Part shown: one piece after another, positions 1-38,225 of the stretch
How positions within the stretch are numbered: the first letter of the stretch is position 1
Layout: each line of letters begins with the position of its first letter
From: Thermoanaerobaculia bacterium
GTDB taxonomy: Bacteria > Acidobacteriota > Thermoanaerobaculia > Multivoradales > JAHZIX01
Assembly: GCA_027069135.1 (NCBI GenBank)
Contig: JALXFE010000527.1
Coordinates: 1 to 38,225, forward strand
DNA length: 38,225 nucleotides
Direction: 5' to 3'
Notes under the pieces: model-generated
Told to the model about the DNA's origin: nothing
What the model saw: the letters and a program-made list of their open reading frames with translations, nothing else
Database searches by the model: none
Position numbers and translations under genes: made by a program

Positions 1-1705
1 GGGGTGGGGCGGGAACCCCCTGCCCTCGTAGGATCAGGTCGCGGCCGAAGTCTCCCCACAGGCTGTCGAAACGGTAGAGATGGGGGCTCGAGGAGAGGTT
101 GCCCCGCTGCCGGTAGAAGGCGAGGGCCTCTTCACCGCCTCCCAGGTCGACAAGGCTCCGGCAGTCCCGCCAGAAGGGGGTGTCTAGGCGCGTGTTGAAG
201 CGGAAATGAAGGGCGAGAAAATCCCTCAGCTGATCCCAGAATCCCCCCAGATGCTCATTCAACCGCCGCCGATTCGCCGGTTCCCAAGGAGCCGCCGGAA
301 ATTGGCGCAGAAGAAGATGAAGGGCCACCACCACCATGTGGAGAGCGGTGGATTCCAGGGGCTCGACGAAGCCGTAGGCATTGCCCAGGGCGAAGACATT
401 CGCTTTAAAGGCCAGGGCCTGGCGCCCGCAGCGGAAGCGCAGCAGGCGCGGCTCTTGGAGATCCGGGAACCGGCGTCGAATCTCGTCGTGGGCCTCCTGG
501 GGCGAAACATGGGCGGAGGAGAAGACGTAGCCCCGGTGGTCCTTTTCCCGTTGGGGCAGACTCCAGGCCCAACCGGCGTCGAGGGTTTCAGCCGAGGTGT
601 AGGGGGCTAGCGGTCCGCCCCGGGGCGTTTCGAAGACCAGGGCTGAGTCCGTGGGCAGGCTGGAGGAGAAGCTGTGGAAGGGAGATCCCAGTTCCTTTCT
701 GAGGAGCAGGGACGAGAATCCCGAGGCGTCGATAAAGAAGTCGTAGGCCAGACGCTCCCCGTCCCCGGTGATGAGGGCTGCGACGGTGGCCCCGTCCGGG
801 TCTCCGCGCTCCTCGAGCTCGGCGCTGACGATGTGAAGTTGCCGCCGGTAGATTCCTGCGATCTCAGCGGCCTTGCGGAGGTAGGTCACCAGACGCCGGT
901 TGTCCACGTGGTACGCGAAGGGCTCCGGGGTCCAGGCCAGCCCCCCGTCCTCCAGCCGGATAAGGGGGCCGCGGCCCGCGGACATCAGGAGGGACGGCAG
1001 GCAGTAGCCGTTCGGGCTTCCATCGTGGGCCATCGCGTCTTCGAGCAGGCCGGCGGCGAAAGGGTAGTTGAAGGCGTAGGGGGCAGGCTTTCCCCACAGG
1101 AAGCGGATTCCCAGCTTGAAGGTCGGGCGAACCTCCTCGAAGAAGTCGAAAATATCGAGACCCAAGGTACCGTGAAGGAAGGCTGGGAGGAGGGGGGTTG
1201 TGGCTTCCCCGACTCCGATGACGGGAACGTTCGGGGATTCGATGACGGTGACCTTGAGATCCGGCAGCTTGCGACGCAGGGCCAGCGCCGCCAGGTAGCC
1301 GGCGGTTCCGCCCCCGAGGACCGCGACGGAGCCCAGGGCCGAGTCGCGTCTGCGTCGGCGCCTCGGCAGGCGCAGCTCCCGGGGGAGCCGCACGAGCTCT
1401 TGGCGCAGATTTCCCGGGCTCCCTCCTCCGACCCTTCGGAGAGCTCGTCCGAGGAGGGCCCAAAGAACCTCCAGGCAATCCTCCCGGACCAGGGATGCGG
1501 CTTTCTCGACCACCTCTCCCACCGTGCGCCGGCCATCGATGAAGGAGAGGAGATGGAGAAGATCACAAGCCGCCAGACCGGGGATTTCCCGGAGGCGTTC
1601 GGCGACGGCGGCCAGGGCCCGACCGTCCTCACCTTCGAGGATTTCCACTTCCTCGAGGCGTTCGAGAACCCAATCCGGGAAGGCTTCGGGCGGTGTGTCT
1701 GTCAT
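1..1705 (-). CDS. Flavin-dependent (tryptophan-type) halogenase with PqqD-like N-terminal domain, partial at left edge
   Basis: Translating the minus strand from ATG 1705 gives 568 open codons running off the window edge. Family hallmarks are visible: FAD-binding GGGTAG at about residue 131, GEAT at 166-169, a TFKLG motif whose Lys (about 197) sits 66 residues after the glycine motif, as the catalytic Lys79 does in PrnA, the WAWSLP form of the WxWxIP motif (about 379-384), and PLEST with the conserved Glu at about 451. The family uses FADH2, O2 and halide to make HOCl and halogenate aromatic substrates. Residues 1-125 are extra. They include an IDGRRTVGEVVE stretch like PqqD or other small winged-helix domains, then an Arg-rich linker. 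The start lies about 25 bp after the UbiB-like gene, so the two are probably co-transcribed. The substrate is unknown and the flavin reductase is not in view. Confidence 0.88.
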   Translation of the reverse strand, partial: MTDTPPEAFPDWVLERLEEVEILEGEDGRALAAVAERLREIPGLAACDLLHLLSFIDGRRTVGEVVEKAASLVREDCLEVLWALLGRALRRVGGGSPGNLRQELVRLPRELRLPRRRRRRDSALGSVAVLGGGTAGYLAALALRRKLPDLKVTVIESPNVPVIGVGEATTPLLPAFLHGTLGLDIFDFFEEVRPTFKLGIRFLWGKPAPYAFNYPFAAGLLEDAMAHDGSPNGYCLPSLLMSAGRGPLIRLEDGGLAWTPEPFAYHVDNRRLVTYLRKAAEIAGIYRRQLHIVSAELEERGDPDGATVAALITGDGERLAYDFFIDASGFSSLLLRKELGSPFHSFSSSLPTDSALVFETPRGGPLAPYTSAETLDAGWAWSLPQREKDHRGYVFSSAHVSPQEAHDEIRRRFPDLQEPRLLRFRCGRQALAFKANVFALGNAYGFVEPLESTALHMVVVALHLLLRQFPAAPWEPANRRRLNEHLGGFWDQLRDFLALHFRFNTRLDTPFWRDCRSLVDLGGGEEALAFYRQRGNLSSSPHLYRFDSLWGDFGRDLILRGQGVPAPP

Positions 1706-1730
1706 CGGTGGCGAGGCCTCGGAAGGATCC

Positions 1731-3479
1731 CTAGCGGCGCAGTAGGGGGAGCAGAAATCCCAGAGCGAAGAGGATTGCCCAGGCGGGCCAAGGCCCCCCA
1801 AAGGCTGCGAGGATGGCTCCCGCCACCAAACAGAAACCTCCGAAGAGGGTGCTCCGAAGCCCTACCGTGGAGTTTTCCGGGGGCTGGTGGGACAGGGTCT
1901 CCAGGGCTCGCAGGCCTTCGGTGATGAGCGTCGGCGCCTTGGCGGCGGCCTCGAGGATCTCCGGCGCGTTGCGCAGGCCTTCGCGAACGACTTGAAGAGG
2001 GCTGAGCTGGCGAAGAAAGATGCGATGGATCTGCGAACGGCTGATCTCGACGATGTCGATGCCGGGCTGGAGAATGTTGCCGACCCCTTCGAAGGTGACG
2101 ATGGCCTTGACCATCAGCACCATCTCGACCGGAAAGTAGATGCGGTAGTGGCCGCCTAGGTTGACGGATTCGAGGATCAACTGCCCGAGGGAGAATTCCT
2201 GGAACTCGGAACTGCGATGCCAACGCTCGGCGATCTCCCGCAGGGCCCGTTGAAAACCCTTGGGATCGGAGCCGGAGTCGGTTTCCGCGACAGAGGTCAA
2301 ATAGCGGGCGGCCCCTTCCATATCCCCGGCGACCAAACAGAAATAGTAGTAGAGGAGGGTACGGCGCAGAGGGGTGTCGAAGCGGCCGACCATTCCGAGA
2401 TCGATGAACCCGGCCTTGCCCCCTTCGAGGATCAGAAGGTTTGCCGGATGGAGATCCGCATGAAAGAACCCGTCTTGGTACAGCATGCGGATGATGGCGG
2501 CGGCGCCCCGCCGGATCACTTTTTCTTTCACCGACGCCGGCAGGGCCTTGGCCGCCTCGGAGTCTGGCTTCAGACCTTCGAGATACTCCATGCACAGAAC
2601 ATTGCGGCCTGAAAACCGCCGGTAGATCTTCGGAAAGACGACGCCTTCAAGGTCTGAAAAGTTGGCGGTGAAGGTCTCGGCGTTGTTGGCTTCGAGGCGT
2701 AGGTCGACTTCCCGGGAGGTGTAGTCCACGAATTCCTGGATGACCTGACGGGGCCGAAATTGAGAGAGGAAGATATTCAGGAAGGCGCCGAGGATCTTGA
2801 GAAGGCGGGCATCGAGCTCGAGAGTTTCTCGGATTCCGGGTTTGACGACCTTGAGGATCACCTCCTCGCCGTCTAAGGTCCTGGCCCGGTGGATCTGAGC
2901 GATGGAGGCGGATCCCAGGGGGCGTTCCTCGATGGAGAAGAAGGCTTCACCGATCCGGCAGCGAAGGTCTTCCTGAACCAACTCCAGGAACCTCGGGTAG
3001 GGCACGACGGGGAGACGATCCAGGAGATTCTTGAGCTCGTCGGTGACGCTTCGGGGGAGCAGATCCTGGCGTAGGCTTAAGACCTGTCCCAACTTGATGT
3101 AGGTCGGCCCCAGCAGCTCCAGCCGCCGGCGAAGCTGGACCGGTAGGGGCTCATGACGAAGCTCCTTGCGGATCATCCATCGGGCCGGTAGGGCGAGACA
3201 CCATTTCGTCAGGAACCGGGTGCGGCGCAAGAAGCCCTTCTGCATCCCTCGCTGGCTGGAAGCGACCAGGGCCCCGAGGGCCAAGCCCAGGAGATGCCGG
3301 TTGGTGGTGAGATATCTGCGCAGGAGACCCGGGACGGGTTTCTCCAGGAAGATCTCGAAGTCTCGTTCCTCATCCTCTTCGGGCCGGACAAAAGGCCTGG
3401 CCGTCGAGGGTGTTTCGGGCCTATCCCCGGTGGGGGTGTCGGTGGCGATAGAGGAGTCCATGCGGGGTACGGCGTCCAT
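1731..3479 (-). CDS. UbiB/ABC1/ADCK-family atypical kinase
   Basis: This 582-residue protein has the diagnostic ABC1 signatures: the KxGQ motif (YIKLGQVLSLRQD, about 130), GSASIAQIH in place of the usual Ala-rich nucleotide loop, the Lys of VILKVVKPG, the ExD-type segment EVDLRLEANNAETF, the catalytic loop HADLHPANLL and the metal-binding FIDLGM. Two hydrophobic helices close the C-terminus, as in UbiB proteins anchored in the membrane. UbiB proteins support ubiquinone biosynthesis or lipid handling through ATPase activity; the exact role here is unknown. ATG 3479 was taken; ATG 3461 is an alternative. The start lies 8 bp from a MITE-like inverted repeat carrying a plausible promoter. The halogenase follows in the same direction. 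Confidence 0.93.
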   Translation of the reverse strand: MDAVPRMDSSIATDTPTGDRPETPSTARPFVRPEEDEERDFEIFLEKPVPGLLRRYLTTNRHLLGLALGALVASSQRGMQKGFLRRTRFLTKWCLALPARWMIRKELRHEPLPVQLRRRLELLGPTYIKLGQVLSLRQDLLPRSVTDELKNLLDRLPVVPYPRFLELVQEDLRCRIGEAFFSIEERPLGSASIAQIHRARTLDGEEVILKVVKPGIRETLELDARLLKILGAFLNIFLSQFRPRQVIQEFVDYTSREVDLRLEANNAETFTANFSDLEGVVFPKIYRRFSGRNVLCMEYLEGLKPDSEAAKALPASVKEKVIRRGAAAIIRMLYQDGFFHADLHPANLLILEGGKAGFIDLGMVGRFDTPLRRTLLYYYFCLVAGDMEGAARYLTSVAETDSGSDPKGFQRALREIAERWHRSSEFQEFSLGQLILESVNLGGHYRIYFPVEMVLMVKAIVTFEGVGNILQPGIDIVEISRSQIHRIFLRQLSPLQVVREGLRNAPEILEAAAKAPTLITEGLRALETLSHQPPENSTVGLRSTLFGGFCLVAGAILAAFGGPWPAWAILFALGFLLPLLRR

Positions 3480-3486
3480 CGTTCGG

Positions 3487-3655
3487 CCTAGCAGCCCGTG
3501 GCAAGAGTCGAACCGCGCTCCGAGCGGTTCTATTCGGCCGAATCTTCGTTGTCAAGCCTCGATGATTCTAAGAACCATCTGCGGTTTTCCGCCTTGATTC
3601 GGCTCGAATACTCCTCGCTCTCGCTAACGCCTGACTTCTGCCACGGGCTGCTAGG
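3487..3655. mobile_element. 169-bp MITE-like element with perfect 17-bp terminal inverted repeats
   Basis: CCTAGCAGCCCGTGGCA at 3487-3503 is repeated as its exact reverse complement at 3639-3655. The similarity continues imperfectly inward (AGAGTC against GAAGTC). No coding capacity is seen between the ends, and no clear target-site duplication flanks them. A 17-bp piece of one end recurs at 14754-14770. A non-autonomous transposon is the best reading; a large transcribed hairpin or terminator is the alternative. Confidence 0.6.
3527..3555 (-). promoter_or_regulatory. Sigma-70-type promoter for the UbiB-halogenase operon
   Basis: On the minus strand a perfect -35 TTGACA (3555-3550) is followed after 17 bp by TAGAAC (3532-3527, four of six matches to the -10 consensus). 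Transcription would start near 3520, about 40 bp before the ATG at 3479. The promoter lies inside the inverted-repeat element. Confidence 0.5.
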
Positions 3656-3752
3656 TGTCGGCGGCTTGAGGGCCATACAGCTACCTTACCGCGGATCCCG
3701 GTCCGCAACCACCGGGCTGCTTGGACGCCTAGCTGCGCCGGTCTCTATCGGC

Positions 3753-4568
3753 CTAAAGACGGCCTGAGGAACGTAGTGCGGCTACCAGGCCGGCGATGCT
3801 CGGCTCCGCGGCTTCCGTCGGCGCTTCGATCCCGTGTTCGAGGAGGGCAGCGCTGGTGATGGGGCCGATGGAGAGAGCTTTCACACCCATGCGTCGGGAT
3901 TCCCACTGACTTCCCAGGAGTTCGACGAAATGGCGCACGATGCGGGGGCTGGTGAAGGTCACCCAGCCGATGGGATCCTGCCCCAGATGCTCCTGTGCCA
4001 AGGCTGCGGCTCGTGCCGGCAGGACCTTGCGATAGGCCGTCACCACCGTCAGGCGACAATGATCCCGCAACCCCGCTGCCAGGGTCGCCCGGGCGTCCTC
4101 CGCCTGGGGGAGTAAGACTCGATCCTCCGGCCGGAGCCGGGGGAGAATCTCCTCCAGGAGCCCCTCCGCCTCCTGCCGGGAAGGAGCCAGGTCCGGGCTG
4201 AGGCCATGGTTCTTGAGGGCTCTGCCGGTGGCTTGACCGACAACGGCGAGCCGGGTCGGTGGGGACGGGGACGCGAGGTCCGCGAGGGCGTCCACCGCGT
4301 TTCTCGAGGGAAAGAGGACCCATTCGAAGGTCCCCAGCCGTGCTGCGGCCCGTCGCAGCGGAGCACGGTCCTCAGGAGCTGCGATCTCGAGTAACGGCAG
4401 GGATACCACTCGGGCACCGGCGGCTTCGAAAGCTCGGCAGAGCCCTGCGGCTTGATGCGCCGCTCGGGTGACCACGACGCGGAGACCGGCCAGAGGAGGC
4501 GGTGCCGGCCGGCTCACGCCCTGAGCCGGGTCGGGGCAGGTCCTGAAAGGAGGGCTCCCATCACCCAC
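3753..4568 (-). CDS. hemD: Uroporphyrinogen-III synthase
   Basis: This protein of about 271 residues closes hydroxymethylbilane with inversion of ring D to give uroporphyrinogen III, the branch point to haem and siroheme. It has the two-lobed HemD pattern: an N-terminal GLRVVVTRA strand, FPSRNAVDAL, VGQATGRAL near the middle, and the C-terminal VTFTSPRIVRHFVEL and SIGPITSAAL motifs. Sequence conservation in this family is low, but the position directly after hemC is decisive. The start is GTG 4568, which overlaps the hemC end by 8 bp; a GTG at 4517, nearer the conserved core, is possible. Translational coupling with hemC is likely. Confidence 0.92.
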   Translation of the reverse strand: MGDGSPPFRTCPDPAQGVSRPAPPPLAGLRVVVTRAAHQAAGLCRAFEAAGARVVSLPLLEIAAPEDRAPLRRAAARLGTFEWVLFPSRNAVDALADLASPSPPTRLAVVGQATGRALKNHGLSPDLAPSRQEAEGLLEEILPRLRPEDRVLLPQAEDARATLAAGLRDHCRLTVVTAYRKVLPARAAALAQEHLGQDPIGWVTFTSPRIVRHFVELLGSQWESRRMGVKALSIGPITSAALLEHGIEAPTEAAEPSIAGLVAALRSSGRL

Positions 4569-5484
4569 GGATCCTCGCCAGGATATCCTCGGCCCCGGCC
4601 TTGCGCAGATCCTCGATACAGGCCTCGGCGAGCGCTAGGGAATCTACGCCGACGGCCTCGGCGTAGGCATAGTGACGGCCGTCCGGGGTGGCCAGCAGTG
4701 TGGAGAGGCGCAGGCCGCGGTCACCTTCGATGCCGACTTCCGGTCGGGCCCAGGCCGCCAAGGGAAGCGTACAGTCGGCACCGAAAGCGGCCACGACCCG
4801 CCGTTCGCAGCGCACCGCCCGTGCGGTTGCTTCGTGGTGGATCGCGCGGCAGATTTCCTCCGCCGGACCACCGCACCGGACCTCCACAGCCAGGGTTCCC
4901 TGGCCCGGGGCCGGCAGCATTTCGGTCTCCGGATCCAGGGGATGGGCGGGGATGTCCTCCACCCCGAGGCGGGCCAGACCCGCGGCGGCCAGAACGACGG
5001 CATCCCCGTCACCGCGGCGCCATTTCCCGAGGCGGGTATCGACGTTTCCCCGTACCGGAAGAACTTTCAACTCCGGCCGTCGTCGCAGGATTTCCGCCTG
5101 GCGCCGCAGGGAGCCGGTGAGGATTCGGCTTCCCGGAGCCAAGTCTTGAAGAGTCTGGGCCCCTTCGGAGATGAGGACGTCCCGGGGGTCGACCCTCTTC
5201 GGATAGGCCGCCACCGTGAGCTCCTCCCGCAAGCCGACGGGCAAGTCCTTCAGGCTGTGGACCGCGAGATCCAGGGAACCGTCCAAGAGCCCCGCTTCCA
5301 ACTCTTCAGTGAACAGACCTTTGCCGCCGACCTTGGCCAGAGGCCCCCGGTAGCGGTCTCCCTGGGTCGAAACAGAGACCAACTCGACCGACAGGCCCTC
5401 GACGGCGGCCTGAAGCTGGCGGGCCACCTGACCACTTTGAGCCAGGGCCAGGGCGCTGGCGCGGGTTCCTAGGCGCAATCTCAT
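4561..5484 (-). CDS. hemC: Porphobilinogen deaminase (hydroxymethylbilane synthase)
   Basis: This 307-residue enzyme polymerises four porphobilinogen units into hydroxymethylbilane. Its N-terminus LRLGTRASALALAQS, then VGGKGLFTEELE, the DLAVHSLKDLP substrate loop and LPAPGQGTLAVE are textbook HemC. The Cys that carries the dipyrromethane cofactor is present in FGADCTLPLAAWA. The ATG directly abuts the hemA stop codon, with no spacer, and the 3' end overlaps hemD. Confidence 0.97.
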   Translation of the reverse strand: MRLRLGTRASALALAQSGQVARQLQAAVEGLSVELVSVSTQGDRYRGPLAKVGGKGLFTEELEAGLLDGSLDLAVHSLKDLPVGLREELTVAAYPKRVDPRDVLISEGAQTLQDLAPGSRILTGSLRRQAEILRRRPELKVLPVRGNVDTRLGKWRRGDGDAVVLAAAGLARLGVEDIPAHPLDPETEMLPAPGQGTLAVEVRCGGPAEEICRAIHHEATARAVRCERRVVAAFGADCTLPLAAWARPEVGIEGDRGLRLSTLLATPDGRHYAYAEAVGVDSLALAEACIEDLRKAGAEDILARIRG

Positions 5485-6777
5485 CTACTTGGGTTCCTCG
5501 TCGTCCAGCCGGAAGAGGTCCTTGACCCAATCCAGATGTTCCGCGGTCGGTGCCTCCCGACGCAGATGGGAGCTGGGGTGGTGCAACAGCTTTCGGACAA
5601 TGGAGCGGGTGAGCCGATGAAGATCCGGGTGGGTGCTTTCCGGGAAGGCCTTGAGAGAGGTCTCGACTTCCTGTCTGCGCAGCGCTTCGGCTTGTTTTTG
5701 CAGGCGGACCACGACCGGCTCCGCGTGGCGCCCCTGGAACCAGCTGTAATAATGCCCCAGCTCTTGCTCGACAATGTCTCGGACTTGGGGTAGCGCTTCC
5801 CGGCGTCGCTTGAGGTTGCGCTGGATCAAATGTTGAAGGGAGTCCACGTCGTGGAGGAACACGTTCTCCAGGCTCCGGACCTCCGTGGCGATGTTGCGGG
5901 GCACGCTGAGGTCGACCAGGAGGAGGGGGCGGTCGCCGTGGCGGGACGCGGCCTTGGCGGCGTCGGCACGGGTGATGATCGGCTCGTCGGCGGAAGTGGA
6001 AATCACCGCCATATCCACCTCGGCCAGATGCCGTCCCCGATTCTCGAAGGGGACGATGCGAGCCCGCGGAAACTCCTGCACCAAGCTTTCGGCCCGCTCG
6101 CTGCCACGATTTGTGACCCATAACTCCTGGACCCCCCGTTCCTCGAGGTTGCGGGCGACCTGGCGGGAGATGTCACCGGCCCCTACCAGCAGGACGCGGG
6201 TGGTCTCCAGCCGAGAGAAGATATTGCGAGCCAACTCCACCGCGGCATATCCGAAGGACACCGCACCGGCCGAGATTTCGGTCTCAGACCGGGATCGGCT
6301 GCCGGAATCCTGGGCCGCCCGGAGGAGCCGGCGCAGGACCGGTCCCAGAGCTTGCCCCGCGTCCGCGGCGGCGGCGGCTTGTTTCACCTGGCCGAGAATC
6401 TCCGGCTCTCCCAGGACCATGGATTCCAGGCCACAAGCGACGGAGAGCAGATGGCTCGCCGCCTCCCCATGCCATTTCACGTACAGCCGGCCCTGACGCT
6501 CGATGCCCGGTGCCCGGGCGTCGAAGATTTCATCCACTACGGCCCGGTAGGCGGCCTCTTCGTCCCGGGGCAGGGCATAGACCTCCGTGCGATTGCAGGT
6601 CGACAGAAGGTAGGCCTCTTCGAGCGCCTCGTGGTCCCGGAGTCGGGCCAGGGCATCGCCAACTTCGCCGGAGCCCAGGGAGACCTGCTCGCGGAGCTCC
6701 AGCGGGGCATGGCGATGGTCGATTCCCACGAGCACGAGGCTCGGCCCTTGGGCTAGGTCCTGGGGGGGGAGTTTCAT
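5485..6777 (-). CDS. hemA: Glutamyl-tRNA reductase
   Basis: This enzyme of about 430 residues starts the C5 pathway by reducing glutamyl-tRNA to glutamate-1-semialdehyde. The catalytic Cys lies in LLSTCNRTEVYAL, then come GLESMVLGEPEILGQVK, the SAGAVSFGYAAVELA helix, an NADPH-binding VLLVGAGDISRQVARNL segment and the C-terminal dimerisation domain. ATG 6777 is preferred; GTG 6786 is in frame three codons upstream. Neither has a strong Shine-Dalgarno, and the upstream ccsA-like gene ends at 6794, so coupling is likely. A hemL is not in this window. Confidence 0.96.
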   Translation of the reverse strand: MKLPPQDLAQGPSLVLVGIDHRHAPLELREQVSLGSGEVGDALARLRDHEALEEAYLLSTCNRTEVYALPRDEEAAYRAVVDEIFDARAPGIERQGRLYVKWHGEAASHLLSVACGLESMVLGEPEILGQVKQAAAAADAGQALGPVLRRLLRAAQDSGSRSRSETEISAGAVSFGYAAVELARNIFSRLETTRVLLVGAGDISRQVARNLEERGVQELWVTNRGSERAESLVQEFPRARIVPFENRGRHLAEVDMAVISTSADEPIITRADAAKAASRHGDRPLLLVDLSVPRNIATEVRSLENVFLHDVDSLQHLIQRNLKRRREALPQVRDIVEQELGHYYSWFQGRHAEPVVVRLQKQAEALRRQEVETSLKAFPESTHPDLHRLTRSIVRKLLHHPSSHLRREAPTAEHLDWVKDLFRLDDEEPK

Positions 6778-6793
6778 GTCGACCACGGTGATC

Positions 6794-7618
6794 TCAGAAG
6801 AGGTGAAAGCCGCGGGAAAAGAAGTTGCTGATCACTAGGGACGAGAGAATCAACAACAAGCCAGCCAGACTCACGAGGGCCGTCTGTCGGCCTTGAAGAC
6901 GGCCCATTCGCCGCAGGAGCAGAGCGCAGCCAAAGACCAGGCAGACCCCCACCGTGAAGAGGATTTCGGTATCCCGCCACCATACGTCGTAGCCGATCTG
7001 GACTCCCCAAAAAATACCGCCGGCTACGGCTCCCGCCAGACCTACAAAGCTCACGGCCAGAGCGCCGACGGTCATGCGGTCGAGGATCTCCAACGCGGGT
7101 AGGCGGCCGAAGAAAAGGCGGAAACGGCCGGATTTCAACTCTCGGCGAAGGCTTAAGAAAAGAAAACCGTAGACCGCCGCCACCACCGCAGCGGTGTAGC
7201 CTCCGAAGGCCAAGCAGACATGCAGCACGAAGACCGGACTCCGAAAGAGATCGAGCACCGGCGGCGGCGCCGAAGACACCGTCACGGCGCTGAAAAGCTG
7301 GAGCAGGAAGACCAGGGTAATCATCCACACGCCGGTGGCTTTTTCGTCCCCGATCCACTCGACGACCCCGTAGACGAGAGCTGCCGTAAAGGCCACGAGG
7401 GTCAAGCCCTGAGGCACCGTCGCCGCGGGCAGCTGCTGCCATTTGGTCCCCAAGGCGAAGAGATACGCCAGATGAAGGCAGAGCGTGGTCAGCAGGAGGG
7501 GGGGAGCGAGGCGTTCGGCGACGGGGTGACGGCGCAGAAAGAGAAGGGCATAGGTCACCACCAGGGCGAAATACCCCAAGGGTAGAAGGACGCGGGCCCA
7601 TTGGATGATGGTATTCAT
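6794..7618 (-). CDS. CcsA/HemX-family cytochrome c assembly membrane protein
   Basis: This 274-residue protein is very hydrophobic, with about eight predicted membrane helices. It carries the CcsA/HemX-type core: FVLHVCLAFGGYTAAVVAAVYGF, and later GGIFWGVQIGYDVWWRDTEILFT, an aromatic segment corresponding to the WWD-like region of haem-handling proteins. As the first gene of a hemA-hemC-hemD operon it matches the HemX arrangement known from Bacillus, where HemX influences HemA levels. A role in cytochrome c maturation is equally possible; the sequence does not decide between them. Confidence 0.82.
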   Translation of the reverse strand: MNTIIQWARVLLPLGYFALVVTYALLFLRRHPVAERLAPPLLLTTLCLHLAYLFALGTKWQQLPAATVPQGLTLVAFTAALVYGVVEWIGDEKATGVWMITLVFLLQLFSAVTVSSAPPPVLDLFRSPVFVLHVCLAFGGYTAAVVAAVYGFLFLSLRRELKSGRFRLFFGRLPALEILDRMTVGALAVSFVGLAGAVAGGIFWGVQIGYDVWWRDTEILFTVGVCLVFGCALLLRRMGRLQGRQTALVSLAGLLLILSSLVISNFFSRGFHLF

Positions 7619-7680
7619 GGGTGGATCCAGGCTCTCCGGAGAGCGCGGCGGAATCCTACCATTGGGGAGCTCGAGAGGGC

Positions 7681-8007
7681 TTAGTCACAGCCGCAAGCGA
7701 CCGATAGAGCTTCGCAGACCTGGCACATTTTTTCTTGGTCCACGGTTCCTACAAAGCTGCCTAGCTTGCTCTGGTGTACCGTGAAGAGGTTGCAGAGATT
7801 GACGCAGGAGGTTTGTTTCAAGCCCTCTTCGATCCCAAACTCAACTTCTGTGGGCGAGCCCCGAAGCGTCGGGGTCACGGCGGCGACCGTCACTGTATGC
7901 AGGAGAGGAATCAGCGAAGGGCGGCTTAGGACCAAGACCGGCAGCTTCTTGTCGGGCCGGGGAAGGTTCAGCATCCAGATCTCGCCGCGAGTCACTCGGT
8001 GGGCCAC
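7681..8007 (-). CDS. MazF/PemK-family toxin endoribonuclease
   Basis: The 108-residue product begins with the classic RGEIWMLNLP strand, followed by KLPVLVLSRPS, TVTVAAVTPT and the SCVNLCNLFTVHQSKL core. MazF toxins cleave mRNA at short motifs and are neutralised by the antitoxin encoded just upstream. The start is GTG 8007, giving a 16-bp overlap with the antitoxin; GTG 7995, which would form a GTGA overlap with the antitoxin stop, is an attractive alternative that keeps the whole domain. The Cys-rich tail (ACGCD) is unusual. Confidence 0.88.
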   Translation of the reverse strand: MAHRVTRGEIWMLNLPRPDKKLPVLVLSRPSLIPLLHTVTVAAVTPTLRGSPTEVEFGIEEGLKQTSCVNLCNLFTVHQSKLGSFVGTVDQEKMCQVCEALSVACGCD

Positions 8008-8234
8008 GATTGTCCACCCAAGAGCGGTTCGATCTCCTCCAACAAGGCATCCGCCTCGGTGCCATAGGCTCGCGTGAGCCGGGCGTCGATTCGCTCGCGC
8101 TCTTTGGCTTCGAGGTACAGACGAACAGCAGACCGGATAAAGGCGGAGCGGCCATCCTCAAGGGTTTCGGCATCGGTGTCGATGCGGCCGAGGAGTTCGG
8201 TGTCTAAGGAGATTTGTACGGGTTTGGAGGGCAT
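7992..8234 (-). CDS. Ribbon-helix-helix antitoxin paired with MazF
   Basis: This protein of about 80 residues has the N-terminal ribbon VQISLDTELLGRID and the helices DGRSAFIRSAVRLYLEAKERERID of CopG/MetJ-like DNA-binding proteins. An acidic C-terminus could bind the toxin. ATG 8234 is chosen over an upstream TTG (8252), because the TTG lies beyond a promoter/operator-like palindrome. The gene overlaps mazF, as is usual for such pairs, and probably represses its own promoter. Confidence 0.85.
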   Translation of the reverse strand: MPSKPVQISLDTELLGRIDTDAETLEDGRSAFIRSAVRLYLEAKERERIDARLTRAYGTEADALLEEIEPLLGGQSWPTE

Positions 8235-8246
8235 ACTGGGAGTATA
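8233..8246 (-). promoter_or_regulatory. Antitoxin operator palindrome with -10 box abutting the start codon
   Basis: ATACT-GGG-AGTAT (8233-8245) is a perfect interrupted palindrome over the antitoxin start. On the minus strand it contains TATACT (8246-8241), a good -10 hexamer. Transcription would then start about at the ATG at 8234, giving a leaderless mRNA. No convincing -35 is seen. Autoregulation by the ribbon-helix-helix antitoxin is inferred. Confidence 0.45.
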
Positions 8247-8421
8247 CAACAAGATCTCGGTTGGATTTAATGTTGGGTTAGATGTTGGGTATGAACGACT
8301 CCTTCGAGCTCCGGAAGGCGGCGATGAACTTGCCCGGCGGGTTCCGGTTTGCTAGCTTTGCGACCTTGTTATCTTCGCTCGACCGAACGAGTACCCGTGT
8401 TTCATTGGAGAAAGGCAGCCC

Positions 8422-9753
8422 ATGGCCAACGTTGTCATCGTGGGGATGCAGTGGGGAGATGAGGGGAAGGGGAAGGTCGTAGATCTGATCTGTCCGGCCT
8501 TCGACGCCGTGGTCCGGTACCAGGGGGGGCACAACGCCGGCCATACGGTCAAATTCGCCGATCGCCACTTCGCCCTCCATCTGATTCCCTCGGGAATCCT
8601 CCGCAGCGCAACGCGTTGCGTTCTGGGGAATGGCATGGTGGTGGCACCGGACGCCTTCTTCAAAGAGCTGGAGGGCTTAGAAGCGGCCGGCATCGACGCT
8701 ACCGGGCGGCTCTTCGTCTCCCAGCGGGCCCATGCGGTGTTGCCTACGGCGGTGCTGCTGGACAAGGCCCGGGAGGCAGCCCGGGGAGACGCCAAAATCG
8801 GCACCACTGCCCGGGGGATCGGCCCGACCTACGAGGGCAAGATCTCTCGCTACGGCCTGCGGATTTGCGATTTGGGCAGCGATCGGCTGGAAGAAAAGCT
8901 GCGCGCGCTCCTCACCCGGGCGGATGCGGAGCTGCGATCCCTGGGGCAAGCCGGGGTGGAGCGGCCCGCGCGGCTGGCGGATCAATGCCGCGCCTGGCAC
9001 GAACGGTTGGTTCCCTACCTGGCTGATACCGAGCTCCTGCTCAACCGTTGGTCGAAGGAAGGTAAAGACATTCTCCTCGAAGGAGCCCAGGGCACACTCC
9101 TCGATATCGACCACGGCACCTTCCCCTACGTCTCCAGCTCGAGCTCCACCGCCGGTGGCGCCGCCACGGGAACCGGCCTGCCACCGACGGCGTTGACCGG
9201 TGCCATCGGAGTGCTCAAGGCCTACGCTACCCGGGTCGGTGAGGGGCCGTTCGTCACGGAGATCGAGGACGAAGCCGGTGAGTTCCTGCGCAGCCGTGGC
9301 AACGAATTCGGGACCACCACCGGCCGACCTCGGCGCTGTGGCTGGTTGGATCTCGTCGCCGCCCGCTACGCCCAGCGCATCAACGGCATCGACGCCATCG
9401 CTCTGACCAAATTGGATGTACTGGACGAGCTCGAGGAGATCAAGGTCTGTGTCGGCTACCGTCTCGGCGGGAAAGTTCACCGGGAAACCAGTGCGATCTT
9501 CGAAGGGGACGAGCCCTTCGAGCCGGTCTACACCACGATGCCCGGTTGGAAACAAAGCACCGTAGGGGCTCGGGAGCTGGGAGATCTTCCCGTCGAGGCC
9601 CGGGATTACCTGGAGATGATCGAGGACGAAGTCGGGGCCCGCCTGGGGCTGATCTCCTCCGGCCCCCGCCGTGAGGAGACGATCCTCTGTCCGGGTCTTA
9701 AGCCCCTGCTGGGGGATCGTTTCTCCGACGTCGCTGCTCAGCCCGATCCCTAA
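8422..9753 (+). CDS. purA: Adenylosuccinate synthetase
   Basis: This 443-residue enzyme couples IMP to aspartate with GTP hydrolysis, the first committed step to AMP. It starts with the P-loop region VIVGMQWGDEGKGKVVDL, followed by RYQGGHNAGHTV, IGTTARGIGPTYEGK, ILLEGAQGTLLDIDHGTFPYVSSS, GVLKAYATRVGEGPF and TTTGRPRRCGWLD, all family hallmarks. ATG 8422 follows a purine-rich AGAAAGG ribosome-binding site. It is divergent from the toxin-antitoxin pair and monocistronic as far as can be seen. Confidence 0.98.
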   Translation: MANVVIVGMQWGDEGKGKVVDLICPAFDAVVRYQGGHNAGHTVKFADRHFALHLIPSGILRSATRCVLGNGMVVAPDAFFKELEGLEAAGIDATGRLFVSQRAHAVLPTAVLLDKAREAARGDAKIGTTARGIGPTYEGKISRYGLRICDLGSDRLEEKLRALLTRADAELRSLGQAGVERPARLADQCRAWHERLVPYLADTELLLNRWSKEGKDILLEGAQGTLLDIDHGTFPYVSSSSSTAGGAATGTGLPPTALTGAIGVLKAYATRVGEGPFVTEIEDEAGEFLRSRGNEFGTTTGRPRRCGWLDLVAARYAQRINGIDAIALTKLDVLDELEEIKVCVGYRLGGKVHRETSAIFEGDEPFEPVYTTMPGWKQSTVGARELGDLPVEARDYLEMIEDEVGARLGLISSGPRREETILCPGLKPLLGDRFSDVAAQPDP

Positions 9754-10312
9754 ACCCAAGTCAAGGGGAAAGCGCTGACTTCTTGCAATGGCTTTGGCAA
9801 TCGAGGAGGCGGACGCCATCTCCGCCTGAGAGACGAAACGCCTTCTGCTTCCCGGCTTCCGGAATAGGGATCTTGAGGATTTCGCCTGCGTTTTCAGAAT
9901 GGAACGCTCAAGCCTTGGTTTGAGCCATAGATCCTTGTCGGTTTGTGCAAACTATCTCGTGCGTGTAGGGAAATGGCCTACGTGTCCGGGTGATTTTTCT
10001 GACGGGTTCTTCAGCGAATCGATGATCCCGTTGCAACACGCCGGAGGGCTAAGCTAGAAAGACTGGAATAGGAGCCGGTCACCGGCTGCAGTCTGGCGGA
10101 TACAGCCTGCAGACCGTCGACCTGACGAAAAAGGTGCCTGGGATCCGGTCCCCTTGGAGGGCTGGTCTACCGGGAGGCTCGCAAACCAGGGCTACGCTGT
10201 TCCGGCCAGTTCCACTTATTTGCCGGATGCCCACGGGACGAGAAACGCCAGGCCGGACGGTTGGATTGCAGCCGTTCCGTCTAGCGTTGCGCTTTTGTTG
10301 GGCATTTCTTCG
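9754..10312. other. Non-coding stretch after purA
   Basis: No convincing gene is seen. A 7-bp hairpin (AGGCGGA 9807-9813 / TCCGCCT 9821-9827) without a T-run could end purA transcription. A perfect interrupted palindrome AGCCGGT-C-ACCGGCT lies at 10073-10087. Short open frames here lack ribosome-binding sites and recognisable motifs. Confidence 0.5.
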
Positions 10313-10349
10313 GTTGACATTTGTTAGTTACAAGATCACAATAGTCAAC
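10313..10349 (+). promoter_or_regulatory. Candidate promoter of the sulfur-assimilation operon, bracketed by an inverted repeat
   Basis: TTGACA (10314-10319) is followed after 17 bp by CACAAT (10337-10342, four of six). The promoter is framed by GTTGAC (10313-10318) and its exact complement GTCAAC (10344-10349), a plausible operator across -35 and +1. The predicted leader to the first gene is about 200 nt. The regulator is unknown. Confidence 0.5.
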
Positions 10350-10402
10350 ATGAGCCTTTCAGATGCCACCACAGCTCTCCTTCCGTTTCCGAAATTCGGC
10401 TG

Positions 10403-10424
10403 CTCCCGCTGTATCTAGCGGGAG
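10403..10424 (+). other. 8-bp perfect stem-loop in the sulfur operon leader
   Basis: CTCCCGCT (10403-10410), a six-base loop and AGCGGGAG (10417-10424) lie between the candidate promoter and the first gene. No T-run follows, so it is not an ordinary intrinsic terminator. It could be a leader element or affect mRNA stability. Confidence 0.4.
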
Positions 10425-10547
10425 GGGTCGGCCAGGTCTGCTGACAGCTCCCGCCCTCGACTCAATGGACCCTTCGCATTTCTAGCTGTGCCGCCTAGCA
10501 GCGGCTGCGTGCCGGAATCTATGAACTGTTATTTTTTGGGGTTGAAC

Positions 10548-11381
10548 ATGAATGAGTCCTCTCTGTCGACACTCGATGGGCAAGCCTCCCGGGAACCTCT
10601 CCGCTTCACGGTGGCGGAACTCCCTCAGCTCACATCTTTGGAAGACCGGCCGGCGGAGGAAATCCTACGCTGGGCACTGCGTCGGTGGTCGGACCGCTGT
10701 GCCATCGTGACGTCCTTTCAGGCGGAAGGGATGGTCCTGCTCGATATGGCCTGGCGGATCTATCCGGGGGTCCGGGTGGTGACTCTGGACACCGGGAGAC
10801 TCCATCCGGAGACCTACGATCTGATGGATCGGGTGCGGGATCGATACGGCCTGGAGATCGAGGTTTTTGTTCCGGAGGCGAGGGAGGTGGAGCGATTGGT
10901 CCGGAAGTCCGGGCCGAATCTCTTCTACCGTTCGCTGCAGGAACGCCAGGCCTGCTGCCAGGTGCGTAAAGTAGCACCCTTGACCCGGGTCCTGGCTGGT
11001 GTCGATGCCTGGGTTACGGGGCTGCGTCGAGACCAGGCTGCCAGTCGGGCAGGAACTCCCAAGGCACAAAGAGAAGCTCGTCGTGGGCCACCCGCGGTGG
11101 GCGCCACCGGAACCCTGGTCAAGCTCTGCCCCTTGGCGGATTGGGCTCACGGGGAGGTTTGGGCCTACCTCCGAGCCCGAGCGGTCCCGACGCATCGTCT
11201 CTACAACCGGGGGTATACGAGCATCGGTTGCCAGCCTTGCACCCGCCCCACCGGGCCCGGTGAGGATCCGCGAGCGGGGCGCTGGTGGTGGGAGGCATCG
11301 GATCACAAAGAGTGTGGCCTGCACCTGGTACAAACTGGTTCCCAGGGCTCGATGCCTCCCTTGGCCGGAGTTTCCCCATGA
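10548..11381 (+). CDS. cysH: Assimilatory APS (phosphoadenylyl-sulfate-type) reductase
   Basis: The 277-residue protein reduces adenylyl sulfate to sulfite. It has the substrate fold TSFQAEGMVLLDMA, VTLDTGRLHPETYDLMD and VTGLRRDQAASRAGT. It also has a CC pair (QACCQVRKVAPL) and CQPC, which with the Cys of HKECGLH supply the four Cys ligands and the nucleophile. The CC...CxxC set marks the [4Fe-4S] type that prefers APS over PAPS. ATG 10548 fits the conserved length better than upstream ATG 10521 or GTG 10488. The stop overlaps the next ATG (ATGA). No ATP sulfurylase is in the window. Confidence 0.93.
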   Translation: MNESSLSTLDGQASREPLRFTVAELPQLTSLEDRPAEEILRWALRRWSDRCAIVTSFQAEGMVLLDMAWRIYPGVRVVTLDTGRLHPETYDLMDRVRDRYGLEIEVFVPEAREVERLVRKSGPNLFYRSLQERQACCQVRKVAPLTRVLAGVDAWVTGLRRDQAASRAGTPKAQREARRGPPAVGATGTLVKLCPLADWAHGEVWAYLRARAVPTHRLYNRGYTSIGCQPCTRPTGPGEDPRAGRWWWEASDHKECGLHLVQTGSQGSMPPLAGVSP

Positions 11382-12079
11382 GCACCCCGGCTGTTCCCGG
11401 CGCGGCCACGGCTCCCTTTGGAGCGACCCGTCCGTCCCTCTATCCGATATTTTTGGATCTCGTCGAGCGTCGGGTGGTCGTCGTTGGTGGCGGAGTCGTC
11501 GGGGAAGAGAAGGTCACGGGGTTGTTGGACACCGGCGCGCAGATCCTCCTGATCGCTAAACGCCTGACGCCCCGTCTTCAGGCTCTCGTCGAGGCGGGAC
11601 ATGTTGAGCATCGCTCGCGCTCTTTTCTTGGAGGGGACCTCGCCGGAGCGTTCCTGGTGCTCGCCGAGCGTAGCGATTCGGAGACCGAGCAGAGGATCTT
11701 CGCCGAGGCCGAGGAGAGAGGTGTTTTTGTCAATGTCCAGGATCGTCTCCGCCGGTGTACCTTCCACGCCCCGGCCTTGCTGCGCCGGGGAGATCTCGCG
11801 GTGGCGATCTCTACCGCCGGTTCGGCTCCTGCCCTGGCCTCGCGGCTTCGACAGCGTTGGGAGCGGGAGCTGGGCCCGGAGGTCGGAGAGTTCCTGGGAA
11901 TGGTGGGGCCGTTGCGGGATCGGCTCCTTCGCGGGACTCCGAGCCTCTCGGATCGCCGACGACGTTGGTATCAGCTGGTCGATTCTCCCATCTTGGAGCT
12001 GCTTCGCCGGGGGCACCGCAAGGCGGCCCGCCGGCTGATCGGGGAAACCCTCGGTGTGGCGCCGGAGGCCGTGTCATGA
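11378..12079 (+). CDS. Precorrin-2 dehydrogenase / sirohydrochlorin ferrochelatase (CysG N-terminal, Met8-like)
   Basis: This 233-residue protein converts precorrin-2 to siroheme. It begins with SLYPIFLDLVERRVVVVGGGVVGEEKV, an NAD-binding Rossmann glycine motif, and continues with FVNVQDRLRRCTFHAPALLRRGDLAVAISTAGSAPALA, the conserved Met8/CysG core. The ATG overlaps the APS reductase stop and its own stop overlaps the next start, so the three are translationally coupled. The methyltransferase half of enterobacterial CysG is a separate gene here. Confidence 0.92.
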   Translation: MSTPAVPGAATAPFGATRPSLYPIFLDLVERRVVVVGGGVVGEEKVTGLLDTGAQILLIAKRLTPRLQALVEAGHVEHRSRSFLGGDLAGAFLVLAERSDSETEQRIFAEAEERGVFVNVQDRLRRCTFHAPALLRRGDLAVAISTAGSAPALASRLRQRWERELGPEVGEFLGMVGPLRDRLLRGTPSLSDRRRRWYQLVDSPILELLRRGHRKAARRLIGETLGVAPEAVS

Positions 12080-12939
12080 GCTTCTTGGCTCCGGTGGCCC
12101 CGGCTCCGAGCACTTCCTTCGAGGGGCCTCCTGCGCTGGGCCGGGTGGCTCTCGTGGGGGCTGGCCCGGGAGATCCGGAGCTCATCACCCGGCGGGGTCT
12201 ACGCTACCTCCGGCAGGCCGACGCGGTGGTGTTCGACCGTCTCATTCACCCGTCTTTGTTGCAGGAGACCCGGCCGGGAACCTACCTCGTGGACGTAGGC
12301 AAGAGCCCTGGGAAGGCCGGTCTGGGCCAGGAAGGGATCGAGCGTCTCCTCGTCCGCCAAGCTCGACGGGGCGCCTTCGTCGTTCGCCTTAAGGGGGGCG
12401 ATCCCTTCGTCTTTGGCCGGGGTGGGGAGGAAGTCGTGGCCTGTCGGGCCGCCGGTGTTGCCTGCGAGGTAGTACCGGGAATCACTGCCGCCGCCGGCGC
12501 ACCAGCGGCGGCGGGAATTCCCCTGACCCACCGAGGGGCAGCCGCTTCCTTCGCCGTCATCGCAGGTCAGCGGGCGGGGGGGCGCTCACCGGATTGGGCT
12601 TCGTTTGCCGCCATCGACACCCTGGTGATTCTCATGGGGGTTGCCCGGCTCGGGGAGATCCGAGCCGGCCTCGTCGCTGCCGGTCGGGAAGCCTCCACTC
12701 CCGTAGCCCTGATCCAGAGGGCTTCCTATCCCGATCAGCGGACCTTCTATTCCAGTCTGGGGGAGCTCTCGGAGCGGGCCGCGGCGGCGGGGGCTAGGGC
12801 TCCGGCGACCCTGGTGGTCGGTGAGGTCGTCCGCCTGGGTCCGGCGCTGGGTTCCTGGCTGGCCCGAGCCGCCAGGGTCGGCGGTCCGATTGTACCGCCG
12901 CCCGTCGCCAGCGTGGGTGTCCGGGCTTCCTCGATGTGA
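12076..12939 (+). CDS. cobA: Uroporphyrinogen-III C-methyltransferase
   Basis: The 287-residue SAM-dependent enzyme methylates uroporphyrinogen III at C2 and C7 to give precorrin-2. Motifs are VALVGAGPGDPELITRRG, the VFDRLIHP strand, VRLKGGDPFVFGRGGEE and VPGITAAAGAPAAAGIPLTHR, all specific to this family. ATG 12076 overlaps the previous stop (ATGA). It links the uroporphyrinogen III made by the hem operon at 3.7-6.8 kb to siroheme. Confidence 0.95.
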   Translation: MSFLAPVAPAPSTSFEGPPALGRVALVGAGPGDPELITRRGLRYLRQADAVVFDRLIHPSLLQETRPGTYLVDVGKSPGKAGLGQEGIERLLVRQARRGAFVVRLKGGDPFVFGRGGEEVVACRAAGVACEVVPGITAAAGAPAAAGIPLTHRGAAASFAVIAGQRAGGRSPDWASFAAIDTLVILMGVARLGEIRAGLVAAGREASTPVALIQRASYPDQRTFYSSLGELSERAAAAGARAPATLVVGEVVRLGPALGSWLARAARVGGPIVPPPVASVGVRASSM

Positions 12940-12974
12940 TCGTTTGTTGGGCAGTGATGTATGGAGCACCTACC

Positions 12975-14735
12975 ATGAGCAAAGAGCAGAAAGTCTCGAA
13001 AGTAGAGAAGGCCAAGGCCGCGAGTCAGCACCTGCGGGGGACGATTCGCCGGGTCCTCGATGGGGATGCCGACGGTTTTGAGCACGACGATGTTCAGGTT
13101 CTCAAATTCCATGGCGTCTACCAGCAGGACGACCGGGACCGGAGGTTGGCGCGTCGAAAATCGGGGAAGGCAACGCACCACACTTTCATGGTCCGGGCCA
13201 AGATTCCCGGTGGGGAGTTGACGGCGGAGCAATACCTGGCGTTGGACGACATCGCGTCTCAGTACTCCGGGGACGGTTCTCTTCGCCTGACGTCTCGCCA
13301 AGGAGTCCAGTTTCACGGTGTCGTCAAGGGAGACCTCGAGTCCACTCTGCGGGGGATGAACGCAGCTTTGGTTTCCACCTTGGCGGCCTGCGGTGACGTG
13401 GAGCGTAACGTTATGGCCTCACCGGCTCCTTTCACCTCTCCGGTCCACGAGCGCATCCGACGGTTGGCCCGGGAGATCGCCGCAGATCTCTGCCCCCGAA
13501 CCCGGGCCTACCACGACATCTGGCTGGACGGAGAGAAGCTGCCTCGGGACTTAGCCCCCGTTCGGCAGACTCCGCAGGAAGAACCGTTCTACGGTGATCG
13601 ATATCTGCCACGAAAGCTCAAGACCGCTATCGCTCTGCCGGAAGATGCCAGCGTCGATCTACATTCCCAAGACATCGGTCTCCTCGCGGTCGTCGCCAGC
13701 GGGGAGTTGCGCGGGGTCAACCTCCTGGTCGGCGGCGGCTTCGGTATGACCCATCGCCGGGCGGACACCTTCGCTCGCCTGGGGACTCCCCTGGGCTTCG
13801 TGGCAGCAGAGGAGGCCGTGTCTGCGGTGCGGGCTGTCGCGACGGTCTTTCGGGATCACGGCAATCGCGCCGATCGACGTCATGCGCGCCTGAAATACCT
13901 GATCGAGGATTGGGGGTTGGACCGATTTCGGGCCGCGGTAGAAAAGGTTTACGGCCGAGCCCTGGAGCCTTGGGTCGAGACCGAACCCCTGCAGTACCGA
14001 GATCATCTGGGGACGCACCCCCAAGGGGACGGAGCCCTTTTCCACGGCGTCTTCGTAGAGAACGGCCGGATCACAGACCGGGCAGGGATGAGGGTTTCCT
14101 CCTCTTTGAAGAGCGCGCTCCGCCTAGCCGTGGCCGAGCTTCGCCCACGGGTCCTCCTGACCGCGAGCCAGAACATCCTCCTGGGCAATCTTTCGCCGGA
14201 GCAAGTTCTTCGGCTGGACGACATTCTCAAGGAACATCGCGTGGTCGAGAGTCGAGGGCTCTCTTCCTTTAGGCGGTACTCCATGGCCTGCCCGGCCCTA
14301 CCCACTTGTGGCCTTGCCCTGGCCGACGCAGAGCGCCAGCTGCCCCAGATCGTCTCCGCGCTGGAGGCTGAGCTCGCCGATGTCGTCGGCGGTATTCCCT
14401 TGACCGTGCGCATGACCGGGTGCCCCAACGGTTGCGCACGCCCATATTCAGCAGATCTCGGCTTTGTGGGCCGGGGTCCCGGGATGTATGACATCTATGT
14501 CGGCGGCCGTCTGGTGGGAGATCGCCTGGCGGACCTCTACCAAGAGCGGGTGGACCAAGGTGAGATCCTCCCGGCCCTGCGGCCGCTCCTCGAGGCCTGG
14601 ATCGGGGACCGCCGGCCCGACGAGGCCCTCGGAGACTTCTACCAGAGGGTTTTCGGTCGGGGCGAGCCAAGGGCGCTGCTGACGGGCTCAAAGGAGAGCC
14701 CGGCGCGGGAGCGTATCGTGGCCGTTCCGGCTTGA
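12975..14735 (+). CDS. Sulfite reductase hemoprotein (siroheme / [4Fe-4S])
   Basis: This 586-residue enzyme reduces sulfite to sulfide with six electrons. It has two parasitic-plus-core repeats: RLTSRQGVQFHGVVK near residue 110 and VSSSLKSALRLAVAELRP with LLTASQNILLGNL in the second half. The cluster ligands lie in ACPALPTCGLALADAER and GCPNGCARPY. No flavoprotein CysJ accompanies it, so ferredoxin may be the donor, but CysI-type cannot be excluded. ATG 12975 has a GGAG ten bases upstream; a GTG at 12936 overlapping cobA is less likely. It is the terminal gene of the operon and the consumer of the siroheme. Confidence 0.93.
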   Translation: MSKEQKVSKVEKAKAASQHLRGTIRRVLDGDADGFEHDDVQVLKFHGVYQQDDRDRRLARRKSGKATHHTFMVRAKIPGGELTAEQYLALDDIASQYSGDGSLRLTSRQGVQFHGVVKGDLESTLRGMNAALVSTLAACGDVERNVMASPAPFTSPVHERIRRLAREIAADLCPRTRAYHDIWLDGEKLPRDLAPVRQTPQEEPFYGDRYLPRKLKTAIALPEDASVDLHSQDIGLLAVVASGELRGVNLLVGGGFGMTHRRADTFARLGTPLGFVAAEEAVSAVRAVATVFRDHGNRADRRHARLKYLIEDWGLDRFRAAVEKVYGRALEPWVETEPLQYRDHLGTHPQGDGALFHGVFVENGRITDRAGMRVSSSLKSALRLAVAELRPRVLLTASQNILLGNLSPEQVLRLDDILKEHRVVESRGLSSFRRYSMACPALPTCGLALADAERQLPQIVSALEAELADVVGGIPLTVRMTGCPNGCARPYSADLGFVGRGPGMYDIYVGGRLVGDRLADLYQERVDQGEILPALRPLLEAWIGDRRPDEALGDFYQRVFGRGEPRALLTGSKESPARERIVAVPA

Positions 14736-15051
14736 GCGAAGGGCCTCGCCGGGCTTCTGCCACGGGCTGCGAGCTTGGCGTAGAGTCTTCACTCCGCACG
14801 GGACTCGAGCCTTCTTCGGTGTGTCCGCTTCCGAGACGGGGTCTGTTCGTATTCGACTCGCTCGGTTCTTTGACCCCTTTTCCTGACTCGTCCTGAAGTC
14901 TGGGGCCGAAGGTCCGGATGAGGCTGTGATTGGGGTGCGGCCCGGGAGAACATGGGCGATTCGATCATGATTGCAGGCGGGAGGGTACGAAAGGAGGTAC
15001 CGCGGCGGAGGTTGGCAAGAGCCTTGCTTTTGGGAGGGGTAGGAGGTCGCC
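14736..15051. other. Gene-free stretch with a solo copy of the MITE end
   Basis: CTTCTGCCACGGGCTGC at 14754-14770 is identical to the inner-plus-terminal repeat at 3635-3651. No opposite end is found nearby. A strong ribosome-binding site (AGGAGG) precedes the next ATG. Nothing else is recognised. Confidence 0.5.
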
Positions 15052-17496
15052 ATGGAAGGAACGTTGCAAGATATCCGTTACGGCATTCGCACGCTGACCC
15101 GCAGCCCCGGGTTCACGGTCGCGGCAATTCTCACGTTGGCTCTTGGGATCGGCGCCAACGGTGCGATCTTCAGCCTGGTTCATGGGGTCTTGCTCCAGCC
15201 TCTGGCGTACGGCGAGCCGGACCGGCTCGTCGCGATTTTTTCGCAGGAGGGCTCCTCGACCCCGTCCAGGTCCCCGACCTCGCCAGCGAACTTCCTCGAT
15301 TGGCAGCGCCAGAGCGGGAGCTTCGAGACGATGGTCGGTGCCCATCCCTGGTCTCCGTCACTGACCGGGAAGGGGTATCCGGAGCAGCTCTCCGGCCTGC
15401 GCGCATCCCCGGAGCTCTTCGACCTGCTGGGAGTCCGGGCGGCTCTCGGCGGGACGTTTCACGCAACCTCCGACGGCGCGCCGGGCTCGGTCGTGGTGCT
15501 CGGCCACGGATTGTGGCAGCGGCGCTTCGGTGGTGATCCGAACCTCGTCGGGCAGAGCCTGGTGCTGGACGGGGAGGCCTTCGAGGTGGTCGGCGTCATG
15601 CCTAAGGGGTTTGAGTTTCCACCCTTTTGGGCGACCGGCGCAGAGCTCTGGGCTCCGTTGAGCTTCTCGCCGGAACAGGCTGAGAATCGTCGCGCCGCCT
15701 ATCTCCGCGTCTTTGCGAAGCTCGAGCCCGGCGCGACCCTGGCCGGCGCCCGCCAGGAGATGGAGACCATCGCGACCGGCCTGCAGGGAGCCTATCCCGA
15801 GAGCAATCGGCGTCTGGGAGTCCATCTGGAAACCCTCCGGGAACCCGTGGTGGCACCGGTTCGGTCGGCCTTTTGGTTGATCCTGGCGGCGGCCGGCATG
15901 GTGCTTCTGCTCGCCTGTATCAATATTGCGGGCCTCCTCCTGGCTCGGGGCCTGGGACGGCGCCAGGAGATCGCCGTGCGCTCGGCCCTCGGAGCGGGGC
16001 GACTGCGTCTGGCCCGACAGCTCGTGACCGAGAGCCTTCTGCTCTCCTTGGTCGGGGGAGCCGCCGGTGCGCTGCTCTCGCTGTGGGGATTGGACCTCAT
16101 CCTGAAACTGGGGAAAGACGCCATCCCGCGGGCAGACGAGATCGCCTTCGGTGGGCCGGCCCTCGCCTTCACCTTGACGATCTCCATCCTGACGGGGCTG
16201 GCCTTCGGTCTGTTTCCTGCCTTTCGCACTTCGTCCCAGGGCCTAGGTCTCGATTCTGCGAGGGGTTCGAGCGGCGGCTCTCGGGGGCAGCGGCGGCTGC
16301 AGGGTGCGTTGGTGGTGGGACAGGTCGCGCTGGCCATGCTGCTGGTGGTGGGTGCCGGGCTAGTCGGTCGCAGTCTCCTGCAGCTAAAGAACCTGGACCC
16401 GGGTTTCCGCACGGACCATCTTCTGACCCTCTCCATCGCCTTTGCCGGGGAGCGGTACGAAGGGCAAGGCCCGCAGGATCTTTTCTTCGCCGAGGTCCTG
16501 AAAGAGGTTCGTGCGGTCCCAGGGGTTCGTCAGGCGGGGCTGATCAACCATCTCCCCATCGGTGGCGACATCTGGGGACTCGATTTCTCCATAGCAGGCC
16601 GACCTGAGGAAGAGGGGGGCCTGCCTACCGCGAGCCAGCGGGTGGTGACGCCGGGAGCCCTGGAGGCCCTAGGCGTCGCCACCCGCCAGGGACGCTTCTT
16701 CGACGAGGGGGATCGCGTCGCCTCGGTACCGGTCGTCCTGGTCAACGAAACTCTGGCTCTCCGGCACTTTCCCGAGGGAGACGCCGTGGGTTCTCAGATC
16801 CGGTTGGGAAGCCCTCCCACCCTCGAAGATGAGGGGGAGGGAGAGCCCTGGAGGACCGTGGTCGGGGTGATTTCAGATACGCGGCAATGGAGGCTCACGG
16901 ACGAAATCGGGCCGGAGATCTTCTTCCCCTACGGTCAGAATCCCGTTGCTTGGTGGATGCACACGAGCCTTGCCGTCCACACGCAAGGGGAAGCGCTGGC
17001 GGTGGCGGAATCCGTGAAGAACGCGGTATGGAAGGTGGACGATCTCCTTCCCGTGAGCCGAGTGAAGAGCGCCGGTCAGCTCTTGGCGGCGGAGGCCGAG
17101 GAGCAGGTCCTCCATACTTGGATTTTTGGGTTGTTCGCCGGTGTCAGCTTGCTGCTGGCGGCCATCGGCCTCTACGGCACGCTGAGCTATCAGGTGCGAC
17201 TTCGCCGCCGAGAACTGGGGATTCGGATGGCCTTCGGCGCCCGTCGAGGCAGCCTCTTCGGAGCCGTTGCCCTCGAGGGACTCAAGTTGGCGGCGGTGGG
17301 AGCGCTGGTAGGGCTGTTGGCGGCCGTCGCCTTGCAGCGAGTCCTGGCCGGGCTGCTCTTCGAGCTCAGTCCGACGGATCCGGCAACGTTGGTCGGCGTC
17401 ACGGCCTTCGTCCTCTTCGTGGCTCTCCTAGCCTGTTGGATTCCAGCCCGGCGGGCGATCCGAGTCGATCCGGTGGTCGTGCTGCGGGAGGAGTAG
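15052..17496 (+). CDS. ADOP-type (acidobacterial duplicated orphan permease) FtsX/MacB-like protein
   Basis: This 814-residue membrane protein starts with [32 protein letters not shown], the signature of the acidobacterial duplicated orphan permease family. A periplasmic MacB_PCD domain, a three-helix FtsX domain (about 270-400), a degenerate second PCD domain and a second FtsX domain at the C-terminus follow. The C-terminus contains [19 protein letters not shown] and ends in [10 protein letters not shown]. 'Orphan' refers to the missing ATPase; none is encoded beside it here. The start has an excellent AGGAGG site. The substrate is unknown. It converges on the sulfatase-like gene with only 16 bp between stops. 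Confidence 0.93.
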
Positions 17497-17512
17497 CCGG
17501 AAGCTGCGGTCC

Positions 17513-19111
17513 CTACTGCACGTATCCCAGCGCCCGAAGGGCGTCGAGTTGCTCTCGGCTGCGTTCGTCGCCGCCGGAGGTGGGGAGGTGGGCGGTCCAG
17601 GCGCCGAGGCGTTGGGAGAGGTTCTGGAATTCCTTGGGAAAAAGATGTTTGACGTCCCGGGTCTCGTCGGGGTCGGTGGTGAGGTCATAGAGGGCCGAGC
17701 GATAGCCGCCCCTCCATCGGGGGTATTCGACGAGCTTGAAGCGGGGCGTGCGCAACGTTCGCTCCCGCAGCTGCTCCGCAACCCAGGTCTTTCGAGCGGT
17801 GAGGAGGGTCTCGTATTCATCCGGCAGCTCTTCGCGCAAATCGATTTGAAGGCGCGGATCCTTCGACGGGCGGTACAGCCGGGGCTCCTCTCCGGGCTTG
17901 CCGCATAAGGAGAGCTCCGGGGAGTTGAGGCAATGGAGATCGTGGGCACGTCCGGAGAAGGGCCAGCGGAAAGTATTGGGGAGCAGCGAGCTCCCACTTT
18001 CGGCATAGGCGTTCGGGGCTCCGGAGGTCCCGAACCCCGGGATTTTCCAGGGGCGCAGCCGGTGGGCGAAGCTGCGACCATCCATCTCCGGCCAGGTATC
18101 CCGGGGTATCCGGAGGAGATCGAGAAAGGTGGGGACCACGTCTTCCAGACGAGCCGGCAGAGAATCCTGGCGGCGGGGCACGCCGCTGCCCTTGAGGATC
18201 AGAGGCACCCGCAGGCTGGCATCGTGGACGCTCGGACCGTGCTCATAGAAGAGCCCTGCTTCCCCCAGGTTCTCACCGTGATCCGCGGTGAAGAGCTGCA
18301 ACGAAGGCCGTCCCCGAAGCTTCTCGATCCCCGCCAACAAGCGGCCGATTTCGCTGTCCGTGTAGGCGATTTCTGCGTCGTAGAGGTCGGAGCACTCCGC
18401 TAGCACAGAGCTCGCCAGACCGCCCCGGTCGATCTGGATCTCGCCGATCTTCCATCGATCCGTCGCCAGCTCGGCCATCATGGCTCGGCAACCGGAGGCC
18501 TCCGGCTGGTCCCGCCACTGAGCCGGAGGAAGGTAGGGGAAATGGGGATCGATGTAATGAACCCAAAGAAACACCGGACGATCCGCCGGAGCCTCTCGGA
18601 GCAACTCCAGAGTCTTGTCCGTCACCACTTCCGCGATGGGCGGTGTCAGATCCCGATAGTCGAGAAAGCGCTCGAATCCCCGATCCATGCCCTGGTGGGG
18701 ACTGGCGGCGCCGTTGGCGCTGGCAGCCAGCGTCCGGTAGCCCTGAGCCTTGAGAATCTCTGCGAAGGTCGCCACGTCCATGAGCGGCTGAGCGACCTCC
18801 CGGGAACCATGGTGCAGGGGCCACAACCCGGTGAGCAGAGACGCCAGACCGGGGGTGGTTCGGGGAAACGGTGTCGTCGCTTGAAAGAAGGTCGTCCCCT
18901 CCGCTGCCCAGCGGTCGACGGTGGGGGTGCGGGCCATAGTGTAGCCATAGGCTCCGAGGCGATCGGCTCGCAACGTGTCGACAGTGATGAAGAAAATATC
19001 CGGCTGTGGTGGGATTTTCGGTCGGTTCCAGAGGGAGAAGGCGACCGCCGACAAGCCCAAAGCACCGAGGAGGAGAATCATCCGGGCGGCGAAGGTCGTC
19101 CGGCGACTCAT
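17513..19111 (-). CDS. Sulfatase-like alkaline-phosphatase-superfamily hydrolase with Thr at the nucleophile position
   Basis: This 532-residue protein has an N-terminal membrane or signal segment, then the superfamily metal site FITVDTLRADRLGAYGY, the active-site region FPRTTPGLASLLTG, the metal-binding FTADHGENLGE and YEHGPSVHDASLRVPL. It ends in LRALGYVQ, a common tail of such proteins. Classical sulfatases need C/S-x-P-x-R for formylglycine; here the aligned position is Thr, so sulfatase activity by that mechanism is not expected. A phosphoesterase or transferase using Thr is more likely. It probably acts outside the cytoplasm. Confidence 0.85.
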   Translation of the reverse strand: MSRRTTFAARMILLLGALGLSAVAFSLWNRPKIPPQPDIFFITVDTLRADRLGAYGYTMARTPTVDRWAAEGTTFFQATTPFPRTTPGLASLLTGLWPLHHGSREVAQPLMDVATFAEILKAQGYRTLAASANGAASPHQGMDRGFERFLDYRDLTPPIAEVVTDKTLELLREAPADRPVFLWVHYIDPHFPYLPPAQWRDQPEASGCRAMMAELATDRWKIGEIQIDRGGLASSVLAECSDLYDAEIAYTDSEIGRLLAGIEKLRGRPSLQLFTADHGENLGEAGLFYEHGPSVHDASLRVPLILKGSGVPRRQDSLPARLEDVVPTFLDLLRIPRDTWPEMDGRSFAHRLRPWKIPGFGTSGAPNAYAESGSSLLPNTFRWPFSGRAHDLHCLNSPELSLCGKPGEEPRLYRPSKDPRLQIDLREELPDEYETLLTARKTWVAEQLRERTLRTPRFKLVEYPRWRGGYRSALYDLTTDPDETRDVKHLFPKEFQNLSQRLGAWTAHLPTSGGDERSREQLDALRALGYVQ

Positions 19112-19221
19112 GGGGAATGGAGCCCGGCGGTCGCCCCAGGAGCCGCCCCTTCGTAGACCACTTGTCGCTTCGAGGATCTCTTCACCTTATGACCTCTCCT
19201 CGCTGAGACTTCGAACCCGGC

Positions 19222-20595
19222 CTACCAGTAGTACCGCAGATAGAGGTATCCCGTCGAGATCAGCAGGGTCATCAGCATCACCGGCATACCATAGGCCATG
19301 AACTTGAGGAAGGAGATCTTGCGCCCGGATCGTTCGGCGATTCCTAGGACCACGACGTTGGCCGATGCGCCGATGGGCGTTCCATTGCCCCCGAGGCAGG
19401 AGCCCAGGGCTAAGGCCCACCACACAGGCATGAGAACCGGTTGGTGCATGGCCTCGGCAGTGAGGTGCTCCGGGCCGCCGTTGAGCACCGTTCCTGCCAT
19501 CTCTGTGACCAGCGGGGCCATGGTTGCCACATAGGGAATGTTGTCGAGGAAGGCAGAGACGATGCCGGAAAACCACAGGAGCACCATGGAGGTGGTGAAC
19601 ATGGAGGACTCCGTCGGTCCCGTGAGGTCGATGACCAGTCGGGACAGATCAGAAATGGCCCCGACTTTCACCACGCTCCCGACCAGGATGAACAAGCCCC
19701 CAAAGAAGAAGATTGTCGCCCACTCGACCTCCGCGAGGATCTTGCCCGGGTCTAGCTTCGATAGAAGCAGTAACACCGAGGCACCCAACAAGGCGATGGT
19801 GGCCGGTTCGATGTGGGTCCAACCATGGGTGGCGAAGCCCAGGACCACGAAGATCAGAACCCCGACGGATTTGCGAACGAGGACCGGATCCCGGATCAGC
19901 TTCGACTCATCCATGGACAGAATATGCTGCCGTCGCGCCTGATCCACGACGAGTCTCTTGCGGAAGAGCAGCCAAGTCACAGCCACCAGGGATCCCAGCA
20001 TCACGACCACCGCTGGACCTAGGTTGACCACGAAATCCATGAAACCGAGTCCCGAGCGGGAAGCGATGATGAGGTTCGGCGGATCGCCGATCAGGGTCGC
20101 CGTGCCGCCGATATTGGACGCCAACGCTTCCACGATGAGAAAGGGAATCGGGTCGATCTCGAGCTCGTCGGCGATGAGGAGCGTGACCGGCGCGAAGAGC
20201 AGTACCGTGGTGACGTTGTCGAGGAGGGCGGAGAAGAAGGCGGTAAAGAGCAGAAAAAGGACCATGATGGGGAAGGGGCGCCCGTTGGCGACCTTGGCAA
20301 GCTTGACCGCCGACCATTCGAAAACCCCACTCCGGCCGAGAATGCTGATGATCACCATCATGCCGATGAGCAGGAAGATGACACTGTGGTCGATGCCGAG
20401 CCTTATGGAATGGAAGGCTTCTTCCTGGGAGATGATGCCCAGGCCCAAGACCAGGGCCCCTCCGAAGACGGCCACTTTGGTCTTGTGGATCTTCTCTGAA
20501 GCGATGACGACGAAGCTGGCCGCGAAAATCGCGCAAGCCAACCAATACTGTAGGGCGCCGCTGGATGTGGCCGCCGCATGGACGTCGGGGGTCAT
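19222..20595 (-). CDS. ArsB/NhaD-superfamily (SLC13-like) anion or Na+/H+ transporter
   Basis: This 457-residue protein has eleven or more membrane helices. Two inverted repeats carry the ion-transporter hairpins: AFFSALLDNVTTVLLFAPVTLL with GGTATLIGDPPNLIIA, and SAFLDNIPYVATMAPLV with GGNGTPIGASANVV. This is the arrangement of the ArsB/NhaD and P-protein group. ATG 20595 has a GGAG nine bases upstream. The CBS-domain gene lies immediately upstream with 33 bp between them, suggesting one operon and perhaps ligand control of transport. Substrate (Na+/H+, arsenite or dicarboxylate) cannot be read from the sequence. Confidence 0.88.
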   Translation of the reverse strand: MTPDVHAAATSSGALQYWLACAIFAASFVVIASEKIHKTKVAVFGGALVLGLGIISQEEAFHSIRLGIDHSVIFLLIGMMVIISILGRSGVFEWSAVKLAKVANGRPFPIMVLFLLFTAFFSALLDNVTTVLLFAPVTLLIADELEIDPIPFLIVEALASNIGGTATLIGDPPNLIIASRSGLGFMDFVVNLGPAVVVMLGSLVAVTWLLFRKRLVVDQARRQHILSMDESKLIRDPVLVRKSVGVLIFVVLGFATHGWTHIEPATIALLGASVLLLLSKLDPGKILAEVEWATIFFFGGLFILVGSVVKVGAISDLSRLVIDLTGPTESSMFTTSMVLLWFSGIVSAFLDNIPYVATMAPLVTEMAGTVLNGGPEHLTAEAMHQPVLMPVWWALALGSCLGGNGTPIGASANVVVLGIAERSGRKISFLKFMAYGMPVMLMTLLISTGYLYLRYYW

Positions 20596-20628
20596 GGGAA
20601 AAACTCCGATGGAGAGAGCTGCGAGGGG

Positions 20629-21072
20629 CTAGAGAAGTGCGGGGCCGAGCCTCTCCAGGATGCTTCGCCGGGTGATCATGCCTAGGAATTTTCCGTCCCG
20701 GACGACCGGCAAAGTCTTGCGGCGGCGTTTGACGATGATCGCTACCGCCTTGGTGATGAAGTCGTCCGGCGCCACCGTGTCCAGGCGTCGGGTCATGAAG
20801 TCAGCGACACAAGTATCCTTGAGCCGCTCCAATCGCTCCTCCGCGTAGCCCTCGTGCAGCATGTCCATGAGCCTGCGATCAAGGTCTACGTGGAGCGGGA
20901 CGATTTTTCGCAGGATGTCGTGGATCCCCACCACGCCGACCAACCGGCCCTCCGGGTCGAGGACCGCCGCTGTGGCCTGCCGGGACGCCAGCTGCCGGGG
21001 TAGGAGACTCCTGAAGGTCTCCTCCGGAGTCGTCGTCATCGGGGTCTCCAACATGGCGTCGCATACTTTCAT
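20629..21072 (-). CDS. CBS-domain pair protein
   Basis: This 147-residue protein consists almost entirely of two CBS motifs. The first is CDAMLETPMTTTPEETF through VLDPEGRLVGVVGIHDILRKI; the second is VADFMTRRLDTVAPDDFITKA through LPVVRDGKFLGMITRRSILERL. CBS pairs bind adenosyl ligands or Mg-ATP and often regulate transporters. The gene precedes the ArsB/NhaD-type transporter in the same operon, so regulation of it is a reasonable inference. The ribosome-binding site is weak. Confidence 0.9.
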   Translation of the reverse strand: MKVCDAMLETPMTTTPEETFRSLLPRQLASRQATAAVLDPEGRLVGVVGIHDILRKIVPLHVDLDRRLMDMLHEGYAEERLERLKDTCVADFMTRRLDTVAPDDFITKAVAIIVKRRRKTLPVVRDGKFLGMITRRSILERLGPALL

Positions 21073-21468
21073 AGGGTCTCTCGAACCTTGGCCGCCGCAT
21101 CGCGGCGTCCGCGCCGTAGCTTAGTCCATTCCGGGTTGGATGGGGTAGTGGTCTTCTGCAGTTTGCAGGATCGGTTCAATCTTTATGAGAAGAGGCCCCA
21201 GCCCGGCCCTCGGCGGGAGGGTTCCGCTGAGGCCGGGCTGCGCCGTGATGGTGAGGATTTTGGAGAGGTGCTGCGCCCAGGTGTTACTGGGAGTCGAGGG
21301 TGAAGAAATGGAAGCCGAGGGACGCCCCGAAATCGGGTCGTGTCCTAACTCGCTGTTGGTGAATCCTGGAGCCTGGAAGGCTGCTAGCTTGGCGTTATCG
21401 ACAACTAAACGGCCCGGCAGAGTGCGCAAACACTCCACCGGACCTAGCCAGCCAAAGGAGCGAACCCC
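21073..21468. other. Intergenic region with a long hairpin
   Basis: CAGCCCGGCC (21199-21208) pairs perfectly with GGCCGGGCTG (21231-21240). The stem extends inward with one bulge and one mismatch to about 17 bp around a short loop. There is no T-run on either strand. It separates the divergent CBS gene and the plus-strand unknown gene at 21469. No gene is recognised in it. Confidence 0.55.
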
Positions 21469-21840
21469 ATGGCCGACTTACCCGATCCTATCCCGCCCAC
21501 ATGGAACCCTCTTCAACCCTTCCGGCAAACTTTCCTCGCCAGCCTCGAGACTCCAGAGGATCAGGAAGCCTTCCGGCGCGTTGGGGACATCGTCCACTCC
21601 GCGATTGTGGAAGCTGGAGGAAGTCTCCCCGCCCTGGAGCCCTCAGTCGTCCACGTGGATCTAACCGCAGCCCTGACGGATCTCCTCTACCTGGAGAGCT
21701 TCCTACGGTTGGTGGTCTTGGCCTCCGCGGAGACGTTCACCCTGGAGCCGAAGGCCCTCAGTCTCGCTCTTCGGGCCGAAGCCTGGTCTTCTACTCTCGC
21801 TTCTGTGGCCTCTGAGATCCAAGGTGCTCTCGCTTCGTGA
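21469..21840 (+). CDS. Small hypothetical protein, 123 aa
   Basis: I do not recognise this protein. It follows a strong AAAGGAG ribosome-binding site, has ordinary codon composition and reads as a compact helical, mildly acidic domain (VVHVDLTAALTDLLYLESFLRLVVLASAETF). It has no membrane segment or signal peptide. Its stop overlaps a possible GTG start of a 64-codon frame. It stands at the left end of the accessory region. Confidence 0.6.
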   Translation: MADLPDPIPPTWNPLQPFRQTFLASLETPEDQEAFRRVGDIVHSAIVEAGGSLPALEPSVVHVDLTAALTDLLYLESFLRLVVLASAETFTLEPKALSLALRAEAWSSTLASVASEIQGALAS

Positions 21841-22031
21841 GACGCGTGAAGGTCATCAGCTTCCACGCCAGAGCAACTAGCCTTGAGCGCATTCGGTGGC
21901 ATTACTGGTCCCGCCAGGCCGAATTCTCGTCCGTGGGCCGCTGGCCCGCGATGCTGGCGAATCGTGAAGTGAAGCGGCAAGAGATCGAGCACGGAGCCCG
22001 AGAGACCCCACCAGACCCTTCCTTCCTGTAG
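21837..22031 (+). CDS. Possible small coupled ORF, 64 aa
   Basis: A GTG at 21837 overlaps the stop of the preceding gene (GTGA). The product is basic and Trp-containing (ISFHARATSLERIRWHYWSRQ), with no known motif. The coupling geometry is the main support; there is no independent evidence that it is translated. Confidence 0.3.
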   Translation: MRRVKVISFHARATSLERIRWHYWSRQAEFSSVGRWPAMLANREVKRQEIEHGARETPPDPSFL

Positions 22032-22047
22032 AATCTTCCAAGTTAAA

Positions 22048-22103
22048 GGCGCAGCAACGGCTAGCTACCGGGCCGGGTTCCCCACACCCCGGCCGGCTGC
22101 GCC
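22048..22103 (+). other. Nested double-stem RNA structure
   Basis: The outer stem GGCGCAGC (22048-22055) / GCTGCGCC (22096-22103) and the inner stem GGCCGGG (22071-22077) / CCCGGCC (22088-22094) are both perfect. They are separated by a 15-base left-hand internal loop and a single base on the right. No T-run follows. It lies between the small genes and the basic protein gene and may be a terminator, a leader element or a small RNA. Confidence 0.45.
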
Positions 22104-22141
22104 GCCTTTCCTTCCTTCTCGTGGGGCATTGTGGGGGTGCG

Positions 22142-22723
22142 TTGGCGAAGCGAAGGCGTGGGCGTCCCGAGCGCGAAGAAGGCGACATCGTTTTTCACGG
22201 TTGCCAAGCGAAGTTAGAGCAACCCGAGCTAGAAGGCTTCCAGTTGGCGAGAGAGGCCTTCTTGCGGGCTGGTTTGCACCGCCCTCCTCGGCGAGACCTA
22301 GACCGTATTTCCAAAAAGATAGAGCGGAAGATAGAGCGTGGCGAAGTTCTCAATGAAGAGCCGCTACCGCCGCGTATGCGGAAACTCTCCGAAGAGCGCG
22401 ATAAACGTGCTCGAAGGGAGCGAGAGGAGTTGCCGGTGAAGATTCAGGCGGCAAGAGAGGAGGTGCTACGCCAAGGTATAGATCCTGACTCTGATCTGGC
22501 CAACCATAGGTTCTTCCTCAGAAGGAATCTTGAACACCTAAGCCCACTCCTTAGCGGCCCATATGATCAGGCAATAGCCATCCTGCACGCTGAAGGCTAC
22601 GAGACCACGGCCCAACGCCACCGGGCATGGATCCAGAAGAAGAAGGAGAAGAAGGATCTCCTGACCAAGCTAGGAGCTGTGAACAGCCTCTTGGACCTTC
22701 TTGCTGGACGGCTGGAGGAGTAG
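22142..22723 (+). CDS. Hypothetical highly charged helical protein, possibly DNA-binding
   Basis: I do not recognise this protein of about 193 residues. It is strongly charged with a basic N-terminus (AKRRRGRPEREEGD), long Arg/Glu/Lys-rich helices (DRISKKIERKIERGE, RKLSEERDKRARRER) and a Lys-rich QKKKEKKDLLTK segment near the end. It has no membrane segment. The start is uncertain: TTG 22142 or GTG 22121. A helically phased 9-bp repeat array begins 16 bp after its stop, so a role in binding that DNA is tempting but unproven. Confidence 0.5.
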   Translation: MAKRRRGRPEREEGDIVFHGCQAKLEQPELEGFQLAREAFLRAGLHRPPRRDLDRISKKIERKIERGEVLNEEPLPPRMRKLSEERDKRARREREELPVKIQAAREEVLRQGIDPDSDLANHRFFLRRNLEHLSPLLSGPYDQAIAILHAEGYETTAQRHRAWIQKKKEKKDLLTKLGAVNSLLDLLAGRLEE

Positions 22724-22738
22724 AAGATTTTTCGTTGC

Positions 22739-22862
22739 GTCGAATAATTCTGCCAGGGAGTCGAAGAAATGTGAGACCCCATCGAATAAATTGTATTTTA
22801 GTCGAATGATTAGTACAGAACCCACAACCATCGTCGAATAAACCCACCGTATTGTCGATAAC
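22739..22862. repeat. Iteron-like array: six GTCGAATAA-type 9-mers in helical phase
   Basis: Copies start at 22739 (GTCGAATAA), 22760 (GTCGAAGAA), 22781 (ATCGAATAA), 22801 (GTCGAATGA), 22833 (GTCGAATAA) and 22854 (GTCGATAAC). The spacings are 21, 21, 20, 32 and 21 bp, that is, two or three helical turns. The segment is clearly AT-richer than its surroundings and is followed by a T-rich stretch. It resembles iterons of a replication origin or a multi-site operator. Spacers are unrelated, so it is not a CRISPR array. Confidence 0.65.
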
Positions 22863-22921
22863 TTCTTTGTTTTCTTACTTTTAGGCTCTTGACCGCCTAG
22901 CCTCTAACGCTCCATACTGAA

Positions 22922-23080
22922 ATCGCCGCTCGGATCGTATTTCCGGCGGCGATGTTCAACCCGAAGCTATGCGACGGGCATCCTTAAAGTAGGGATACCC
23001 CAGCATAGCGCCAAATTTAAGCCCTGCATAGGGCCGAAAGGCGAAGCTATGTTTCATGGAGGTGCACGGGGACGCGTGCA
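22922..23080 (+). ncRNA. Candidate structured RNA with mutually exclusive stems
   Basis: Four consecutive stem-loops occur in about 160 nt: ATCGCCG/CGGCGAT (22922-22953); GGGCATCC/GGATACCC with one mismatch (22976-23000); CATAGC/GCTATG (23004-23051) enclosing CGCC/GGCG and GCCCT-gcat-AGGGC; and TGCACG/CGTGCA (23063-23080). CGAAGCTATG occurs twice (22962-22971 and 23042-23051), and either copy can pair with the single CATAGC (23004-23009), so two folds compete. No known class is recognised and the transcribed strand is not certain. Confidence 0.4.
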
Positions 23081-23158
23081 GCGCTGGCGCCTTTGGTTGC
23101 CATCGCTCCCGCGTTCCAAGATACCGGGCCGCCGGCTAGCTGTGGTCCGATCCCTTCG

Positions 23159-23335
23159 CTAGCTGGTGCTCTTCAGCTCTTCCCTCGCACAACGTAGCAA
23201 GCGCTCCCGGATCCAGTCGGAGCGACTGATACCGGAATGGTCTGCCGCCTCTTGGACGAGCTCGGCATGCTCCGGGAGGAGTCGCAGGAGGATCGAGGCA
23301 GTGTGTTTTCTCTGTGGAGTCTTTTTCTTGATCAT
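23159..23335 (-). CDS. 58-residue ribbon-helix-helix DNA-binding protein
   Basis: The minus strand from ATG 23335 reads a 58-residue protein: a basic tail (MIKKKTPQRKH), a ribbon strand TASILLRLLPE, helix HAELVQEAADHSG and helix ISRSDWIRERLLRCAREEL. This is the pattern of CopG/Arc-type repressors and plasmid regulators. No toxin gene follows it within its transcription unit. Three to four TATCCAA repeats lie directly upstream of the start and are the likely operator. The IS1-like pseudogene starts about 90 bp away on the other strand. Confidence 0.75.
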   Translation of the reverse strand: MIKKKTPQRKHTASILLRLLPEHAELVQEAADHSGISRSDWIRERLLRCAREELKSTS

Positions 23336-23336
23336 C

Positions 23337-23391
23337 TATCCAATGTATATCCAAAGAATATCCAAATCAAGTTTGACTTATAGATATCCAA
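23337..23391 (-). promoter_or_regulatory. TATCCAA repeat operator/promoter of the ribbon-helix-helix gene
   Basis: TATCCAA (TTGGATA on the coding strand) occurs at 23337, 23348 and 23359, exactly 11 bp apart, and again at 23385. Direct repeats on one face of the helix are typical of ribbon-helix-helix operators. A possible -10, TATACA (23349-23344), overlaps the second repeat, so transcription would start within a few bases of the ATG at 23335 with almost no leader. Confidence 0.55.
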
Positions 23392-23427
23392 TGGAAATCA
23401 TCGGGGCAGATCAAAGGGGACCACGAA

Positions 23428-24396
23428 ATGAGCACAGACACCACCATCCACCCGCTTTGCCCAGGCTGCAAGACCTCCGCGATCCGTTGGGGTAAGGACT
23501 CCAAGGGCTTCCAGCGCTACCGCTGCCGGAGCTGCGGCACGACCTTCGCCAACCGGCCCGCGAATCCGCTGGGAAATCACCGGCTGCCGATGAATAAGGC
23601 GCTTCTGGTGCTCAATCTTCTGGTCGAGGGGATGTCGATTCGCGGAGCCGAGCGCGTTTCCTCGGTGCATCGCGACACGATCTGCATGTTGCTCCGGACC
23701 GTCGGCGACAAGTGCGAGCGGACCATGGCGGAGTTGGTCAAGGATGTCGAAGTCCAGGACGTAGAGATGGACGAAATTTGGTCCTAAGTCGGCATGAAGG
23801 CTCGGACAAAGAAAGAGCGGGAAATTCAGGGCCCCACTCTTGGCGACGCCTGGACGTTTTTGGCCGTTGAGCGCAAATCGAAACGGATTTTGAGCTTCCA
23901 CACCGGCCCGCGCTCGATATAGTCCGCCGATGTCTTCCTTGAGAGGGTCGACTCCGCCACGGCCGGAGAGTTCCAGCTAACTACCGATGGCCTCGAGATC
24001 TACCCTGCCACGGTGGACTACCACCTTGGAGCCCGCGCCAATTACGCGATGCTCGTCAAGCAGTATGGCGAAGCCACAAAGGAAAATCTCCGGAAGTACT
24101 CTCCGGAGAAAATAATAGGAATCGAAAAGCGAGTGATTTCGGGCACGCCGGATAAGGACCGGATTTGCACCAGCATCGTGGGGCGGACGAACCTTTCGAT
24201 TCGGACGCACGTGCGGCGGTTCAACCGGCTGACGTGCTGTTTCTCCAAGAAGCTCTCGAACCACAAAGCGGCATTCGCGCTCTTCGCGATGCATTTCAAT
24301 TTTTGCAGATTCCATCGCTCGCTTCGGATGACTCCGGCGATGAAGGCGGGTGTTACTTCGAAGCCTTGGAGCCTACAAGGCCTGGTGACGGCCTAG
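23428..24396 (+). pseudogene. IS1-family-like transposase interrupted by two in-frame stops
   Basis: One continuous frame of about 322 codons encodes an N-terminal zinc ribbon (CPGCKTSAIRWGKDSKGFQRYRCRSCGTTF), a helix-turn-helix region (GMSIRGAERVSSVHRDTI) and a DDE-type catalytic part starting at MDEIWS. It continues past the stops with VGMKARTKKER, TTDGLEIYP and RTHVRRFNRLTCCFSKK. TAA at 23785-23787 replaces the Tyr expected after DEIWS, and TAG at 23920-23922 breaks it again. No shift of frame is needed, so this is a nonsense-inactivated copy. Terminal inverted repeats were not found. Confidence 0.82.
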
Positions 24397-24398
24397 GG

Positions 24399-25268
24399 TT
24401 ATGGATTCTCAAAGGCGGGCGCGAGTGCCGTGGCAATCTGGCAGACATGCTCTAGAATCTCTTGCGCTTGCGAAGACCCATAACGAGCCGTCGCATGCAT
24501 TGCCCGGTTCCTCCAAGCCACGCGAATAAACCCAAAGTTCATCGCGGCTGCAGACATCTCCGCCATGTGCTCGCGTTCTGGTGAGTTCTTGAGTATGCCC
24601 TGCAAGTCTTTAACTCGCTTCACAATCCGATTGAGTGCATTGGCCCAATTCTCATCGTCTTCTTCAAGACCGAGCCGGCTACCCATCGCCCGAATAAGAA
24701 TATCTGCAGCTCGCATACCAACTACAACGGCTGCCGTGCTTTGGTCTATTGCCAGACAAGACCAAGCACTGCGTAATTCTAATTCTGCCTCAGGGAATGA
24801 CTTCTTTGCGGCCTCGGAAATCCGACTTTCATCGTAGAAATCCTTGAACCGATCTTGAACCTTCAGAAAAAGCTTGCCTTGAAGTTCTGAGGCCAGCGAC
24901 CTACGGACCTCTCTAAGCCGATCTAGGGCAACCTCCAGGCCGATAGCTTCTGAGCTTGCTTCTTCGGCAAAACGAGTTACTCGCTGAAGAAGGTCTTCCA
25001 TCTCCATAGTCCTGAAGCACGAGATCAGATCTCGCAGCGGTTGGCCAAGATTCCGGACTCGCGACGAATCAGGCAGGTCGGTCCTAGCGCGAGCTCGTAC
25101 TTCTGCCGCATGTAAACCAGATGCGGCCGCAAGGAGACTCTCCGCGTAAAATCTCCGCATATCTAGCAGACTCACCAGGCCACAGTGGTCTGCTGGCGGC
25201 AGAGATTTCTCTGCGCAGGCCCCCCACAGCCTCAACATGCCCTGGCCCCACGCCAGCGCACGGGCCAT
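24399..25268 (-). CDS. Hypothetical protein with HEPN-like C-terminal domain
   Basis: This 289-residue protein has no signal peptide or membrane helix. Its C-terminal half follows a widespread HEPN-type pattern: STAAVVVGMRAADILIRAMG, then NWANALNRIVKRV, then FIRVAWRNRAMHATARYGSSQAQEIL, where RNRAMH fits the R-x4-H ribonuclease motif. HEPN proteins often act in toxin-antitoxin or phage-defence systems; that role here is inference. Base composition is lower in GC than the flanking genes, suggesting transfer. ATG 25268 has a poor ribosome-binding site. ATG 25314 in another frame has a better one and would join the same protein through a one-base shift near 25270, so a 5' frameshift is possible. 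Confidence 0.65.
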   Translation of the reverse strand: MARALAWGQGMLRLWGACAEKSLPPADHCGLVSLLDMRRFYAESLLAAASGLHAAEVRARARTDLPDSSRVRNLGQPLRDLISCFRTMEMEDLLQRVTRFAEEASSEAIGLEVALDRLREVRRSLASELQGKLFLKVQDRFKDFYDESRISEAAKKSFPEAELELRSAWSCLAIDQSTAAVVVGMRAADILIRAMGSRLGLEEDDENWANALNRIVKRVKDLQGILKNSPEREHMAEMSAAAMNFGFIRVAWRNRAMHATARYGSSQAQEILEHVCQIATALAPAFENP

Positions 25269-25507
25269 AGTCTACTCGAGAGCGGAGACCTCGAAGTTCT
25301 TGAATGCTACTCATTACCGCCCCTTTCCCGGGATCAACAGCCCATTAGGACACCACCCTGGCTTCCGCGCTCTCCCTTCGATGGCGAGGGGCAGAGGTGT
25401 ACAGCGCTCCTGACCTAAGGTAGGCTCGTACCCTGGTCGAGGGCTCGATACGGGAGGGCGGTGATGCGCCGAAGAGTCCGGTTTCTTTAAAAATGAGGTC
25501 AAGTCAG

Positions 25508-25762
25508 ATGGAAAATCCAGAGGCAGGTCTTTTAGACAGGATCAAGGTCAATCCGTCCGTGCTTGTGGGGAAGCCCACCGTCCGTGGATTGAGGATCAGC
25601 GTCGAGCAGGTGCTGCGGGCGCTTTCGGCCGGAGTACCAAGGGCCGAGCTGCTAGCGCAGTACCCGGAGCTCGAGGGCGAAGATATCCAAGCCGTGCTGG
25701 CTTACGCTGCGGAGCGTGTCGCAGCAGAGCAAGTGTTTCCGGTCCTGCAAACGGGGACCTGA
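25508..25762 (+). CDS. DUF433 (VapB45-like) antitoxin
   Basis: The 84-residue product matches DUF433 along its length: LLDRIKVNPSVLVGKPTVRGLRISVEQVLRALSAGVPRAELLAQYPELEGEDIQAVLAYAAERV. These small helix-turn-helix proteins usually neutralise a PIN-like DUF5615 toxin encoded immediately downstream. ATG 25508 has an AGGT about ten bases before it; ATG 25493 is an alternative. The expected toxin is present only as a stub. Confidence 0.85.
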   Translation: MENPEAGLLDRIKVNPSVLVGKPTVRGLRISVEQVLRALSAGVPRAELLAQYPELEGEDIQAVLAYAAERVAAEQVFPVLQTGT

Positions 25763-25765
25763 TGT

Positions 25766-25815
25766 CTTGAAGGTCATCGTCGATGTGGGCGTGGGGATGG
25801 CGGTGGAGACATTGA
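25766..25815 (+). pseudogene. Remnant of a DUF5615 PIN-like toxin
   Basis: Directly after the DUF433 gene a TTG-started frame reads LKVIVDVGVGMAVETL, matching the first strand of DUF5615 toxins (VDxGVG..VE). The similarity then stops abruptly, and the frame continues as unrelated Leu/Ala/Pro-rich sequence to 25958. The rest of the toxin appears to be lost by a rearrangement near 25815. Confidence 0.55.
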
Positions 25816-26280
25816 CTCTGCCTTGGCATGCGTGGACCGCTCGAGGGCTGCGGCTGCCAGCTGCCAGCTGCCGGATCCGTGGATCGGAGCTACCGGCAGC
25901 TTCAGGGACGAAGGATTGGTCTTTCTGCAGCCCTTCGATGGAAGCGGCGTACCATTGAGCAGCGCCTCGCGGCCCTCCTTCGCCGAGCCCTGATAGGTGA
26001 GATCCGGCAGCCTGGAGATTTCTTCATCCTTCCCGTGCCTTGAAACAGCGCTGGCGAAACTCCCGATGGCTTCGTGGCCCAGTTCGCGCAGCCGAGAATC
26101 GTGGGCCTTTTGCAGGTCCAGGAGGACCAATAGGGCGGCCTCGTCGCCCCACTGGGTAATGCCGTCGAGGGCCGATCTGGCGAGGTCCAGGTTGCCACCG
26201 TCGAGGAAGGGTTCGATGGCGGGCAACGCCTCAATCTGAACCCCAATAGACTGTGATGGGTAAAGAAAAGGTGTCTCCAA
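25774..26280 (-). CDS. Doubtful HEAT-like protein fragment
   Basis: A 168-codon minus-strand frame contains a convincing helical-repeat stretch (IEALPAIEPFLDGGNLDLARSALDGITQWGDEAALLVLLDLQKAHDSRLRELGHEAI), then a low-complexity tail that runs antisense to the toxin remnant. It overlaps the start of the membrane-protein gene on the other strand. A truncated remnant of a HEAT/Armadillo-like gene fits better than an intact gene. Confidence 0.3.
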   Translation of the reverse strand: METPFLYPSQSIGVQIEALPAIEPFLDGGNLDLARSALDGITQWGDEAALLVLLDLQKAHDSRLRELGHEAIGSFASAVSRHGKDEEISRLPDLTYQGSAKEGREALLNGTPLPSKGCRKTNPSSLKLPVAPIHGSGSWQLAAAALERSTHAKAESMSPPPSPRPHRR

Positions 26281-27131
26281 TCAAGCGTCTTCTGGGCTGG
26301 GCCCTGGTCCTAGCCTCCATGGTCATCGGTGTTTCCGTCGCTTTTTGGCTGGTGGGCCCCGGGGAATCTACTACCGGGCCCGAGATCACCGATGAACAGG
26401 GGAGTTGTTTTCTTATCGCTCTTTGGGTGGCGGGAGTCGGGTCGCTGGTCGTCGGCTCTATAGCTTGGATGGTTACCTACGCCCTCAACGGTCTGGTCTT
26501 CGAGTTTGGGCCTCCGGTGTGGGGCAGCTTTCGGCGAAGAATCTGGTTCTCGAACATTCTCGTCGTCAGCTGTCTGGTGATCGGATCTGGGCTTTGCGTC
26601 ACGGCTACCGCCAGCCCACTCATGACGGCGGCGGGGTTCGGCGCGACCGCTTCTTTTCTGGTGCCATCTCTGGGGGTCATTCTCACCCTTCAACTACTCT
26701 CTACGGCCTTCAATCTCTGGGCGCCTTTGGAAACGAGGGTGGTCGCCAAATCGATGGCGGCCAAAGGAGTGGTCCGTCCCGGGGAAGCTGCTTGGATCCT
26801 CGGAGTCTCCGATGCCACTAAGAGTGCGCTACGGACATTTTTCTCGCCCGAGAGGGACGTGGGCTTCTTGTCTTTCGAGGCGGACGAGTGGGTCTTTCGG
26901 GGCGAGAAGGAGGCGTTGCGAGCTGCGCGAGAGAGCACGAAAATTTTTCGGGAAGCCGATGCCGGGAATGTGGCGGGACTCTTCGGTATCGCTCACGTCG
27001 TCCTGCGCTACACCGCTGACGGTGAGGACCAAGCAATCCGGCTGCATCCCCTGGGGGTACTGACGATCTGGCGCTACCGGCGGCGGTGCGACTCAATGGA
27101 GACGGAGCTGGGCGGCTGGTTCACCCCTTAG
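26256..27131 (+). CDS. Hypothetical four-helix membrane protein
   Basis: I do not recognise this protein of about 291 residues. It has four or more hydrophobic helices in its first 165 residues (LLGWALVLASMVIGVSVAFWLV, IALWVAGVGSLVVGSIAWMV, FSNILVVSCLVIGSGLC, LVPSLGVILTLQLLSTAFNLW). A soluble C-terminal domain of about 120 residues follows. The helix spacing suggests a sensor or carrier rather than an enzyme. ATG 26256 is chosen; GTG 26253 is adjacent, and no ribosome-binding site is obvious. Confidence 0.6.
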   Translation: MGKEKVSPIKRLLGWALVLASMVIGVSVAFWLVGPGESTTGPEITDEQGSCFLIALWVAGVGSLVVGSIAWMVTYALNGLVFEFGPPVWGSFRRRIWFSNILVVSCLVIGSGLCVTATASPLMTAAGFGATASFLVPSLGVILTLQLLSTAFNLWAPLETRVVAKSMAAKGVVRPGEAAWILGVSDATKSALRTFFSPERDVGFLSFEADEWVFRGEKEALRAARESTKIFREADAGNVAGLFGIAHVVLRYTADGEDQAIRLHPLGVLTIWRYRRRCDSMETELGGWFTP

Positions 27132-27456
27132 ATTCTCCTCTCCGCCTTGCTGTGCGGCAGATCCAACAGCCTTCGAGGCATCGCCCTTTCGCCTCGCCGA
27201 GGTACGTCCGTGAAAAAGGCTCAGCCCCGGCTTCCCCAACGTGCAAGCCAAGTGATGCGCTCCAGCGCAACTCATTATTTGTTGGAGCCCGCTCTGTACG
27301 AGTCGACGCCGCACACGTCCCCAAGCCTCAGACCCACCCGTGGACCCTCGGAGTCTGACCCCGAGGCGGGGACGGCTGCTCGCGGCGCGGCCCTGCTCGA
27401 TGTTGTTGTCGATTCCGGTACCGATCCGCGGGCGATGGATCTGGAGGGTTTCGGTC
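27132..27456. other. Gene-free stretch upstream of the endonuclease gene
   Basis: No gene, convincing promoter or stable hairpin was recognised. The GC-rich frames through this segment have no ribosome-binding sites. Confidence 0.5.
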
Positions 27457-30400
27457 ATGAAAGTACTCTCTACCCGCCCTAGGGTATTTCGTCTTTACCA
27501 TAAGCAATGCCTGGCAGCGGTCGTGCTCTTTGGCCCGGCGGCGGCATTGTTGGCGCAGGCTCCGGCGGATTATTACGACACCGTCGACAGCAGTAGCGCG
27601 GCGGCCTTGCGGACCACCCTTCATGAGGTCATCGACGACCACACCCGCTTCCCTTATACCGCCAGCACCACCGATACCTGGGACATTCTCAACTTGGCGG
27701 ACGAGGACCCCAACAATCCGGCAAATATCCTCGACGTCTATCGCAACGCCAGCTACACCAAGATTCCAGGAGGGGTCGGTGCCTACAACCGGGAGCATAC
27801 GTGGCCCAAGTCCTATGGTTTTCCCAACGACGGTTCCACCAACTACCCCTACACCGACTGTCATCATCTCTTCACCGCCGATTCCGGGTACAACAGCTCC
27901 CGGAGCAACAAGCCTTACCGCTTCTGCAACGCCGGTTGTTCGGAGAAGACCACCCTCTTCAACGACGGTCGGGGCGGGGGCTCCGGGGTCTATCCAGGAA
28001 ATTCCAGCTGGACGACCGGTGCTTTCGCTACCGGCACGTGGGAGACCTGGAGCGGCCGGCGAGGGGATGTGGCCCGGGCGCTCTTCTACATGGATATACG
28101 CTACGAGGGTGGAACCCACGGTATCACGGCGTGGCGGAGCCGGACCTTGGGCTCACCGACGACGAAACCCTCATCGATGCCTTCAAGACCGGCTCAAACG
28201 AGCCCATGGCCTTCATGGGGATCCTTTCGGATCTACTCATCTGGCATGATCAGGATCCGGTGGACAGCCTCGAGACCTGGCGCAACGACGTCGTCTTCAG
28301 CTTCCAGGGCAACCGCAATCCGTTCATCGACCATCCGGAATGGGTGCGCTGCATTTTTGCCGACGAATGCTCCTTCGACAGCGTGCCGCCGGCGGCGCCC
28401 CAGAGCTTGATCGCTTCCGATTTGAACGGCGGCGCCGAACTCTCCTGGTTGTCCAACAGCGAGCCGGATTTGGCAGGCTACAACGTCTCCCGGTCCACTA
28501 CGGTGGGTGGCCCCTACGGCCTCGTGTACGCCGCTCTGGTCACCGGCACTACCTACACCGATCTGGGCCTGGTCAACGGCACGACCTACTTCTACGTCGT
28601 CGTCGCCGCCGATACTTCTAACAACGAGAGTGCTTTGAGCAACGAGGCTTCGGCGACGCCGGACGGTGGCCTACCGGACATCACCCCTCCCGGGGCTCCT
28701 ACCGGGGTCGGGGCCACCCCCGGCGACGGCCAACTCCAGCTCTCCTGGAATGCCAACGGTGAGCTGGATCTGGCGGGCTACAACGCGTACCGGTCCACCA
28801 CATCGGGAACCGGGTTCGTGAAGATCAACATCGCCCTGCTGACCTCCACGAGCCTTCTCGATACCGCCTTGACCAACGGCACGACCTATTTCTACGTGGT
28901 GACGGCGGTGGATACCTTCGGCAACGAGAGCCTGGACAGCACGGAGGTCTCCGGCACTCCAGCGGCCCCGGGGGTCGGTGGCATCCTGCTCAGCGAGGTG
29001 CTCTACGATGTCAGCAGTGGAGACGATGGTTTCGAGTGGGTGGAGCTTTTCAACAGCGGTGCCGGCTCGGTGGATCTTTCCGGCTACAGCCTTGGCATCG
29101 GGGGGACGACCTACATCACCAGCGTCGTTCAATTGGCCGGAATCATCGCCCCGGGACAAGCCTTTGTTGTGGGTGGTCCGACCAGCGGTGCCACCAACGG
29201 CAATCCGTCCTTCGATCTGGTGGTGAATTTCTCGCCGGATTTCCAGAACAGCGGTACGACGGCGGACGGCGTCGCCCTCTTCGATGTTCCTGCCGGCCTG
29301 GTGACCGGTTCCACGGTACCGGTGGACGCGGTGGTCTACGGCGGTTCCAACGCCAACGGCCTGATCGACGAGACCGGGGTGGCCAACGCTCCGGAGGTGG
29401 GGGACGCGTCCGCCGGATCCTCTATCGAACGGATCGACCTGGCCGGATCCTGGCAAGTCCAGGGCACCCCGACCCCCAATGCTTCATCTCTGGGAAGTGT
29501 TTCGAACACGGCGCCGACGGTGACGATCACAGCACCGGCGAATGGCTCCACGTTCAACGTTGGGGACTCGGTGACCTTCAGCGGCACGGCGACGGACGGG
29601 GAAGACGGCACGATCTCGGCTTCCTTGAGTTGGAGCTCGAGCCTGGACGGCGCCTGAGGCACCGGGGCGAGCTTCTCGACAGCGGTTCTTACTGTCGGTA
29701 GCCACACGATCACGGCGTCGGTGACCGATTCCGGTGGGCTTTCGGGCTCGGATTCGATCTCGGTCAGCGTCCAGGCGCCGGTCAGCTTCGGCGTCATCTT
29801 GAGTGAGGTCTTCTACGATCCCGCGAGTACTGACGACGGCCTGGAGTGGGTCGAGATCTTCAACGCCGGCTCGACGGCGGTGGATCTTTCCGGCTTCAGT
29901 CTCGGCAACGGCGGCGCCGCCTACACCGCCAGCTTGGTACAGCTCGCGGGTATCCTGGCCCCGGGCCAGATCTATGTGGTGGGCGGGGCTACCAGCAACG
30001 CCTCCAACGGCAATCCGACCTTCGATCAGGTCTTCAACTTCAACCCGGATTTTCAAAACAGCGGCACGACCGCCGACGGGGTGGCCCTGTTCAATGTTGC
30101 CGCTGGTCTGGTGACCAGTGCCACGGTGCCGATCGATGCGGTGGTCTACGGCGGCTCGAACACAAACGGCCTCATCGACGAGACCGGCACGGCCAACATT
30201 CCGGAAGTGGGAGATGCCCCCTCCGGTTCGTCCATCGAGCGCCTCGACCTGGCCGGTAGCTGGCAGGCCCAGGGGATTCCCTCACCGAATACCTCACCGC
30301 TCGGGGGCTTTTCGAATACGGCCCCGGTCGTGACGATCACCGCCCCGGCGGACGGTTCGTCATCGACCACCGGCGATGCCGTGACCTTCGCCGGCACGGC

Positions 30401-30896
30401 GACGGATGCGGAAGATGGAGCCATCTCGGCTTCCCTCACCTGGAACTCGAACCTGGATGGTGCCCTCGGCAGCGGTGCGAGTTTTTCTACCAGCGCCCTG
30501 ACGGTGGGGACCCACACGGTGACCGCCAGCGTCTCCGATTCGGGTGGGCTTTCGGGGATGGATTCCATCACTGTCACGGTAACGGGCGGCGCCACTCCCT
30601 TGACCGTCACTTTCACCTCCATCGGTGCCGAGGACGGCTGGGTGCGGGAGTCCAGCGAGACCAGCGGCGTCGGCGGCGCCCGCAGCTCCACCGGCAAGGG
30701 TTCGAGACCCATCCGGCCGGGGGACGGCAAGAATGATCGGCAGTACAAGAGCATCCTGTCTTTCGACACCTCGTCCATTCCGACCGGCGCCACGGTTACG
30801 GCGGCGACCCTGCGGCTGCGGCGGGGCACGGTCCGCGGGACCAACCCCTTCACCATCCTGGGGAGCTGTGTCGTCGACGTCCGGAGCGAAGAATGA
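27457..30896 (+). pseudogene. Secreted endonuclease I with FnIII and lamin-tail domains, frameshifted, nonsense-mutated and 3'-truncated
   Basis: From ATG 27457 the protein has a signal peptide (cleavage near LLAQA) and an endonuclease I His-Me-finger nuclease core (NREHTWPKSYGF, YTDCHHLFTADSGYNSSRSNKPY). Two fibronectin type III domains (about 28380-28965), two lamin-tail plus Ig-like units (28978-29784 and 29791-30591) and the start of a DNRLRE-type domain (from about 30603) follow. Three lesions are seen: a one-base loss near 28128 (ATCACG|GGCGTG restores the frame), TGA at 29655-29657 where the second unit has Leu, and an abrupt end at 30896 before the last domain is complete. It would have been an extracellular nuclease attached to surfaces or DNA. 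Confidence 0.8.
28978..30591 (+). repeat. Tandem duplication of a lamin-tail plus Ig-like module, about 810 bp each
   Basis: 28978-29784 and 29791-30591 align along their whole length at protein and DNA level, for example FQNSGTTADGVALF, YGGSN.NGLIDETG and SVSDSGGLSG-like segments. This is an internal duplication within the endonuclease gene. Confidence 0.75.
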
Positions 30897-31111
30897 CCAG
30901 CCATTTCCCACCGTCGCCGTAGAAGTCTTAGCGGAAGAGTGTCTTCCCGTTTGACGACTGAGGGTCATCTGAGCAAGGAGCCCACGAGATGCGGGTGATT
31001 TCAGAGCCAAAACTGGAGCCCCTTGCTTTTGGGATAGACTCGTCCCGAGTTGGCCGATGAACCGATCAACTAGACGAGAAGGTATGCCAGAAGGGAGTTT
31101 GCTGCAGGAGT

Positions 31112-32053
31112 TCAGGGCGGCCCATGAGCCCTGACGAAGGGCCGGCCCGGTGGAAAGCACCCTTCCGGGAACGGGACATCGAGCTTCCCGCTTCGGAGCA
31201 TCTCGGAGGCGGACCGGTAGGCCTGAAGAAAGATTCGATAGGCTTCAATGTATCTCTTGCGAATACCTCGACTCGCCGCGTGAACGATGGGTAGCCGGCT
31301 TTTCTTGGCGGTGTCCGGTTGGTGGCGGGGATCTTGGCGGAGAACCGCTTGCTGACCGAGGGGGCAGGTCCCTTGCTCGAGGTGCCGAGCCGCCGTCGCC
31401 TCTTCAATTTCTTGAACCAAGTCAGAAATGCGGCTCAGATACTCCTCCGGTGAAAGGTCCTCCCAGCAGGGTATTTGGGAGATCTTGAGTTCGATCTCTT
31501 CTTCAAAGTCGATGGGCCGTACCTTTCCTTGGTTCCTCTTCCGTCGGCGAGCTTCATAGAGAGCTGTGCGGTCGATCCATTTGCCCTTTGGATTTCGGCC
31601 GGAGAGCAGGATTGAAGCCGCATGAACCCCTGGCCAGTCCCGGGGCCGAGCCACAAGCCCCTCTTTGCAGCCCTGCTCCAAGACGTAGCGGAGCATCTTG
31701 ACCTGGGAGGCTTCGTCGTTGGCGACGATCGACGAAGAGAAGGGCTGGCCCCAGAATTTCCCTTCCCATCCGTGGAGTCTCCCGATCTCCCGAGCGATAT
31801 TGCCGTCGACAAAGTGCATGAATTTGGCCTGATGCTCAGCGTCTCGGAACCAGACCAGGAGGTGCCCGTGGTTGGATAGAAACGCGGGTGCAAAGACCCG
31901 GACATCGTATTTTCTCTGGGCCTTGGCCAAGACTCCGAGGATCAACTGGTTGACCCTCTCGGAGGGCCTAAGTAGGAATCGTGCTTGGATACATCGGATA
32001 GAGACGAGGACCATCTCTCCGGGCGACGGGACATAGCGTGGTGAATTTGACAT
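31112..32053 (-). CDS. REP-associated tyrosine transposase-like protein (Y1_Tnp, IS200-like)
   Basis: The 313-residue protein has the HUH motif in FLSNHGHLLVWF (about 60-70) and a helix RYVLEQGCKEGLVARPRDWPG (about 125), where the Tyr is the expected nucleophile and the tail resembles the NPV(R)AGLV motif. ARFLLRPSERVNQLILGVLAKAQ is typical of the solo, chromosomal RAYT-like group. It lacks a TnpB partner. Two diverged hairpin repeats lie 46-132 bp upstream of its start. It lies about 215 bp beyond the truncated end of the endonuclease gene and may have caused the truncation. Confidence 0.82.
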   Translation of the reverse strand: MSNSPRYVPSPGEMVLVSIRCIQARFLLRPSERVNQLILGVLAKAQRKYDVRVFAPAFLSNHGHLLVWFRDAEHQAKFMHFVDGNIAREIGRLHGWEGKFWGQPFSSSIVANDEASQVKMLRYVLEQGCKEGLVARPRDWPGVHAASILLSGRNPKGKWIDRTALYEARRRKRNQGKVRPIDFEEEIELKISQIPCWEDLSPEEYLSRISDLVQEIEEATAARHLEQGTCPLGQQAVLRQDPRHQPDTAKKSRLPIVHAASRGIRKRYIEAYRIFLQAYRSASEMLRSGKLDVPFPEGCFPPGRPFVRAHGPP

Positions 32054-32098
32054 CTCATCTATATAGGACGCAGAAGGTGAGAGTCATCTTGCACGGGC

Positions 32099-32185
32099 GG
32101 TCAAAGACTCTCTATGAGATTTGGGCATGGGACTTGGGTGGGAAGTCTGATTTCGGGAGGTCAAGGATCCTCCATGGGATTTGGG
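32099..32185. repeat. Two 27-bp REP-like repeats, 60 bp apart, upstream of the Y1 transposase
   Basis: Copies at 32099-32125 and 32159-32185 share 22 of 27 bases, starting GGTCAA and ending GATTTGGG. Each can fold with a small stem, and one difference is a compensated pair (T-A in the first copy, C-G in the second), which supports selection for the hairpin. They resemble REP sequences mobilised by such transposases. Confidence 0.5.
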
Positions 32186-32202
32186 TGGGAACTCTAATTC
32201 GC

Positions 32203-33396
32203 TCAGAACGAAAGGAGCTGCAGATTCAGGCTCCGTTCGACGAACCAAACGAGGGCGATGGTGGCGACCAGAACGGAGCCCAGAACGACGACTCCGTGGC
32301 GGTAGAGGCGGGTGTTGCGCAGTAGATAGGCCAGGGGCAGGAAGGCGGTGACAATGGCTAGTTGCCCGGTCTCGACGCCCAGGTTGAAGCCGGCGAGAGC
32401 TCGGGCCAGGGCGCCGTCCGGCAAGCCGAGGTCTCGGAGCACGGTGGCAAAGCCGAAGCCGTGAATCAGGCCGAGGAGGAAAGCTGCCCGCCAGGGTTTC
32501 TCACCGAAGATGGGGAAGAGGTTGTTGAGCGCCGCCAACATCACCGTGGCCGCGATGGTGGCCTCTATCCAGCGGGAGGGTAGGGAGACCCAGCCGAGGG
32601 CCGCTACAGCGAGGGTGACGGAATGGGCGACGGTGAAAGCGGTGACGACACCGGCGACCCGGACCAGGATCTTTCGAAACCCGCCGACGGGGCGCCAGGA
32701 CCGTCCCTCCCGCCGGAGCACCGCCGGCAGCAGCAGGGCCAGCAGGAAGAGGATGTGGTCGTAGCCGATCCAGATATGCCAGACCCCTTGGCGCCAATAG
32801 CTGGCCAGCTGCCTCCAGGGGCCAATGCCGTCAGTGCCAGTGCCGTCAGTGCCAGTGCCGTCAGTGCCAAGATGAGCCGTCGGCGCGGCCGGGGATAGAA
32901 CCAGGGTCGTCTCCGAAGCCCCGTTCCGGACCCGGAGGAGGCCCCGATGGGTTGGGTCGAGATCGAAGAAGAGCCGGTAGTCGACGGCCACCGTGCCGAC
33001 CCTCCGAGGGCAGTCGAACTCGAACTCGAGGACGCTGTAGGCGCCATCGCTGTGACGATCCACCAGCTGCCGGCGGGGGGTGGCCACGCAGTCCACGCCG
33101 TCCCGGGTAACCCTCAGATGGGCTAAGGCGAAGGCGGCGATGTTTTGGTGTTGCTGCTGCAGCTCTCCCCAGGAGATCGCGCCGTCGAGGTCGCTGTCGA
33201 GGCCCAGGGCGTACTCCAGGTCACGCAGCGCAATGTCCCACCGGCCGCGGATTGGCCCGGTGTCAACGGAGAGGGTCAGGTAGCTATCGCTGGGTTTGTG
33301 GGCGTGGGCCGCGCGGGGCATCGAGGCCATCGAGATCAGGACCAGGAGGGAGACGAGGACTCGGTTCGCGGGGCTCTTGGATTTCTGGGGGCTCAT
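32203..33396 (-). CDS. HupE/UreJ_2-family membrane protein
   Basis: This 397-residue protein has a signal-like N-terminus (VLVSLLVLISMASMPRAAHAHKPSDSYL) and a periplasmic beta-rich domain including an EF-hand-like DSDLDGAISWGEL segment. The C-terminal HupE/UreJ_2 part has about six helices with the His motifs IWIGYDHILFLLALLLP and LLGLIHGFGFATVLRDLGLP, which bind metal in related proteins. A TDGTG triplet repeat separates the parts. ATG 33396 overlaps the TPR gene stop (ATGA). A metal transport or insertion role is family knowledge; the metal is not evident. Confidence 0.85.
   Translation of the reverse strand: MSPQKSKSPANRVLVSLLVLISMASMPRAAHAHKPSDSYLTLSVDTGPIRGRWDIALRDLEYALGLDSDLDGAISWGELQQQHQNIAAFALAHLRVTRDGVDCVATPRRQLVDRHSDGAYSVLEFEFDCPRRVGTVAVDYRLFFDLDPTHRGLLRVRNGASETTLVLSPAAPTAHLGTDGTGTDGTGTDGIGPWRQLASYWRQGVWHIWIGYDHILFLLALLLPAVLRREGRSWRPVGGFRKILVRVAGVVTAFTVAHSVTLAVAALGWVSLPSRWIEATIAATVMLAALNNLFPIFGEKPWRAAFLLGLIHGFGFATVLRDLGLPDGALARALAGFNLGVETGQLAIVTAFLPLAYLLRNTRLYRHGVVVLGSVLVATIALVWFVERSLNLQLLSF
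32826..32870. repeat. 15-bp minisatellite (three units) within the HupE-like gene
   Basis: TGCCGTCAGTGCCAG is repeated in tandem at 32826-32840, 32841-32855 and 32856-32870 (last base changed). It encodes repeated TDGTG in a linker, so unit-number changes would keep the frame. Confidence 0.85.
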
Positions 33397-34625
33397 GGGG
33401 TGATCTCCTGCAAACGAGCGGCCAGGGACGCCAGCTGGAGGTCTTCGATGCCGGTCGAGGCCAGCCAATCAAGAACCGGCGCCGCCGCTGCCGGCTGCCG
33501 GGCGGCGAGGGCGGCTTCGAGGACGAGACGCGCATCCCGCGGTTCCCGCTGGAGGCGCCAGTTGGACAGGGCAAGCTTCAGGGCCTCCCTCGGGTGACCC
33601 TGTAGGCGGAGGCGGAAGCGGGCCTCGCTGCCTTCATGAGTGGTCTCGCCGCGGGTCCGAGCGGCGGTGAAGCGGGCCTCCAACGCCGCTTCGTGGGCGC
33701 TGTAGCGGCCGGAGCCGGTCCTCTGCTCGGCTTCCGCGAGGCGCAGGAGAAGCGTGTCGACGCGTTCTTCTCCATCGAGGAGACGGAGGACTTCCTTGGG
33801 CCGATCCTGATCGAGGAGGAAGTCCGAGTAGGCGGCGAGGAGGTAGATGTCCCGGCCCCCTAAGTCCATGGCCAACCGAAAATGATCTTCGGCGCTGCCA
33901 GCATCGCCGGCCAGAACGGCAATTTCGGCGAGCGTCGTCAAGGCCCAGGCTTGAGCATCGGGCAGGGCTTCGGGGCTTTCCTCGAGAGCCCGGAGCAGAT
34001 CCTCGTAGCTTCCTTGAGCCCGGCCGCGCAGGCTAAGGACGCCGCTTCGACAGGCCGTCGACATCAACCGGTCGGTGAGGTGGGTCAGGGCGAGGCAGCT
34101 GGCCGAAGCGCCATCCAGATCGCCGGAGACCTGCTGGACGAGAGCCAAAGTCATCCAGCCCTGAGCGCTTCCCGGGCGCTGCTGCAGGTAGAGCTTCAGA
34201 TCTTTGAGAGCGGTTTCGAACTCATGAATGTTCTGCCTCAGGGTGGCGCGCAGCAAGAGGATCTCGGCCGGCGGCGCTTCGAGTCCCCACCAGGGAGCGA
34301 GCACCGCCTGGGCATAGCCGCTGTAGCGAGGATCGCCCTCGCGGCGGCCGAGGCGGATCAGCTTCCAGGCGCTGTGGACCGCGAGCTCGAGGTCCTCGGG
34401 CTGGTTTGCGAGGACGGCGCGGAGGCGCCGGAGCTCTTTCATCTCCTGGCGGTCGGCGCCGCGGGGAAGCCGTTCGAGGATCTGGGAATCGTCTGTGGGC
34501 ACGAAGGCATCGCTCCAGGCTGCGTCGGCAAGGGTCAGGGCTAGCAGCACGGCGAGGCATAGGGAGCGCCCGGGCGGGCACGGCTTCGTGCCGACCGGGT
34601 GCGATGGGGAAGGGGAGCAAGGCAT
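33393..34625 (-). CDS. Secreted TPR-like repeat protein
   Basis: This 410-residue protein starts at ATG 34625 behind a strong AAGGAG site. A signal peptide (SLCLAVLLALTLADAAWSDA) is followed by successive tetratricopeptide-like helical pairs, for example LRRLRAVLANQPEDLELAVHSAWKLIRLGR, FETALKDLKLYLQQRPGSAQGWMTLALVQQVSGDLDGA and AWALTTLAEIAVLAGDAGSAEDHF. It is probably periplasmic or surface-exposed and acts as a scaffold. The frame stays open upstream to 34835, but that part lies beyond the ribosome-binding site. The gene overlaps the HupE-like gene, with which it must be co-expressed. Confidence 0.85.
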   Translation of the reverse strand: MPCSPSPSHPVGTKPCPPGRSLCLAVLLALTLADAAWSDAFVPTDDSQILERLPRGADRQEMKELRRLRAVLANQPEDLELAVHSAWKLIRLGRREGDPRYSGYAQAVLAPWWGLEAPPAEILLLRATLRQNIHEFETALKDLKLYLQQRPGSAQGWMTLALVQQVSGDLDGASASCLALTHLTDRLMSTACRSGVLSLRGRAQGSYEDLLRALEESPEALPDAQAWALTTLAEIAVLAGDAGSAEDHFRLAMDLGGRDIYLLAAYSDFLLDQDRPKEVLRLLDGEERVDTLLLRLAEAEQRTGSGRYSAHEAALEARFTAARTRGETTHEGSEARFRLRLQGHPREALKLALSNWRLQREPRDARLVLEAALAARQPAAAAPVLDWLASTGIEDLQLASLAARLQEITP

Positions 34626-34656
34626 CGTGGTCTCCTTGAAGGCTCGAGAGAAGAAG

Positions 34657-34706
34657 GGAGTGCCGGCGACCCCGGCCGGGGGGAGGCTGGGAGCCTCCGG
34701 CACTCC
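34657..34706 (-). other. Intercistronic hairpin between DUF4331 and TPR genes
   Basis: GGAGTGCCGG (34657-34666) and CCGGCACTCC (34697-34706) form a perfect 10-bp stem. A second, overlapping stem GGAGGCT/AGCCTCC (34682-34698) competes with it. No T-run follows on the transcribed strand. It may protect the upstream DUF4331 message or lower expression of the downstream genes. Confidence 0.55.
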
Positions 34707-34725
34707 GGGAGAAAGATTTTGGGGT

Positions 34726-36339
34726 CTAGGGGCAGGTGCCGGTGCAGCCGGGCTCACCCGGATCCACGTGGCGGCTCTCGGCGCCGGAATGGGCATAGCC
34801 GAGGTAGGGGAAGGTCTCCCGGTAGGCGACGTCATTGGCGTTGACGCCGTCTCCCACCCGGTTGTGGGGAAAGCGATTGAATTCCGGACCGGCGAGGATT
34901 CCCACCACCGCCCGTAGCGTGATGTCCACCACGTCGTCGCTCAAGCGGCGGCCGTTGGGGAAGCCCGCCGGGTCGTCGTTGGCCGGATCGTCGTCGAGGA
35001 GCGTGAGGAAGCCGAGACGGCTACGGCCTTGGGCCGGGGTTGCCGGGAATCCGGTGTTGAGGCGCAGGAGATCCGCCACCGGACCGGGCCGAGTTCCCGG
35101 CGCAGCTACCGGCGGGACATACTGAACCAACGGCAGCAGGTCCAACCGGGGGGCGTCCGGCACGGGCAGGATACCGGGCGCCACCGTGGCGTCGTAGGCG
35201 GCGTTGAGCACCCGGGCGATGACCGGATCCAGAACAAAGTTGGCGAAGCGCCGATCATTGCGGGGAAAGCTGCGGCTGAACAGATCCTTGGAGCCGATGC
35301 CGATGACCAACTCGTTGATCAGGGGGTTGCCCATGCGTTGGATCTGGACGAATTGGTTGCCGAGGATCGGCCGTAGCGAGGGATGGCGAAGGATCTTGAC
35401 CCGGGGACGGGCGGTCGTTCCCCAGACACCGATAGTGGCCTTTGGCTCGTTGGCGCGGTGCCGCTCGCCGTCCTGGGTCACCATGGAGATGGGCACCTCG
35501 ATGGCGATGGCGTTGACGTTGAAACCGGCCACATCGTCCGGGGCAAAGTTGTCCCGGTCGTTGGCGTCCTGGGCGTCGCTCAGCACTCCAGCGACGCCGG
35601 TCTCAAAGGCGTCGGTCCGCAGGTTGAGAGAATCGAAGGCGGCACCGAGATCGATCCAGAAAGGGTCTTCGACGGTGCCGGCGAAGATCTTGATACCGTC
35701 ATCGAGGTCGTAGATGCCCTGGTCCGCCAGGGCCGGATAGTCAGGCATCGTGCGCGGGCCGACGTTGGTCGGGACGGCGTAGAGGGGTCGGTCCCCGGAG
35801 ATGAGGGTTCGCTGGGCTCTGCGGCCGAAGCCCTCCACCATCGTTACCGAGTAGGTCTGGCGCAGGCTCAGGCCCTCGGATCCGGGTCCATCCAGCGCGG
35901 TGATGGCCGGCGGCACGATAGGTGTGCCCGCAGGTACCGGTGCCGGCGAATTGTCCGGAGCGTTGATACCCCCACCGGCCCCTACCAGACCGGTGAAGAC
36001 GCCGGGGAGGCGCATCTCCGTCTTGAAGCGGAACTCGAAGGTGATGTCTTCGACGGCGTCGTGATCGTTGTCGATGCGGATGGCGTAGAGCATCTCCGGA
36101 TCGAAGGGAAAATGCGTCGGGCCGTTGGAGGGCTCGAGGAGGGGATCGACGTCCAGGATGAACGTCACTTTGTTGGGATCGTCATAGCTGACGAAGGCGA
36201 AGACATCGGTGATGTCGGCCTTGGGGTCGAGGGCCGTCAAGGGCGCCTCTCGGTGGTTGGCGGCAAAAGAGCTACCAGCGCCCAATAGCGCGAGAGCTCC
36301 TGCTGCGGTCAGACGGGTGAAACTGGTTCGGAGAGTCAT
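34726..36339 (-). CDS. Secreted DUF4331-domain protein
   Basis: The 537-residue product starts at ATG 36339, behind AAGGAG, with a signal peptide (TAAGALALLGAGSSFA), then NHREAPLTALDPKADITDVFAFVSY, the DUF4331 signature. It continues with paired domains that contain the DRDNFAPDDVAGFNVNAIAIEVP and VADLLRLNTGFPAT-like repeats. The function of DUF4331 is unknown. It is the first gene of an operon with the TPR and HupE-like genes, all exported or in the membrane. A sigma-54 promoter precedes it, so expression should be tightly inducible. Confidence 0.88.
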   Translation of the reverse strand: MTLRTSFTRLTAAGALALLGAGSSFAANHREAPLTALDPKADITDVFAFVSYDDPNKVTFILDVDPLLEPSNGPTHFPFDPEMLYAIRIDNDHDAVEDITFEFRFKTEMRLPGVFTGLVGAGGGINAPDNSPAPVPAGTPIVPPAITALDGPGSEGLSLRQTYSVTMVEGFGRRAQRTLISGDRPLYAVPTNVGPRTMPDYPALADQGIYDLDDGIKIFAGTVEDPFWIDLGAAFDSLNLRTDAFETGVAGVLSDAQDANDRDNFAPDDVAGFNVNAIAIEVPISMVTQDGERHRANEPKATIGVWGTTARPRVKILRHPSLRPILGNQFVQIQRMGNPLINELVIGIGSKDLFSRSFPRNDRRFANFVLDPVIARVLNAAYDATVAPGILPVPDAPRLDLLPLVQYVPPVAAPGTRPGPVADLLRLNTGFPATPAQGRSRLGFLTLLDDDPANDDPAGFPNGRRLSDDVVDITLRAVVGILAGPEFNRFPHNRVGDGVNANDVAYRETFPYLGYAHSGAESRHVDPGEPGCTGTCP

Positions 36340-36420
36340 TTCTTCTAACTCCTTTTGGGTTTGTCGTGCCCGCGGTCCGGGTTTGGAGGGTGGGGGCTTC
36401 TGCCGACGCACACCTATAGG

Positions 36421-36435
36421 GCAAGGCCCGTGCCA
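36421..36435 (-). promoter_or_regulatory. Sigma-54 promoter of the DUF4331-TPR-HupE operon
   Basis: On the minus strand TGGCAC-GGGCC-TTGC (36435-36421) matches the -24/-12 consensus TGGCAC-N5-TTGC exactly. Transcription would start near 36408, about 70 bp before the DUF4331 ATG at 36339. It lies just after the gene for a sigma-54 activator. Confidence 0.85.
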
Positions 36436-36474
36436 GGAAAAAGCGGCCTAAAAGGGGTCAAAAGGAGAGAAACG

Positions 36475-36521
36475 TTGAGATATCTCAAGTCAGCCTGAGA
36501 CGGCAATGAGATTTCTTGAGA
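36475..36521 (-). promoter_or_regulatory. Upstream activator-binding sites (TGAGA cluster)
   Basis: A perfect 14-bp palindrome TTGAGATATCTCAA lies at 36475-36488. Further TGAGA half-sites start at 36496, 36507 and 36517, so spacings from the first (36476) are 20, 11 and 10 bp. The cluster is 40-85 bp upstream of the -24 element, a normal location for enhancer sites of a sigma-54 activator. Confidence 0.65.
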
Positions 36522-36552
36522 CAGCGGGCCGATAGGCCTGCTACGGAGCCTG

Positions 36553-37934
<1,382 letters not shown>

Positions 37935-37938
<4 letters not shown>

Positions 37939-38225
37939 CCGTTGTTCTCCTCGGCGCCACATTCGGGGCTACTCCCAGGGCCCCCTCGCGGGGTGCCCGC
38001 CAGCTTCTCCGACGCTCGCTCCACCGCTGCATCGAGCTTGCCGAGCAAGGGGCGAAGGCTCGCGGCGTCTTTCCCCTCAGCCACCGTTTCGAGCTCCACC
38101 GTCACCTGGTAGATCTCGTCGAAACCGTAGGTCCCGGCAGTGCCGGCCAAGCGGTGGAGGATGGCGTCTAAGGTCTTCCAATCCGCCGTTTCGAGCGCCA
38201 CCTGGAGATCGATGAGACGCTTGGG
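37935..38225 (-). CDS. HPt (histidine phosphotransfer) domain protein, partial at right edge
   Basis: The frame is open to the window edge and ends at 37935. It contains the HPt helix LETADWKTLDAILHRLAGTAGTYGFDEI, where the His of ILHRLAG is the phospho-acceptor, followed by a second helix pair. Whether it is a stand-alone HPt protein or the C-terminus of a hybrid kinase lies outside the window. The ATGA overlap with the response regulator makes it the likely phosphate donor. Confidence 0.85.

Follow-up and report, generated by a model that had tools for sequence, protein, structure and literature searches.

A gene for a secreted protein of the DUF4331 family lies next to a response-regulator gene in the genome of a member of the Thermoanaerobaculia (G000, 7.17 Mb), and the locus raises two questions: what switches the gene on, and what purpose its operon serves. 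The window analyzed here is one whole contig of that genome (C527, positions 1-38225). A reading made from the letters alone (hereafter the sequence-only reading) had placed an exact sigma-54 promoter, four TGAGA half-sites, and a perfect 14-bp palindrome in the 213-bp gap between the stop codon of a GAFTGA-containing regulator (36553) and the DUF4331 ATG (36339), and all of these features are present as described. The control region and the genes upstream of it comprise the following:

36421-36435, minus strand: -24/-12 (sigma-54) promoter TGGCACGGGCCTTGC, an exact TGGCAC-N5-TTGC match
36408-36409, minus strand: predicted transcription start
36476-36521, minus strand: candidate enhancer array of five TCTCA/TGAGA half-sites, conserved in orthologous promoters
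36483-36500, no strand assigned: inverted pair TCTCA-N8-TGAGA (18 bp)
36475-36488, no strand assigned: perfect 14-bp palindrome TTGAGATATCTCAA
36553-37938, minus strand: NtrC-type response regulator with REC, AAA+ (GAFTGA), and Fis-type HTH domains, from Pfam and a six-orthologue alignment
37935-38225, minus strand: C-terminal HPt domain of a hybrid histidine kinase (Pfam Hpt, 2.7e-10)

The promoter, the array, and the kinase

A pattern scan finds the exact TGGCAC-N5-TTGC string once in the 38-kb window, and a scan for a sigma-70-type promoter for DUF4331 returned none. The transcription start, placed by the usual spacing from -12 to +1, would lie ~70 nt before the ATG. Genome-wide, the string occurs at 19 sites versus 14 for a reversed control pattern, and because this is near chance the promoter string is weak evidence by itself. 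The half-sites are of another order: TGAGA starts at 36476, 36496, 36507, and 36517 on the plus strand and TCTCA at 36483, three of the five are direct repeats 10-11 bp apart, and none of 100 shuffles of the window attained five half-sites in 46 bp. Thus, the TGAGA half-sites, clustered far beyond chance, were rightly taken as a real feature. The DUF4331 promoter has the only triple TCTCA array of the 7.17-Mb genome, and the counterpart of the palindrome in G001 reads TGAGAATTCTCA. The genome carries rpoN (at G000:C616), so that promoter spacing and sequence, an AAA+ activator with GAFTGA, the sigma factor itself, and upstream sites conserved with the activator are found together. Other exact -24/-12 sites in G000 were considered as extra targets and rejected, as the eight regions read had no half-sites upstream.

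The GAFTGA motif and the SRAT.YR motif of the HTH are kept across the six aligned regulator orthologues, and the regulator's score of 403.4 falls short of the 558.6 required of an NtrC equivalog. The HPt frame continues past the contig end, and its other end overlaps the start of the regulator gene (ATGA). The sequence-only reading had coupled a separate HPt gene to the activator; the coupling holds, and the supposed protein is instead the C terminus of a hybrid kinase. In relatives (L036, L034, L032, and L095) the kinase is intact, with the architecture dCache-HAMP-HisKA-HATPase-REC-HPt, and its gene directly precedes the regulator gene. In the same genome, contig C98 ends within a gene for such a kinase, of which it carries a 320-residue N-terminal part, so a break of the assembly within the kinase gene is most likely. 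Since the HPt is a kinase domain, the circuit would run from kinase to regulator. Autoregulation through the arrays was rejected: no array stands before the kinase genes of seven genomes, and the circuit is probably not controlled in this way.

Elsewhere in the window, 27340-30896 (plus strand) encodes a nuclease-like secreted protein that carries fibronectin-III and lamin-tail-like repeats (domains read by eye) and is split over three frames (27340-28410, 27801-29657, and 29721-30896) by a frameshift in the gene or a sequencing error. At 31112-32053 (minus strand), an ORF resembles, also by eye, a REP-associated tyrosine transposase, with TGGGATTTGGG-type repeated motifs alongside.

Homologous loci and the wider regulon

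The regulator is present in seven of 149 genomes of the class (G000, G001, G002, G003, G029, G033, and G041; regulator-positive below). DUF4331 orthologues, 72-78% identical, occur in G001, G003, G029, G033, and G041 and, split over two frames, in G016. In a common design, an NtrC-type regulator is accompanied by two to six TCTCA/TGAGA half-sites mostly 9-11 bp apart and a downstream -24/-12 promoter. All seven regulator-positive genomes have this design ahead of DUF4331 or TPR-HupE, and three of the seven also have it ahead of unrelated genes for secreted proteins. The array and a -24/-12-like promoter precede DUF4331 in G000, G001, G033, G041, G029, and G003 and the TPR gene in G002 and G029; in G029, TPR-HupE and DUF4331 each have a separate array and promoter. 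There is some variation: G003 has two exact half-sites only and a weaker promoter, and the DUF4331 promoter of G029 has TTGA instead of TTGC. In G033 and G041, a sulfatase-family gene lies between regulator and DUF4331 (G033: L034 9000-11318).

No arrays were found at the DUF4331 homologues of regulator-free G016, G055, Archangium, and others. The exception is G045, where an array and the exact promoter TGGCACGGTGGTTGC precede a DUF4331 gene and the regulator gene is present only as an upstream fragment, a Walker-A peptide fused to the HTH end (L123 6410-6520, G045:C172) directly before the array, a sign of either regulator decay or faulty assembly. The comparison of homologous loci that the sequence-only reading had proposed thus bears it out, with promoter and half-sites kept where the regulator is kept and missing in most loci that lack it.

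Upstream of the -24 element, most half-site intervals (29 of 33) are 9-11 bp, mostly between direct TCTCA repeats, and an inverted TGAGA partner is frequent, at a start-to-start distance of 13 or 22-24 bp. Measured from the promoter, the half-sites are unevenly phased (Rayleigh p = 0.005 at 10.5 bp and 0.039 at 10.0), in a test for which several periods were tried on genomes related to each other. Blindly found GTCTCA repeats had a promoter downstream in 12 of 27 cases read forward and 1 of 27 read backward (p = 4e-4); ~15 further GTCTCA repeats in relatives, with no downstream promoter, were set aside. A composite pattern of array plus promoter matched five of the seven regulator-positive genomes and none of the 142 other genomes of the class (Fisher p = 4e-8; one match for the reversed control), and because it was designed on promoters already seen, its success is partly built in, and more weight falls on the lack of matches in the 142. 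Its only match in the window's genome is the DUF4331 promoter. A looser pattern (TGAGA-N36-50-TGGY-N7-TTGC) failed to separate the genomes and was dropped.

Outside DUF4331 loci, arrays precede genes for predicted secreted proteins, namely several orphans and a VPTAEGQ protein (VPT), whose gene is followed by one for an M14 carboxypeptidase. The VPT orthologues of regulator-positive G001, G033, and G041 have array and promoter, and those of regulator-free G016 and G023 have neither. The proposal that the circuit is dedicated to DUF4331-TPR-HupE therefore holds for the evident target in the window and fails in several relatives, where the same arrays and promoter stand before other secreted-protein genes. 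Three of the regulon proteins (L058 2983-4383, L066 2549-4018, and L065 377-1072) have C-terminal tails resembling DGFESGDTSxW, which may be a common tag for sorting or processing.

The operon and its probable cargo

The candidate target comprises three genes and their associated features:

34726-36339, minus strand: secreted DUF4331 protein, 537 aa (Pfam PF14224, 1.2e-105)
34627-34725, minus strand: intergenic stem-loop between DUF4331 and TPR (-41.3 kcal/mol, z -3.2)
33393-34625, minus strand: secreted TPR protein, from weak TPR matches and clear orthologues in relatives
32203-33396, minus strand: HupE/UreJ-2 permease with an anglerase-like periplasmic domain (Pfam HupE_UreJ_2, PF13795, 5.4e-49)
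33298-33300, minus strand: codon of His33, the predicted mature N-terminal residue (His1), at an A-H-A cleavage site
33163-33198, minus strand: EF-hand-like loop DSDLDGAISWGE, kept in five of six aligned orthologues and degenerate in L033

The DUF4331 protein passes its Pfam cut-off (354.6 bits, positions 2-419 of 421). AlphaFold2 on 17 sequences gave pLDDT 52 and a PDB search gave no match below E 0.001, and we therefore claim no fold for it; a sequence search found no DUF4331 member among solved structures, and we found no paper on DUF4331/PF14224 in the open literature searched. The hupE start overlaps the TPR stop (ATGA). The three genes may form a single transcriptional unit; a strong hairpin follows DUF4331, and in G029 TPR-HupE has an array and a promoter of its own. 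The stem-loop, which has equivalents in L025, L026, and L032 shared by position and not by sequence, may lower expression of TPR-HupE relative to DUF4331.

HupE gives an indication of function. Its signal peptide is predicted, from the A-x-A motif and not from a dedicated predictor, to be cleaved at AHA|HKPSDSYL, and the histidine so exposed is present in six of seven sequences, G002 being the exception. The domain model (pLDDT 82, order E-E-H-H-H-E) is an Ig-like beta-sandwich with helices between strands 2 and 3. It best matches the Cu-bound anglerase Ang-1 (9gce; Z 12.5, 2.8 A over 136 residues), with model residues 1-147 aligned to chain residues 1-157 at 16% identity by structure; by sequence, the domain has no match to 9gce. 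The next structural matches are the Zn-binding ZrgA and PA4063 domains (Z 10-11), and unrelated folds appear at Z 6. Weak matches to Hsc70-interacting protein and EF-hand proteins are a hint only, for the EF-hand-like look of the DxDxDG loop (DxDxDGxITWGE). A 12-bp tandem repeat inside hupE (32825-32875) encodes GTDGTGTDGTGTDG, within the stretch that links the anglerase-like domain to the permease.

Ang-1 binds Cu2+ and Ni2+ through His1 and is proposed to feed the attached permease (PMC12537917). With its signal peptide, N-terminal His, Ig-like fold, and C-terminal permease, HupE resembles an anglerase-HupE/UreJ-2 protein in its sequence and fold features, and it may bind metal. In contrast to Ang-1, it has the EF-hand-like loop and belongs to a lineage outside Pseudomonadota, and neither sigma-54 control nor DUF4331 and TPR partners are described for Ang-1 in that work. 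Given the conserved His1 and the Ang-1-like domain, the operon is probably for transition-metal capture. The sequence-only reading had seen a three-gene envelope system of unknown function; that description no longer suits the operon as a whole, given the anglerase-like domain of HupE.

G002 is the only regulator-positive genome with no DUF4331 match. Its HupE (L076 701-1663) has Gln for His1 and lacks the WHIWIGFDHILFLL and GFGFA membrane motifs, so the regulator can persist there with no working permease; that the DUF4331 match is missing and HupE degenerate in the same genome hints that the two proteins may work together.

The retention of the circuit in G002 alongside a degenerate HupE also favors the strongest competing explanation, which we nevertheless think unlikely: that the cargo has nothing to do with metals, HupE is incidental, and the secreted targets, DUF4331 and TPR among them, belong to a program for extracellular matrix or adhesion like that of PrsK/PrsR. 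PrsR-type regulons do govern extracellular proteins (PMC1569441; PMC9850573), and the G033/G041 regulon consists mostly of secreted proteins with no recognized metal domains, some with DGFESGDTSxW tails, several of them having no visible tie to metals. However, HupE accompanies TPR and DUF4331 in every DUF4331-bearing regulator-positive locus uncut by a contig end, its His1 and membrane motif are conserved, and its domain has a fold in common with three domains that bind metal. Metal capture remains the more probable purpose of the operon.

Proposed mechanism, known systems, and meaning

Taken as a whole, the following account is one that we hold to be likely. A membrane hybrid kinase would sense an external signal through its dCache domain, for which no tie to a metal was seen, and phosphate would pass via the kinase's own REC and HPt domains to the adjoining regulator. 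The phosphorylated regulator would oligomerize on the half-sites, about one helical turn apart and roughly 40-110 bp upstream of -24/-12, and its GAFTGA loop and ATPase would open sigma-54 RNA polymerase at the promoter; the evident target in the window's genome would be the DUF4331-TPR-HupE operon. The HupE periplasmic domain would then capture a transition metal, most likely Cu or Ni, with its N-terminal histidine, and DUF4331 and TPR may aid in metal handling. Comparison supplies the conserved and co-occurring array, promoter, and regulator, the kinase architecture, the predicted fold, and the conserved His1, and from these we infer phosphotransfer, DNA binding, sigma-54 dependence, the identity of the metal, and the direction of transport. 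The earlier proposal that the regulator drives the sigma-54 promoter of this operon is largely supported by the co-occurrence in relatives, minus its free HPt protein.

NtrC-type activators usually bind inverted repeats, and direct repeats are unusual for an NtrC-type dimer. The prevalence of direct 10-11 bp repeats thus lends something to the idea that a different DNA-binding protein owns the TCTCA arrays and that the neighboring regulator acts elsewhere. We consider this improbable, as the regulator gene adjoins the array in G000, G001, G002, and G003 and is one gene away in G033, regulator and array co-occur over the 149 genomes, and the inverted TCTCA-N8-TGAGA pair is present in four promoters (the window, G003, G033 C54, and G033 VPT). 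The link from regulator to array to sigma-54 promoter is, on these comparisons, very likely. Chance assembly of promoter and half-sites in the 213-bp gap, to which the near-chance count of the promoter string might point, is refuted almost beyond doubt by the half-site density and the architecture conserved in seven genomes.

The closest known logic is that of PrsK/PrsR with PrsT (TIGR02915/TIGR02916), which shares the tandem histidine kinase and NtrC-like regulator, the secreted-protein targets, and an associated TPR protein. Also in common are discovery by phylogenetic profile and an enhancer motif, ~60 nt before the -24/-12 promoter in that system (PMC1569441), and one target of this type has been shown to be rpoN-dependent (PMC9850573). 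Here, however, the kinase is a hybrid that combines a dCache sensor with REC and HPt domains, the operon includes a HupE permease, no tie to PEP-CTERM was seen, and scores fall short of the NCBIfam cut-offs for both the regulator (401.7 bits vs 502.6 for TIGR02915) and the TPR protein (20.2 vs 312.2 for TIGR02917). Membership in the PEP-CTERM system was rejected on those scores; the circuit is predicted to work like PrsK/PrsR and is not filed as a member. NtrC/NtrB and similar activators share the REC-AAA+(GAFTGA)-Fis HTH regulator and the sigma-54 promoter, but here the sites are arrays of direct half-sites rather than paired palindromes and the target lies outside nitrogen.

The logic is thus of a known kind, whereas the regulon, the direct-repeat arrays, and the cargo appear undescribed. 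Tentatively, the locus may represent a new sigma-54 regulon, Acidobacteriota-related, in which a dCache kinase and its regulator, acting on head-to-tail TCTCA arrays as a polymer-like enhancer in place of paired palindromes, control anglerase metal capture with DUF4331 and TPR. The direct-repeat arrays raise the question of how an NtrC-type activator binds when palindromes are not paired, and the locus offers a complete predicted set of regulator, sites, promoter, and target in a lineage known mostly from metagenome-assembled genomes. It also contributes a likely anglerase outside Pseudomonadota and Actinomycetota, where the family was described, and places DUF4331 in a context open to testing, an operon probably for metal capture that has a sensor dedicated to it.
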